Assembly: GCA_001897855.1 (NCBI GenBank)
Contig: MKUO01000007.1
Span: 330,079-394,078, forward strand
Length of the DNA: 64,000 nt
Direction: 5' to 3'
DNA from: Bacteroidetes bacterium 43-93
Lineage (GTDB): Bacteria; Bacteroidota; Bacteroidia; Chitinophagales; Chitinophagaceae
The notes under the pieces were generated by a model. The model did not search any database. It saw nothing but the letters and a program-made list of their open reading frames with translations, and was not told where the DNA came from. Position numbers and translations under genes: made by a program. Shown in pieces: positions 1 through 64,000 of this stretch (within the stretch, counting starts at the first letter, position 1; every line of letters begins with the position of its first letter).

Positions 1-233
1 AAGGAGCGTTCGATAACGCTCCACATTCACTTGGTGTGACTTATTTGCCTCTACATTTTTCACCTAAAATGTTGTACCAATACCACAATAAGTTGAGGAA
101 ATGTTAAACAGGATCTTTAGCGGTGCGATAATAACGAATTGATACACAGTGCCTGTCTATGGTAACATTTTGTAAATAACGGATGGCACAGTTTTTCCGA
201 CATATTACATGCTATAATAAGAGGGGCATCATT

Positions 234-473
234 ATGAGAGTTACACCAGAAGACGTTTTAACGAAAATCTATCAATTACAAAGTATCCAGGATAAAGCCG
301 GTAATCACAATCATATGTTTGGAGTAGACACATTATCTATGCTGTTTGATACACCATTCGATTATATGATGAACATTTTGGAGATTTTAAAAGAGAAAGG
401 CCAGGTTGCTATGACAGAATTAAAAACTAAGCGCACCGGTAAAAACAACGTTGCTTATGTTTCTCTGAAATAA
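234..473 (+). CDS. hypothetical protein (start moved to internal ATG at 234)
   Basis: ORF 183..473; the internal ATG at 234 gives MRVTPEDVLTKIYQLQSIQDK, a more plausible start. Confidence 0.5.
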   Translation: MRVTPEDVLTKIYQLQSIQDKAGNHNHMFGVDTLSMLFDTPFDYMMNILEILKEKGQVAMTELKTKRTGKNNVAYVSLK

Positions 474-580
474 TAGAATAGAAATCTATTCTTATTTAAC
501 ACTGCGGAGATGTTCAAGAGCATCTCAGTTTGTGGTACAATATTTTATTTCTTTTATGGGGATGTTAAGGAAAGAAGAGT

Positions 581-610
581 AGGGACGCCAGTATGGCGTC
601 CCTTATTTTT
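581..610 (+). terminator. perfect hairpin with T-tract
   Basis: agggacgcca-gta-tggcgtccct followed by tattttt. Confidence 0.6.
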
Positions 611-690
611 TCACAAAGTTGAAAGTGTTGGTTTGCCTGGCATGGATTTGTTAAACAATTGGTCAATAGTATGGTTAATAGGAATAATAG

Positions 691-720
691 AGGGATGTTT
701 TTAAACATCCCTGTTTTTTT
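691..720 (+). terminator. hairpin with T-tract
   Basis: agggatgtttttaaacatccct followed by gttttttt. Confidence 0.6.
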
Positions 721-776
721 AGGTAATGGCACAGGATTTTTATTGAAATAATATCATTAATCGAATCAGTAGTTGT

Positions 777-803
777 GGGGTGTTTTCAAACATCCCTTTT
801 TTT
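777..803 (+). terminator. hairpin with T-tract
   Basis: ggggtgttttcaaacatccc followed by ttttttt. Confidence 0.5.
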
Positions 804-900
804 ATGCTGTAGTGCTATCGGCTCAGTAATGAAAAGAAACTGTTAGTTTCCTTTTATGCGTTTATAGCTAAACAAAACATCAGCGACATCAAATACCCAT

Positions 901-908
901 TAACTTTG
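901..908 (+). promoter_or_regulatory. Bacteroidetes-type -7 element (TAACTTTG) upstream of ubiD-like gene
   Basis: matches TAnnTTTG, 8 bp before ATG at 917. Confidence 0.4.
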
Positions 909-916
909 CATCCGTT

Positions 917-2821
917 ATGGCATATAAATCACTCGAAGCGTTTATAGAAGCATTAGATAAGGCTGGCGAACTGGTAAGGATTCAAACATTTGTAGATCCT
1001 GTTTTAGAGATAGCAGAAATAGCAGATCGTGTTTCAAAAACACCTGATAGAAATAAAGCGCTGTTGTTCGAAAATACCGGTACCGAATTCCCCCTGCTCA
1101 TCAACGGTATGGGCAGCGACAGGCGGATGTGCATGGCGCTGGGCGTGAACGACCTCGACGATGTAGCGCGCGATATCGAGAACCTGTTAAAAACCATGTC
1201 GGCGCCAAAGAATGGCCTTTTAGAGAAATTAGCCATGTTGCCGCAGTTGAGCAAATTTGCTTCGTGGATGCCGAAGGTGGTAAGTGGCCATGGCGCCTGC
1301 CAGGAGGTAGTGATGCAAACCCCCGACCTTTCGAAGCTGCCGATCCTGAAATGCTGGCCAAAAGACGGTGGCCGCTTCATAACGCTGCCCGCCATACATA
1401 CAAAAGATCCGTTGAATGGTACACGCAATATTGGTATGTACCGTATGCAGGTGTTCACAGATACTATGACGGCCATGCATTGGCACAAACACAAAGTATC
1501 TGCGCGCCATTACAATGAATATAAAAAGCTGAATAAAAGAATGCCTGTTGCCGTGGCCTTAGGTGGCGACCCGGTATATACCTATGCAGCAACGGCGCCA
1601 TTGCCCGAGAATGTGGATGAATACATGCTGGCTGGCTTTCTGCGCAAAAAGCGTGTAGAGTTGGTGAAATGTATCACGCAGCCCGAGATCGAAGTGCCGG
1701 CAGATGCGGATATCATCATCGAGGGCTATGTAGATCCTAACGAGGAACTGATATGGGAAGGTCCGTTTGGAGACCATACCGGTTATTATTCATTGCCCGA
1801 TTGGTACCCACGCTTTCATGTTACCGCCATCACTCACAAAAAGAAGGCAGTGTACCCGGCAACCATAGTAGGTATTCCACCACAGGAGGATGCATGGATC
1901 GGCAAGGCTACGGAACGGATATTCCTCACTCCTATGAAGATGACCATGGTGCCCGAGATAAAGGATATGAATATGCCTGTAGAAGGGGTATTTCACAACC
2001 TGGTGATCGCATCTATCAATAAGGAGTATGCAGGCCAGGGACAGAAGGTAATGAATGCAATGTGGGGCGCCGGGCAGATGATGTTCAATAAGATACTGGT
2101 ACTGACAGATGGCAATAAAGATCTGAATGATTACAAATCGCTGGCGCAGTATGTGTTTAGCAATCTCGATCCCGCTACAGATGTATACTTCAGCCAGGGG
2201 CCGATGGATGTATTAGATCACAGCTGCAGCAAGCTAGGCTTTGGCGGCAAGATGTGCATCGATGGCACTAAGAAATGGGAAGAAGAGATCGTTCATCCGC
2301 ATACACCTTTCTCGTTAGCGCCTGCTTTCGACAAAGCAAATATCATGCAGCAATACCCTGAGATAAGGGGCATTAATGATAAGCTTGCCCGCGATTGGCA
2401 GATACCTGTATTGTTTGTCGCGGTGGAGAAAAACCGCCCGGGGCATGTATTAGAACTGCATCGCCGGTTGTGTGAAGATGCCACTGTTCAAAACATAAAG
2501 ATGATACTTTATGTAGAGCATACCGTTCATGCAGATGATATTGCTGATGTGCTCTGGCGTTTTTGTAATAACATGGATCCCCGCCGCGATCATTTTTTTG
2601 CCGGCATCAATAATCAGGTGCTGGGATTAGATGGCACGCGTAAGACTAAAAAATTCGATAATTTCGATCGGCCCTGGCCAAATATTATTGCTGCAGATGA
2701 AGCAACCATCAAAGCGGTGGATGCTAAATGGCAGGAACTTAACCTGGGCTCGTTAATAACATCTCCATCCATGCGTTACAAGCACCAGATGTATGGCGAA
2801 GAAGCAGAGGTGGAAGATTAA
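917..2821 (+). CDS. UbiD family decarboxylase (menaquinone biosynthesis decarboxylase-like)
   Basis: 634 aa; UbiD-like motifs incl. WEGPFGDHTGYYS and TAITHKKKAVYPATIVGIPPQED. Confidence 0.9.
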   Translation: MAYKSLEAFIEALDKAGELVRIQTFVDPVLEIAEIADRVSKTPDRNKALLFENTGTEFPLLINGMGSDRRMCMALGVNDLDDVARDIENLLKTMSAPKNGLLEKLAMLPQLSKFASWMPKVVSGHGACQEVVMQTPDLSKLPILKCWPKDGGRFITLPAIHTKDPLNGTRNIGMYRMQVFTDTMTAMHWHKHKVSARHYNEYKKLNKRMPVAVALGGDPVYTYAATAPLPENVDEYMLAGFLRKKRVELVKCITQPEIEVPADADIIIEGYVDPNEELIWEGPFGDHTGYYSLPDWYPRFHVTAITHKKKAVYPATIVGIPPQEDAWIGKATERIFLTPMKMTMVPEIKDMNMPVEGVFHNLVIASINKEYAGQGQKVMNAMWGAGQMMFNKILVLTDGNKDLNDYKSLAQYVFSNLDPATDVYFSQGPMDVLDHSCSKLGFGGKMCIDGTKKWEEEIVHPHTPFSLAPAFDKANIMQQYPEIRGINDKLARDWQIPVLFVAVEKNRPGHVLELHRRLCEDATVQNIKMILYVEHTVHADDIADVLWRFCNNMDPRRDHFFAGINNQVLGLDGTRKTKKFDNFDRPWPNIIAADEATIKAVDAKWQELNLGSLITSPSMRYKHQMYGEEAEVED

Positions 2822-2832
2822 AAACTATTTCT

Positions 2833-3222
2833 ATGAGCGATAAAAAAAGAGTTACAGGTATCGGTGGCATTTTCTTCAAAAGCAACGATCCCGATTATAT
2901 GCGCACCTGGTATCAAAAGCACCTGGGCCTTGACAACAGCCCTTATGGCAGTGTGTTCGAATGGCGGGATGTAAACAATCCCGATAAAAAAGGTTCTACC
3001 ATCTGGAGTGCTTTCCGCAACAGCACAGATTATTTTCAGCCCTCAGAAAGAGAATTCATGATCAATTTCAGGGTAGAAGATCTGGAATGGCTGCTGGCTG
3101 AACTAAAGAAAGAAGGCATAGAACAGGTAGGCGAGATGCAGGTACACGATTATGGTAAGTTTGCTCATATCATAGATCCCGAAGGCATAAAGATCGAGCT
3201 ATGGGAGGCAACAGATGACTAA
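2833..3222 (+). CDS. VOC/glyoxalase family protein
   Basis: GIGGIFFKSNDPDYMRTWYQKHLGL...FAHIIDPEGIKIELWEATD. Confidence 0.85.
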   Translation: MSDKKRVTGIGGIFFKSNDPDYMRTWYQKHLGLDNSPYGSVFEWRDVNNPDKKGSTIWSAFRNSTDYFQPSEREFMINFRVEDLEWLLAELKKEGIEQVGEMQVHDYGKFAHIIDPEGIKIELWEATDD

Positions 3223-3236
3223 TACAAATACACCAT

Positions 3237-4130
3237 CTAAAGAATAGGCAGTATCATCTCATACTGGCTACCACATTTGGGTATCCCATTTGCTTCAAGA
3301 AAGCTGGTGATCGCATTATCGGTTTCTTCTGTATTGATGACTTTTATTTTACCGCTTCTATTGCTTTGTAAAATGCTATGCAATATTGCCGATCCAATTC
3401 CCTGCCTGCGATGATCTTTATGGACTGCTAGCTGTGTAATATCACCTGTTGCAGGTGCAAGGATGCCATAGCCTATCAATTTGTCGGCGTTATAGGCACC
3501 TGCTATTACAAAGTCATACGGCGCACGTTCTATAGATTCAAAACTGTTCTGCCAGGAGGGCTCATGGTCGCCAAGTGCTGTCATATCAGTTTTAAGCGCT
3601 ATTGTGATCGGTTGAATCGCTTCATGTTGTAGCAGGGCTGTGTGTTTCATTTGTACTTTGTCAGCTTCCTGTCGGAAATAATTGAATCCGCGGGTTATTG
3701 TAAACCCAAGCTTCTTGTATACAGATATTGCACTAGTGTTATCCTGCAGCACTTCCAGTAGATATTGTTTACAACCTGCATCTTTCAGATAAGGAACTGC
3801 CGCTTCAAATATCTTGGTAGCCAGCCCCTTGCCTCTATAGTCTGTAACAGTAGCAGTACCGGTATCATAGGCTGTTTTGATACCGTTAAATGTACCAATG
3901 CCGTTCAGCGTAAAGCTCACCAGCTTTTCATTATCAAATGTTCCGAAGGAAAGTTCGGGCGTGTAGCCACGCCTTCTCAGGTCTTTTTGTAATTCCTCAC
4001 GACTCCATGAAGCAGCATACCCTTTAAATGCTTCGTCCCATGCGGTATACAGGGCATCAAAACTAATGTCCTTAAGTGATCTTATTTCCATTTCAGCAAA
4101 GCTAAATCCGCCTAAGTTCCTAGCCATCAC
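3237..4130 (-). CDS. GNAT family N-acetyltransferase (two GNAT domains)
   Basis: two GNAT-like motif A regions: DYRGKGLATKIFEAAVPYLKDAG and HKDHRRQGIGSAILHSIL. Confidence 0.8.
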   Translation of the reverse strand: MMARNLGGFSFAEMEIRSLKDISFDALYTAWDEAFKGYAASWSREELQKDLRRRGYTPELSFGTFDNEKLVSFTLNGIGTFNGIKTAYDTGTATVTDYRGKGLATKIFEAAVPYLKDAGCKQYLLEVLQDNTSAISVYKKLGFTITRGFNYFRQEADKVQMKHTALLQHEAIQPITIALKTDMTALGDHEPSWQNSFESIERAPYDFVIAGAYNADKLIGYGILAPATGDITQLAVHKDHRRQGIGSAILHSILQSNRSGKIKVINTEETDNAITSFLEANGIPKCGSQYEMILPIL

Positions 4131-4144
4131 CCTATCAGCGTGGT

Positions 4145-4618
4145 TTACCAGGGTACTATTACCTTGTAGTCATACGGGGCATACCTGCTGTCGTAATTAA
4201 CCTTATCTGTGTTTTTCAGATTCGTGTATTCCGCCGCTTTAGATGGGTCTTTCTCATTTCTGCTAAGCGCGTCATACACATCTGCACGCACGCGCAGCCA
4301 ACGTGCATCGCGTATAATAATTGACTCCAGCGAATCCATTAATGGTTTCCTGTCTATTGCTGCATTACTGCCTAGCGCCCTCGTCCCCGCTACCAGGAAC
4401 ATCCTGGTGGTAAGGTCGTCTGCTTTCGCGCCGGGCATTTGTATATACTTAAGGTAAGTGTTATAAGCGTCTTCGTTTTTATGCTGGTGATAAAGGGATT
4501 GTACCTTGCTTGCATACCATGATGCACTGTCTGTTTGGGCATGGATTCTTAAGCATAAGGTCAATGCAAATAATAGAAGAAATAAGCTTTTGGTCATAGT
4601 GATACTAAGATAGCTCAT
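4145..4618 (-). CDS. hypothetical secreted protein
   Basis: 157 aa ORF with N-terminal signal-like sequence. Confidence 0.5.
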   Translation of the reverse strand: MSYLSITMTKSLFLLLFALTLCLRIHAQTDSASWYASKVQSLYHQHKNEDAYNTYLKYIQMPGAKADDLTTRMFLVAGTRALGSNAAIDRKPLMDSLESIIIRDARWLRVRADVYDALSRNEKDPSKAAEYTNLKNTDKVNYDSRYAPYDYKVIVPW

Positions 4619-4660
4619 TCGTGCAAAAATTATGGGCTACAGGCTTTATCTTGAATAATC

Positions 4661-4996
4661 CTATCTGATCTTACTGGTATCAATAGCGCTTCTTTGCGGG
4701 CCTTCATTCATTACTCTCGTGGCGTTTTGCACAGGCGTGTTGTTACCATTCGCGTTCATCCTGTTCACTCTGGGATTAATAGGCTCTGTGTATCGGGTAC
4801 GATCTGCTTTTTGTGTTGGATTAGTCAACGTTGCTTTATCGGTTGTATTGCCTTTGTCTTTTTCTCCTTTGCTGTTAATATGCATATGGCTGCCTGTTTC
4901 AGACTTGGTTGCCTTTTTTGTTGATTGCGGAACACTTTGTGCATAGGCAGTTGCAGTAAACAATGCCAGCGACAAAGCTAAAAGAGTGATCTTCAT
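4661..4996 (-). CDS. hypothetical secreted low-complexity protein
   Basis: 111 aa ORF, signal peptide MKITLLALSLALFTATAYAQS. Confidence 0.5.
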   Translation of the reverse strand: MKITLLALSLALFTATAYAQSVPQSTKKATKSETGSHMHINSKGEKDKGNTTDKATLTNPTQKADRTRYTEPINPRVNRMNANGNNTPVQNATRVMNEGPQRSAIDTSKIR

Positions 4997-5063
4997 AACA
5001 TAAGTTTTTGCTTACCTAAGCAGTAGCTAAACTTATGCCATCCGTCTATGCGGATATGTTAAG

Positions 5064-7052
5064 TTAATTAAGGGCGGCTACGGGTTTATTTCCCATTACC
5101 GAAAAGTAGAAGGTTGTGCCCTGGCCTTTTTCACTTTTCAACCATATATCACCACCGTTCTGTTTAATGAATTCACGGCAAAGCATCAGGCCAATGCTAT
5201 TGCCCACTTCATCAGATGTGCCGACGGTACTAAAATTATACGGCTCAAATATATGTTTCTGCCTTTCAGGATCTATCCCTATTCCATTATCCTTTACGGA
5301 GAATATGATACGCCCGTCATTTTGCTCTGCACCTATTTCTATATTGCCGCCGGTGCGGGTATATTTTATGGCATTAGAGAGCAGGTTGCGTACCACGAAT
5401 TTAAAGTGGTTCTCGTCTGTATATATCTGTGTTTGTACCGGTACTCTGTTTTGAATCGTGATGTTTTTATTATCTGCCGTTACCTTCAGCAGTTTCAGGT
5501 TATTGTTGAGTACATCCGTCACGTTAAATACTGATTGCTGCAATGTCACCCCTTTGATTTGTAGTTTGCCCCAGTTCAGCAGTTTGTCCAGTGTTTCAAT
5601 AGAAGCCTGAGAATTCTCATCCAGTGAATCAAGTATAAATTCCTTTTCGCTTTCCGGTGTTGCCGGGTTGCGGTATATATCCAGCAGTACGGGTATATTA
5701 CCTATCGGTCCGCGCAAGTCGTGGCCCACAATAGAAAACAAGCGGTCTTTTAGATCGTTCAGTCTTTTAAGTTCCTGTTCGCGCCCGACAAGTTCTTTAT
5801 TCAGCTTGCGGCTTTTAGCAAAGAAAAATAATAAGGTTATCAGCGTTATAGCCAACACCAATGCTATAACAATAATGTAGTTTTTCTTTTGCAGGTTGCG
5901 CTGTTCCGATTTGCGCAGCGCATCAAGCTGTGTGTTCGATTTATTCAGTTCGTATTGTGCCTGCAGGTTCGCTATTTCCTTCATCTTATCCATCGTAAAG
6001 ATGCTGTCATGTAGCTCACGCGCTTTCCTCAGGTAGGCAACTTCGTCTTTATAATCTCCGTTAGTATCTGCAAGGTGCGCCAGGGAGTTTAATACTTCTG
6101 AGCGTAGCAGTTTATTGTCTATGCTTTTTGCTAGTACATATGCCTGCGCCAATGCATCCGTTGCCTTATCAACATCACTGCCAAAATAAGACTGGGCCAC
6201 ATATTGGAGTACCCGGGCCTGCTCTTCTTTTAAATTTTTCTCTTTAGCAATAGCAAGCGACTTGTTATAGTATTCAAGGGCTTTCTTGTGATTATTTTGT
6301 TCAGCATAGATCCGGCCTATGTTCATTAATGGCTGTAGGCGTATCTCTTCCAATTCCGGGCTTTTAGCCAGGTCCAGCGATTTTTGAAAATAATATAATG
6401 CGGAATCATAATTATTTTCCTTCGCAAACTGTACGCCCATGTTATTATACAAGTAAGCAGTATTCCCTGTTTTTTTTGTGTGTACTGCAAGGTCAAGGGC
6501 TTTGTGCAAATAGGCTTTCGCCTGGTTATTATTACCGCTGAAATCGTTGGCGGTGCCAAGCTTAATATAAGTAGAGATAAGGTTAGGCGTATCATTTACT
6601 CTTTCGAAGTATTGCAGTGCTTTGAGAAAGTGGCCTACCGCGGGTTGAAACTGGCCTCTGCGTCCTTCCACCACGCCCAATGCATTATGGGCTTTTGCAA
6701 TTCCCGGTTCATTGTGCATGGAAGTATATATGGCTAAGGCTTGTTCTCCTGCTTCCTGTGCCCGCACTGCAAACCCTATTTGATCGTATACGCCGCAAAG
6801 CATACCAAGCATGGATGCTTTTCCGGGTAAATAGTTGCGGTCAGTAAATCGTTTAAGCCCCTGCTCCAGGTATACTTTAGCGGAATCCTCGTTGGAATTT
6901 TTGAAATAATCGAATATCTGCCGGTAAACAATTAGTTTTTGTGTATCTGTTGCCGCATTATTTATTAATGCCTGGAAGTTAGGATGATCTGTCTGGGCAG
7001 TAGAAATTACAGATGTCAATATAAGTATCAGTCCGGTCAGTACGCGCCTCAT
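5064..7052 (-). CDS. TPR-containing sensor histidine kinase
   Basis: TPR repeats, one TM segment, H-box SIVGHDLRGPI, HATPase motifs NLLSNAIKYT, VKDNGIGI. Confidence 0.9.
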   Translation of the reverse strand: MRRVLTGLILILTSVISTAQTDHPNFQALINNAATDTQKLIVYRQIFDYFKNSNEDSAKVYLEQGLKRFTDRNYLPGKASMLGMLCGVYDQIGFAVRAQEAGEQALAIYTSMHNEPGIAKAHNALGVVEGRRGQFQPAVGHFLKALQYFERVNDTPNLISTYIKLGTANDFSGNNNQAKAYLHKALDLAVHTKKTGNTAYLYNNMGVQFAKENNYDSALYYFQKSLDLAKSPELEEIRLQPLMNIGRIYAEQNNHKKALEYYNKSLAIAKEKNLKEEQARVLQYVAQSYFGSDVDKATDALAQAYVLAKSIDNKLLRSEVLNSLAHLADTNGDYKDEVAYLRKARELHDSIFTMDKMKEIANLQAQYELNKSNTQLDALRKSEQRNLQKKNYIIVIALVLAITLITLLFFFAKSRKLNKELVGREQELKRLNDLKDRLFSIVGHDLRGPIGNIPVLLDIYRNPATPESEKEFILDSLDENSQASIETLDKLLNWGKLQIKGVTLQQSVFNVTDVLNNNLKLLKVTADNKNITIQNRVPVQTQIYTDENHFKFVVRNLLSNAIKYTRTGGNIEIGAEQNDGRIIFSVKDNGIGIDPERQKHIFEPYNFSTVGTSDEVGNSIGLMLCREFIKQNGGDIWLKSEKGQGTTFYFSVMGNKPVAALN

Positions 7053-7170
7053 CTAATAATATGCTTGGGTTCTTGAATGCTGTAATCAACCCCAAAGTAG
7101 TGCTGAAATATTAAAAAATCAAATGCAGGTATTTTTACGGCTATTTATACTTGTTTTTGTATAATAATAT

Positions 7171-7350
7171 TTAAATGCCGGATAGCTCGAGCACTAAAGC
7201 AACTGTAACGGTAATCATGATCGACCAAAACAGTGGGCCTGTTTTGAGGAAACGGTTCTTTTTTACATGTGGTTCAAAAGGGATCACCTTCCTCGCCTTC
7301 CTGATGTGTGGCTGGTCATTATTTTCAATAGACCTGAGAGCGATCTGCAT
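7171..7350 (-). CDS. small single-pass membrane protein (59 aa, below ORF-track cutoff)
   Basis: manual translation MQIALRSIENNDQPHIRKARKVIPFEPHVKKNRFLKTGPLFWSIMITVTVALVLELSGI*. Confidence 0.55.
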   Translation of the reverse strand: MQIALRSIENNDQPHIRKARKVIPFEPHVKKNRFLKTGPLFWSIMITVTVALVLELSGI

Positions 7351-7628
7351 AACATAGTGTTTAAATATAAAAATCGTACCTGGTTTGTTATCAATAGGTG
7401 AGGCATCTCACCGCCTATGGTGATATATATCACCTGTTATTTTTTACACTTATAATAACTGACTGATAAGATACAATTCCGTTGCTTGTTAGATGCGAAA
7501 ATATTATAATCAGGAGTTAAAAATACATGGTCGGAATAAAAATTGCATTAAATTTTATTTAAAATATAAGTCCGTTGAATACAAGTCAGTTAGGTTTTAA
7601 TTATATCTGTTCCTGACGTAACAAAAAA

Positions 7629-7656
7629 AAATGGCACGGTAATTACCGTGCCATTT
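7629..7656. terminator. bidirectional hairpin
   Basis: aaatggcacggtaattaccgtgccattt flanked by A- and T-rich sequence. Confidence 0.6.
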
Positions 7657-7679
7657 ACTTTTGAAAGGTTTCCTGCCCC

Positions 7680-8210
7680 CTAATATTTCGCTTTATAATC
7701 GTTTATAGCCTTCTCCACTATTTGCATGGCTACTTCTTTATTTTGGAAGTCTTCTACCAGCACTGTTTTATTTTCCAGCGTCTTATACTCTTCAAAGAAG
7801 TGTTTCAGTTCACTGTGAAAATAGGATGGCAGTTGCTCTATATCGTCAATATGGTTTACACTAACATCGTCAGCAGCTACAGCTATGATCTTGTCATCGC
7901 CTTCGTTATTGTCTATCATACGCATTACGCCTATTATTTTGGCGCGCACGATGCATAATGGTTGTATCTCAATTTGTGACAGCACCAATATATCCAGCGG
8001 GTCATTATCCTCGCCCAGTGTTTGCGGGATAAAACCATAGTTTGCGGGGTAAAATACGGATGAGTAAAGCACGCGGTCCAGCATCAGCATCCCTGTTTCT
8101 TTGTCCAGTTCATATTTTGCCCTGCTGTTTTTGGGTATTTCAATAATAGAATTCAGCACCGCCGGTTTTTCTTGTCCAATTGCCACCTGGTGCCATGGAT
8201 TAAAATTCAT
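7680..8210 (-). CDS. ppa: inorganic pyrophosphatase
   Basis: [44 protein letters not shown]. Confidence 0.95.
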
Positions 8211-8279
8211 AAACTCAATAGTTTTTTTACGGCCGCAAAGCTACTGATATTAGCACGGACGGTAAAAATATCATCGGGA

Positions 8280-9620
8280 TTATCTTATATCATCTTTTTT
8301 ATAATCCTGCAGTTTTTCTAATGTCTGCTCTCGGTAGCGCAGGGTGCCTTTTTTGGTAACTGCTATCCGTTGTGCCTTGTATATACCCGAATGCCCGCTG
8401 AAATAATAGGCGGTAAAACATGCAATGGCATAAAACAGTACATGTTCTCCGCCAAATAGTTCTATACCCATCAAGGTGCAGGCTATAGGTGTATTGGTGG
8501 CGCCGGCAAATACGGCTATAAAACCAAGTCCTGCAAAAAGGTCTGCCGGGGCGCCTGTGTAAGCGGCTATAGTATTACCCAGGGTAGCTCCAATGAAAAA
8601 TAACGGGGTTACTTCTCCCCCTTTAAAGCCCGTACCAAGTGTAACCGCTGTAAAGATGATCTTCCAGAGCCAGCTAAGGTCTGTTACTCCACCTGCATGA
8701 AATGCGTTTACAATGGATATGCCATTGGGATATTTAGAGCTTACACCAAGTCCAAGATAATCTTCTGTGCCCAGTGCATAAGTCAAACCTATTATTGCCA
8801 GGCCCCCCAGTGCGGGTATCAGCCACTGATGTTTGGGGATATACGCCTTGCTCGTCTTGCTGATGCCATGAGATAGCCAGGCAAACAGATAGCTTGCCAG
8901 CCCGAATGCGGCCCCGGCAAGTACCGCCTTTGCCAAAAGCAAAAGGTAGCTGCCGGGCGATGCTGCCTGCAAATGAATTGCGGAAAGGCTGATCTGGTAA
9001 TGCGTATGGTGAATACCCCATGCCGTGCACACGATATCTGCAAATACGGATGCGATAAACGACGGTATCAGCGCATTGTACTGGATCCTGCCGATGGCCA
9101 GTACTTCCAGGGCAAATATGGCACCTGTTAGCGGTGTACCAAACACTGCTCCGAAACCTGCTGCAATACCGGTGATCAGTAGGATGCGAATGTCTTGCTT
9201 ATCCAGCCGGAACCATTTACCCAGCAATTGCGCCATACTACCGCCTATCTGTACCGCGGTACCTTCCCTTCCGGCAGATCCGCCAAACAAATGGGTGATG
9301 ATCGTGGTGACTAATACCAGCGGTGCCATGCGTGCTGGTACACCACCGCCGGGCTCGTGTATCTCATCCATGATCAGGTTATTCCCGGCTTCAGCATTCT
9401 TACCCCATAGTTTGTATAGAAAATGTATAACTACACCGGCAATTGGTAGCAGGAATAACAGCCAGGAATGTTGCCAGCGAAATTGTGTGGATGCATCAAG
9501 AAGGTATAGAAACAGCGCAACCAGTGACCCGACAATAAACGAGACCGGGATCGCAATTAAGGTCCATTTTACTAAATGACGAATGATATAGCTGAATTCA
9601 GAAGCGTATATTTTTTTCAT
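8280..9620 (-). CDS. voltage-gated (ClC-type) chloride channel family protein
   Basis: [50 protein letters not shown]. Confidence 0.9.
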
Positions 9621-10004
9621 ACCTGCATATAAAGATTGGCAACATATAGTTGCGGTCTGCAGGCGCCATCAGCTTCTTTAAAGCGGTTTATTACAGGAAG
9701 ACACCATTTCCTTTTGCGTAGCAAATATAATTAGAAATCAAATAAGTTGGTTACTGTAACCGCTTAATGGTTCAGTTATAAATTTTTACCGCCTTCTCAA
9801 AAATCATTAATTTTGCCTGAGTTCTTTGACATATAAACCCTAAACAATTTCACATCCGCACACAAGAAAACCCAAAGCCTTAAAAGACTAGCAAAAACTA
9901 ACATTTTCTAACAAATATGACATTGCGTCATATCTAATTATTTGATTATTAATAATAATATTGCTTGTTTAGCGAGCCTGAAGTTTACCTATCTTTAAGT
10001 AAGA

Positions 10005-11375
10005 ATGTTATACGCTATTGTAGATATTGAGACCACGGGAAGTTTTGCCTCCAGCAACGGCATTACCGAGATAGCAATAGCGATACATGATGGTAAGCAA
10101 GTGATCCATTTTTATGAGACGCTTGTCAACCCTCAAAATCCCATCCCATTCTTCATCCAGAAGCTTACAGGTATTACCAATGAAATGGTAGCGCACGCAC
10201 CGTCATTTGCTGAGGTAGCCGGGCAGGTTCATGAATTGTTGCAGGACAAGGTATTTGTTGCACATAATGTCAATTTCGACTATTCTTTTCTCAAATACCA
10301 GATGGAGTCTGCAGGTTATGAGCTTACTACGCGCAAGCTATGTACCATACGCCTGGCACGTAAGATCATACCGGGTTATCGTAGTTATGGCCTGGGCAAG
10401 CTTTGTCACCAATTAGGTATCAATCTTACTAACCATCACCGCGCCGGCGGGGATGCACTGGCTACTGCAGAATTGTTCAGTATGCTGTTAGAAAAAGATG
10501 GGGAAGGTGTAATAGCCGCGATGCTGAAAGGACGTAACAGCGAGCAATACCTGCCGCCACATGTTCCTGTTGAAGAGGTAGAACGCTTACCTAAACAGCC
10601 TGGCGTGTATTACTTCTATAACAATACCGGTAAAGTAGTGTATGTGGGTAAGGCCAAGAATTTGTCGCGCAGGGTACGCAGCCACTTCAGCAATAACAAG
10701 GCCGGTAAGCAAAAGCAGGACTTCCTGAGAGATATTCATCGCATCAGCTATAAGGAATGTGCTACTGACCTGATGGCACACATACTGGAAAGTACGGAGA
10801 TACGTCGTCTGTGGCCCATATACAATCGCTGCCAGCGGGGATACCTGCCTAAGTTCGGGCTGTTTGTGTATGAAGACAGGCAGGGATATAAGCGTTTTGC
10901 TATAGAGAAGAACAAACACTACTTCAAGCCTATCCATACTTTCAATACGTTGATAGAAGGCCACAATCGCCTGCGGGAAATGATCGGTGAATTTGGATTG
11001 TGCGCTCGTTTATGCAACCTGGCTAAGAGTGCTGACTGCAGCAAAGGTGTATTTGCAGATAGCTGCACCGGCGAATGCAGCGCGTTGCTTCACATGGATG
11101 AATATAACAACAGAGTGGATAAAGCAGTTAATTGGCTGCAAATGCAGTTACCAACGTTTGCGTTTATAGACAAGGGTATTGCAGAGGATGAGCAGAGTTG
11201 CATCCTGGTAAGAAAAGGCAACTTCTATGGTATGGGCTATTTGAAGGACGGAGTATTGCCGGACGATCTCGATCAATTGCAGGAGCAATTAGAGCCCATG
11301 CCTGACAACGACTTCATACGCAACCTGGTGTACAAGCATGCAGTTAACTATCCTGAAAAGTGCGTGAATTTCTAA
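10005..11375 (+). CDS. DEDDh exonuclease + GIY-YIG (UvrC/Cho-like) nuclease fusion
   Basis: YAIVDIETTGSFASSNGITEIAI; GVYYFYNNTGKVVYVGKAKNLSRRVRSHF. Confidence 0.9.
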   Translation: MLYAIVDIETTGSFASSNGITEIAIAIHDGKQVIHFYETLVNPQNPIPFFIQKLTGITNEMVAHAPSFAEVAGQVHELLQDKVFVAHNVNFDYSFLKYQMESAGYELTTRKLCTIRLARKIIPGYRSYGLGKLCHQLGINLTNHHRAGGDALATAELFSMLLEKDGEGVIAAMLKGRNSEQYLPPHVPVEEVERLPKQPGVYYFYNNTGKVVYVGKAKNLSRRVRSHFSNNKAGKQKQDFLRDIHRISYKECATDLMAHILESTEIRRLWPIYNRCQRGYLPKFGLFVYEDRQGYKRFAIEKNKHYFKPIHTFNTLIEGHNRLREMIGEFGLCARLCNLAKSADCSKGVFADSCTGECSALLHMDEYNNRVDKAVNWLQMQLPTFAFIDKGIAEDEQSCILVRKGNFYGMGYLKDGVLPDDLDQLQEQLEPMPDNDFIRNLVYKHAVNYPEKCVNF

Positions 11376-11380
11376 GCGGC

Positions 11381-13405
11381 TTATTGCGCCAGCCAGTATT
11401 TTCTCAGTAGCCATTCAGCAACGGCTATTATCAATATCACAAGGAAATACCACCTCCAGTCTACAAGCGATACTGTTATCGTGTTCGATTGTATCACCGG
11501 TTTGATCTTATCGTTCTTTGTAATGCTGTCGTAGAGCGAAGTGATTTGCTGGGCAGGCACAAAAGCTCCGTTGTATTTCTTTGCAATACCGTATAGCAGT
11601 TTATAATCGGCGCCACCTTCCATTTGTTCCGGTGAGCTATGCGTTACCGTAAAGCTGCCTGATGCGGAGTATGCAGTGCCATTGTAGCGTGTTTGTGCAG
11701 TATAGGTGTAGTTGCCCTCAGGCCATATTCCGGTATTCAGCCTGTAAGATGTGCCATTGCGTTCAAAGCTGAAATTCTGCTTTTTGCCTGTACTATCGGT
11801 AATGGTTAGTTGCACATCAGGTGTGTTTACCTGTTGGTTACTGGCATTCAGCACGTATGCATTGATATATACTGCTTCCTGGTCATTCCATACATACTTC
11901 GATACCGATGTATAAAAGGGCTTCTCCGTACTGTTAGCGGCCAGGAAACTCACCGTCTGCCGGATGCATTCATCAATGGTATTGTGCGTATTGAAGTTCT
12001 TATATTCATACAGCCTCCATCTCCACATACCGGTGCCGGTTGTGAGCGCCATTGGTGTAGTACCTTGCTGCAGCATCCATAAAGGTTGGCCATTGTCTTT
12101 CTGTTTGAAGAGGATATCAGTATTGCCATTAGGTTGTATACTACCCATAGGCACACTCAGCGGTGGCATTTTGTCTAATATGGCCTGCAGGTTTTGCGGT
12201 GTGGTAAAGATGCTGAATGACGGGTTGAGAGCGGGGTAGGCATCATGCATGGCGGCTACATTCACGTTAAGTGTTGCTGGTGTTGCATTGTATAGTGCCG
12301 CAGTGTTTGTTTGATTACCCAGTATATACCATATAGGTTTATGCGATGCTGCAAACTGCGATTGATAGTTATAGATACCGGAAGGCAGGTCGTGCGCGAT
12401 GATCACACGGTAACTGCTAAGAGGTGGCAAGTTGCCGCCAGTATGTACTGTTACCTTGTAGGTTTCCACATCGCTCAATGCTTCTTTAATGGCATTGATA
12501 TCGGGGTGGGGTGCACTGCCAACTATTAAGATGTTCTTCTTTTCATCTACAACCTCTATGAAGATGTCCTTGCGGTTGTTAGTTGTATTGGTTTCGCCAT
12601 CAGCGGCGGGTGCATCAATGATATAATGATGTAATCCCGGCTTATCTGCTTTTACAGCAAAAGATACAGATCGATCGTAGTGCGCATTGCTGATGCTTAA
12701 CGGAACAGTGCCAATGCTTTGCCCGTTTTCTGATAAGCGCACGGTGTTATTATATCCGTTTAGTAAGGTTGCTACAATATCTGCCCTTATCTCGAACTGG
12801 CTGTTTAAAGAAGCCGTCTTATTATAGTACGTCTGCGTAATGCGTAAGTCCTTTTGTTCACTGCTATCGCCAATGCCTATGCTGTAAACAGGCGACTGTA
12901 TTGATAGTTGTTGATAAAGGGGATTGCTGCCCTGGTTATACTTACCATCGGATGCAAGGATAACTGCCCCCAGGTTTTGCGTACCATAGTACTCCTGTAC
13001 CCTGTTGAGCGCGGCTGCAATATCAGTACCCGGCCTGGCAAAGTGATAGGGACTGTCGGCGGACACATTGTCCCCAAATCCCCAGGTAACCACTTTGTAT
13101 TTGCCGGCCAGCCTTTCTGTTAACTGTTGTGCCGCCTGGGTATAGCTGGTGGTGTCTTTACCAAGGGCGGTGGCAATAGACGCAGAATTATCCTGCAGAA
13201 AAACGATGACCGGCTTCTCTGTTTCATTTTTAGTAATGGTGATAGGCGGGGCCAATAAAAGCAGCAGGGTAAGCAGTACAACTATACCGCGTAATACTGC
13301 TGTAAGCCAGGGCATTGGAGTGCCTCTTTTTTTATCGGTACGGTACACCCAGTAGCCGGCAGCTACCGCCAATATGATGGATATGGCCCATGAGATGAAT
13401 TGCAT
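11381..13405 (-). CDS. large membrane protein, VWA-like/BatA-like
   Basis: N-terminal TM helices, VIVFLQDNSASI (MIDAS-like), C-terminal TM. Confidence 0.65.
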   Translation of the reverse strand: MQFISWAISIILAVAAGYWVYRTDKKRGTPMPWLTAVLRGIVVLLTLLLLLAPPITITKNETEKPVIVFLQDNSASIATALGKDTTSYTQAAQQLTERLAGKYKVVTWGFGDNVSADSPYHFARPGTDIAAALNRVQEYYGTQNLGAVILASDGKYNQGSNPLYQQLSIQSPVYSIGIGDSSEQKDLRITQTYYNKTASLNSQFEIRADIVATLLNGYNNTVRLSENGQSIGTVPLSISNAHYDRSVSFAVKADKPGLHHYIIDAPAADGETNTTNNRKDIFIEVVDEKKNILIVGSAPHPDINAIKEALSDVETYKVTVHTGGNLPPLSSYRVIIAHDLPSGIYNYQSQFAASHKPIWYILGNQTNTAALYNATPATLNVNVAAMHDAYPALNPSFSIFTTPQNLQAILDKMPPLSVPMGSIQPNGNTDILFKQKDNGQPLWMLQQGTTPMALTTGTGMWRWRLYEYKNFNTHNTIDECIRQTVSFLAANSTEKPFYTSVSKYVWNDQEAVYINAYVLNASNQQVNTPDVQLTITDSTGKKQNFSFERNGTSYRLNTGIWPEGNYTYTAQTRYNGTAYSASGSFTVTHSSPEQMEGGADYKLLYGIAKKYNGAFVPAQQITSLYDSITKNDKIKPVIQSNTITVSLVDWRWYFLVILIIAVAEWLLRKYWLAQ

Positions 13406-13507
13406 CAGTATTGCAATCTATGAAAAAACAGCTACTGAAATTGCTAAGATTATCTAACAATTGGAAATTGCAATTTCGCATGGCAGGATTTTTTCATTTG
13501 TTGGTTT

Positions 13508-14731
13508 ATGCCTGAATTAATGGAATCCATAACTGCCCCAAAGCCTCATTTGGTACGTTTGGTTAATTTTGCGCCCATGCAAATGCATGAAGTAAAGACA
13601 GCAGAGGATATTAAGCTGTTTTTGGAATTTCCGGTAAGCATCAATAAAGGCAACCCAAACTGGATACGCCCGCTGGATAAAGATATAGAAGAGGTATTTG
13701 ACCCAACCAGGAACAAGTTTTTCAAAAAAGGGGAATGTACGCGTTGGTTATTAAAGGATAATAACGGTAAAGTAATTGGTAAGATCGCGGCATTCGTAAA
13801 CAGGCAATATAAGAACGAACAGCCAACGGGAGGCATAGGTTTTTTTGACTGTATCAATGATCAGCAGGCTGCTAATTATATGTTCGATCATTGTAAGCAA
13901 TGGCTACGCGAACGCGGCATGGAAGCAATGGATGGCCCTATCAACTTTGGTGAGCGGGAACGTTGGTGGGGATTGTTGGTAGAAGGCTACCAGGAGCCAT
14001 TGTACTGTATGAACTACAACCCGGAATATTATAAAGACCTGTTTTATAACTATGGCTTCCAGGTATACTATGAGCAGTTATGTTTTGCCTTAAGAGTAAA
14101 AGATCGCCTGCAGGAAAAGTTCTATAGTGCATACGAGAAGTACTCCCAAATGCCTGAGTATAGTGCCAGGCGCATCAGGAAAAATGATATAGAGAAATAC
14201 GCTAAGGACTTCGCTTATATATATAATAAGGCATGGGCAAAACATGGTGGTGGTAAAGAAATTGAAGAACGTACGGTGGTAAGGATGTTCCAAACCATGA
14301 AGCCTGCGATAGACGAGGATCTTATGTGGTTCATTTATCATAACGAGCAGCCAATCGGGTTCTGGATCAACCTGCCTGATCTTAACCAGTATTTTAAGCA
14401 CATGAATGGCAGGTTTGGATTTTGGGAAAAGCTGAAGTTCCTTTGGTTGAAACGCTTTGGTAAATGTTCGCGATTTGTAGGCTTGGTATTCGGTATCATA
14501 CCTGAATACCAGGGTACAGGTGTAGATGGTTTTCTGATTATGTCCGGTGCAAACGTGATACAGCCGGCAAACAAATACCAGGACTATGAAATGCAATGGA
14601 TCGGTGATTTCAATCCTAAGATGGTGAATATTGCGGAACACTTAGGTACCTACCATAGCCGCAAACTGCAAACCTTACGTTACCTGTTTGACAGAACTAA
14701 GGAATTCAAACGCCATCCGATTATTAGCTGA
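13508..14731 (+). CDS. N-acetyltransferase-like protein
   Basis: 407 aa ORF; GNAT-like layout (DNNGKVIGKIAAFVNRQY..., GIIPEYQGTGVDGFLI). Confidence 0.6.
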   Translation: MPELMESITAPKPHLVRLVNFAPMQMHEVKTAEDIKLFLEFPVSINKGNPNWIRPLDKDIEEVFDPTRNKFFKKGECTRWLLKDNNGKVIGKIAAFVNRQYKNEQPTGGIGFFDCINDQQAANYMFDHCKQWLRERGMEAMDGPINFGERERWWGLLVEGYQEPLYCMNYNPEYYKDLFYNYGFQVYYEQLCFALRVKDRLQEKFYSAYEKYSQMPEYSARRIRKNDIEKYAKDFAYIYNKAWAKHGGGKEIEERTVVRMFQTMKPAIDEDLMWFIYHNEQPIGFWINLPDLNQYFKHMNGRFGFWEKLKFLWLKRFGKCSRFVGLVFGIIPEYQGTGVDGFLIMSGANVIQPANKYQDYEMQWIGDFNPKMVNIAEHLGTYHSRKLQTLRYLFDRTKEFKRHPIIS

Positions 14732-14749
14732 TTTAGGTATATTTATATT

Positions 14750-15310
14750 ATGCTAAAGCATTACCTTCTTGCTATTTTTGTATTGCTTATTGCTTTGTGC
14801 AAGGCAGACGCGCAGATCATTAAGGCAAATGTCCTTCATCCGGTATTCGCGGGAGGCGCATCAATTGCCTACGAATTTAAATCAGATGGAAGCTCAACAA
14901 CTAACATCTATTTGTCCGGCGGTAAAAAGAAGGATTTTATAGGGATATACGATGCGTACAAATTCTATAACCTGACCGTAGAACAACGTTTCTATACTAC
15001 CCATAAAAAGGCAAGGTCAGAAGGGTTCTTCATAGCACCTTATGCTAAGTTTATGTATCGTAATTACTTCAGAAAAGGAGTGGATGCAGGTATTTTGTTC
15101 TCAAGGCCTGATGTTGAATTGAGCGGTTATTCAATTGGATTAGGATGTGCCGCCGGCGGTCAATTCGCATTTACCAGGCATTGGCTTATAGATTGTTTTG
15201 CAGGTTTAGGTATGTCATATTATACGCAGAAGGAAATATCGTACGACAATGGATCATCCGGTTACCCGGATGTGAGATTGGGTGTTTCATTGGGTTATAG
15301 AGTCAACTGA
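14750..15310 (+). CDS. hypothetical exported beta-barrel-like protein
   Basis: signal peptide plus alternating beta pattern. Confidence 0.55.
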   Translation: MLKHYLLAIFVLLIALCKADAQIIKANVLHPVFAGGASIAYEFKSDGSSTTNIYLSGGKKKDFIGIYDAYKFYNLTVEQRFYTTHKKARSEGFFIAPYAKFMYRNYFRKGVDAGILFSRPDVELSGYSIGLGCAAGGQFAFTRHWLIDCFAGLGMSYYTQKEISYDNGSSGYPDVRLGVSLGYRVN

Positions 15311-15314
15311 ATTA

Positions 15315-16175
15315 TTAGTGGTTATAAAGTATATGATATAGCCTTATCACCTCCATCGCTTCTTTTACATCATGTACCCGTAATATGTTAGCGCCCTGCT
15401 GCAAAGCTACCATGTGCAGCGCTGTAGTGCCGTTCAATGCTTCATCAGGGCTGGTGCCAAGGGTGCGCCATATCATGCCTTTGCGGGAGAGTCCAGCCAA
15501 TATCGGTTTCCCAATGATCCTGAGCGCATGCATATTGCGTAGTAGTTCATAGTTATGCGGCTGGGTTTTACCAAATCCAAATCCCGGGTCAACGATAATA
15601 TCTGCAATACCGGCATTCCTGCATTCGTCAGCTTTGTCACGCAGATAGTCGACTACTTCTTTGGTAACATCGTTGTACTGAGGGCTATTTTGCATGGTTT
15701 CAGGTAATCCTTGCATGTGCATGGCTATATACGGCACTTTTAACGATGCTACGGTTTCTATCATAGTGTTGTCTATGCCGCCGCTGCTAATGTCGTTGAT
15801 GATATGGGCACCGGCAGCTATTGCTTCGCGGGCTACAACGGCATTGTAGGTATCTACAGAAAGCCAGGTATCGGGGAATTGCTTACTGATAGCGGAGATC
15901 GCAGGAATTACCCGTCCCAGTTCTTCATCCGGAGGTATGAGTTTTGCTCCGGGTTTTGTACTGGCCCCGCCTATGTCCAGGATAGACGCGCCTTCGCTGA
16001 TCATTTTTTCAGCATTGCGCAAGAGGCTATCCATATCGCTATCCCGCCCCTTGTTATAAAAGCTGTCGGGCGTTGCGTTCAAAATGCCCATTATAATGGG
16101 TTTGGACAGATCCAGCAGTAGGCCCCTGCTTTGCAGCGTAGTTTGTACCGGCAAAACCGTATTTTTGAAACTCAT
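15315..16175 (-). CDS. folP: dihydropteroate synthase
   Basis: IMGILNATPDSFYNKGR, EGASILDIGGASTKPGA, ILAGLSRKGMIW; start trimmed to MSFKNTV. Confidence 0.93.
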   Translation of the reverse strand: MSFKNTVLPVQTTLQSRGLLLDLSKPIIMGILNATPDSFYNKGRDSDMDSLLRNAEKMISEGASILDIGGASTKPGAKLIPPDEELGRVIPAISAISKQFPDTWLSVDTYNAVVAREAIAAGAHIINDISSGGIDNTMIETVASLKVPYIAMHMQGLPETMQNSPQYNDVTKEVVDYLRDKADECRNAGIADIIVDPGFGFGKTQPHNYELLRNMHALRIIGKPILAGLSRKGMIWRTLGTSPDEALNGTTALHMVALQQGANILRVHDVKEAMEVIRLYHILYNH

Positions 16176-16189
16176 ACAGTACAAAGAAA

Positions 16190-16759
16190 ATGCAGGATAG
16201 CGTAAGCACCAACACAACCACTAATACTTTAGCACAATACAGGGATATAGTTAACCGCTGCAAAGACCTGTATGTAAAAAAAGCCGCCGATTATGGAACC
16301 TCGTGGAGGGTCTTGAGGGCAATTTCAATAGTAGATCAGATATATATCAAAGCATGGCGCATCCGCCAGATACAAGAGACCGGTACCCAAAAGATAGGAG
16401 ATACCATTGAGAGTGAGTTTGTGGGTATAGTTAACTACGGCATCATTGCATTGATACAGGAAGCTTTACCTGCCGATGCCGGTATAGACCTCTCTGCGGA
16501 AGAGGCGAGGAAATGGTATGAAGAAAAGGCGCAGGAGATAGAAGATCTCATGCAGCAAAAAAACCATGATTATGGCGAAGCGTGGCGGGAACTATCTCAA
16601 CAATCTTTTGTTGATCTGATATTAGTAAAATTGTTACGTATCAAACAAATCATAGCAAACGAAGGGCAAACAACCGTATCTGAAGGCGCGGATGCCAACT
16701 TTTGCGATATAGTGAACTATGCCATATTTGCGCTTATAAAAATGCAGGAAGCGAAATAG
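16190..16759 (+). CDS. DUF1599 protein with internal duplication
   Basis: repeated motif: KKAADYGTSWRVLRAISIVDQIYIKAWRIRQI and QKNHDYGEAWRELSQQSFVDLILVKLLRIKQI. Confidence 0.8.
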   Translation: MQDSVSTNTTTNTLAQYRDIVNRCKDLYVKKAADYGTSWRVLRAISIVDQIYIKAWRIRQIQETGTQKIGDTIESEFVGIVNYGIIALIQEALPADAGIDLSAEEARKWYEEKAQEIEDLMQQKNHDYGEAWRELSQQSFVDLILVKLLRIKQIIANEGQTTVSEGADANFCDIVNYAIFALIKMQEAK

Positions 16760-16836
16760 GCTTTAACAGTTTTTTTCAAACGGTTATTTAACTTTAGAAG
16801 TCATATAACAGTTACAACCAAAACAGGAATTACTTT

Positions 16837-17958
16837 ATGAAATATGTAATCTGGCTGATTCGGATAGTAGTAGGTGTGTTGTTTATTTTTTCAGGAGTTG
16901 TAAAGGCTAACGACCCGCTGGGCCTTAGCTATAAGATGAATGAATTTTTTGAAGTATGGCACATGTTCTGGATGCAGCCATTTTCATTAACGCTTTCTAT
17001 CCTGATGATCGCTTTTGAGATCATTGCCGGGGTTGCAGTTTTGCTGGGGTATGCGCAAAGGGTATTTTCCATACTGTTATTATTACTGATCACTTTTTTC
17101 ACTTTCCTTACAGCCTATGTATTGTTTAGTGGTAAAATAAAAGAGTGTGGCTGTTTTGGAGATTGTATTAAGATCACTAATGAGGAGACCTTTGCTAAGG
17201 ATGTGGCCCTGTTAATATTGGGTATGATCCTGTTCCTGTACCGTAAACGCATACATCCTTTATTGAGCAATAAAATAGGTACACCACTGATGATACTGAC
17301 AGCAATATTCGCGTTTGGTATGCAATGGTATGCCTTAAGGCACTTGCCATTTCATGATTGCCTTCCATATAAAGTGGGCACCAACATGATTGATGGACGT
17401 AAAATACCACCAGGCGCTACACCTGATGTATATGAAACGATCATGATCTATGAAAAGAATGGAGAGCGTAAAGAGTTTACGATGCAAAATTATCCATGGC
17501 AGGATACTACATGGGTTTTCGTAGACCGTAAGGATAAACTGATAAAAAAGGGCAATGCGGAGCCTAAACTCAAGGACTTTGTAATTACCGACTTTGATGG
17601 TAATGATGTAACGGACCAGGTGTTGAACCAGCCCGGCAATACCTTGTTGCTATATGTCAGCGATGTATCCAAAGCACGCACCGATCATATGGATAAGCTA
17701 CGTGCTTTGATAGAGGATGCAGATAAGCAAAATGCACCTACTTACATATTGTGCTCTGCAACCAAAGAAGAAGGAGAGGCTTTCCGTAAACAAAACGGAC
17801 TGGATAAGGCTGTTGTTTATTTGTTCGACCAGACTGTAAGTAAAACAGCGCTTCGCTCCAACCCGGGATTAATGCTGCTGGATAACGGCATTATAAAAGG
17901 GAAATGGAGCCCGAGCGATTATCCTGTAACGCTGGCGGAAGCAAAAAGCGGTAAATAG
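16837..17958 (+). CDS. DoxX-like membrane protein (BT_3928-type)
   Basis: IVVGVLFIFSGVVKANDPLGLSYKMNEFFEVW, further TM helices. Confidence 0.8.
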   Translation: MKYVIWLIRIVVGVLFIFSGVVKANDPLGLSYKMNEFFEVWHMFWMQPFSLTLSILMIAFEIIAGVAVLLGYAQRVFSILLLLLITFFTFLTAYVLFSGKIKECGCFGDCIKITNEETFAKDVALLILGMILFLYRKRIHPLLSNKIGTPLMILTAIFAFGMQWYALRHLPFHDCLPYKVGTNMIDGRKIPPGATPDVYETIMIYEKNGERKEFTMQNYPWQDTTWVFVDRKDKLIKKGNAEPKLKDFVITDFDGNDVTDQVLNQPGNTLLLYVSDVSKARTDHMDKLRALIEDADKQNAPTYILCSATKEEGEAFRKQNGLDKAVVYLFDQTVSKTALRSNPGLMLLDNGIIKGKWSPSDYPVTLAEAKSGK

Positions 17959-19013
17959 TGCTGCGTTTTGTGGCACGGCGCATCCGGTACAGCCTGTTTG
18001 TTTTATTAGGTGTAGTAACACTTGTGTTCTTCCTGTTCAATGTGCTGTCTGACGATCCTGCGCGTTTGGTCATGGGGCAGCGCGGAGATCTTGCATCGCT
18101 GGAAAATGTGCGTAAGGACCTGAACCTGGACAAGCCTGTGTTTACCCGTTACCTGCTTTATCTCAATGATATATCACCGCTCAGCATCTACCGGAATAAT
18201 GCCGAAGCAAAAGCGAGATATCATTATCATATTATACTGCCATTAGGGAAAAATGCCCTTGTGCTGAAAAATCCCTACCTGGGCCGCTCTTATCGTACAC
18301 GGCGAGAAGTGAATGTGGTACTCACAGAGGCCTTACCAGGTACTATTATACTGGCATTGGCAGCTATTACATTTGCTACTTTGATAGGCATACTTTTGGG
18401 TGTATTAGCTGCGTTGAGAAAAGATACCTGGTTAGATGCGTCTGCCATTGCCGCCAGTGTCGCGGGGGTGTCTATGCCATCTTTCTTTGCGGCATTACTG
18501 ATCGCCTATTTCTTCGGTTATCTATTGCATGATTACACGGGCCTTGATATGACCGGCAGTTTATGGGAATATGATGCGCTAACGGGAAGGCACATAGTGT
18601 GGCGCAATCTTATACTGCCTGCCCTGGCGCTGGGCATCAGGCCGCTGGCTATTATTACGCAGCTTACGCGCAGCGCGTTACTGGATGTATTGTCGCTTGA
18701 CTATATACGTACCGCGTATGCCAAGGGGTTGTCTACTACCAAAGTTATCTTCAGGCACGCATTACCTAATGCATTGAATCCCGTTATAACAGCGGTTTCC
18801 GGATGGATGGCTGAATTGCTTGCAGGGTCATTCTTTGTAGAATACATCTTTGGCTGGAAGGGTGTGGGAAAGCTTACGGTGGATGCCCTGGATAAATTTG
18901 ATTTTCCTATCGTGATGGGATCAGTGCTACTTACAGCGGCAATTTTTATTGTGGTAAACCTGCTCACTGATATGGTATATGGCATCATGGACCCGAGGGT
19001 AAGGTTGCAGTGA
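17958..19013 (+). CDS. ABC transporter permease (DppB/OppB-like)
   Basis: LRFVARRIRYSLFVLLGVVTLVFFLF; LTRSALLDVLSLDYIRTAYAKGLSTTKVIFRHALPNALNPVIT. Confidence 0.9.
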   Translation: MLRFVARRIRYSLFVLLGVVTLVFFLFNVLSDDPARLVMGQRGDLASLENVRKDLNLDKPVFTRYLLYLNDISPLSIYRNNAEAKARYHYHIILPLGKNALVLKNPYLGRSYRTRREVNVVLTEALPGTIILALAAITFATLIGILLGVLAALRKDTWLDASAIAASVAGVSMPSFFAALLIAYFFGYLLHDYTGLDMTGSLWEYDALTGRHIVWRNLILPALALGIRPLAIITQLTRSALLDVLSLDYIRTAYAKGLSTTKVIFRHALPNALNPVITAVSGWMAELLAGSFFVEYIFGWKGVGKLTVDALDKFDFPIVMGSVLLTAAIFIVVNLLTDMVYGIMDPRVRLQ

Positions 19014-19141
19014 TATTAGTTTTTGAAGTGTCGCATGCTAAAAAATGGTTTACAAAACAACTTTAACTTCAATGTTACCAAATCATTAATTCTATATTAT
19101 TTCTTTTTTACACGAATTAGCGAAAATACTTTTGCACTCAA

Positions 19142-20473
19142 ATGATACTGATGCAGAAGAAATTTTACATTATCGTTTTTTTGATTGTGATGTCCGGTGT
19201 TGCGAATGCGCAGTCGTACTATATGCAAATGATTGATACGACGACAGATATGGGCAGGAAGCTGGTAGGGATCTGTCAGAATTTTGGCCCTCTCAGGTTT
19301 ACCGGGTATGTGCAGCCGCAATTCCAATGGGCTGAAAGTAAAGGGGCAAAAACCTTTGAAGGAATAGATTTCGCGCCGAATTCTAACAACAGGTTTATGA
19401 TGCGCGAAAACAGGTTGAAAGCAGAATATTATTACACCAATAAAGCAAATCAGCTTGTTTCTTACATGGGTTTTCAGCTGGAAGCTACAGAAAGAGGTGT
19501 TGCGATACGTGATATGCACCTGCGATTGTTCGAAAACAAATGGAGGATGTTTTCTATCAATGCCGGAATGTTTAACAGGCCATTCAGCTATGAGCTGAAC
19601 CTGTCTTCAGCTGATCGCGAATCTCCGGACAGGGCCCGTATGTCGCAAACGTTAATGCGCACAGAACGCGATATTGGTGCATCCATTACTTTTGAGCCCA
19701 GGGGCTATAAAACATGGTTTATGAACCATATCAAGGCCGATGTAGGTGTGTTTAACGGAGAAGGGCTGACGGCGACAACAGATTTCGATAGCTATAAAGA
19801 TATAATAGGCAGGGTAGCAATAAAACCATCGAGGATAGAGCCTTTGCACATGGAAATTGCCGCAGGCACATCTGTACTTTATGGCGCATTAGGCAGCCAA
19901 TCTCCGTGGGTATATAGTACTACTGCTGATGTGGTACATGGGTATGCAATAAAAGGTGATTCAACGCCTAACCACGTAAATGAAGCTAGGCCACGCCACT
20001 ATTATGGTGCGGATGTACAAATAAGGTTCCCATCAAAGAAATGGGCTACAGAGATAAGAGGAGAGTGCATTATCGGTACGCAAACGGCTGTGGCAACATC
20101 TTCAGAAACTCCGGGAACATACCCTATTAATGCAACAGGGATTTACCAGCCATTATATACGCGCCCGTTTAATGGAGCATACTTCTATTTTCTGCAAAAT
20201 ATAGCGAGCAGTAAGCATCAACTGGTTGTAAAATATGATTGGTTTGACCCGAATAGCAGGGTAGCCGGTATGCAGGTATCATCTGCGGCAGGATTCAGCG
20301 CTGCTGATGTTCGTTTCCAGACATTAGGAATCGGCTATGTATATTACGCTAACCCGCATGTGAAGTATATGGTATATTATGATATAGTGAAGAACGAATC
20401 GACTAACGTTACCGGCTACACCGGTGATCTTAAAGACAATATACTTACCTGTCGTATACAATACCGATTTTAA
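19142..20473 (+). CDS. phosphate-selective porin O/P-like outer membrane protein
   Basis: signal peptide, beta-barrel pattern, adjacent to DUF47 and Pit genes. Confidence 0.75.
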   Translation: MILMQKKFYIIVFLIVMSGVANAQSYYMQMIDTTTDMGRKLVGICQNFGPLRFTGYVQPQFQWAESKGAKTFEGIDFAPNSNNRFMMRENRLKAEYYYTNKANQLVSYMGFQLEATERGVAIRDMHLRLFENKWRMFSINAGMFNRPFSYELNLSSADRESPDRARMSQTLMRTERDIGASITFEPRGYKTWFMNHIKADVGVFNGEGLTATTDFDSYKDIIGRVAIKPSRIEPLHMEIAAGTSVLYGALGSQSPWVYSTTADVVHGYAIKGDSTPNHVNEARPRHYYGADVQIRFPSKKWATEIRGECIIGTQTAVATSSETPGTYPINATGIYQPLYTRPFNGAYFYFLQNIASSKHQLVVKYDWFDPNSRVAGMQVSSAAGFSAADVRFQTLGIGYVYYANPHVKYMVYYDIVKNESTNVTGYTGDLKDNILTCRIQYRF

Positions 20474-20595
20474 TTAAACTTGAATTAAATTAAATATAAC
20501 TGAGGGTTAAGTAATCATTAAGTTTTTGTTACGGCTTTTTTGCCCTGTTAAACACGAATACATTTGCGCTCAAATCCACTATTAAATAAATAAAT

Positions 20596-21243
20596 ATGGC
20601 TTTTGGATCTTTTATGAAAATATTCCTGCCTAAAGACAGGGTATTCTATGGATTGTTTGAAGAGGTAAGTTCTAACCTGACTCATATGACGGATCTGTTT
20701 TCGTCTGCGGTGAAAGAACAGGATATAACCAAGAGGAATACTTTGCTGAGAGGCCTGGAAGAGTGGGAACATAAAAATGACGAAGTAACACATAAGATAT
20801 TCATAGAACTCGGCCGAAACTTCATCACACCGTTCGACAGGGAAGATATTCACTACCTCGCTACTTCTCTTGATGATGTAGCAGACTTTATCTGGGGAGC
20901 GGGTAAAAGGATGATGAACTACTATATTGATGATATAGATGAAACTACACATGAATTTGCGTCGATCATCAACCGATCTATAAAAGCACTAAACAAAGCT
21001 GTTTACGGATTGCGCGACATGAAAGACCTGCGTTCGCTGACAGAAGCCTGCGTGCTGATAAACAGCCTGGAGAATGAAGGTGATGATGCGCTGGATAAAG
21101 GTATGATGCAATTATTCACCTCCAATACCAACGCGGTGGAGATCATTAAGAAAAAAGACCTCTATCAGATGCTGGAAATTGTTACCGATAAATGTGAAGA
21201 TGCAGCAAATGTGATAGAATCTATTATCATTAAATACGTTTAA
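20596..21243 (+). CDS. DUF47 (PhoU-like) protein
   Basis: FYGLFEEVSSNLTHMTDLF...THKIFIELGRNFITPFDREDIHYLATSLDDVADFI. Confidence 0.9.
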   Translation: MAFGSFMKIFLPKDRVFYGLFEEVSSNLTHMTDLFSSAVKEQDITKRNTLLRGLEEWEHKNDEVTHKIFIELGRNFITPFDREDIHYLATSLDDVADFIWGAGKRMMNYYIDDIDETTHEFASIINRSIKALNKAVYGLRDMKDLRSLTEACVLINSLENEGDDALDKGMMQLFTSNTNAVEIIKKKDLYQMLEIVTDKCEDAANVIESIIIKYV

Positions 21244-21261
21244 TAACGTCGGCACCATTTT

Positions 21262-22935
21262 ATGTTTACATTTCTTATAGTAATTATAGCGTTAGCACTG
21301 ATATTTGACTATATCAATGGTTTTCATGATGCGGCAAACTCTATAGCAACTGTTGTATCCACAAAAGTACTTACGCCATTCCAGGCGGTCATGTGGGCGG
21401 CATTCTTCAACTTCCTGGCGTATTTTATTTTCCAGGATCATGCGGTAGCAAATACTATTGGTAAAACGGTGTTCCCTGAATTTATTACCCTGCCGGTGAT
21501 ATTTGCGGGGTTAATTGCATCAATTGCATGGAACCTGCTCACCTGGTGGTATGGGATCCCGTCCTCTTCTTCGCACACGCTCATAGGTGGTTTTGCGGGC
21601 GCTGCTGTGGCGCATGCTTATATGACCAAAGGTTTCATAGCCTTTAGTTCTATCGTAGAGCTGGAAAAGATCACCAAAACCGTACTTTTTATATTCCTGG
21701 CACCATTGGTAGGTATGGTCATATCTATCTTCATTACGCTTGTTACCATTATGCGTAATGTTTGGTTGCGGATACTGATCATCATCGTTGCCAATGCATT
21801 AACATGGATGTTGTTTCTGAATTTTCAAACAGGCAAAATCCATGAAAACTTTTCCAAACTTTATCAAATAGATAAGTATAAGAAAGAAGTAAGCAAAGAT
21901 CCCGGTGAAGAAAATAAAGCGAAACTTGAAAAAGCGGAAGCTCAATACAAAATGGCTGTAGGCTTTGCAAGCAGTTATGAGTCTGAAGGCGCGGAAAAAG
22001 TAGCAGATGAGATAAGTGCGTCAGGAGCCTTTAAACCACTGGAGGCAAATAAAGTAAAACAAGCGATCAATAATACCTATAATATTGACAGCCTGAAAAG
22101 GATCGCCTTAGATGATGCTGCATTGAAACCCTACATAGAGCAGCTAACAGCAACGGTAAATAAAACCAAGCCATACCAAAATATGTATGGCACAGTACCC
22201 AATGCCGCGCTTGCTGATTCTTTAAGTGCCATGCTGGCGCTGACACCGGGGCAGAGAGAGCGTTTGTATAATGAAATAGCCAAGATAGATGTGCGCAAGG
22301 ATGTGATCAAAGAATTGAAGAAATCTGATAATTCATTGATCCGTTATTCTATTGCGGGAGGATCCCTGATTTTTATATTATGCTACATATATGTAGATGT
22401 GCTCCGCGAACCAAGTGCATCGCGCAAGGCCAATATGTTTAAAAGATTACAGTTGCTTTCATCAGCTGCATTGAGTCTTGGACATGGAGGTAGTGATGCC
22501 CAAAAGGTAATGGGTATCATTGCAGCAGCATTCGTTGCGTATAATGGACATAAATATCCTGACACCAGTGTGGCGCTGCGGGAACTGGGCTGGGTGCCTC
22601 TTATATGCTACACCGCGATAGCCGCAGGTACCCTTAGCGGTGGCTGGAAGATCGTAAAAACAATGGGGTCGCGCATTACCAAAGTAACCCCACTGGAAGG
22701 TGTAACGGCAGAAACAGCAGGCGCCATGACCTTGTTTGTAACTGAACAAATGGGCATACCTGTATCTACAACTCACACCATCACCGGTGCTATCATAGGC
22801 GTAGGCGCTACTAAACGCCTGTCGGCTGTAAGGTGGGGGGTAACCATCAACCTGCTATGGGCATGGATACTAACCATACCGGTAAGTGCGCTGTTGGCAG
22901 GTATCTTTTATGTGATCACATCGTGGTTCGTATAA
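21262..22935 (+). CDS. inorganic phosphate transporter (PHO4/Pit family) with long central insertion
   Basis: DYINGFHDAANSIATVVSTKVLTPFQAV; GIPVSTTHTITGAIIGVGATKR. Confidence 0.92.
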   Translation: MFTFLIVIIALALIFDYINGFHDAANSIATVVSTKVLTPFQAVMWAAFFNFLAYFIFQDHAVANTIGKTVFPEFITLPVIFAGLIASIAWNLLTWWYGIPSSSSHTLIGGFAGAAVAHAYMTKGFIAFSSIVELEKITKTVLFIFLAPLVGMVISIFITLVTIMRNVWLRILIIIVANALTWMLFLNFQTGKIHENFSKLYQIDKYKKEVSKDPGEENKAKLEKAEAQYKMAVGFASSYESEGAEKVADEISASGAFKPLEANKVKQAINNTYNIDSLKRIALDDAALKPYIEQLTATVNKTKPYQNMYGTVPNAALADSLSAMLALTPGQRERLYNEIAKIDVRKDVIKELKKSDNSLIRYSIAGGSLIFILCYIYVDVLREPSASRKANMFKRLQLLSSAALSLGHGGSDAQKVMGIIAAAFVAYNGHKYPDTSVALRELGWVPLICYTAIAAGTLSGGWKIVKTMGSRITKVTPLEGVTAETAGAMTLFVTEQMGIPVSTTHTITGAIIGVGATKRLSAVRWGVTINLLWAWILTIPVSALLAGIFYVITSWFV

Positions 22936-22970
22936 CGGCAAATAGCCATCTTAACAGGAAATTAATTGAA

Positions 22971-22997
22971 AAAGGTGCTTAGAAAGCACCTTTTTCG
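22971..22997 (+). terminator. hairpin with T-tract
   Basis: aaaggtgctt-agaa-agcacctttttc. Confidence 0.6.
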
Positions 22998-23038
22998 TTA
23001 CTTTTGGAGATTGCCTTTTTTAGACTGGAGATTCAGAG

Positions 23039-26000
23039 ATGTCCTTACCGCCTGTACTTAAACACGTATACAACCATGGCACAGAAGAAGTAATACGCCG
23101 GGGAAAGAAAATTTTCTACACCGGGGGCGTACAAATGCTTGATGTGGATCACCTGCTGGAACAAGTACGTTTCAGGGTCAGGAACGATGTGTATCAGAAC
23201 TACTACACAGTAACCGTTAATAAATTCCTGGATACCAGGAACTTATCTGTTCGCTGCCAGTGCCCGTATAACATGGGCGATATATGCAGGCATGAGGTAG
23301 CCGCATTATTTCAGCTAAACGATATACTGCAAAGCGGCTTTTTTGAGAATGCAAATATTACCTATGATCAGAAGCACTCTGTAGTGAGAATGCGCCAGGT
23401 AACTATGCAGATGCTGAGAGTATTTGCATCGTCTGATATTATTGATAAAGCCACTATGTGGGCGGCATCTAAAAAAGCCATCATAGTAAAAGGAAAGAAC
23501 GACCGTATAGAAGCCGAAGTGCCCGATGGCGAACAAACCTATAAAGTAGTACTGAAACAAAACGAAGACAGGTATTTTGACACATCCTGCGGTTGCGATG
23601 AAAAGGAATTTCCGCTGTGCATACACAAGGCTACTTTATTTATTCAAATATTGAATGCGCATGGTCCGCAGTACTTTCAGACGGTGCGCGACTGGGATGA
23701 GCAAAAGAACAAGCTTCTTGCATTATATGGATATAGCCTGAACGATGACCTTACCAATAAATTTGAATTTACCTACAAAGATGGTAAGCCATTTTTGCGC
23801 GTATTAGACCCTACTATACAGAAGGTGCAACGGCCATTAGATGTTGCCACGCCGGTGAAACAACAGGCAGCGCAGGTCGTTAATACAATCACTAAAGAAC
23901 CTGCACCTAAAGAAGAAGATATAAAGCGTTTGGGAATAGTACTGGACCCATACGGCAACCTGTATCCCAATGTAAACGTAATGCTGGTAGCAGGACAAAC
24001 AGATGAAGATGGTACTAAATTCATTAATGGAATAGACATACTGGAGCTGGGACAATATGTAAACCCGCTGCAGTTTAAAGATAACGAGCGTGAATTGTTG
24101 CCTATCGCCCGCAAGTTCATGCCTGATGAAACGCTTCGGTACTTAAAGAAGAACCTGCCTTTCGGCGATTTCATTGATGATATCGAAGTGATGTTTAAAG
24201 AGCATCCTACCGAAGAAGTAACGGAACAGATATGGGAATACTTGTTGCCAAAGTATCAAAAGCTGCTGGAACGTTATAAGGATCACGGCCTCTGCTTTAT
24301 AAAGGGGCAAGGAAAAAGGCTCAGTTCGAAAGATATTGAACCTGTTGCCTTCTCTACAACTAAAGTTGCCCCGCAATTAAGCGTTACAAAAAGAGAAGGA
24401 AGCTATCATATAGAGCTATCATGGATAGTGAATGAAAAATATGTACCGTTTAAGAACGTGCTGCAACTGAATGCCGGGTTGCTGATGCATGATTATACGG
24501 TATATGCCCTGGCCAATGTAGCACAGGTGAAGATAGCAGAACGCCTGCTGCCGGATGGTGAGTTGGAAATTTCAGCAGAAGAATGGCCTGCCTTCCTTAA
24601 CGATACCGTGATGCAGTGGAGCCAGCTGATGCATATAAACTTTGGCGACGAAATTGTAGAACACATAGAAAAGACAGCACCGGTGAACCGCCTGTATTTG
24701 CAGGAAAAGGAACAGGTGCTGGTATTACAGCCCGCTTTTTCTTATGGCGGAATAGAGATAAAGTGGGGATTTTTTGGTGACGTTATAGAACCCAAAGACG
24801 GCATCATAAAGGTGATAAGAAGGGATGAGGTAGCTGAGCAGGCCTATATACAAATGCTCCGCACCCTGCATAGCGATATACAGCAGAACGGAAGAGAACA
24901 CTTTTTTTACATGCCGGCTACGGCGGTGCTTGCCAATAATTGGTTCTTCCGGTTTGCAGAGGTAATGAAGGAATGGAATGTGGAGCTTTTTGGATATGAT
25001 GAGCTGAAAACATTGAGGGTAAGCACCTACAAGCCGGATACCCGGATATCTGTAAGCAGCGGTATAGATTGGTTTGATGCAACGGTGGAGATAGTTTTCG
25101 GTGATCAGAAAGTATCGCTGATAGATGTGAAAAAGGCGCTATCGCAAAAGCAGAATTTTGTAAAGCTGGGAGATGGCTCGGTAGGGCTATTGCCTGAAGA
25201 CTGGATTAAGAAATATGCCCTGCTGATAAAGATGGGCGAAAACAAAGGCGGCAGCATCAGGTTGAAGAAATATCACTTCAGCGTATTGGATGAGTTGTTG
25301 GCCGAAGTAGATGAAGAGGAACTGCAGAAAGAACTGGAAGAGAAAAAAGAACGCCTGGTAGATATCATAGAGAACGACTACAGTAATATAAAACCACCTG
25401 CACAGTTGCAGGCTACATTAAGGCCTTACCAGCAGGCAGGTTTTCAATGGCTGCTATTCCTTAAAGAAGCAGGCTGGGGTGGTATCCTTGCAGATGATAT
25501 GGGTCTTGGTAAAACGGTGCAGGCACTTACTTTGTTCCAGCACTACAAAAACGAGCACCCCGATGCAAAGTTTCTTGTGATATGCCCAACAACACTGATG
25601 TATAACTGGGAGAATGAGATCAAAAAGTTTACACCTGAGCTTACCCATTTTATTCATCACGGGCCTAAGCGTATGGCCTCATTACGGTCATTTGAACCAT
25701 TTGATGTGATCATCACTACATATGGTACTATGCGTAGTGATATTAAAGTATTCAAAGAAATTTCTTTTGACTACGTAGTACTGGATGAATCCCAATCTAT
25801 AAAAAACCCTCAGTCGCAGGTGGCTAAGGCGTCGTTATTACTTAATAGCAAGCACAGGCTTGCATTAAGCGGTACCCCTGTGCAGAATAATACATTTGAC
25901 CTGTTTGCGCAGATGAACTTCCTGAATCCGGGTATACTGGGCAGCAGGGAGTTTTTTATGAATGAATTTGCGACTCCGATAGATAAGTTCCAGGAAGATG

Positions 26001-26806
26001 AGGTGAAGCAGCAATTGCGGAAAATCACTTACCCGTTTTTGCTGAGGCGTACCAAAGAACAAGTTGCTAAAGACCTGCCTGAAAAAACAGAGATGATCCT
26101 GTATTGCGAAATGGGTGATGAGCAGCGTAAGATATACGACGCGTATCGCAATGTGTACAGGGAGCAGATAATGGGCATGATCGAGGAGCGAGGTGTGGAG
26201 CGATCTACCATGCATATATTGCAAGGGCTTACCAGGCTGCGCCAGATATGCGACTCACCTGCTATCTTAAATGAAGCAGAACGTTTTCATAACTACTCCA
26301 TTAAGCTGGATGAGCTGACGCGTGAGATAACTGAAAATGTAGGCAATCATAAGGCACTAATATTTTCGCAGTTCCTGGGGATGCTGGACCTTATAAGAAA
26401 GGAACTGGAAGCCAGGGGCATACCGTATGTATATTTTGATGGCAGCACGTCTGCAACCGATAGGGAGAAAGCCATTAAAGAATTCCAGGGGAACGAAAGC
26501 TGCAGGGTATTCCTGATATCACTGAAGGCAGGTGGTATAGGTTTGAACCTGACTGCTGCTGATTATGTATATATTGTGGATCCGTGGTGGAACCCAGCGG
26601 TGGAGCAGCAAGCTATAGACCGTACGCATCGTATAGGACAAACGAAAAACATCTTTGCATACAGGCTGATATGTAAGGATACGATCGAAGAAAAAATGCT
26701 GACCTTACAGGAGCGAAAACGCGCCCTTGCCAATGAATTGGTTTCTGACGACAACGCATTCCTTAAGAGATTGACCAAAGAAGATATAGCTTACCTGCTG
26801 AGCTAG
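23039..26806 (+). CDS. SWIM zinc-finger SNF2-family DEAD/H helicase
   Basis: SWIM CxCx(n)CxH; ILADDMGLGKTVQALTLFQH, DESQSIKNP, GGIGLNLTAADYVYIVDPWWNPAVEQQAIDRTHRIGQ. Confidence 0.95.
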   Translation: MSLPPVLKHVYNHGTEEVIRRGKKIFYTGGVQMLDVDHLLEQVRFRVRNDVYQNYYTVTVNKFLDTRNLSVRCQCPYNMGDICRHEVAALFQLNDILQSGFFENANITYDQKHSVVRMRQVTMQMLRVFASSDIIDKATMWAASKKAIIVKGKNDRIEAEVPDGEQTYKVVLKQNEDRYFDTSCGCDEKEFPLCIHKATLFIQILNAHGPQYFQTVRDWDEQKNKLLALYGYSLNDDLTNKFEFTYKDGKPFLRVLDPTIQKVQRPLDVATPVKQQAAQVVNTITKEPAPKEEDIKRLGIVLDPYGNLYPNVNVMLVAGQTDEDGTKFINGIDILELGQYVNPLQFKDNERELLPIARKFMPDETLRYLKKNLPFGDFIDDIEVMFKEHPTEEVTEQIWEYLLPKYQKLLERYKDHGLCFIKGQGKRLSSKDIEPVAFSTTKVAPQLSVTKREGSYHIELSWIVNEKYVPFKNVLQLNAGLLMHDYTVYALANVAQVKIAERLLPDGELEISAEEWPAFLNDTVMQWSQLMHINFGDEIVEHIEKTAPVNRLYLQEKEQVLVLQPAFSYGGIEIKWGFFGDVIEPKDGIIKVIRRDEVAEQAYIQMLRTLHSDIQQNGREHFFYMPATAVLANNWFFRFAEVMKEWNVELFGYDELKTLRVSTYKPDTRISVSSGIDWFDATVEIVFGDQKVSLIDVKKALSQKQNFVKLGDGSVGLLPEDWIKKYALLIKMGENKGGSIRLKKYHFSVLDELLAEVDEEELQKELEEKKERLVDIIENDYSNIKPPAQLQATLRPYQQAGFQWLLFLKEAGWGGILADDMGLGKTVQALTLFQHYKNEHPDAKFLVICPTTLMYNWENEIKKFTPELTHFIHHGPKRMASLRSFEPFDVIITTYGTMRSDIKVFKEISFDYVVLDESQSIKNPQSQVAKASLLLNSKHRLALSGTPVQNNTFDLFAQMNFLNPGILGSREFFMNEFATPIDKFQEDEVKQQLRKITYPFLLRRTKEQVAKDLPEKTEMILYCEMGDEQRKIYDAYRNVYREQIMGMIEERGVERSTMHILQGLTRLRQICDSPAILNEAERFHNYSIKLDELTREITENVGNHKALIFSQFLGMLDLIRKELEARGIPYVYFDGSTSATDREKAIKEFQGNESCRVFLISLKAGGIGLNLTAADYVYIVDPWWNPAVEQQAIDRTHRIGQTKNIFAYRLICKDTIEEKMLTLQERKRALANELVSDDNAFLKRLTKEDIAYLLS

Positions 26807-26830
26807 CAGAAATTAGTAAGTACAAAAATG

Positions 26831-26860
26831 AACAGCCTCCCACCATGGGAGGCTGTTTTA
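26831..26860. terminator. bidirectional hairpin
   Basis: aacagcctcccaccatgggaggctgtttta. Confidence 0.6.
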
Positions 26861-26876
26861 TAAGATGCTGATATAA

Positions 26877-28556
26877 CTATTTGCTTATTGTGAACCGCAC
26901 AGTACTAATACCTTCGCCTGATCTTGCACGTAGTGTGTAGATGCCGGATGGCAGGTTGCTGAGCTGTAAGTTCTCATTTATCTTATTATTCACAGGACTC
27001 CAGGTAGTATGATATACAGACTGGCCAATAGTGTTTAACACTTCAATGTCCATTGATTGGTTGCTGCTGGTTTGTCCTGTTATATTGAAGGAACCGCTGT
27101 TAGGATTTGGATATACCTTCAGGTTATTATCGTTGATGATGTTTTTAATTCCCACACCAACGCTCATTACAATGTGGTTACTTACGGCAGTATCTTTATA
27201 CACACAATTGTTATCTGTTACAATCACTTTTGCTGTTATGGTATCTCCATCTTTGAAGTCAACTGCAGATTTTCCTGTATAAGTAGCATTTGTGGCGCCG
27301 GCAATTATTGTGCTGTTTCTCATCCAGATGTAATCAGTACTTGTTCCGGCATTATTAGCTGCAGCCGTAAATGTTACAGATACACCATTGGCAACTGTAT
27401 TGCCCGGGTTTGCGGTAATGGCAGATGTAGTAGTGGCATGGCCCAATACAATGTCTTTACCATTATCAGGGCTTGTATAAAGCGGGCTAGTGCCTGCTAA
27501 ACGTATGCGGTAATGTCCGCCGAGAGATAAAGTTGCAGGCATAGTGCAGGTAACGGAACCTGACGAAGTAGAAGAAGCAGAGCCAATATTGGTAGGCGTG
27601 GAGAAATTACCGGTTGCGTCTGAAAGTTGTACAGTAAAAATATTACCTGCGGTGAAAGCATTTGAATTGAATACTGTATAATCGACTTTGAAAGTAGCAC
27701 CCGGACAAACGAATGTATCCACGAATGGTTGTTTTATCATGGCACCACCCCACAAGTAATTATAGATCGATTGTACTTCTGCATCTGTAAGGGCTTTATT
27801 AAACAACGCAACTTCGTCCATATCTCCGGTAAAAGGATAAAAATAATTAGGTGATGCATTCTGATTTTGTCCAATTCGGATATCGGCGCTGTTAGATCCT
27901 AATGCTGTGGATAGAGGGTCCACAGTTGTTGGATTGATATTTGAATTGAATGTTAGAGGATCCATGGAAACTGAGTAACGTTTCATAAAAGCCCCATCAT
28001 AAGTAGTTACCAGCAAATACCATCCGTTGAGTGAAATTGGGGTTGATGTATATGGGCCGTTCGCTGTTGATTTAATAAAATCAACCTGTTGTGTATTTAC
28101 GCCGAGGGAGCTGCAATCGTTGTCATTATCAAAAATGCTCATACCATAACAGCCAGGCACGTTGTAATCTGTACCCTTAATCAGGATAGTATTGTATTGG
28201 CAGCCGCCTGTATAATAGGCTGTAGGTTTCACAAGGGCAACAATACTAATTGCAGACGGACTAAGCATCGTGTTGTTGGTAACCGCCACGTAGCTTGATG
28301 TGCCATTAAAACTACCAGCAGTATTTGCATCGCCCCTGAAACCTGCACTACCGGTAAGATTGTGCGTGGAGCCGGTATTGCTGTTGCCACTGGCATCAGA
28401 GAGAGAGGTGAAAGTACCCGTACTGGTGAAATCCCAACGGGCAATACAATCTGTAACGCCGCTTGGATAAGTTGTTTGGGCAAACGATGCGTTGCATAGC
28501 AACAGGGCACCGCATAAAAATAGGTAAGGATGTTTCATACAAATGAGTTTTATCAA
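26877..28556 (-). CDS. LamG-domain secreted protein with T9SS sorting domain
   Basis: signal peptide; LamG-like region; C-terminal LKVYPNPNSGSFNITG...GIYTLRAR. Confidence 0.85.
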   Translation of the reverse strand: MIKLICMKHPYLFLCGALLLCNASFAQTTYPSGVTDCIARWDFTSTGTFTSLSDASGNSNTGSTHNLTGSAGFRGDANTAGSFNGTSSYVAVTNNTMLSPSAISIVALVKPTAYYTGGCQYNTILIKGTDYNVPGCYGMSIFDNDNDCSSLGVNTQQVDFIKSTANGPYTSTPISLNGWYLLVTTYDGAFMKRYSVSMDPLTFNSNINPTTVDPLSTALGSNSADIRIGQNQNASPNYFYPFTGDMDEVALFNKALTDAEVQSIYNYLWGGAMIKQPFVDTFVCPGATFKVDYTVFNSNAFTAGNIFTVQLSDATGNFSTPTNIGSASSTSSGSVTCTMPATLSLGGHYRIRLAGTSPLYTSPDNGKDIVLGHATTTSAITANPGNTVANGVSVTFTAAANNAGTSTDYIWMRNSTIIAGATNATYTGKSAVDFKDGDTITAKVIVTDNNCVYKDTAVSNHIVMSVGVGIKNIINDNNLKVYPNPNSGSFNITGQTSSNQSMDIEVLNTIGQSVYHTTWSPVNNKINENLQLSNLPSGIYTLRARSGEGISTVRFTISK

Positions 28557-28712
28557 TAAATATAATTAATAATTCGATAACAGTTTAGTAATGAACACGG
28601 CGTGTCGAATTAGAAGACGATTAAAAAAGCAGAAGCCAACTAATGAATAGTTGGCTTCTGCTTGTATGTGAATGAGTTAACGAATCGACTGAGGTATCAG
28701 AGCGCTATATTC

Positions 28713-30077
28713 TTATTTGCTATTATTTTTCCACGCCTCAAGTTCTTCACAATTGATATAGGCCGGATCGATCTTTACATAGTATGTTGGAGATTTTTCT
28801 GCAACCCAATCCATCATCTTTTTGCTTTTCTTCTGCTGCAATGCTATTTCCTGTATGCGCGCATAGTCGTCTTTAAGATTTGCTTTGTGCGGCTGCGTAA
28901 TTCCTTTCATATATACAATACGGCATGATTTATTACCACGGGCGTTTGTGAATACCTGTGGGTTAGAAAGGTTACCCACTTTCATCGTATCTATCATCAG
29001 TGCAAGAGTTGGGTCCAGCTTGTCAATTTCCATCTGCGAAGAATTGGTCTGCGGATCTACGATCATGCCACCGGTACGGTTGCTCATCTCATCTGTAGAA
29101 AATTTGTTTACCGCTTCTTCAAACGTTAGTTTTTTAGTCAATATCAGCGTACGTACGCTATCCAGCTTAATAAATGCAGCTTTGAAATCGGCAGATGTAT
29201 GTTCGGGTGTTATTAGTATATGCCTCAGATCAGCTTCATCGCCGCGGCGGCGGATCATTTGGATGATGTGGTAACCGAATTGCGTTTTAATCACCGGGGA
29301 TACTTCTCCGTTTTGCAGTTTGAACGCGGCAGCTACAAACTCAGGAGCCCAGCCGCCACCTTTACGGCTTACACCTTCGTATTTACCACCATTATTACGG
29401 CTGCCCGGGTCATCGCTATACAAGCCGGCCATGGTTTCAAAATCTTTATGATCGTTTACGATCTCTTTACGGATGTTTTCAAGATGGTCGTGCGCATACT
29501 TGTCTAATTCAGGGCTTGTTGGCGGATCAACCACTACCTGCCCCATTTCTACCGTTGCAGGGAAGAAAGGCAAGCTATCGGTAGGGATGGTCTTAAAGAA
29601 GGCCTGTACTTCTGCCGGGGTGATCTTTACATTCTGCATCAGCTGGTTTTGCACTTTTTCAGCCATCATGCTTTCCTTGATCACATCCCTGTTATCTTCC
29701 TTCAGCTGGAATACCGTTTTGCCGGCAACTTCTTCCAGCTTCTCTTTAGAGCCAAACTGCGCAATGAAGCTACGTACACGGTTATCGAGTGCCGCTTCTA
29801 CTTCTTCATCACTCACTAATAAGCTATCGCGTTCTGCCTGTTCTACCAGCATTTTTTGCAAGATCATCTGTTGCAGCAGGTTGCACTTTGCATCCTGGGT
29901 TACTTCCATGCCGGGCTGTTTTGTTTGCGCGGCGGCCGTCTCCAACTCAGATTGCAGGATGATGCGGTTCTTGCCAACAACTGCTATTATCTTATCCGCC
30001 ACCTGCGCATGGGCAGTAGCAGACAGTAGCAACGCGACGATTACGGAACCTGTTTTATATAAACGGCGAAGTTTCAT
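28713..30077 (-). CDS. peptidylprolyl isomerase (SurA/PpiC-like)
   Basis: SurA N-term DKIIAVVGKNRIILQSEL; parvulin GGWAPEFVAAAFKLQNGEVSPVIKTQFGYHIIQ. Confidence 0.92.
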   Translation of the reverse strand: MKLRRLYKTGSVIVALLLSATAHAQVADKIIAVVGKNRIILQSELETAAAQTKQPGMEVTQDAKCNLLQQMILQKMLVEQAERDSLLVSDEEVEAALDNRVRSFIAQFGSKEKLEEVAGKTVFQLKEDNRDVIKESMMAEKVQNQLMQNVKITPAEVQAFFKTIPTDSLPFFPATVEMGQVVVDPPTSPELDKYAHDHLENIRKEIVNDHKDFETMAGLYSDDPGSRNNGGKYEGVSRKGGGWAPEFVAAAFKLQNGEVSPVIKTQFGYHIIQMIRRRGDEADLRHILITPEHTSADFKAAFIKLDSVRTLILTKKLTFEEAVNKFSTDEMSNRTGGMIVDPQTNSSQMEIDKLDPTLALMIDTMKVGNLSNPQVFTNARGNKSCRIVYMKGITQPHKANLKDDYARIQEIALQQKKSKKMMDWVAEKSPTYYVKIDPAYINCEELEAWKNNSK

Positions 30078-30197
30078 TTCGGAATTGTTATAGCTTGGAT
30101 GGCAAAAGTAGTAGTTTATTAACTGCCTTGCCTTTAGAAATATGTGTTTTAACAGATTTATAGGTGCGTATGGAGTAAATAGAGATATGATATAGAG

Positions 30198-31292
30198 TTA
30201 TTTATCGTCCTTTTTTTCTTTAATGAAAATGTCATCTACCTCTTTATTGTTATAGCAGTCTGAACCAACAGGACGGTAGGGGTGCGTTTTGAGCCAGTTT
30301 TCAAGTTTAGGGATAGCTTCCGGATGAAATTTGTTCCATATATCAAACTCTTTGAAATTATCGATCTTGCCGAACACCCATTCATTATAGATATCAAAAT
30401 ATCCGCTCCTGACCATATCGTCAAGACGAGTAAACAGCGAAAACGGGTATTTATTGGCGTAGGTTTTTTTCCATTCCATCAGGAAACGGGTACGCAGCAT
30501 GGTAAGGTTTTCTGTATTGATACCATCACTTACTACGGGCGATAATTTTAAATAAGTAAGGTTTACTGCTTCCTCAAAATTGTTAGGGGTACCGGCTACT
30601 GCTGTTTTTTTGTTCTTGTATTTAGGAACATTCTGTGTGCCCAGTTGGCTAAAGAGGCGCATATAGGCCCCCAGGAGCATATCCCTTGTTTCATCAGCCC
30701 GGGGGGTGTGCTGCTCTATATTCAAAAACATCTCTGCATATAAAACGGCCCAAACCGGTTTTTTTGTGCCCATATATGTACGGGCAGCTTCATAATAATT
30801 GATATGAAAAGCAGGATCGGCCTCAATGCCATCCAGCCAGCTTTCCAACGCATATACATTGGCGCCATCATCTTCGTACAATTTGCCAAGATCGTGATAC
30901 AATATGCCGGCATGAGGGTATTTTTTGATAGCCTCCTGCAAAGTAGATTTAGCTTTTTTGAACTCTTTTTTTGCACTAAGCGATGCAGCTTTTACCTGGT
31001 AGCTCTGCTCATCGCCATCATTATTTTTCAAGATAGGCTCCAGTATCTCCAGGGCATCGTCGTATGCGCCTGTGAGATAATAGACCTGGGCCAGATCGTT
31101 GTACAACACTACTTTGTCCGGTGCAAGAGCTATTGCCTGCTTATAGGTTATGGCAGCCTGCTGAAAATTACCCTGCATCTTGTATTCGCGGGCTTGTTTA
31201 TACATCTGCTCCACTTCCGGCGACGGCCAATTATTTTGAGCCTGCACCGCAGTAGCCAGAAATATGCTTAATATGAAGAAAACAGCTTTCAC
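30198..31292 (-). CDS. TPR-repeat exported protein
   Basis: signal peptide, several TPRs. Confidence 0.8.
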   Translation of the reverse strand: MKAVFFILSIFLATAVQAQNNWPSPEVEQMYKQAREYKMQGNFQQAAITYKQAIALAPDKVVLYNDLAQVYYLTGAYDDALEILEPILKNNDGDEQSYQVKAASLSAKKEFKKAKSTLQEAIKKYPHAGILYHDLGKLYEDDGANVYALESWLDGIEADPAFHINYYEAARTYMGTKKPVWAVLYAEMFLNIEQHTPRADETRDMLLGAYMRLFSQLGTQNVPKYKNKKTAVAGTPNNFEEAVNLTYLKLSPVVSDGINTENLTMLRTRFLMEWKKTYANKYPFSLFTRLDDMVRSGYFDIYNEWVFGKIDNFKEFDIWNKFHPEAIPKLENWLKTHPYRPVGSDCYNNKEVDDIFIKEKKDDK

Positions 31293-31431
31293 TTATATAA
31301 AACAAAGCGCAAAAGTATTGGAAAATATCGCTTTGACGATTAAAACCTTTGTGTTTGGTAAAATTGTTATAGTGGATTAACATTTTCTTATTGAAATGAA
31401 ATGTGGATTGTAAAAATTTTGCTATTACTTT

Positions 31432-31752
31432 GTGCCTGTGAGACATGTACTTGCAACTATATTCCTAATTGTCTTCAGCTTCCAGGTATTGCCTGTTAAG
31501 GAGCTGGGCAAGCTGCTTTTTAAAGGGCAGATGACGGAAGAAGTACATGAATCCAATACCTCTTCAACCGACGATAATGGCTGCATAAAAATGAAATTGG
31601 GGTCCGATCCTTTTGGGCTGGCGCCAGATCATCACATGACCTTTTCCGGAGAGTCTTACCTGGATACCAAACTACATACCGCCATGCAGCGGTCGGAGCA
31701 GCTCATCGATCCTTTTGTTCCGGATATACCTACACCGCCTCCCAACTGTTAA
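31432..31752 (+). CDS. hypothetical protein (GTG start)
   Basis: 106 aa ORF with N-terminal hydrophobic segment. Confidence 0.45.
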   Translation: MPVRHVLATIFLIVFSFQVLPVKELGKLLFKGQMTEEVHESNTSSTDDNGCIKMKLGSDPFGLAPDHHMTFSGESYLDTKLHTAMQRSEQLIDPFVPDIPTPPPNC

Positions 31753-31863
31753 TTAGAGTTTAATGCACCTGTATGCTCATGCTACCTGCATGAGTCATGC
31801 CGGCTACCTGCGTTATTTCCGCAGGCAGCACTTTCCGGGTTTTTATTTTAATTTCTAAATAAC

Positions 31864-33495
31864 ATGTTCAGGTATATAAAAAACGATTTTATAGCAGGAC
31901 TAATAGTCTTCCTCATTGCCCTTCCCCTATGCCTGGGTATTGCACTGGCATCAGGGGCACCATTATTCTCCGGTATTGTTGCCGGGATAATCGGTGGAAT
32001 TGTAATAGGCTCTCTCAGCAGATCGAGCCTTAGTGTAACCGGCCCCGCAGCAGGCCTTACCGCCATAGTATTAGTAGCCATTGGCGATCTTGGCGCATTT
32101 GATATCTTCCTTTGTTCGGTAATTGTGGCCGGCGCAGTTCAATTACTCCTTGGATTTCTTAAAGCCGGCAGTATAGCCAATTACTTTCCCGGAAGTGTTA
32201 TTGAAGGTATGCTTGCCGGTATTGGTATGACCATCATCATCAAACAATTGCCGGATGCAGTAGGCTATACCAAACAAAACCATGACCGCATGGTAGATGC
32301 GGATGATGGTTTCAGTATGGGCATTATTGATGATGCTTTAGCTCATATAGAGCCGGGTGCAGCAATCATTGCGCTTATAGGGCTTACCATACTCATCCTT
32401 TGGCAAACCAAGGCATTCAGCAAGATCAAAATAGTACCCGCCGGGGTGATTGTTGTATTGTCCGGGGTATTATTGAACTGGATATTCAGTACCGGAAGCC
32501 TATATCTTAATAATGCCCACCTGGTGAACCTGCCGGTTGCCGATAGCGTTGCAGGTTTTATCGGCCAGTTTACCTTTCCAGATGTGAAAGGGTTTGCCAA
32601 CCCAAAAGTATGGCAGACCGGTGTAGTAATAGCTGTAGTGGCATCTATAGAAACACTGCTATGTATAGAAGCTACCGATAAGCTGGACCCGCAAAAACGC
32701 TATACGCCAACTAACCACGAGCTAAAGGCACAAGGCATTGGTAATATAATAAGCGGGCTGATAGGAGGATTGCCTGTTACCTCTGTAATAGTGCGGTCAT
32801 CGGCAAATATCAATGCCGGTGCGAGGACTAAGCTATCGACCATTATACATGGGATATTATTACTGGGTTGTGTGGCAACAATACCTGTGTTGCTGAACCT
32901 GATACCAAAGGCATCATTGGCAGCCATCCTTATCTATACCGGGTATCGTTTGTGTAAACCTGCAGTATTTGTACACATGTGGAAGGAAGGCGGCGCTACT
33001 CAATTCATCCCGTTTGCTGCTACAGCTATTGCGGTAGTATCACTCGATCTGCTAAAAGGTGTGAGCATAGGGTTGGTGCTGAGTATATTCTTCATCTTAC
33101 GCCAAAACATGCGTATCCCTTATTACTTCCAGCGCAGCAGCTACAGCAATGGCGAATTGGTAAAGCTGACATTGGCGCAGGAGGTATCATTCCTGAACAA
33201 AGCAAGTATTAAAGAAACCCTGGAAAGGCTCCCCGGAAATACAACGGTGATAATCGATGCCAGCCATACGGAGTATATAGACTTTGACGTACTGGACCTG
33301 ATACGTGATTTTCAAAGCTCGAAAGCGCAGGATAAAAATATTAAACTATCGCTTGTAGGTTTTAAGAATACCTATAAAGTGCCACAGCCCAATAGCTCGT
33401 GGAATATAGAATCCGCGCTGGTGAATAATGCCGAGGTTCCTAAAAGAACCGCGGGAGGATACAGAAAACTATTAAAACAACTAACCGGGGCATAA
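31864..33495 (+). CDS. SulP family anion (bicarbonate/sulfate) transporter
   Basis: FIAGLIVFLIALPLCLGIALASGAPLFSGIVAGIIGG; C-terminal STAS-like domain. Confidence 0.92.
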   Translation: MFRYIKNDFIAGLIVFLIALPLCLGIALASGAPLFSGIVAGIIGGIVIGSLSRSSLSVTGPAAGLTAIVLVAIGDLGAFDIFLCSVIVAGAVQLLLGFLKAGSIANYFPGSVIEGMLAGIGMTIIIKQLPDAVGYTKQNHDRMVDADDGFSMGIIDDALAHIEPGAAIIALIGLTILILWQTKAFSKIKIVPAGVIVVLSGVLLNWIFSTGSLYLNNAHLVNLPVADSVAGFIGQFTFPDVKGFANPKVWQTGVVIAVVASIETLLCIEATDKLDPQKRYTPTNHELKAQGIGNIISGLIGGLPVTSVIVRSSANINAGARTKLSTIIHGILLLGCVATIPVLLNLIPKASLAAILIYTGYRLCKPAVFVHMWKEGGATQFIPFAATAIAVVSLDLLKGVSIGLVLSIFFILRQNMRIPYYFQRSSYSNGELVKLTLAQEVSFLNKASIKETLERLPGNTTVIIDASHTEYIDFDVLDLIRDFQSSKAQDKNIKLSLVGFKNTYKVPQPNSSWNIESALVNNAEVPKRTAGGYRKLLKQLTGA

Positions 33496-33519
33496 CTCCG
33501 GACAAAAAAATATTTTAAA

Positions 33520-34191
33520 ATGAAGACTTTAAATAAAGAAGAACGAAAAATGGTAGATCCTTATATGGCATTGCAGCTGCTAAGGAATGGTAATTTCAGG
33601 TTTATCAATAATCTGAAGGTGAACAGGGACCTGCTGGAGCAAGTGAATAAAACAAAAGATGACCAGTGGCCATTTGCAACCATATTAAGTTGCATGGATT
33701 CACGTACATCGGCAGAACTGGTATTTGACCAGGGCGTGGGTGATATCTTTAGTATCAGGATAGCCGGCAACATTGTATCAGAAGGGATACTGGGCTCGCT
33801 GGAATATGCTACCGGGGTAGTAGGATCTTGCCTGGTAGTAGTATTGGGACACACGGGCTGCGGCGCCATTAAAGCTGCCTGCGACCATGTGGAGCTCGGG
33901 CATATCACATCTATCATGGATAAGATACAGCCGGCTACATTGCAGGAGCAGACCATCCGGGAAGACCGCACAGGCAAAAACCCTGAATATGTTAATGCCG
34001 TAGCTAAATTAAATGTGAACAATTCTGTGAAAGAGATACTGGAACGTAGTAGTATTATAAAAAAACTGGTAGCAGAAGGCAAAGTAGGGATAGTGCCTGC
34101 AATGTATGATGTAGCTACCGGCAAAATAACCTTCTATGAAGAAGAAGGCATCATTAATACAGTAACTGCCGATAGTGAAATGGCAGCCTAA
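33520..34191 (+). CDS. beta-carbonic anhydrase
   Basis: CMDSRTSAELVFDQGVGDIFSIRIAGN; VLGHTGCGAIKAA. Confidence 0.93.
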   Translation: MKTLNKEERKMVDPYMALQLLRNGNFRFINNLKVNRDLLEQVNKTKDDQWPFATILSCMDSRTSAELVFDQGVGDIFSIRIAGNIVSEGILGSLEYATGVVGSCLVVVLGHTGCGAIKAACDHVELGHITSIMDKIQPATLQEQTIREDRTGKNPEYVNAVAKLNVNNSVKEILERSSIIKKLVAEGKVGIVPAMYDVATGKITFYEEEGIINTVTADSEMAA

Positions 34192-34229
34192 GATATAGGG
34201 TAAAAATACCTGTTGTAGTAGTCAGGTAG

Positions 34230-34260
34230 GGTCGTTGTTATCGTGCAACGACCTTTTTTA
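34230..34260 (+). terminator. hairpin with T-tract
   Basis: ggtcgttgttatcgtgcaacgacctttttta. Confidence 0.6.
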
Positions 34261-34358
34261 TTTCAGAAAAAGCAACTTTTTAGTAACTTTTGTGAGCGAT
34301 AGATTTTTATACTTTCATGGCATACTTTGCGGCATGATCATTATAAATACATATAGAT

Positions 34359-35342
34359 ATGGGAAATGTTATTAAGAAGATAGGTGTAATGACATCGGGT
34401 GGTGATAGCCCGGGGATGAATGCCGCTATCCGTGCGGTTGTGCGTACGGCAAAATATCATGGTATGGAAGTGTTTGGTATACACCGCGGATACCAGGGGA
34501 TGATAGAAGGGGAGATCAGGGAAATGGAAGCGAAAGACGTTGCGAACATCATACAACGAGGTGGCACTATTCTGAAAACGGCTCGCAGCAAAGCGTTTAT
34601 GACCACGGAAGGAATGGCGAAGGCATACGACCAACTACAGAAATATGGGATAGAAGGACTGGTGCTGATTGGGGGAGACGGAACATTCAGAGGTGCAGTT
34701 GAGTTTTTCAAACAATATACCATACCGGCTGTGGGGTTGCCCGGCACTATAGATAAAGACCTTGCAGGGACAGACTTTACGATAGGATTTGATACTGCCG
34801 TAAATACCGCTGTGGAAGCAATTGATAAGATCCGCGATACGGCGGAAGCACATGACCGGCTGTTTATAGTAGAAGTAATGGGACGCGATGCCGGTTATAT
34901 AGCCTTGCACAGTGGCATTGCCTGCGGCGCAGAAGATATTTTAATACCTGAAACGACGACCAATATTGACGATGTGCTGGAACGTATAGACAATGACGAA
35001 CGCCGCAAAAAAACGGTGCATATAATTGTAGTGGCAGAAGGGGACGAGTTTGGCGGTGCTAAAGAATTGCATGCCGCTGTCATACAAAGATTTCCGCAAC
35101 TGGATGTGCGTTCTGCAGTATTGGGGCATATACAAAGAGGCGGCAGCCCCAGCTGTGCAGACAGAATTCTTGCAAGCCGCCTGGGCCATGCCGCAGTATT
35201 GGCGTTAAGGGCCGGGCAAACGCAGGTGATGGCCGGCATCATCAATGGTAATATTGTATTCACGCCATTTGAGAATGCGGTAAAAGTAAATAGCTGCATG
35301 AGTATAGACATGTTGGATATGATAAGAGTACTGGCCGTTTAA
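34359..35342 (+). CDS. pfkA: 6-phosphofructokinase
   Basis: GVMTSGGDSPGMNAAIRAVVR; GLPGTIDKDLAGTDFTIGFDTA; LGHIQRGGSPSCADR. Confidence 0.95.
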   Translation: MGNVIKKIGVMTSGGDSPGMNAAIRAVVRTAKYHGMEVFGIHRGYQGMIEGEIREMEAKDVANIIQRGGTILKTARSKAFMTTEGMAKAYDQLQKYGIEGLVLIGGDGTFRGAVEFFKQYTIPAVGLPGTIDKDLAGTDFTIGFDTAVNTAVEAIDKIRDTAEAHDRLFIVEVMGRDAGYIALHSGIACGAEDILIPETTTNIDDVLERIDNDERRKKTVHIIVVAEGDEFGGAKELHAAVIQRFPQLDVRSAVLGHIQRGGSPSCADRILASRLGHAAVLALRAGQTQVMAGIINGNIVFTPFENAVKVNSCMSIDMLDMIRVLAV

Positions 35343-35364
35343 TTTGACATTTTAAAGAAGATAA

Positions 35365-36396
35365 GTGCGCTCATTGATATTATTCCTGTGCCTTAGCTGC
35401 ATTGTTGCCGGCTGTGATGCACAGCATAAAGAACCACCGCCTGTAAGGCAAAAGGCAGCTTCTGTATACCCGGTAGCTTTTTATAACGTAGAAAACCTGT
35501 TTGATACAGAGGATGATCCTGAAACGGATGACGATGAATTTACGCCCAATGGGCCCATGCGGTACACCAACGAAATATACAGGAAGAAGCTGCACAACAT
35601 AGCAACCGTGTTACAAGTATTGGGTGATAAAAAAAATAAAGAAGGAATTGCCTTGCTTGGAATGGCGGAAGTAGAAAATGACAGAGTATTAAATGATCTG
35701 CTCTCTCAGCCCGAAATAAAAGATAGGGGCTATAGGTACGTTTGGTATGATAGTAATGATCCGCGAGGTATCGATGTAGCATTGGTTTACAACCCCGCAT
35801 ATTTTACGGTCATCAGCTCTAAGCCCTTGCATGTGGGGCTGGAGCACATGGGTGGTAAAGAAGGTACGCGAGATGTGCTCTATGTTATAGGCCGCATAGG
35901 TAATGATACAGTGCATGTATTTGTAAATCACTGGCCATCGCGCAGGGAAGGCCTGGCCGAGACCATGGAGAAAAGAGCAGTAGCAGCAGAAACGAATCGC
36001 CGGCAAATAGACCATATTTTAAGCGTACAACCTAATGCACGGATCATTGTGATGGGCGATATGAATGATAACCCGATGAACGAGAGCATTACACAAGTAC
36101 TGGGCGCAACAGAAGATAAAAATGGCAAGCTGTACGATCCTTGGGGAGCGTTTCTGAGATCAGGAAAGGGGACAGAGATATTTCAGCATCATTGGAACCT
36201 GTTTGACCAGGTAATAGTGTCTGCGGGATTGCTGCACAACGGACTGCACTATGAAGGCGCTGATATCGAAGACCGGGATTTTATGAAGCTGCAATATGGT
36301 AAGCTGCAAGGCTACCCTAAACGATCTTTCCGCGGAACATATTGGAGTAATGGTTACAGCGACCACTTCCCGGTGGTGATATACCTGGTTAAATAA
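35365..36396 (+). CDS. endonuclease/exonuclease/phosphatase family protein (lipoprotein-like)
   Basis: VAFYNVENLFDTEDDPE...FVNHWPSRREG...GDMNDNPMN...YSDHFPV. Confidence 0.9.
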   Translation: MRSLILFLCLSCIVAGCDAQHKEPPPVRQKAASVYPVAFYNVENLFDTEDDPETDDDEFTPNGPMRYTNEIYRKKLHNIATVLQVLGDKKNKEGIALLGMAEVENDRVLNDLLSQPEIKDRGYRYVWYDSNDPRGIDVALVYNPAYFTVISSKPLHVGLEHMGGKEGTRDVLYVIGRIGNDTVHVFVNHWPSRREGLAETMEKRAVAAETNRRQIDHILSVQPNARIIVMGDMNDNPMNESITQVLGATEDKNGKLYDPWGAFLRSGKGTEIFQHHWNLFDQVIVSAGLLHNGLHYEGADIEDRDFMKLQYGKLQGYPKRSFRGTYWSNGYSDHFPVVIYLVK

Positions 36397-36464
36397 GGTA
36401 TAGCTATAGGACGATAAGCCGCGCTAAGCAGGCGTCCTGTAATTTTGCATCAAACACAAGAAGA

Positions 36465-37172
36465 ATGAAGGTAGATATATGGAGTGATGTGATGTGCCCG
36501 TTTTGTTACATCGGCAAAAGGAAATTTGAAGCGGCGTTACAACAATTTCCTGCAAAAGATAAGATTGAAGTGGAATGGCACAGCTTTCAGCTGGATCCTG
36601 AAATGAAGGCAATGCCCGGTAAAGATATTTATAGTTACCTGGCAGAAAGAAAAGGGCAAAACCTTGAATGGAGCAAACAAGTGCATCAGCAGGTAACGGC
36701 TATGGCTGCTGACGCGGGATTGGAATATAATTTTGATAAAGCAGTGATCAATAATTCTTTTGATGCACACAGGCTGATGCAATTTGCTAAAACGCACGGA
36801 CTAGGTGATGCGGTGGAGGAAAGCCTTTTCAAAGCATATTTTACAGAAGGTAAAGATATTGGCGATCACCAGGTATTAGTTGATATAGCAGCCTCTATAG
36901 GTTTGGATAGGCAGGAAGCAGCGTCGATGCTTGAAAATGGAGGCTATGAAAATGCTGTTGCAGCAGACATAGATACCGCCGCACAAATAGGTATCAACGG
37001 TGTTCCGTTTTTTGTACTGGATGATAAATATGCGGTATCTGGTGCGCAGCCATCCGAAACATTTCTAACGGCCCTCAACCGGGCGTGGGATGAGCACAGT
37101 AAGACTAAGATACAGTTGCAGGATATGAATGCAGTAGATGGGCCCGTCTGTGGCCCGGATGGGAATTGCTAA
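36465..37172 (+). CDS. DsbA family oxidoreductase (FrnE-like)
   Basis: VDIWSDVMCPFCYIGKRKFEAAL; GINGVPFFVLDDKYAVSGAQ. Confidence 0.92.
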   Translation: MKVDIWSDVMCPFCYIGKRKFEAALQQFPAKDKIEVEWHSFQLDPEMKAMPGKDIYSYLAERKGQNLEWSKQVHQQVTAMAADAGLEYNFDKAVINNSFDAHRLMQFAKTHGLGDAVEESLFKAYFTEGKDIGDHQVLVDIAASIGLDRQEAASMLENGGYENAVAADIDTAAQIGINGVPFFVLDDKYAVSGAQPSETFLTALNRAWDEHSKTKIQLQDMNAVDGPVCGPDGNC

Positions 37173-37191
37173 ATAGATTTTTATAAAAATG

Positions 37192-37226
37192 AAAAGTGCG
37201 CCATGGTCAACAGCGCACTTTTTTAT
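37192..37226 (+). terminator. hairpin with T-tract
   Basis: aaaagtgcgccatggtcaacagcgcacttttttattt. Confidence 0.6.
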
Positions 37227-37270
37227 TTAACCAAAACGAGGCATGCCCCGTAAAGATTAACTTCCTTTTT

Positions 37271-37489
37271 CTACCTGTTACGGCCAGGTGATTGTTGAGA
37301 TGGTTTACCACTGCGATTTTCGTTTTCGCTACCCAGGTCCATATCTTCATTTAAGTCCTGGTCCAGATCCTGGCTGCGACCTGTTCCTGTGTTAGTGCCG
37401 CTACGTTGGTTTTGATCCAGTTCTGTATTCCTGGAACCTGCTTGTTGTGTCCTTTCGTCGTTTTGTGACTGATTTTGTTGATTTTTCAT
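37271..37489 (-). CDS. hypothetical small hydrophilic Asn/Gln-rich protein
   Basis: 72 aa ORF, low complexity. Confidence 0.4.
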   Translation of the reverse strand: MKNQQNQSQNDERTQQAGSRNTELDQNQRSGTNTGTGRSQDLDQDLNEDMDLGSENENRSGKPSQQSPGRNR

Positions 37490-37994
37490 GACTGTTTTTT
37501 TGTTCTAGAGGTTAAAAAATATATGCCAGCATGGAGCGGGACAGAGCGCCAAAACACAAAGCGCGAGAAAACAAGCAGTTATGTTTTTCTGGATCTGACG
37601 AGTGTTGGGTTTGGGTTGAAACATTTGTAGTGGTAGTTCTACGAAAGAAATCAACAATAGGACAAATCAGGCAACTTAAAGGCTATGCAATATAGATTTT
37701 ATCACTCGATCATAATTTGCATCAATAACATTGATTATTCATTACATGCCATTATTGTTATGATAGCTATTTGAAGATGAATAAGTTTAGCTGCTATAAC
37801 GTAACTCAGTGCTATAGCCAGTTAACTTAGCAAAGAAACCCAACATACATGTAACCTTTACGTCGGGCTGATTTTGGCACAACAGTTTACAAGCGAAGAG
37901 CGCACGTTTGTTTAAAATTCAAGAGGGCGAGGAGTTAAATTTTTAACTTTTCAGGGGTTTATTAGTACTTTGCGCCCAAAATAACGACCGATAG

Positions 37995-38741
37995 ATGAAA
38001 CTGTTGGAAAACAAGGTAGCCTTAATCACCGGGGCGAGCCGCGGCATAGGAGAGGCGATTGCCATAAAATTTGCAGAAAATGGGGCAAATGTGGCATTTA
38101 CTTACTTATCATCAGATGAAAAGGCAAAAGCTTTAGAGGATAAGCTTTCCGCGTTTGGCATTAAAGCAAAAGCGTATAAATGCGACGCCGGGGACTATGC
38201 GGCTACAGAACAGCTGGCAAATGATGTAGTGAAGGAGTTTGGAGGAATTGACATTTGCGTAAACAACGCGGGTATATCAAAAGATAACCTGTTGCTGCGC
38301 CTGACACCCGATCAATGGGACGATGTAATGCAAGCCAATCTGAAATCTGTATATAATCTTACCCGCCAGGTGATCAGGCCTATGATGAAGGCACGCTCCG
38401 GCAGCATCATCAACATGAGTAGTATAGTTGGTGTAGAGGGTAATGGTGGCCAAAGCAGTTATGCAGCTTCTAAAGCAGGCATTATAGGATTCACAAAATC
38501 TATAGCACAGGAGATGGGCAGCAGGAATATACGCTGTAATGCGATAGCTCCCGGCTTCATAGAAACCGATATGACCCATTACCTGAAAGACGGTGGTGCG
38601 GAAAAATGGTTTGAAAAAATACCATTGGCAAGATTCGGCAAACCGGAAGAAATAGCCGGCGTAGCCCTGTTCCTGGCAAGTGATCTGAGCAGCTATGTGA
38701 GCGGCCAGGTGATCAATGCTTGTGGTGGCATGAGCACTTAA
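37995..38741 (+). CDS. fabG: 3-oxoacyl-ACP reductase FabG
   Basis: ALITGASRGIGEAIAIKFAENGANV; NNAGISKDNLLLRL; SYAASKAGIIGFTKS. Confidence 0.92.
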   Translation: MKLLENKVALITGASRGIGEAIAIKFAENGANVAFTYLSSDEKAKALEDKLSAFGIKAKAYKCDAGDYAATEQLANDVVKEFGGIDICVNNAGISKDNLLLRLTPDQWDDVMQANLKSVYNLTRQVIRPMMKARSGSIINMSSIVGVEGNGGQSSYAASKAGIIGFTKSIAQEMGSRNIRCNAIAPGFIETDMTHYLKDGGAEKWFEKIPLARFGKPEEIAGVALFLASDLSSYVSGQVINACGGMST

Positions 38742-38823
38742 TAAATGCTGGATAGTAGATTATATATTTAAGTTATATTAATTTTAACAAAATACCCTAT
38801 ACACTATTTATTTCCTAAACATC

Positions 38824-38831
38824 TAACTTTG
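38824..38831 (+). promoter_or_regulatory. Bacteroidetes-type -7 element upstream of fabH
   Basis: TAACTTTG upstream of ATG 38851. Confidence 0.4.
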
Positions 38832-38850
38832 CATCCATAAATAAATTTTA

Positions 38851-39849
38851 ATGCAGAAGATACAAGCTGCTATTACAGCAGTAGGAGGGTATGTACCTGA
38901 CTATATATTGACGAATTCAGAGCTTGAAAAGATCGTAGATACTACAGACGAATGGATCACCACCCGCACCGGTATTAAAGAGCGCAGGATATTGAAGGGC
39001 GAAGGTTTGGGGTCTTCTGATATTGCAGTAGAGGCAGTAAAAGAACTGCTGAAAAAACGTAAGATCGGGGCTGAAGAAATAGACCTGCTCATTTGTGCTA
39101 CAACAACACCAGATCTCCAGTTTCCCGCTACAGCCAATATTATCTCGGATAAAGCAGGATTATCGAATGCTTTTGGTTTTGATATTAATGCCGCATGCAG
39201 CGGCTTTTTATTTGCCCTGAATACCGGCGCACAGTTTATTGAAACAGGTAAGTATAAAAAGGTAATAGTAGTGGGTGTAGATAAGATGAGCTCTATACTG
39301 AACTATGAAGACCGCGCAACCTGTATCATCTTTGGCGATGGCGGCGGTGCCGTGTTATTAGAACCTAATAACGAAGGATATGGCATTGTAGATAGTGTTT
39401 TGAAAAGTGACGGCTCGGGACGTGTACACCTGCACCAGAAGGCAGGTGGTTCCGTAAAGCCGGCTACTGTAGAAACGGTAATGAATAAAGAACATTTTGT
39501 GTACCAGGAAGGGCAGACCGTATTCAAATTCGCAGTTAAGAATATGGCTGATGTAGCGGCACAGATCATGGAACGTAACAACCTTACGGCCGAAAGTGTA
39601 GCATGGCTGGTGCCGCACCAGGCCAACAAGCGTATTATTGCAGCAACATCAGACAGGATGGGACTGCCGGAAGAAAAAGTAATGCTGAATATTGAGCGCT
39701 ATGGCAATACTACTAACGGTACTTTACCTTTGTGCCTGTGGGAGTATGAAAAGCAACTGAAGAAAGGGGACAATATAGTATTGGCAGCATTCGGCGGAGG
39801 TTTTACATGGGGCGCTACCTATATAAAATGGGCATACGATACCAACTAA
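38851..39849 (+). CDS. fabH: beta-ketoacyl-ACP synthase III
   Basis: [45 protein letters not shown]. Confidence 0.95.
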
Positions 39850-39868
39850 GTGTTATTGAAATAATTGG

Positions 39869-39899
39869 AAGGCCTGCTAACATAGCGGGCCTTTTTTTA
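39869..39899 (+). terminator. hairpin with T-tract
   Basis: aaggcctgctaacatagcgggccttttttta. Confidence 0.6.
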
Positions 39900-40247
39900 T
39901 TGCGTATCCGGGTCAATTCGGTATTTATCAGCCAGGGTTTTGGGCGCTACTGTGCAATAAGCTACGGTAAGGATGTCTTTAAGCATTTCTTTGCGCACCT
40001 TTGGCAGAAACACATGTGTCCACCCATGGCTACCCCATTTATTTGGTACCGGGGCAATAACATCGTTATCGAAACTACAGAACACATTTTGATCGAGTGG
40101 TGTTAGCTTTACCGTCATTCGTTTTTCCTGCTCGTTCATGGTAGCAAATACCTTTTTGATTCGAAAAGAAGTAAGATCGAAATGCGGGGCTTCCGTTACA
40201 CCTTCAAATGATAAAGCAATTTCCCGGGCTGTTTTCGTGGTAACCAT
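39897..40247 (-). CDS. MmcQ/YjbR family protein
   Basis: AREIALSFEGVTEAPHFDLTSFRIKKVFATM...WGSHGWTHVFL. Confidence 0.8.
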   Translation of the reverse strand: MVTTKTAREIALSFEGVTEAPHFDLTSFRIKKVFATMNEQEKRMTVKLTPLDQNVFCSFDNDVIAPVPNKWGSHGWTHVFLPKVRKEMLKDILTVAYCTVAPKTLADKYRIDPDTQ

Positions 40248-40321
40248 AATTAAAGATAGCGATTAAGAAAGTCGCCATTAAACTTTGATAACTTTATCAG
40301 GTTAAAATAGGAAAGACAGAA

Positions 40322-41632
40322 ATGAAAATAATGCTACATGTTATTCTTTCAGCGTTGCTATTCTTGTGCATTACAGCACAGGCACAGGTTTCTTATTTCC
40401 CGCCCAAATTGGGAACCACGTGGGATACATTAAGCCCGGCCTCGCAGGGATGGTGCCCGGACAGGATAGATTCCTTATACAATTACCTGGATCAAAAAAG
40501 TACAGATGCTTTTATAGTATTAATAGACGGCAAAATAGTTTTAGAGAAATACTTCGGTACTTATACCCGTGACTCTGTGCATTACTGGGCATCGGCAGGT
40601 AAGAGCCTGACATCTATGATGGTGGGTATAGCGCAGGAAAGAGGCTTGCTGGATATTAATAATCCCGCATCTCAATACCTTGGTACGGGATGGACCAGCG
40701 AAACGACTGCTAAAGAAAACCTGGTAACAGTGAGGCATTTGCTTACTATGAATAGTGGGCTGGATGACACACCAACGGGTGGATGTACCAACGAAGATAC
40801 CACACCCGTTTGCCTGCAGTATAAAGCTGATGCAGGCACCCGATGGGCTTATCATACAGGTGCCTATCGCAAGCTGGAATCAATAGTGAGTGAAGTAAAC
40901 GGGACTACCTATACATCTGCTACTAATTCGTTTATTGGCAGCCACATTGGTATGGTAGGACTGTGGTATAATGGGGTATATTATAGCAATGCGCGATCGA
41001 TGGCGCGTTTTGGTTTGCTGATGCTCAATAAAGGCGTTTGGGACAACGATACGGTATTACACGATACCGCCTACTATAACGCGATGATCCATACATCACA
41101 GACGTTCAATCTGTCTTACGGTTATTTGTGGTGGCTGAATGGTAAAGCATCGTGCATGTTGCCACAAACACAGCTGGTATTTCCCGGGGCTATTGTACCC
41201 AATGCTCCTGCAGATATGTTTTGTGCGCTTGGTAAAAATGATCAGAAGATTTACGTGGTGCCCAGCCGGAAAATGGTGGTAATACGCCAGGGAGAAACAT
41301 CAGGTACGCCTTTATTAGCGCTTTCCTCCTTTGACAACGAGGTTTGGCGATATATAGATAGCTTGCCTTGTGTTACTACAAATATTGCAGAAGTGAAGCA
41401 AGATCATGTGATCAGGGTATTCCCTAATCCTGCAAAAGATGAATTGCATATAGTATCTGACGGCCCCTTAGGCAGCATTGTGGTTTATAATGCAATGGGC
41501 AGCAGGGTTATGAAATATGATAGTAATACAGGCACTGCAAGTTCTGTAACCTTGCAGGTACAATATCTGCCGCGAGGTTTATACCTGCTACAATCAGGTA
41601 ATGGCTTCAGCCATAAATTCTATAAAGAGTAA
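40322..41632 (+). CDS. beta-lactamase-class serine hydrolase with T9SS sorting domain
   Basis: HYWASAGKSLTSMMVGIA (SxxK); C-terminal VIRVFPNPAKDELHIVS. Confidence 0.88.
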   Translation: MKIMLHVILSALLFLCITAQAQVSYFPPKLGTTWDTLSPASQGWCPDRIDSLYNYLDQKSTDAFIVLIDGKIVLEKYFGTYTRDSVHYWASAGKSLTSMMVGIAQERGLLDINNPASQYLGTGWTSETTAKENLVTVRHLLTMNSGLDDTPTGGCTNEDTTPVCLQYKADAGTRWAYHTGAYRKLESIVSEVNGTTYTSATNSFIGSHIGMVGLWYNGVYYSNARSMARFGLLMLNKGVWDNDTVLHDTAYYNAMIHTSQTFNLSYGYLWWLNGKASCMLPQTQLVFPGAIVPNAPADMFCALGKNDQKIYVVPSRKMVVIRQGETSGTPLLALSSFDNEVWRYIDSLPCVTTNIAEVKQDHVIRVFPNPAKDELHIVSDGPLGSIVVYNAMGSRVMKYDSNTGTASSVTLQVQYLPRGLYLLQSGNGFSHKFYKE

Positions 41633-41636
41633 CAGT

Positions 41637-42683
41637 CTATTGCGATACTTCGTGATCTACATTGGCTAACTGGCCACAAGCAGCATCGATATCTTTACCA
41701 CGACTGCGACGGAGGCGGGCATTAACACGCTTACTTTCCAGGTAGCGCATAAATGACTCAGTCACGTCATCTTCCGGTTTTGTAAAGTCAGCTTTATCAA
41801 TAGTATTATACTCGATGATGTTTACAAGATCTACCGGTACGCGCCTGTAAAGCTTCACCAGTTCATCAGCATCCTTTGCGCTATCGTTGAAGTTCTTGAA
41901 CAGGATGTATTCAAAAGTGATCTCGTTCTTAGTCTTCTGATAAAAATAGTTTAGCGCATCTACCAGTTCATCAAGGTTGCTGGTCTCGTTGATGGGCATG
42001 ATCTTATCGCGCTTGGTATCATTGGCAGCGTGCAGCGACAATGCCAGTTTGAAACGAACACCATCATCGCCCAGCTGGCGTATCATTTTAGAAATGCCGG
42101 CTGTAGAAACGGTAATACGGCGGGGGCTCATACCCAGGCAATCGGGCGATGTGATCTTGTCTATTGCCTTCAGTACATTTTTATAGTTCAGCAAAGGTTC
42201 GCCCATACCCATGAACACGATATTAGTGACCGGTTTGCCATAGTGTTGTAATGATTGCTCATTGGCCAGCGTAACCTCATCTACGATCTCGTCAAAATCC
42301 ATATTGCGCTTGCGCGGTAGAAAACCGGTAGCGCAAAACTTGCAGGCAAGGGAGCAACCTACCTGGCTGGAAACGCATACCGTCATCCTTTTTTCTGTAG
42401 GGATCAGTACACTTTCAACAAAATGGCCATCGTGCAGTTGTAGCCTGTTTTTGATGGTGCCATCGCTGCTAAACTGGCTATGATGGACCCTAACCTTAGG
42501 AATAGTAAATTGTTCAGACAGCTTATCCCTCAACGCCTTAGACAAATTGGTCATTTGCGAAAAATCCCCAACATGTTTCTGCCAAATCCACTCATACACC
42601 TGTTTTGCCCTGAATTTTGACTCACCCCATTCCTTAAACAGGGCTTCCAGGTCTTGCAGGCTGCTGTTCCTGATATTTTTCAT
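41637..42683 (-). CDS. rlmN: 23S rRNA (adenine-2503-C2)-methyltransferase RlmN
   Basis: SSQVGCSLACKFCATGFLPRKRNM; NIVFMGMGEPLLNY. Confidence 0.95.
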   Translation of the reverse strand: MKNIRNSSLQDLEALFKEWGESKFRAKQVYEWIWQKHVGDFSQMTNLSKALRDKLSEQFTIPKVRVHHSQFSSDGTIKNRLQLHDGHFVESVLIPTEKRMTVCVSSQVGCSLACKFCATGFLPRKRNMDFDEIVDEVTLANEQSLQHYGKPVTNIVFMGMGEPLLNYKNVLKAIDKITSPDCLGMSPRRITVSTAGISKMIRQLGDDGVRFKLALSLHAANDTKRDKIMPINETSNLDELVDALNYFYQKTKNEITFEYILFKNFNDSAKDADELVKLYRRVPVDLVNIIEYNTIDKADFTKPEDDVTESFMRYLESKRVNARLRRSRGKDIDAACGQLANVDHEVSQ

Positions 42684-42779
42684 CGTGCAAAGGTACGCCC
42701 ACTATCTCATATAGAATATGGTATTATGAAAAGATTAAACCTATATAGGAATTATACATCTTAAATAAATTTTTATATT

Positions 42780-43799
42780 TTGGTAAAAATTCGTCATCGT
42801 ATGAAAGTATTACGTTTTATCATCATCCTGATACTGGTATTGGGATTAGGTTTCCTGGCCTTGTGCCTTTTTGCATCCAAAGAAGTAAGTGTAGAACGAA
42901 GCACTACTGTTAATGCGTCGAAATCTGTAGTATTCAACCAGATCGTAAAATTTAATAACTGGAAAAACTGGAATCCATGGCTGGAAATGGACAGCACGGT
43001 GAAATGGGATGTAAGAGGCAATGATGGAGAAAAAGGAAGCACATACCATTATATGGGTAACAAAATAGGAGAAGGAACAACTATTAACGATGGTGTAAGC
43101 GATGGAGAGATGAAATACCTGATGGATTTTAAAAAGCCGTACCAGTTTAAAGCGGATGGCTATTATAAAGTAGCATCAGAAGGTGGCAAAACCAAAGTGA
43201 CCTGGTACTACCACCAGGACCTGAAATTTATGGAGCGCGGTTTTATGGCCATTATGGGTGTAGGCAAGATGCTGGGCAAGCAGTTTGATCGCGGCCTGGA
43301 ACTGCTGAAAACCTACTCTGAGGCGCATGCCGATGATACGGCAGTAGTAGGTGCTATTACGGATATTACCTTCCCTGCACATACCTACGCAGCTATACGT
43401 AAAATGGTGAAATGGACAGATATGCACCAGTTCTTTATGGACAGCTATGCATTACTGGGCCAGCAAGTAGGGCCAAGGATCAATGGGCCAGCGAGCGCTT
43501 TGTACTATAACTGGGATGAAGCAAATATACAGGCAGACCTTGCGGCATGTTTTCCTGTAAGCAGTAACGCGCCCTTCCAGGGAGGTACCATAGCAGAAGT
43601 ACCGGAGTCAGCAGGATATAAAATGGTGTACGTAGGGCCCTATACAAAAAATATGGGCGCTGCTCATAGTTCTATGATGCAGCATGTACAGGCAGCAGGC
43701 AAAACGGTTAAATTAAGGATAGAAGAATACATTAAGATGCCATCGAACGAAACAGACAGTAACAAATACGAAACAAATATCATCTACCTCGTGAACTAA
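42780..43799 (+). CDS. SRPBCC + GyrI-like effector-binding domain protein
   Basis: VERSTTVNASKSVVFNQIVKFNNWKNWNPW; C-terminal GyrI-like region. Confidence 0.8.
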   Translation: MVKIRHRMKVLRFIIILILVLGLGFLALCLFASKEVSVERSTTVNASKSVVFNQIVKFNNWKNWNPWLEMDSTVKWDVRGNDGEKGSTYHYMGNKIGEGTTINDGVSDGEMKYLMDFKKPYQFKADGYYKVASEGGKTKVTWYYHQDLKFMERGFMAIMGVGKMLGKQFDRGLELLKTYSEAHADDTAVVGAITDITFPAHTYAAIRKMVKWTDMHQFFMDSYALLGQQVGPRINGPASALYYNWDEANIQADLAACFPVSSNAPFQGGTIAEVPESAGYKMVYVGPYTKNMGAAHSSMMQHVQAAGKTVKLRIEEYIKMPSNETDSNKYETNIIYLVN

Positions 43800-43893
43800 A
43801 ACTCGCCGGGATATATGGGCCGCCTGCACAATCTGCGGGCGGCTTTTTCGTTATTAGACCTGCTGCGCTTATATTCGCAATTCCGTAGTACAG

Positions 43894-45843
43894 ATGAGGA
43901 TATCCGTAATTATTGTCAACTATAATGTAAAGTATTTCCTGGAGGTGTGCCTGCACAGCGTGCTGAGGGCTGCCAGGGGGATAGATGTAGAGGTAATAGT
44001 AGTAGACAATAATTCTAAAGACGGGAGCAATGAGATGATCAGGCAGCAGTTTCCGTCTGTAATACTGATAGAAAATAAAGACAACGTTGGTTTCGGAAAA
44101 GCCAATAACCAGGGAGTAGCTATTGCAAAGGGCGAGTATATCCTGTTCCTGAACCCGGATACGGTGATGCCCGAAGACTTCTTTACAAAGATGCTCAGTT
44201 ATATGGATGCTCACCCTGAGGCAGGTAGCATAGGACCGAAATTGCTGGACGGGCGCGGGCAATATGCGCCCGACGGTAAGAAATCTTTTCCATCGCTATC
44301 CGTAGCTATTTTTAAAACTACGGGAATCAATAAGATATTCAGCAGATCGCCCTACTTCAATAAATACTATGCGGTGCATATTGGCCCGGATGAGATAGCT
44401 CCTGTAGATGTATTGAGCGGGTGCTGCATGATGGTAAGGGCAAGCTTGCTACCCGGTATAGGCGGCGCATTTGACGAGGACTACTTTATGTATTGCGAAG
44501 ATGTGGACCTGTCGTACCGGATACAGAAAGCAGGTTATCAGAATATCTATTACCCACCCGCAACACTAATACATTATAAGGGAGAAAGCACAAGGAAAGC
44601 AACGCTATCGTATGTGCGGATATTCAACGAGGCACTGGTAACCTTTGTGAAGAAGCACTACAGTGCCGGCAATGCAAGGTTGTTTGTCCTGTTCATCAAT
44701 ATAGGTATTGTGCTAAGGGCCATACTGGGCGTTGCCAAGCAGGTGCTAAAAGTGTTGCGCATGCCTTTGTTTGATGGTCTTGTTCTTTTGGCAACACTTT
44801 GGTTCATCAAAGAGTTTTGGGTGGTGCATGTAAAGAACATCAGCCCTATACCGCTGAACTCAGTAATTGCCACCTTCCCGGTGTATATAGGGCTTTGGCT
44901 GTTTAGCCTGTATATGAACGGCGTGTATGACCAATCGTACAGGGCGCTACGTGTGATACGAGGTATGATCATAGGTACGGTAATAATACTTGCCTACTAT
45001 GGCTTGCTGCAGCCGGGATTGCGCTATTCCAGGGCCATTATCATATTCAGCGGGTTTACCGGAACAGTGGTATTGCTGGCATTGCATGAGCTATTATATC
45101 GACTGGGTATCTTTAAATTCATACCGTACGATAAACTGCCGCGCAAGGCCATTATTGTAGCATCGGAAGACGCCTACACTCAAACTGCGCAAACCCTGCA
45201 GCGCGTACACTATGCGCCTGAACTTGCAGGGCGCATCAGCACCGGCGATAATAAAGGAGATGCGCTGGCCACTACTAACGAGATGAGGCAATTGGTATAT
45301 ACAGCCGGCATCAACGAGGTGATATTCTGCGTAAACGGCCTAAGCTATACAGAGATACTGGAGCGTATGCAGGAATGTGGGGGTGACTATGAATATAAGA
45401 TACACCTGCCCGGCAGCAACAGCTTTGTAGGCAGCAACAGCAGCCATACGGCCGGCGACCTATATACGCTTGACAAACGCTATAACCTGGCCAAATTCTC
45501 GCACCAGCGTAATAAGAGGATATTGGATGTAGGGATGAGCCTTATTTTTTTACTGCTATCACCAATAATGATCTTCCTGGTGAGAAAACCGGGCAGTTTT
45601 ATTACCAATTGTTTCAAGGTACTGTTTGGCGCCCGTACATGGGTCGGCTATAGCAATGATGTAGCGGTAACACACCTGCCGAAGATAAGGAAGGGAGTGC
45701 TGCCGCCGTATTATATGATAGAAGGCTACAAGCCGGCTGCAAATGTGCGAATGCAGATGGATAGCGTATACGCGCAGCAATACACCCCGGGGGCAGACAT
45801 TAACCTGATACTTAAGAATTTAAAATATTTGGGAACAAACTGA
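43894..45843 (+). CDS. family 2 glycosyltransferase with C-terminal membrane/Rossmann/sugar-transferase-like extension
   Basis: SVIIVNYNVKYFLEVCLHSVLRA...VDNNSKDGS; C-terminal KRILDVGMSLIFLLLSPIMIFL. Confidence 0.85.
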   Translation: MRISVIIVNYNVKYFLEVCLHSVLRAARGIDVEVIVVDNNSKDGSNEMIRQQFPSVILIENKDNVGFGKANNQGVAIAKGEYILFLNPDTVMPEDFFTKMLSYMDAHPEAGSIGPKLLDGRGQYAPDGKKSFPSLSVAIFKTTGINKIFSRSPYFNKYYAVHIGPDEIAPVDVLSGCCMMVRASLLPGIGGAFDEDYFMYCEDVDLSYRIQKAGYQNIYYPPATLIHYKGESTRKATLSYVRIFNEALVTFVKKHYSAGNARLFVLFINIGIVLRAILGVAKQVLKVLRMPLFDGLVLLATLWFIKEFWVVHVKNISPIPLNSVIATFPVYIGLWLFSLYMNGVYDQSYRALRVIRGMIIGTVIILAYYGLLQPGLRYSRAIIIFSGFTGTVVLLALHELLYRLGIFKFIPYDKLPRKAIIVASEDAYTQTAQTLQRVHYAPELAGRISTGDNKGDALATTNEMRQLVYTAGINEVIFCVNGLSYTEILERMQECGGDYEYKIHLPGSNSFVGSNSSHTAGDLYTLDKRYNLAKFSHQRNKRILDVGMSLIFLLLSPIMIFLVRKPGSFITNCFKVLFGARTWVGYSNDVAVTHLPKIRKGVLPPYYMIEGYKPAANVRMQMDSVYAQQYTPGADINLILKNLKYLGTN

Positions 45844-45897
45844 AGAAAGATTTTGTAGAAATGAGAAATCGATTATTTTTGCAATCCCAATTGACAC

Positions 45898-45971
45898 TCC
45901 TCCTTAGCTCAGTTGGTTAGAGCACCTGACTGTTAATCAGGGGGTCTCAGGTTCAAGTCCTGAAGGGGGAG
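45898..45971 (+). tRNA. tRNA-Asn(GUU)
   Basis: full cloverleaf: TCCTCCT/AGGGGGA acceptor, GCTCAGTTGGTTAGAGC D-arm, CTGACTGTTAATCAG anticodon arm, GGTTCAAGTCC T-arm. Confidence 0.95.
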
Positions 45972-45982
45972 CACTGATTTAC

Positions 45983-46014
45983 AAGGAGTTGCATTCATTT
46001 GCAACTCCTTCTTT
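45983..46014 (+). terminator. hairpin downstream of tRNA-Asn
   Basis: aaggagttgc-attcattt-gcaactccttcttt. Confidence 0.7.
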
Positions 46015-46016
46015 AT

Positions 46017-46157
46017 TTTACTCGCACTGAAACCTGCAATAAACCTGTCTTGAAGTTTCGTTAGTCATATGTTTGAGTTCATTTGACCTCAATTTATAAG
46101 TCTTTTGTGGCAATTCTGTCACCTTTGTTTTCTTGTCACTATGTTATCATTACAGTA
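46017..46157 (+). repeat. island repeat copy A
   Basis: tttactcgcactgaaacctgcaataaacctgtcttgaagtttc...caattctgtcacctttgttttcttgtca...tatcattacagta. Confidence 0.85.
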
Positions 46158-46164
46158 ATGATGA

Positions 46165-46292
46165 AACGCTCCTGGTGGACTTCTGTGAGACGGACATGGT
46201 GCTCAAACCAACTGAGCTAAGGAGGAGTGGCTTGCAACTCAAAATCTGGTTCCAGCAACCGAGTGCAGGTTCGATTCGTTTCTGGACGTCCT
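46165..46292. other. tRNA-like relic region including an inverted copy of the tRNA-Asn 5' half
   Basis: gctcaaaccaactgagctaaggaggagt (46201-46228) is the reverse complement of actcctccttagctcagttggtttgagc; followed by actcaaaatctgg and caggttcgattc. Confidence 0.6.
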
Positions 46293-46439
46293 GAAAAAAT
46301 GAAGCAGTTATTTATTAAACCACGCAACTGCTTTTCTTTTTGCTGCCACGGTACTACAACATAATGTGCCCTATAGTACACTGTGAATAACTTTTCATAT
46401 TTGTACGTTATCTTTCCTGAGAGCTATTATCTATAGTAA

Positions 46440-47180
46440 ATGAATTTTATGCAACTGAATAGTCAAGGATTTTCAGCCATCAGAAAATATCTCGAACAAA
46501 AGGCTGATGATATAAGAGACCATGAAGGTAGAAATTGGGCAGTCATGGGTGTACCTATTCAAAATTATAGAGAGATAATTATAGGCGATAGGACTTTTTA
46601 CATCGCAGGCACAAACATATTTTGGGGTATACTTGAAGATGTGCTTCATAAAGCAAACGCAACCTTTCCCTTAAATTTTGGGAGTGGTAATGCGGTTAGT
46701 GTACTGCATGCCGTTATTAGGACAAGACCGATTTTTGGCTATACCAAAACGAAGGATTTAATAAGAAGATTATCAAATGAGGTGCATGCCTACGTGGTAG
46801 AACTTAAAGATGGTGTTGTAATTGATAAAATACTTAGAATTGATTGGTTTAGAAAACTTGACAAAACTCGCCGGAATGGGAAAAAATATGATTTTACAGG
46901 CGGGTTATTTCATCTTCTTAAACATTTCGAAATCGATGGCTATAACTTGTCCACAGGTACAAATGGGGCTAAAGTTCAGAATTTAATGTCAGTTATTCAG
47001 TATCTTACTCAAGCATTGTTTATTGAAGACGGGGAGCTTGAAACCGACGCGAAAACTTTGATAAGATATATAAGCGTAGACGATAAAAGGAGGCTAAAAT
47101 TTGTTTTTTATTTTAATACTACAACATTAATTTACTCTGTAACGACTGTTTTCCGAAGTGATTTCAAGAAAAAAATTTAG
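46440..47180 (+). CDS. hypothetical protein, no recognised domain
   Basis: 246 aa ORF with normal composition. Confidence 0.65.
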   Translation: MNFMQLNSQGFSAIRKYLEQKADDIRDHEGRNWAVMGVPIQNYREIIIGDRTFYIAGTNIFWGILEDVLHKANATFPLNFGSGNAVSVLHAVIRTRPIFGYTKTKDLIRRLSNEVHAYVVELKDGVVIDKILRIDWFRKLDKTRRNGKKYDFTGGLFHLLKHFEIDGYNLSTGTNGAKVQNLMSVIQYLTQALFIEDGELETDAKTLIRYISVDDKRRLKFVFYFNTTTLIYSVTTVFRSDFKKKI

Positions 47181-47219
47181 ATGGATATAAACTACGGGAA
47201 TAACCAACTTTCTTTTAAT

Positions 47220-47356
47220 TTTACTCGTACTGAAACCTGCAATAAACCTGTTTTGAAGTTTCTATAGTCAAATAATATGAGTCCGTTTGGCCTCATTTGT
47301 TAACTGTTATGCAATTCTGTCACTTTTGTTGTCTTGTCAATATTATCATTACAGTA
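47220..47356 (+). repeat. island repeat copy B
   Basis: tttactcgtactgaaacctgcaataaacctgttttgaagtttc...gcaattctgtcacttttgttgtcttgtca...tatcattacagta. Confidence 0.85.
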
Positions 47357-47410
47357 TTCAACAAAAATGTCCATCCAAAGTGCCATCGGCTTTTATTGCA
47401 CTAATATTTG

Positions 47411-49693
47411 CTACAAACTCATTTCGCTATACATTGAAATTACTTTCCCATCACTTTCTTTTATAGCAGCGACTATTAGTTCCATGATATCCTTCAGAAA
47501 TTGCTTTGATTGCTGGGTTAATTCATCTTTCGGTATGGGGGCAACCTCATTGTATAGCTTTTTTATTTCTGCTGCTCTCAATTCTGCAGAGCCTTTACCT
47601 TTATAATTATATGCATTCTGCCATTCCGCAATCTTATTGAGTTTAATAGCCTTTAGAGCATAGTCAAACATTTTCTTACTGATACTTTGTTTAATATCAT
47701 TGATACATTTTTGCTTTTCCTCATCAGTCGGATTGGATGGATGCCAGTCTGCTGGTGAAGACAAAAAATTGCTGATTTGGCTATTAAAATAGCTACCAAA
47801 GTCTGAGATAGGCATCAATTCTTTGTATTCTGTATCTCCTCTGTATCCAAGCCTCAACGACAAGGCTTTAATCCTCGAGAAATGTTCTTTAGGAATGGCA
47901 GGAGAGCCATACAAATAGCCCTTCCAGCGCGTGTCAAAGTCAACTGCAGCTTTTCTGATTTTGAATATCAATGTTGAAATATCATATGTAGGCTGACAAG
48001 AACTTTGAACCGGAACAATCGCAAGTTCCAGACTATTAATAAATTTTCTTAGATCGTTTATAGTGGGCTTATATTTCTTATCATCATTTAATTTTTCATC
48101 GATGTTCGCTAAGTAATAGGAGCATTTATGGAGCTGATCAATGAAAAATTTATTGACCTCGTAGTCCATTTCCGATTTTAATCTACCTAGCAAATGGTCT
48201 ACGGATCCAAAAACGTGGTTTATTTTATCGCTGCGCTTCGGCAAGTTATCACCTTTTACAGCATCAAAATGGGTAAAACAGATAAACAGTTTGTCTGAAT
48301 GTCCAGTTATAGCCACACTTTTGATAACCGCATATGATGTGGCAAGCATTGGATTCTGCGAGTTATCTACAAGCACGATAGCATCTGTTGCCTCAAACTT
48401 TTTTATTGTTTTAAAGGGAAGATTAGTGTTTGTATCTGATATATGCCCAAGACCCTCGCCATCAAAAATTACAAGCTTCGGTATATTGTCTAAATAATCA
48501 GGCTTGAAGGGCCCTTCAACCCTCATGCCAGAAACTAAAGGAGTTAACAATTTTCCAAATAAAGCGGAGTAATTACTCGAAAAAAAGCGAATTGACTGCA
48601 AAAAAACACTCCTATCTGATGTTTCAAGGTGCCAGTGAATCGGCCAACCAAATTTTTCAGTTACTAGCTCAATGGTGTTTAACTGTTTAAAACGTGCCTT
48701 AATTTCATCGATGATTTCATCAATCAAATTATACAGATCGTCACCGTCATAGTCTTCAAGATTTGATAAAATTATCTCTTCAAGTATATTTTTCTCATCC
48801 TCTGATAGGCTATTGTTTCCGAGATATTCGGTCGTAGTTGCGTGAACGACATCTGCAGTAATTTTTTTTATTTCTTGTAAGAAATCATTAATCTTCGATT
48901 CGTAGCCTTTTTGTTCATCCTCTGACACACTTATGTTGTCAACGATAAACGTTTCAATTATAGACTCATTTTCCTCTTCATCAAATTCATAGTCTTCAAT
49001 AGACCTAATTTGAATTTTCCCAAGAATATAGCCTAATTTGAAGCGCTGGTCTTTATCCTCTAAAAAAACCCTTTGTAAGTGCTGGTCGTCTTTCCGCGAA
49101 AAGTACTCGGTCATTGATTTGTGGATTGTATCCTTAATCATTTGCCGCGTTTCATTTTCGGTGAAAAAGCTTACAACACCCTTATAGAGTCCTTCTGAAA
49201 GAATAATTTCAGTGTCAAACACCGTCGTTCTAGCGGTTGATGTGGCTGGAAACCTCTCGGTAATTGGGTTTGTTCCCATCAATTGTCTTAATAAGGTTGT
49301 CTTGCCAGCACCTGTTGCGCCTAAGAGAAGAACGCTTGAATATCCACTTTCTCTATTTTTTATTGGAAGAATGCCGTTTCTTACTGACTCATAATCCTTT
49401 AAAAGGTAATTTACGCCCTCGTAAAAGATGTCAACTATCGAGGCATCAAGCCTTTGCTGGGCTAGCTGCCGAGCTGATGGCTCCCAATATTGCGCGTCTG
49501 AGAGCAACGTATTCATTTGCTGGACTAGTTCTTCGGCCTTTACCTCATCTTTGGTTCCAAGTCCCTTCCGTATCTTTTTTCCAGTTTTCCCGGAGGAGTC
49601 TTTAATTAAAGGATGTCTAAATTCAAGCACCCAAAAAGCATCTGATTTAGACTTCGGTTGTAGTTTGCGAGCGGTATATTTTTTTACATCCAT
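47411..49693 (-). CDS. large predicted P-loop GTPase with integrase-arm-like N-terminus
   Basis: G1 LLLGATGAGKTTLLRQLMG; Thr-rich switch I TSTARTTVFDTE; G3-like IFDGEGLGH; G4-like CFTHFD. Confidence 0.7.
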   Translation of the reverse strand: MDVKKYTARKLQPKSKSDAFWVLEFRHPLIKDSSGKTGKKIRKGLGTKDEVKAEELVQQMNTLLSDAQYWEPSARQLAQQRLDASIVDIFYEGVNYLLKDYESVRNGILPIKNRESGYSSVLLLGATGAGKTTLLRQLMGTNPITERFPATSTARTTVFDTEIILSEGLYKGVVSFFTENETRQMIKDTIHKSMTEYFSRKDDQHLQRVFLEDKDQRFKLGYILGKIQIRSIEDYEFDEEENESIIETFIVDNISVSEDEQKGYESKINDFLQEIKKITADVVHATTTEYLGNNSLSEDEKNILEEIILSNLEDYDGDDLYNLIDEIIDEIKARFKQLNTIELVTEKFGWPIHWHLETSDRSVFLQSIRFFSSNYSALFGKLLTPLVSGMRVEGPFKPDYLDNIPKLVIFDGEGLGHISDTNTNLPFKTIKKFEATDAIVLVDNSQNPMLATSYAVIKSVAITGHSDKLFICFTHFDAVKGDNLPKRSDKINHVFGSVDHLLGRLKSEMDYEVNKFFIDQLHKCSYYLANIDEKLNDDKKYKPTINDLRKFINSLELAIVPVQSSCQPTYDISTLIFKIRKAAVDFDTRWKGYLYGSPAIPKEHFSRIKALSLRLGYRGDTEYKELMPISDFGSYFNSQISNFLSSPADWHPSNPTDEEKQKCINDIKQSISKKMFDYALKAIKLNKIAEWQNAYNYKGKGSAELRAAEIKKLYNEVAPIPKDELTQQSKQFLKDIMELIVAAIKESDGKVISMYSEMSL

Positions 49694-49853
49694 GTTATTC
49701 CTGATTATTCCGCAAATGGACGAAATAATTTTGGAATAACAAGGAATAATTCGAATTTATTTATTTATTATGTTCTTTTGATTGTTTTTCAATTATTAAG
49801 AAATATTTTATAGTTTGTGCATTTAACAAGAAACTAGTACCCAATAGTTGCTT

Positions 49854-49987
49854 TTCAACTCGTTCTTTATCTTACTTGCGCTGAAACCGCAGTAAACTTT
49901 CCTTGAACTTCTTTTTATTCTATGTGTTCAACATATTCTGTGTGTTTAACATTAGTTGCATCTTTGTTTACTTGATTAGATATGTGA
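49854..49987 (+). repeat. island repeat copy C (more diverged)
   Basis: ttcaactcgttctttatcttacttgcgctgaaaccgcagtaaactttccttgaacttc, alignable with post-tRNA sequence. Confidence 0.6.
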
Positions 49988-50051
49988 TTCGTTTAGTCAG
50001 CCGGATTTTTTTTAGATCATTTATAAACTATGTATGCGGTTTGAATTTACT

Positions 50052-50067
50052 TTGTGATATATCGCAA
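50052..50067. promoter_or_regulatory. imperfect palindrome between candidate promoter and dndA
   Basis: TTGTGATATATCGCAA (14/16 positions palindromic), 14 bp before ATG at 50082. Confidence 0.4.
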
Positions 50068-50081
50068 TAACTGCTCAGTCC

Positions 50082-51224
50082 ATGATCTATTTAGATAACA
50101 ATGCGACCACAAGAATTGACCCGAGGGTTTTAGATAAAATGATGCCCTATTTGACGGAGGAGTATGCTAATGCTTCCAGTAATCATGCGTTTGGGCAGAC
50201 ATCTAGTGAAGCCGTAAAGAAAGCTAGGTTGCAGGTAGCAGAATTGATAGGATGTGAATCTAACGAAATTATTTTCACTTCGGGGGCGACGGAGTCGATT
50301 AATATCGGTATTAAAGGTTTAATGAAAAGCGAAGCTAATAACGGCAAGCACTTAATTACCGTCGCAACAGAACACCCTGCGGTTTTAGATACCTGTAAAC
50401 ATCTTGAAGCTAAGGGATATGACGTTACCTATTTGCCTGTAAACGAAGACGGACTTATCGAGTTAGATCAATTGAAAAAATCTTTAAGGCCGGATACCGT
50501 ATTGGTTTGTGTAATGTATGCTAATAATGAAACGGGCGTTATCCAGCCGATTAAAGAAATATCAAAACTAGCGCATGAGAACGGATCGTATTTTATGACA
50601 GATGCCACACAGGCTGCCGGGAAAATAGATATTGATGTTAATGCTATAGGTATTGATATATTGGCCTTCTCGGGTCATAAAATATATGGACCAAAGGGTT
50701 CTGGTGTATTATATATCAGAAGTAGACAGCCATTTAAAGTAAAACTGGCATCCATACTTCATGGAGGCGGACAGGAAAAGGGTATCCGCAGTGGAACTTT
50801 AAATGTTCCTAATATTGTAGGATTAGGCCAAGCAGCCTTTTTAGCAAAGCATGAGATGGCAATAAATGATTATAATGTGAGGTTATTGAGGGACTATTTG
50901 CAGGGAGCGTTGTTGAATATTGAACATAGCAGGCTTATTGGGAATGACTTAAGTCGTATGTATAACGTTTGTAGTATATGCTTCAAAGGCGCTGATGCAG
51001 ATGCGGTAATGATGGGTTTGGAAAACATATCATTATCAAACGGATCCGCATGTTCCTCTACATCAGTAGAGCCATCCCATGTATTGAAGGCTATGGGGCT
51101 CAGTGATGAGGACTCGTTTTCGACCATCAGATTCAGCCTAGGTAAATTTAATACAAAAGCAGAAATTGATATTGTCATTAATGCAGTAAGCAGTACCGTG
51201 CAAGAACTAAGACTCCTAGCATAA
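50082..51224 (+). CDS. dndA: cysteine desulfurase, DndA/IscS-like
   Basis: IYLDNNATTRIDPRVL; AFSGHKIYGPKGSGVLYI (PLP Lys); NGSACSS catalytic Cys; adjacency to dndCDE. Confidence 0.88.
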   Translation: MIYLDNNATTRIDPRVLDKMMPYLTEEYANASSNHAFGQTSSEAVKKARLQVAELIGCESNEIIFTSGATESINIGIKGLMKSEANNGKHLITVATEHPAVLDTCKHLEAKGYDVTYLPVNEDGLIELDQLKKSLRPDTVLVCVMYANNETGVIQPIKEISKLAHENGSYFMTDATQAAGKIDIDVNAIGIDILAFSGHKIYGPKGSGVLYIRSRQPFKVKLASILHGGGQEKGIRSGTLNVPNIVGLGQAAFLAKHEMAINDYNVRLLRDYLQGALLNIEHSRLIGNDLSRMYNVCSICFKGADADAVMMGLENISLSNGSACSSTSVEPSHVLKAMGLSDEDSFSTIRFSLGKFNTKAEIDIVINAVSSTVQELRLLA

Positions 51225-51361
51225 AAATATTGGATGCATATAATCCATTTATATTTAAGCAATGGATTGTAGCTATTAACAAGCAATTCACATAAATCCC
51301 GGTAATATCTCCGGCAATGGGAATTGGCATTTACAAAGAGTAATTTTACGTACAAATCATT

Positions 51362-52675
51362 TTGATGCAGGATCAAATTAAATCTATCATCGCTGAGATT
51401 CAAGCTCAATATTTTGAGGATGACAATAATCGACCTTGGATCGTTGGCTTTAGTGGGGGGAAGGATTCAACTATGCTACTTCAATTAGTGTGGTACGCTT
51501 TGATCGAGTACCCGGCAGAACTTAGAAAAAGAAAAATATATGTTGTCTGCAATAATACATTGGTAGAAAACCCAAAAATTCTGGCATATACTGAAAAAGT
51601 CTTAGATAAGATACAAAAGGCTGCTGTTAAGAAGTCAATGCCCATTACGGTTCATCGCACCACACCGAGATTAGAAGATACTTTTTGGGTTAACCTAATC
51701 GGCAAAGGGTATCCGGCTCCTAATAATATTTTCAGGTGGTGTACAGAACGTATGAAAATCAATCCTACGACGAAATTTATTTTGGAAACGATAAGTGAAG
51801 AAGGTGAAGTTATTATTCTGCTGGGGACACGAAGCGATGAGAGCAGCAAACGAGCCAGTTCTATAAAAAAATATGGTATAGAAGGTCAAAGACTAAGAAA
51901 GCACGTGCTACCAAATGCATTTGTCTTTGCGCCAATCAAAGATGTACTGACTAAAGAAGTTTGGCAATATCTATTGCAAATGCCATCTCCATGGGGTGCA
52001 TCTAATAGAGAACTTGTCACCTTGTATAATAATGCAAGTGGTGGCGACTGCCCCCTGGTGGTAGACATCACGACACCTTCTTGTGGTAACAGCAGATTCG
52101 GATGCTGGGTTTGTACTGTCGTTAATAAAGACAAATCCATGGAAGCACTGATAGATAACGGAGAAGAATGGATGGAGCCCTTATCTATGTTGCGAGATAC
52201 GTTGGCTATGTCTCGTGATAGCGAAAAATACAGGGAGAGAAGACGTCGTGACGGTACTGAGAAAGAAGGAACGCTGGGGCCGTATAAAGCATTTTTTCGT
52301 GCCGAAGTGCTAGAAACACTTCTTAGGGCCCAAAAAGCCATTCAAGACGAGCAGCCGGAAATTTCTCCTTTGATTACTTATCAGGAGTTGGTTGCGATAC
52401 AGGTGATATGGTACAGGGATAACCTATTTCTAAATAATGTATCTGAAATATACCAGAAGGTATATGGACGAACCATTAATTTGGATTCAGTCAGTGAAGG
52501 TATCGCAAGTGAGAAACGGCTTTTGCGGGAGGTCTGTAAAGAAAATCCTGACGATTTCAATGAGATAAATAAACTATTGGAAATACAAAAGACGAAAACA
52601 ATCCTAATGAATAACAGAGGTTTGCACAATGTTTTGGAAAATCATCTTGAGAACTACATTAAGAATAGTAAATAA
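51362..52675 (+). CDS. dndC: DNA phosphorothioation protein DndC (PAPS reductase-like)
   Basis: WIVGFSGGKDSTMLLQLVW (PP-loop); CGNSRFGCWVCTVVNKDKSME Cys cluster. Confidence 0.93.
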   Translation: MMQDQIKSIIAEIQAQYFEDDNNRPWIVGFSGGKDSTMLLQLVWYALIEYPAELRKRKIYVVCNNTLVENPKILAYTEKVLDKIQKAAVKKSMPITVHRTTPRLEDTFWVNLIGKGYPAPNNIFRWCTERMKINPTTKFILETISEEGEVIILLGTRSDESSKRASSIKKYGIEGQRLRKHVLPNAFVFAPIKDVLTKEVWQYLLQMPSPWGASNRELVTLYNNASGGDCPLVVDITTPSCGNSRFGCWVCTVVNKDKSMEALIDNGEEWMEPLSMLRDTLAMSRDSEKYRERRRRDGTEKEGTLGPYKAFFRAEVLETLLRAQKAIQDEQPEISPLITYQELVAIQVIWYRDNLFLNNVSEIYQKVYGRTINLDSVSEGIASEKRLLREVCKENPDDFNEINKLLEIQKTKTILMNNRGLHNVLENHLENYIKNSK

Positions 52676-52677
52676 CA

Positions 52678-54762
52678 ATGTTTATAAGCAATATTACTCT
52701 TGAAGATTTTAAAATTTATTATGGTCATCAAAAAGTCGTATTTCCACGTGATCCCCAAAAAAATGTATTTATCATTTCCGGTAATAACGGGTTTGGGAAA
52801 ACAACATTACTTAATTCGTTAGTTTGGTGCTTGTATGGAAAATTGATGATTGATGTTGATGATAAATACCGTTCGGAAATTTATGATGCAGGCGGGTATA
52901 AAAAATTCGCAGCTGGTAATCTAAATAAATATGCTCAGGCTAAAGGGCATTCTTCCTACAGCGTATCTCTGGCCATTACGGATATTTCCATTCCTAGTTT
53001 GTCTTGCGATGAACTAATTATTAAGAGGACATTCGATTTGAGGCGACAGGAAGATAAGATAGAGATATTATTAGATGGCAAAGAGAATGAGTTAACTAGA
53101 GAAGTTGGCCCTGATATCTTTATTAACGATTTTATTTTACCAAAGGAAATAGCTAAATTTTTCTTCTTCGATGCTGAGAAGATTGTGTCTTTAGCTGAGA
53201 TGAAATCAATTGATGACAAACGGAAATTGAGTTTGGCTTATTCTGAAGTCCTAGGTATAAAAAAATATGAGGACCTTAAGATCAACCTAGAAGAAATAAG
53301 AATACGACTAAGGAAGGATACTGTCTCAGGTGCCGAAGGTAAAAAATACGCTCAATTGCAAAAGGAGCTATTACAATGTCTGACCCTTATTCAGGAGTAT
53401 GAAGATCAGATCACCGCTTTAAAAGATGAAAAAATTACACTTAAGTCTTCGTCGGAGCAGTATCAGATAAAATTGATACGGGAAGGGAATTCTCTAACAA
53501 TTGACGAGCTTAAGTTATTAAGAGAAAGAAAGGATAAGCTGGCTAAGGAAGCTGAAAAACTTCGTGAGCAATTAAAAGAGATGATGGAGCTAGCTCCATT
53601 TGCGATAAGTGGGAAGCTGTTGGAACGAACCTATCAACAAGTCGCGTCAGAGTATTTGCAGGCTAAGCAATCTGTAGATCCAACTGTACTAAAGGCCAAA
53701 CTCCAGAAAGTAAAAAAGGACCTTGCTAAAGAATTCCAACACCTGCGTTTAAGCAATACAGCTTTAAAACAGCTATCTCAGTCCTTCTCAGATAGTATTG
53801 AGAGACATTTTGCAATTGCACATCAAGCAGACCTTGCCAAAACCGTTCTGGTAAACTTTACAGATAGTGAAAAACATGAGTTTGACGCAATCTACAACAA
53901 CCTAAAATATTCATTCAGTAGGGCATTTAAAGATCTGACATCTACCTATAAAAACAACCGTGTTGCATTCAACAAGGTGATCCGCCAGTTATCTGATGCA
54001 GAGGCGAAAGAAGATGACATACTAATACGAGAAATTCGTCAACAAAAAACTGAGCTAGATGATCGAATCGATCAAATTGACGAGCGGATCAACTACTTGA
54101 ATTTTGAAATCGGCAGCCTTCAGAAGGAGAATGCAAACAAATCAAAGTTGGTTAGTGAGCTAGAGAAGAAGATTGCGTTGCTTGACATGGACAAAGAAAA
54201 AGACGAAGTTGCTGTGAGACTTATTAGTGAATTAAACGCATTTCTCGTTAGTCTGAAGTTGGAAAAGAAAATATCACTCGAAAGTCGTATTCGAAAGGAG
54301 TTGAACGTCTTGATGCATAAGCGCGGTTTTATAAACAAGGTTAGTGTTGAAATATCAAACGAGTTGATCGATATACATCTGCTGGATCGAAAAGGTAATG
54401 TTATCGCCAAAGAAGCACTTTCAAAAGGGGAACAACAACTTTATGCTACTGCCTTGCTGAAGTCCTTAGTTGATGAATCAAATATCCAATTTCCTGTGTT
54501 TATCGATTCCCCTCTTCAAAAGTTTGACAAGACGCATTCCCATAATATCATTAAGGATTTTTACCCCGGCATTTCAGACCAGGTAGTGCTTTTCCCGCTA
54601 ATCGAAAAGGAAATGACCTATGAAGAATTTGAAATGTTGGTACCAAAAATTAACAAGGCTTACCTCATAAAGCAGGAGGAAGAATACCATTCTGATTTGA
54701 TCGAGGTACAGCCAACACAGTTGTTCAAACAAGCTAAAGAAATCTATGAGTACGTTCGCTAG
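52678..54762 (+). CDS. dndD: DNA phosphorothioation protein DndD (SMC/RecF-like ATPase)
   Basis: IISGNNGFGKTTLLNSLVWCLYG; coiled coil; ALSKGEQQLYATALL; FPVFIDSPLQKFD. Confidence 0.92.
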   Translation: MFISNITLEDFKIYYGHQKVVFPRDPQKNVFIISGNNGFGKTTLLNSLVWCLYGKLMIDVDDKYRSEIYDAGGYKKFAAGNLNKYAQAKGHSSYSVSLAITDISIPSLSCDELIIKRTFDLRRQEDKIEILLDGKENELTREVGPDIFINDFILPKEIAKFFFFDAEKIVSLAEMKSIDDKRKLSLAYSEVLGIKKYEDLKINLEEIRIRLRKDTVSGAEGKKYAQLQKELLQCLTLIQEYEDQITALKDEKITLKSSSEQYQIKLIREGNSLTIDELKLLRERKDKLAKEAEKLREQLKEMMELAPFAISGKLLERTYQQVASEYLQAKQSVDPTVLKAKLQKVKKDLAKEFQHLRLSNTALKQLSQSFSDSIERHFAIAHQADLAKTVLVNFTDSEKHEFDAIYNNLKYSFSRAFKDLTSTYKNNRVAFNKVIRQLSDAEAKEDDILIREIRQQKTELDDRIDQIDERINYLNFEIGSLQKENANKSKLVSELEKKIALLDMDKEKDEVAVRLISELNAFLVSLKLEKKISLESRIRKELNVLMHKRGFINKVSVEISNELIDIHLLDRKGNVIAKEALSKGEQQLYATALLKSLVDESNIQFPVFIDSPLQKFDKTHSHNIIKDFYPGISDQVVLFPLIEKEMTYEEFEMLVPKINKAYLIKQEEEYHSDLIEVQPTQLFKQAKEIYEYVR

Positions 54763-55147
54763 TATAAAAACATCCGCTGCCAATAAGGAAGTTGTTACTG
54801 ACCTGACTCGCAAACTAGGCTTGGGCCCTGAAAATGTAATAGCTAGATTGGCAATGTGTTATTCGTTATCGACTGATACAAAGTTCACAGTAAAGGATGT
54901 GCAAGATTCTAAGGGAAAGGAATATAGCCGAAATGTTTTGTTTGGTGTTAACTTTCCTCATTACTTGGCTATGATATGCACACATTACCAAGTATATAAA
55001 ACAGACAAGGATATACCCAAATATATCAAGATGCACATCGACCATGGTTTGCAGCTTATTGATGAGGAACTTAGACGTAATATTACTTTAACAGGGTTCG
55101 ACTTTATGGTTCACAAAATTGAAGCGGGGCTGAGTTGTTTTAAATAG
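54746..55147 (+). CDS. dndE: DNA phosphorothioation protein DndE
   Basis: 133 aa; ENVIARLAMCYSLS, ICTHYQVYKTDKDIPKYIKMHIDHGLQLIDEE; overlaps dndD 3' end. Confidence 0.88.
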   Translation: MSTFASIKTSAANKEVVTDLTRKLGLGPENVIARLAMCYSLSTDTKFTVKDVQDSKGKEYSRNVLFGVNFPHYLAMICTHYQVYKTDKDIPKYIKMHIDHGLQLIDEELRRNITLTGFDFMVHKIEAGLSCFK

Positions 55148-55152
55148 TACTT

Positions 55153-57327
55153 ATGAGCAAAGTAGAGAACGTGCGTTTTTCTGTTGATGCCGGGATCATT
55201 AACCGCCTTGGCGTTGAATTGGTAAGCAAATCGGAAACAGCAGTTTCTGAGCTTATCAAGAACGCATATGATGCTGATGCAAATCATGTATATGTAACTT
55301 TCTATGATGCTAGTAGAAATGAGGGAGGCACCTTAACTATAGATGATGATGGCTCAGGAATGACCAAGCAGCAGCTTATCTCAGGATTTATGAGGCTGGC
55401 TACATCCGACAAACTACATCATCCAGTTTCAGAGAAATTCAATAGACCCAGGGCAGGGAAAAAGGGAATTGGCCGGTTTGCTACTCAGCGGCTAGGTGAA
55501 CGTCTTGTTATCACCACTCAAACCGCGACTGCAAAGACGGCGTACCAGCTAACTATAGACTGGAACAAATATCAAGCTGATATCGAAATTACATCTGTCA
55601 ACAACGCTTTAAGAGTTGTGCCAAAAACAAAGCCGCATGGCACAACTCTTACTATAGAATTTCTGCGAGACACTTGGAGCGAAGCAGATATCAAGAGAGT
55701 ATATAGATATGTGTCCGAATTGATACAGCCAAACCTTCTTAAGGTTTCCAATAAATCTATCGTGCAGGAGGATCGATCTGAGGCTTTCGAGGTTACTTTT
55801 CGCCAGAACAAAGACAAGGAGCCGATAGCAGATGTTCAGACGATGATATTTGATCGTGCGATTCTGGTCATAAGCGGCTATATTGATAAAAATGGATATG
55901 GCTTTTGCAAAGTGGACAGTAAAAAGTTCAAATTGTCAGACACAATCAAAATCAGTAGCGATTCTAAAGGTAATATAGTGCGGCCATTTCAAGCCTTGAA
56001 GGGAAGTAGTGTTGTATTTAAAGTTTACTACTTCATTGGCGACAAAGCTGAGTTTTATTACCAGAACGTCTCCAAAATGGAACTAAAAGGTGTCATGGAT
56101 CATCTGAAAAAGGATGGTGGCGTAAAGATATACCGGAATGGGTTTAAAGTTGCACCGTACGGAGATAAAGGTAACGACTGGTTGGAGATTTCTAAAAAGA
56201 CACGAATTGGAAGCGGCGTACCTTTTACCAACAATAATCTCATTGGATTTGTACAAATAAATGACAGCGGAAAGATATTTTTTGAAGAGATAGCCGGAAG
56301 GGAGGGCATTATTGAAAAGGAAGCCTTCAGGAACTTACAGTCCTTTGTTTCGATCGCTATAGAAGCCGGCTTTCGAAATTTCGTATCTAAGTTCAAAAAA
56401 TCAACTGCCTACAAGGAAGCCAATAAAAAAAGTGCTGCTCCGGTTACCCAACAGACTGTTCAGGCAACCCTCTCTCAAATACAAAAAGCTTCTGAAACAT
56501 TATCAGCAGATGATAAGACTGAAGAACAGAAAGCTAAGGCTACAGAGACTATCAATAAGGCGGTTGAATCATTGACCAAACAGACAAATACAGTTGTTGG
56601 TGAGCTGGAGATGTTACGGGTTTTAGCCGGTGTTGGGTTAACGATCGGAGAGTTCATACACGAAGTGAAACAATTCACGCCGTCGTTCAGTGGCTATATA
56701 ACAAATCTAAAAGGCAAAAAATTGGGCCCGGAGGTAACTTCTATCCTCAGCAATATGCAAGATGTCTTTACCTCATTTCAATCCTACACAGCATACTTTG
56801 ATGCAACTATTTCTCAGAACGTTTTGCGAGAGTTGCACCCTATCGATCTTAGGGATGCTGTAGAAGCTTTCGAGAAGATTGTGAAGTCAGACCTGGTAAG
56901 ACGTGGTATTGAGCTTAAGACCGAATTCAAAGGGTGGGATCTTCTTACGCAACCAATGCACGTGTCAGAATGGAATACCATTTTGCAAAACCTGTATTCC
57001 AACTCCAAAAAGGCAATTCTAAGAACCGGAAGAAAAGGAAAAATACTGATCAAATGCGGCAAGTCTGAAGAAAAACTAGTCCTTTCATTTTGCGATAACG
57101 GTGATGGTATAGAAGAACAGTACCATTCTCGAATTTTCGATGCATTTTATACATCATCTACACCAGTTTCATCTGCAACAACCAATGAAGTGACAGGCAC
57201 TGGTCTAGGTTTACATATTCTTAAGCAAATAATTGTCAATAGACACGGTAAAATTTTTATTGACGAGCCCTTTGGAATTTATAAAACTTGTATTAGTATA
57301 GAGTTACCATTGTACGTCGAAAACTAA
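55153..57327 (+). CDS. dual GHKL ATPase: N-terminal Hsp90/MORC-like and C-terminal histidine-kinase-like domains
   Basis: N: SELIKNAYDADA, IDDDGSGM, GKKGIGRFA; C: H-box-like GEFIHEVKQFTPSFSGYI, ILQNLYSNSKKAI, FCDNGDGI, GTGLGLHILKQI. Confidence 0.85.
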   Translation: MSKVENVRFSVDAGIINRLGVELVSKSETAVSELIKNAYDADANHVYVTFYDASRNEGGTLTIDDDGSGMTKQQLISGFMRLATSDKLHHPVSEKFNRPRAGKKGIGRFATQRLGERLVITTQTATAKTAYQLTIDWNKYQADIEITSVNNALRVVPKTKPHGTTLTIEFLRDTWSEADIKRVYRYVSELIQPNLLKVSNKSIVQEDRSEAFEVTFRQNKDKEPIADVQTMIFDRAILVISGYIDKNGYGFCKVDSKKFKLSDTIKISSDSKGNIVRPFQALKGSSVVFKVYYFIGDKAEFYYQNVSKMELKGVMDHLKKDGGVKIYRNGFKVAPYGDKGNDWLEISKKTRIGSGVPFTNNNLIGFVQINDSGKIFFEEIAGREGIIEKEAFRNLQSFVSIAIEAGFRNFVSKFKKSTAYKEANKKSAAPVTQQTVQATLSQIQKASETLSADDKTEEQKAKATETINKAVESLTKQTNTVVGELEMLRVLAGVGLTIGEFIHEVKQFTPSFSGYITNLKGKKLGPEVTSILSNMQDVFTSFQSYTAYFDATISQNVLRELHPIDLRDAVEAFEKIVKSDLVRRGIELKTEFKGWDLLTQPMHVSEWNTILQNLYSNSKKAILRTGRKGKILIKCGKSEEKLVLSFCDNGDGIEEQYHSRIFDAFYTSSTPVSSATTNEVTGTGLGLHILKQIIVNRHGKIFIDEPFGIYKTCISIELPLYVEN

Positions 57328-57332
57328 TTACC

Positions 57333-58439
57333 ATGAGTGCTCGCTATATGTATATTGATGACCAGCCAGATAAGGCTGGAGGCATTGAAGCAGGCTTATC
57401 TGCCACGGACTACCTTAAGGTCAAACTTTTCCCTGCAGAAACCTGGAGTAAACAAATACAAACCATATTCGAGTCGAGAAAGGATTTTAACGGTTTACTA
57501 CTAGACCTACAATTAAGAATACCTGAAGGCGAGCTGATGTATGATGCCCCGGCGTTAGCCCAACAGCTACGCAACCTTGCGAAGGAAGGAAAGTTAGAAG
57601 ATTGGCCAATCATATTGTGCACTACCGATGACCTTTTTCTACAGATGTACGACAAAAGCACGAATGATGATCTATTCGACAGGATTTTCTACAAGGAGAA
57701 CTGGTCACCTTCGGTATGCAAAAGGGATCTGCTAGAATTTGAATCTCTTGCCATAGGATACGATCGTATCAAAGCTGCTATTCGAGATAATCTTGGTATC
57801 GCAGGCCTATTAAATTCAGACAGTAAAGCAATTATCACTCAAGTTGCTGACAAATTGCCAGAGGCAAAAACAGTACATAGCATTGCGGCCTTTCTCCTTA
57901 AACAACTGGTCATTAAGCCAGGCCTTTTGATTGATGAAGATATCTTAGCGATAAGACTTGGTGTTGATGCTCAAAAATCTGACTGGGAGGCACTTAAAGC
58001 AACCTTTGACAGTTTTCGTTATAAAGGTGTTTTTTCTGATGGCTGGAGCAGGTGGTGGATAGGTGATATTATGAAATGGTGGCGTCAGATATCGGAAGGC
58101 GGTTCATTACGCAATTCGAAAGCTGAAGATAAAGTCAAACTCCTTCAGCAGGTTACGAAGATCACCAATATTACGCCCATTGCAATTCCTGACCACCACT
58201 CTCAGAGTAGCTTTTGGTATAAGTGTAATATCACTAAAACTCCACTAAATAGCGATGATGGCATTTTAATCAAAGGGCAGGACAAGAACTTTGACTGGCA
58301 AGATAAGGAGTATATATCCATGTACCATATCTGGACTGCTGCCAGCAAAAAGAAGGAAGATGAGATATTAAACAAAGTTTCATCGACGGACGCCGATAAA
58401 ATTAAAGACATTTTTGGCCTGAAAAGGAAGAGCATATGA
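57333..58439 (+). CDS. receiver-like domain protein with uncharacterised C-terminus
   Basis: MYIDDQPDK acidic pair, NGLLLDLQL phosphoacceptor-like Asp, IILCTTDD Thr, IFYKENW Lys. Confidence 0.7.
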   Translation: MSARYMYIDDQPDKAGGIEAGLSATDYLKVKLFPAETWSKQIQTIFESRKDFNGLLLDLQLRIPEGELMYDAPALAQQLRNLAKEGKLEDWPIILCTTDDLFLQMYDKSTNDDLFDRIFYKENWSPSVCKRDLLEFESLAIGYDRIKAAIRDNLGIAGLLNSDSKAIITQVADKLPEAKTVHSIAAFLLKQLVIKPGLLIDEDILAIRLGVDAQKSDWEALKATFDSFRYKGVFSDGWSRWWIGDIMKWWRQISEGGSLRNSKAEDKVKLLQQVTKITNITPIAIPDHHSQSSFWYKCNITKTPLNSDDGILIKGQDKNFDWQDKEYISMYHIWTAASKKKEDEILNKVSSTDADKIKDIFGLKRKSI

Positions 58440-59200
58440 TTGCTGTAAAAGAATTGATGGTCCGGCATCATAAGCTATTGACAGAATTGAATACATCATT
58501 CATTCAGGAACATGGATCTCCGCTATTTATTGACTTAGCCAAGCTAGCTGAATGCTGCAATTCCTGCGATGTTGATGATGATACCATCACATATGATGCA
58601 CCCAAAATAACAGTAAGAAACTACTTTCCACCAGCACATACGATTCCCGCTAGCAATAGCCACGGAATTCAACACATCGACATTGCATTATCGTTAAACA
58701 ACATTACTATTCGGAAACCGGCAGCCAAAATACAGGACCCTTTAACTCGCCTTGATGGATTCGATATAACGTTACAGACACAACACAACCACCCCAACTA
58801 TTATTATGCCTCCTGGCATTTAGATAAGAGAATTGTGAGTGAGCGGTACTCATTGATCGAGCCCGAGTATCATTTGACATTCGGTGGCAGAAATATGGAA
58901 AAATTGTACGCTCAAAATATGGACTTTGGTTCAGCACTAATTGTGCGGGCACCGAGAATTATGCATCCTCCAATGGATGTAATTTTGGGAATTGATTTTA
59001 TTTTGAATCAATTTATTGACCGAGAGTACAGTGGCGATATATTGGAAAATGTCAGTTATAGGGATATTGTTTCAACAATGAGAGGATACCTCTGGAAACC
59101 GTTTGCAACAGGTCTGGCTAAGAATTTTTACACTTCATGGAACGATAGCCATAATCTATCGTTTGACGATGAATTTTGTAAAAACGTAGTTGGAGACTAA
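58436..59200 (+). CDS. hypothetical protein, 4-bp overlap with upstream gene
   Basis: 254 aa ORF, ATGA coupling. Confidence 0.75.
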   Translation: MIAVKELMVRHHKLLTELNTSFIQEHGSPLFIDLAKLAECCNSCDVDDDTITYDAPKITVRNYFPPAHTIPASNSHGIQHIDIALSLNNITIRKPAAKIQDPLTRLDGFDITLQTQHNHPNYYYASWHLDKRIVSERYSLIEPEYHLTFGGRNMEKLYAQNMDFGSALIVRAPRIMHPPMDVILGIDFILNQFIDREYSGDILENVSYRDIVSTMRGYLWKPFATGLAKNFYTSWNDSHNLSFDDEFCKNVVGD

Positions 59201-59253
59201 GTAGTTGACTAATAATTCAATTATATGTATTTTGAGTTGCAGACTATCCCTAC

Positions 59254-60063
59254 ATGCCAAAGACAACTATAAAAGAGGCGATAATAGCTGTGCTGACGCG
59301 AGTCGGTAAGCCACTATCTATTAAAGAAATCTACGCGAAAATTATTGAGTGGGACTACTATAGATTTCGCGCAGAGAGACCGGAGGGAATAGTTGCCGTC
59401 GAAATTAGGCGTCATGCCAAAGGTGTCGAATTTCCAACTGCTCATCCTAATAAATATTATCAAATACAACCCGATGGAAGGTTCTGGTTGTTAGACGAAT
59501 CAATTGAACCAGATGTACCAGTTAATACCAACCCGACTAATGGGATAATACATCCTATTAGCGAAACGATTAAAAGGCAGCATCAGCAATATATTGCGGA
59601 GTTTAAATTGCAAATTATTAGCCAGCTAAAGGAGATTGATCCTCAGACGTTTGAAGCTTTTTCAAAAAAACTTTTGGAGGTATATGGATTCAAGGACATG
59701 CAAGTCACACAGTATTCTAAAGATGGCGGCATTGACGGATATGGGAAGCTGAAAGTAGGAATAACACATTTGAATGTTGCGTTTCAATCAAAACGGTGGA
59801 AGCAAAATACGGTATCGAAAAAAGAGATACAGTCTTTCAGAGGCGATATCCAAGGGAAATTCGAGCAAGGCATTTATTTCACAACATCTATTTTCTCTAA
59901 AGACGCGAAGACGGTAAGCATACAAAAAGGTGCAGTTCCAATTATTCTTATAGATGGTGCAACAATCATTGATATAATGGTTGATAAAAAATTTGGTATA
60001 GAGGTTGAGAATTTGCCAATTTATGTTAATGCTCTGGACAGAGCTTTAACGGAAGAATTATAA
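59254..60063 (+). CDS. restriction endonuclease: HARE/winged-helix-like N-term + Mrr-type PD-(D/E)XK
   Basis: TIKEAIIAVLTRVGKPLSIKEIYAKI; DPQTFEAFSKKLLEVYGFKDMQVTQYSKDGGIDGYG...VAFQSKRW. Confidence 0.85.
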   Translation: MPKTTIKEAIIAVLTRVGKPLSIKEIYAKIIEWDYYRFRAERPEGIVAVEIRRHAKGVEFPTAHPNKYYQIQPDGRFWLLDESIEPDVPVNTNPTNGIIHPISETIKRQHQQYIAEFKLQIISQLKEIDPQTFEAFSKKLLEVYGFKDMQVTQYSKDGGIDGYGKLKVGITHLNVAFQSKRWKQNTVSKKEIQSFRGDIQGKFEQGIYFTTSIFSKDAKTVSIQKGAVPIILIDGATIIDIMVDKKFGIEVENLPIYVNALDRALTEEL

Positions 60064-60460
60064 TGTCTGCCTATAATCATTCCATAATTTGCTCCACTCA
60101 TGGTCCATTGGTCGACATACCTAATCAATGTAATAACATTGTCTGATTTTTAGCTTTTTTAGATCCACTGATGATACAATATCGTCATGGTTTAGAATTG
60201 CATCAGGTATCCAGTCTGTAGATTATAACAGTATGCTATTTGACGAAAGTACTACATGATGTCGGCCCGCTTACGAATATGAAACGTAAAGTCAGAATTT
60301 AACGCTAAGCTATTAAAAGGGCTTACGATATTTTCATTCATATGGGGAGGCCTAGAAGCTCTCATCTCCTCTTTGAAATTACGTCCTTGTCCCTATAGGG
60401 GAGGAAAGATCAATTTTGCCCAACAACTATTTCTAAAAATTTTGCAAAATATAAAAAACA

Positions 60461-60479
60461 TTATCTTAAATTAAGGTAA
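60461..60479. promoter_or_regulatory. inverted repeat upstream of membrane protein-dndB pair
   Basis: TTATCTTAA-A-TTAAGGTAA, one mismatch, ~15 bp before ATG 60495. Confidence 0.4.
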
Positions 60480-60494
60480 AAACACAATTTCACT

Positions 60495-61079
60495 ATGCGT
60501 TTTAGTATCGTGACTACCGAAGAGAAGAAATTTCTAAAAGAAGTTGAGTTATCAAATAATACAGATATTTCATTTTGGAAGGTCAATAATATAATAATCC
60601 CAGCTATCACAATATTCCTGACAATCATTGTCTATGCTGCATTCAAACACAGACATGAGCAGCCATGGGAATTTGTGGCATTTGTAAACCTCATATTGAA
60701 TGGCTCGATACCAATGATAGCCCTTAATAGATTGAGCGGAATAGGTATATATCTTTTTAAGTATGACAAAAGTAAAGAGAAGGAGCTTGGAATAAGTGAC
60801 ACCTATCCCTTAAGGACAAGAATGTTTTTTTGGCTCTTTTTTTTGGTAGTCAGTACAGCAATTCTTTACATGTATCAAGTTATAAATAATCCGTTTACCT
60901 CATCTTGGTGGCTGTTGGTAATATTTTTACTCTCGATAACATCCGTTTATACATCTATTACTTTGGCAAAAAATATTTTTTTGCTTCAGGAAAAAATGCT
61001 TGAAAATACTTTCTATGACTCTGTCAACGAGGAAGCACAAAAGAGAAAAGACCATCTTGAAAATAAATACGGCAAATAG
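60495..61079 (+). CDS. membrane protein (about four TM helices)
   Basis: four hydrophobic segments, charged C-terminal tail. Confidence 0.75.
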   Translation: MRFSIVTTEEKKFLKEVELSNNTDISFWKVNNIIIPAITIFLTIIVYAAFKHRHEQPWEFVAFVNLILNGSIPMIALNRLSGIGIYLFKYDKSKEKELGISDTYPLRTRMFFWLFFLVVSTAILYMYQVINNPFTSSWWLLVIFLLSITSVYTSITLAKNIFLLQEKMLENTFYDSVNEEAQKRKDHLENKYGK

Positions 61080-61081
61080 TT

Positions 61082-62398
61082 ATGCTGCATAATAATGTCA
61101 TTCAGGCTCAAAAGGTTCAACAGAACAATCAGGAATTTTATGTCGCAGTTTTCGCGATCAATAGGGTTCTGGAATTTACTAAATTTACTGAAAGGCTCAT
61201 TGTTGGTTTCGATGACAGCAATATACCGATTTACAATCCCGAGATTCAAAGACGAGTTGAAAATACTAGGGTTGAAAAAATTGCAGATTTTTTAATTAAT
61301 GATCCCGATGCGTTGTTTCCAACTAACATAGTGGTTTCCATTCCAAGTGCGGTAATTGAATCAATAAATAACATCTCTAACACAACAATAGAAATCGGGC
61401 TGAGCAGTAAGGTTTTTTCTGAAGTGAAAAGGCATGACGGCGACGTATATTTAACTGTGATTGATGGACAGCATAGAATTCGGGGAATAGAGCGAGCAAT
61501 ATACAGGCTTCAAAGTGACATAGAAAACATCAACAGAATTTTGGCTAACAGCAAGAATGATAAACTCGAAAGAAAACGGTCTGACTCTGCTAGGTTGCTT
61601 GCGAATTTGATGAATCTTAATTTAATAGTTACTTTCTTTATTGACCCCACTCTTGAGTTCCAAGCAATGGTTTTTTCTACCATCAATAGAACACAGAAAT
61701 CGGTACCTCAAAGTCTTGTATATAGTCTGTTTGGGCTTACCGAGAACGATTCACCTCAAAAGACAGCTCTACAAATTGTTCTTGCACTAAATAGTTTTGA
61801 GAAATCACCATTCTTTGATCGCGTTAAACTACATGGAGGTAACTATGGTCGAAACCAAAGTCCACCCTTGACCCAGGCAATGATGGTTAAGTCCATAATA
61901 GATTTAATATGCACTAACTTGAGAGACGCAGAAAATGATAGATTTCGTCCCCGCACGGAATTATTAAAAAATGCGAGTCCGAACTTACCATTCCGAAAAT
62001 ATTATGCACAGAATAATGATAATTTTATCACTGACATATTATTCTCCTTTTTCACCGCAGTTAAAGATGTATTTAGCTCTGACGGATTTAGCTATTGGGA
62101 GTTTACTGAGAATACAAAACCTGCTAATATTCTTCAAACAACAGTTGGATATCAAGCATTATTGGATATACTTGTAGACATTCTAAAAGAGATTCAGGAA
62201 AATGAAAAAGATACGGTTGGAATATACAAGTCATATTTGGGAAAAGCAACTAACCTAAATTTTGAGAACGTGAGTCGATATCCTTTTACAAGTAAATCCA
62301 GAAAGATTCTGTATTATGATTTGAGTCTGGCAATTTGGCCCGCAGTATCAGACGCAGATGTGAGGATATCAAAGCTCTATTCTGTATTAAACAGGTAG
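61082..62398 (+). CDS. dndB: DGQHR-domain protein (DndB-like)
   Basis: VYLTVIDGQHRIRGIERAIYRL; FSTINRTQKSVPQSL; Dnd context. Confidence 0.82.
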   Translation: MLHNNVIQAQKVQQNNQEFYVAVFAINRVLEFTKFTERLIVGFDDSNIPIYNPEIQRRVENTRVEKIADFLINDPDALFPTNIVVSIPSAVIESINNISNTTIEIGLSSKVFSEVKRHDGDVYLTVIDGQHRIRGIERAIYRLQSDIENINRILANSKNDKLERKRSDSARLLANLMNLNLIVTFFIDPTLEFQAMVFSTINRTQKSVPQSLVYSLFGLTENDSPQKTALQIVLALNSFEKSPFFDRVKLHGGNYGRNQSPPLTQAMMVKSIIDLICTNLRDAENDRFRPRTELLKNASPNLPFRKYYAQNNDNFITDILFSFFTAVKDVFSSDGFSYWEFTENTKPANILQTTVGYQALLDILVDILKEIQENEKDTVGIYKSYLGKATNLNFENVSRYPFTSKSRKILYYDLSLAIWPAVSDADVRISKLYSVLNR

Positions 62399-62910
62399 GC
62401 TTTGAGAACCTTTTTCTGCTAACGATCAGAATCTGAATATACAAAAATACATGAGACATTCTGTATCTGAAACTTGCCAAAAGTGTGGTGTAATATTAGA
62501 GTCTATCATGATCAAAATCTTTTAATCGACCACCTTGTATTGTTATACGATGATGTCGTTTGGGAAATAGTTTGGTGCGAATAATCTTGGTGACACAGGC
62601 AATAATTGAAGAAAATGCACTTCCAAAAATCTGGCTCACACTTACTTGAGTTATCTACAAAGAGGAAAAACGTGTTTTTCCAATAGCCTGCTTACCTATA
62701 CCACCCAGCATAGTGGTCTAATGAATACAATCGAATTCTTCTCGACCATATTGGCATTTGTACATGTATAAACACATGAAGCTTATCAGTAAATAACAAA
62801 AAGTTATTTGCCACAGAACTGCGGGTATTTCGCTAAGGACCGAAAATACCGTTCTAAAAACTCTTTTTCTCTGCCCATTACCCATATACTCGCTTTTTAA
62901 AAGCAATTTT

Positions 62911-63594
62911 ATGGACAACGCAATTCAAAAATTACTCGACTTTCTAAAGACCAATCCAAAGTCAAACAAAGCAGCAATCACCATTGCAACAGGCTTGGCT
63001 GGTCTTCACCTATTTAATGTTTTAAAGAAACTGCAGGCCGATGGACTTGTTGAACAGCACGAAGGTGAGGAAAAAACCTATTCGTTGGTTGAGCAGGAAA
63101 ACGAAGAATCAACAGAATCCGCAAACGCAACATCTATGACAGATGAGCCAAAGGAAACTGTTGCAGGAATTGATAATGAGCCGCCGTTTCAACAAGACAA
63201 AACTGAAGATGCCAACAAGGGAACAGAATCTGTACAAAAGCCAATTGTCAAATCAACTGGGCGAGACAGTTCAAAACTTACTTTCAATGGACAAGAATAT
63301 GGCAAAGGCCCTTTGGTGCGTGCTGTTGTTGCACAATATGTAGCGGATAATCCTGATACCGATTATAACAAACTCAAAGAGATGTTTCCTGATGACCTGC
63401 TGAAGCGCTTTGGCATATTCCAGGATGAAGCAACTGCGGCTGTGATTGCAAAGAAAGGTAACAGATATTTCACCAAACCAGAGCAGGTCATCAAACTCAA
63501 GGACAAAACTGTTGTCGTGTGTAATCAGTTCACATTGGCCAATATTCAACCGTTCCTGAAAGTGGCAAAAGAACTTGGATACGAAGTAAAGTGA
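62911..63594 (+). CDS. winged-helix N-terminal hypothetical protein with acidic linker
   Basis: IQKLLDFLKTNPKSNKAAITIATGLAGLHLFNVLKKLQADGLVEQ; C-terminal globular region FNGQEYGKGPLVRAVVAQYV. Confidence 0.65.
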   Translation: MDNAIQKLLDFLKTNPKSNKAAITIATGLAGLHLFNVLKKLQADGLVEQHEGEEKTYSLVEQENEESTESANATSMTDEPKETVAGIDNEPPFQQDKTEDANKGTESVQKPIVKSTGRDSSKLTFNGQEYGKGPLVRAVVAQYVADNPDTDYNKLKEMFPDDLLKRFGIFQDEATAAVIAKKGNRYFTKPEQVIKLKDKTVVVCNQFTLANIQPFLKVAKELGYEVK

Positions 63595-63620
63595 GGCCAA
63601 ACGAACCCACTTTTATAAGA

Positions 63621-63653
63621 AAGCCGACCCAACAACAAGTGGTCGGCTTTTCA
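63621..63653 (+). terminator. hairpin with T-tract
   Basis: aagccgacccaacaacaagtggtcggcttttca. Confidence 0.65.
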
Positions 63654-63666
63654 TTTGCAAAGATGA

Positions 63667-63996
63667 TTAGAGCAGGCCGGTTACTGAATTAACGATCAAG
63701 CCTATTATTCCGTTTTTGAACTTGTCCAGTTGAATCTTTGCTATGCCTAATTGTTCTAATGCATGCATTTCCGTTAACTCTTCTCTGCCCTTTAAGAGAA
63801 AATCTAAATCTGCGGCTGACAAATCACCGTTCTTAGCATCTTCAGTCCAACTTTTTAAATCACCCTTCAATGTTTTTAGTGCTTTTTGGCCTTCTGCGGT
63901 TGCTTGCTCGGCATATTTGCCGACAGTTTCTTTAGCAATTGAAGAAACACCATCCTTTAATGTTTCAAATAGTTCATCGAATTCAAGAGTTGACAT
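63667..63996 (-). CDS. hypothetical small protein
   Basis: 109 aa ORF, helical, converges on terminator. Confidence 0.55.
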   Translation of the reverse strand: MSTLEFDELFETLKDGVSSIAKETVGKYAEQATAEGQKALKTLKGDLKSWTEDAKNGDLSAADLDFLLKGREELTEMHALEQLGIAKIQLDKFKNGIIGLIVNSVTGLL

Positions 63997-64000
63997 GAGA

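Follow-up and report, generated by a model that had tools for sequence, protein, structure and literature searches.

Probable left ends of a tyrosine-integrase island family behind a tRNA-Asn gene of Bacteroidetes bacterium 43-93

A tRNA-Asn gene of Bacteroidetes bacterium 43-93 is followed by three related sequences, here called copies A, B, and C, which raises the question of what these sequences are and how the region that they divide has grown. A preliminary description took them for old junctions left behind by serial integration at one tRNA attachment site. The window, that is, the whole 64 kb stretch of DNA that was analyzed, is the final 64 kb of contig C7 (394,078 bp) in a genome of 27 contigs (G000, below "the own genome"). 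Because the window reaches the end of C7, the island runs off the assembly, and its own integrase and right end are without a physical link to the window.

Three related sequences and their cargo

The order in the window is tRNA-Asn, copy A, an ORF (46440-47180, +), copy B, an NTPase gene (47411-49693, -), copy C, and dnd genes from 50082 (+); a different cargo thus follows each copy, in agreement with the preliminary description. The tRNA-Asn(GTT) gene (45898-45972, +) is the presumed integration target, which an incoming element would regenerate. The att core, a 45 bp direct repeat running from the anticodon loop to the tRNA 3' end, occupies 45929-45973 (+), and further copies of it were found at position 13542 of own contig C8 (100%), at a junction on own contig C25, and at both ends of a complete island in the genome G011. 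The terminator hairpin of the tRNA (45974-46016, +, assigned by sequence inspection) is part of the left end, of which copy A spans 45998-46196 (+). Copy A contains the tandem repeat CGCACTGAAAC / TGCAATAAAC (46022-46046, +), a candidate integrase arm site that is common to right ends, and is followed by an inverted tRNA-Asn 5' segment of 32 bp (46198-46229, -), which is identical to 45895-45926 at 31 of 32 positions.

Between the inverted segment and the first ORF lies the 3' half of a tRNA-Leu(CAA) with its terminator and the start of a tRNA-Leu-type left end (46237-46358, +). This stretch was 78% identical to the tRNA-Leu loci of three relatives, and the same joint of an Asn end and a Leu end was present on contig C50 of G010 (L056). 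With a tRNA-Leu-type end in front of it, the 46440 ORF would be one cargo unit derived from an element with another tRNA target. The ORF itself, cargo unit 1, encodes an orphan protein of 246 aa that matched no Pfam or PADLOC family, and a search for its homologues found none. Copy B (47204-47353, +) keeps the arms, with the tRNA core and the inverted segment absent, and precedes cargo unit 2, a P-loop NTPase of 760 aa with a weak nSTAND_NTPase5 / PtuA-like match. Copy C (49856-49923, +, with a weak continuation to 49991) retains a terminator remnant without the tRNA core and is followed by cargo unit 3, the DndA, DndC, DndD/PbeC-like, and DndE phosphorothioation genes (50082-55147, +). Genes for a GHKL-ATPase, an Mrr-like nuclease, and a DndB-like protein lie 3' of these. 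The assembly breaks at 62911-64000 (+), where an island-associated gene and a sequence repeated near the end of C25 are located. Positions 63600-64000 were 96% identical to the end of C25 (L047, 13439-13852), and this shared end sequence was probably the cause of the break.

A and B were alike along their length up to ACAGTA, with approximately 81% match over 150 bp, and their local alignment score was 170, compared with a maximum of 29 in 500 shuffles. The corresponding values were 66 versus 35 for A and C and 37 versus 35 for B and C (500 shuffles each), the latter being marginal as direct support. A profile for which only left ends located elsewhere had served as training set found A at 46000-46194 (E 3e-18), B at 47206-47301 (E 3e-12), and C at 49856-49922 (E 2e-7), and the best match of the same profile in 20 shuffled windows had an E of 9. 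The shuffles and the outside-trained profile thus bear out the three repeats, including the homology of B to A along its length and a copy C that aligns better than shuffled sequence. Copy C is real, but its independently supported part is approximately 68 bp and not the 134 bp first assigned to it, as the remainder to 49991 was recovered only with C in the training set. C matched a left end on contig C18 of G010 at 79% over 58 bp, that on C25 at 70% over 90 bp, and A at 66% over 133 bp, and in pairwise comparison it did not group with A and B. The view that C is a worn copy of A is not supported, as the left ends of G010:C18 and C25 are equally close to C.

Arm repeats, integrases, and island ends

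A, B, and C each probably represent the left end of a different member of one family of tyrosine-integrase islands. An intact left end of this family consists of a tRNA 3' half starting at the anticodon loop, the terminator hairpin, and the tandem repeat CGCACTGAAAC/CGCAATAAAC, a putative arm-type site to which the integrase would bind. The left-end sequence was sought 3' of tRNA-Asn in relatives and was found there: the same left-end sequence lies 3' of tRNA-Asn 3' halves both on other contigs of the own genome and in relatives. The same arm repeat is found in right ends, which adjoin tRNA-Asn 3' halves on C25, on C8, in G011, and on contig C1 of G014, and tRNA-Met 3' halves on contig C24 of G010 and in G013. 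In G007 and G006, the islands located at this tRNA-Asn carry different arm repeats (TTTCTCCCA; TTTGCACGA).

The integrases encoded on own contig C9, in the G011 island, and in the G013 island were 60-74% identical to each other, whereas those of G007 and G006 were at most 32% identical to them. Because arm repeats and integrase clades go together, we read the repeats as arm-type integrase sites and A, B, and C as element left ends; direct repeats of apparent arm type occur at both island ends and are matched to the integrase clade. The C9 integrase matched PF13102 and PF00589 and has the same architecture as the Bacteroidota-type Phage_int_SAM_5 / Phage_integrase integrases. Among these, the C9/G011/G013 clade is distinguished by a clade-specific arm repeat and by an identity of at most 32% to the integrases of other islands at this tRNA.

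No left end was found in phage and plasmid records, and the arm-pattern matches in viral contigs fell in unrelated sequence without left-end context, mostly in one recurring context. Two family right ends, at position 334818 of own contig C1 (L104, 6813-6980) and on contig C99 of G010 (L103, 6500-6659), have no tRNA fragment beside them. In another genus, a possible small element of 4.5 kb has the same arm repeats at both ends (G154, contig C189; L101, 315-4820).

Could the repeat instead belong to the host, as a regulatory or structural sequence (terminator plus downstream region) that happens to follow tRNA-Asn and was duplicated with neighbouring genes? It does include the tRNA terminator and lies directly 3' of the tRNA gene. 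However, relatives with the same tRNA differ in downstream sequence and in arm repeats, the homology of G014 to the window ends at the tRNA 3' end, the right end of the element has the same arm repeat, and copy B sits between two convergent genes, so a host repeat is very improbable. The position of every copy before a cargo unit would also suit attC-like or IS-type repeats of a cassette system that does not use the tRNA core. This is scarcely credible, since none of the tyrosine recombinases seen is of an identified integron type, the combination of core and arms fits a heterobivalent tyrosine integrase, and a tRNA 3' half always adjoins intact copies.

Stacking at tRNA-Asn and core-less ends

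A complete element is present in a relative. On contig C39 of G011, tRNA-Asn is followed by left-end arms at 40201, an integrase gene at 65836, right-end arms at 73184, and then a 45 bp tRNA-Asn 3' half. This complete island is 33 kb long and has nuclease and methylase genes; the intact tRNA and the identical 45 bp 3' fragment lie 33 kb apart, as in a tRNA island. In the own genome, tRNA-Asn 3' fragments are present on C25 and C8, contigs other than that of the tRNA. C25 has a right end, a tRNA-Asn 3' half, and a left end, followed by a GmrSD-type nuclease gene, and C8 has a junction of right end, tRNA-Asn 3' half, and left end at 9979-10324 and the further 3' half (45 bp) at 13542. Fragments are found at C25, C8a, and C8c, and none at B or C; the C8 element also contains a truncated left end (C8b).

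Upstream of the tRNA, the window and G014 were 88% identical over 1188 bp, a match that breaks off precisely at the 3' end of the tRNA. What lies beyond tRNA-Asn in G014 was recovered, at 89% identity, on own contig C8 from position 15001 onward. The break on the left and the shared arms of the right ends support the view that the repeats mark island ends, and the junctions on C25 and C8, together with the complete island in G011, support serial integration at tRNA-Asn. The search for an empty site succeeded in part: G014 supplies both flanks, but approximately 5 kb of other sequence lies between them, and the site is therefore not strictly empty. The search for an integrase and a right att repeat had a similar outcome, with a complete set in G011 (integrase at C39:65836), an integrase on C9, and fragments on C8 and C25, but with none of the own-genome items physically joined to the window.

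C7 and C25 have sequence in common at their ends, and C8 and C9 at their starts, and an island-associated gene followed by DUF6876, the order seen in G011, links C7/C25 to C8/C9. A tandem array running from C7 to C8, the order of the middle contigs aside, is well supported.

A left end termed D lies on own contig C11 (L004, 9640-9880), where it follows a degenerate tRNA-Asn at a second, dead island site. Copies dispersed at unrelated sites had been named as a finding that would speak against island ends. Unlinked left ends do occur, but the degenerate tRNA-Asn in front of D is in keeping with the att reading, and a simple dispersed repeat was rejected for both A and D, each of which lies 3' of tRNA-Asn or its remnant.

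The suggestion that different divergence reflects different ages did not hold. Identities were 81% for A and B, 77% for A and D, 76% for B and D, and 78-79% for A or B versus G014:C1, and only the D and G014:C1 left ends were closer (98% alike). As unlinked left ends are as diverged as A and B, the differences existed before the elements arrived and give no ages for the insertions, and dating by divergence was abandoned.

We propose that members of this family use the anticodon loop of tRNA-Asn (and tRNA-Met) as their site of recombination, regenerating the tRNA, and that their cargo would be mainly defence genes. New elements would enter the tRNA core ahead of older ones and thereby give tandem arrays of right end, tRNA 3' half, and left end, the arrangement seen on C25 and C8. 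Internal junctions in the window may then have lost the core and the neighbouring right end, leaving the core-less B and C between cargo units; the order in the window would be integration first and deletion after. Such a loss would remove the separate excision site of the older unit and lock its cargo into one larger unit. As a whole, the region is likely to have grown by repeated insertion into tRNA-Asn followed by internal core loss.

No tRNA core or right end scoring above shuffles was found in the sequence upstream of B or C, and 4 of 200 shuffles reached the best score for a core before B, whereas the controls, C25 and D for the core and C25 for the right end, scored far above shuffles. 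Lacking both parts, B and C appear to be fused remnants rather than preserved att junctions, and neither the preliminary view of them as old junctions left behind nor that of intact att junctions can be kept. On contig C1 of G013 (L099, 11190-17250), two right-end arm copies lie 5.9 kb apart, and a tRNA-Met 3' half is present only after the second; the core-less right end sits beside cargo and is thus a counterpart to B and C in the window.

The missing core and right end, and the likeness of A and B along their length up to ACAGTA, would also be accounted for if homologous recombination between left ends, or their local duplication, had given rise to B and C, with cargo swapped via the approximately 130 bp shared end. 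We consider this unlikely. The 81% identity of A and B is no higher than that of independent elements (the comparisons with D given above), which makes a recent local duplication of A unlikely, and the intact right end/core/left end junctions on other contigs of the genome show that the integrase route operates.

The inverted tRNA segment and known tRNA islands

The segment at 46198-46229 is an inverted tRNA D-arm/5' segment within the left end, and it is conserved across nine such ends, which come from two genera. When the reverse complement of each tRNA's own 5' end was searched for within 700 bp downstream at 44 tRNA loci, a score of at least 15 was obtained at 6 loci, all of them family left ends, and the maximum in the upstream controls was 10. 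A weaker inverted segment (score 14) occurs 3' of tRNA-Leu in a third genus (G171). A pattern search of 399 genomes returned seven places, six of which were family left ends, and the reversed control returned none. A 21 nt part of the segment had a mean identity of 94% across the nine left ends, compared with 40-45% for the 24 nt flanks, although the 94% overstates the constraint because these left ends were found by their likeness to tRNA.

The segment lies 26-527 nt before the first cargo start codon in eight of the nine left ends (26-245 nt in seven). Beyond the D-arm, its acceptor part agrees with the tRNA of the unit in question, namely tRNA-Met in one case and tRNA-Asn in four. Folding of the segment was not unusual (z -0.6 to 0.2), and Rfam gave no family at cut-off except tRNA itself, so a structured RNA finds no support. 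An origin by inverted recombination at the palindromic anticodon stem is not supported either, as the segment ends short of the core. The distal part of the left end resembled the right end only weakly, and in some pairs only.

By title and abstract, no paper in the open literature was found to describe an island end with an inverted tRNA segment, and we know of no description of a conserved one. We offer only tentatively that the segment is a working part of the island, for example a leader or antisense sequence ahead of the first defence gene, pairing with the tRNA or its cleaved 5' fragment, or a site of the integrated state; in the last case, it would form an inverted repeat with the regenerated tRNA.

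Tycheposons, by their description, resemble these islands in combining integration at tRNA genes with modular cargo. Growth of islands by stacking at a tRNA is already known from Islander (PMC4383910), whose tRNA-targeted islands have a tyrosine integrase, a regenerated tRNA, and a displaced 3' fragment by which the far end is recognized. Crossover centred on the anticodon is among the common classes in that collection, and tandem arrays are listed, 125 with two or more islands and 4 with three or more (PMC4383910). The islands described here are alike in integrase type, regenerated tRNA, 3' fragment, and, probably, tandem arrays. In contrast, the internal ends B and C of the window have no tRNA fragment, and the family left end has an added inverted tRNA 5' segment. 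Without a tRNA fragment, ends such as B and C would be missed by fragment-based island finders.

With its fused ends that lack a core and its inverted tRNA segment, the region represents a variant of known tRNA island stacking. For the growth of defence islands, this would mean that units whose ends match accumulate at a single tRNA, lose their internal cores, and become one cargo block. The conserved inverted segment provides a testable link between the island and its target tRNA; if it is a working part, cargo expression or island state would be tied to that tRNA.
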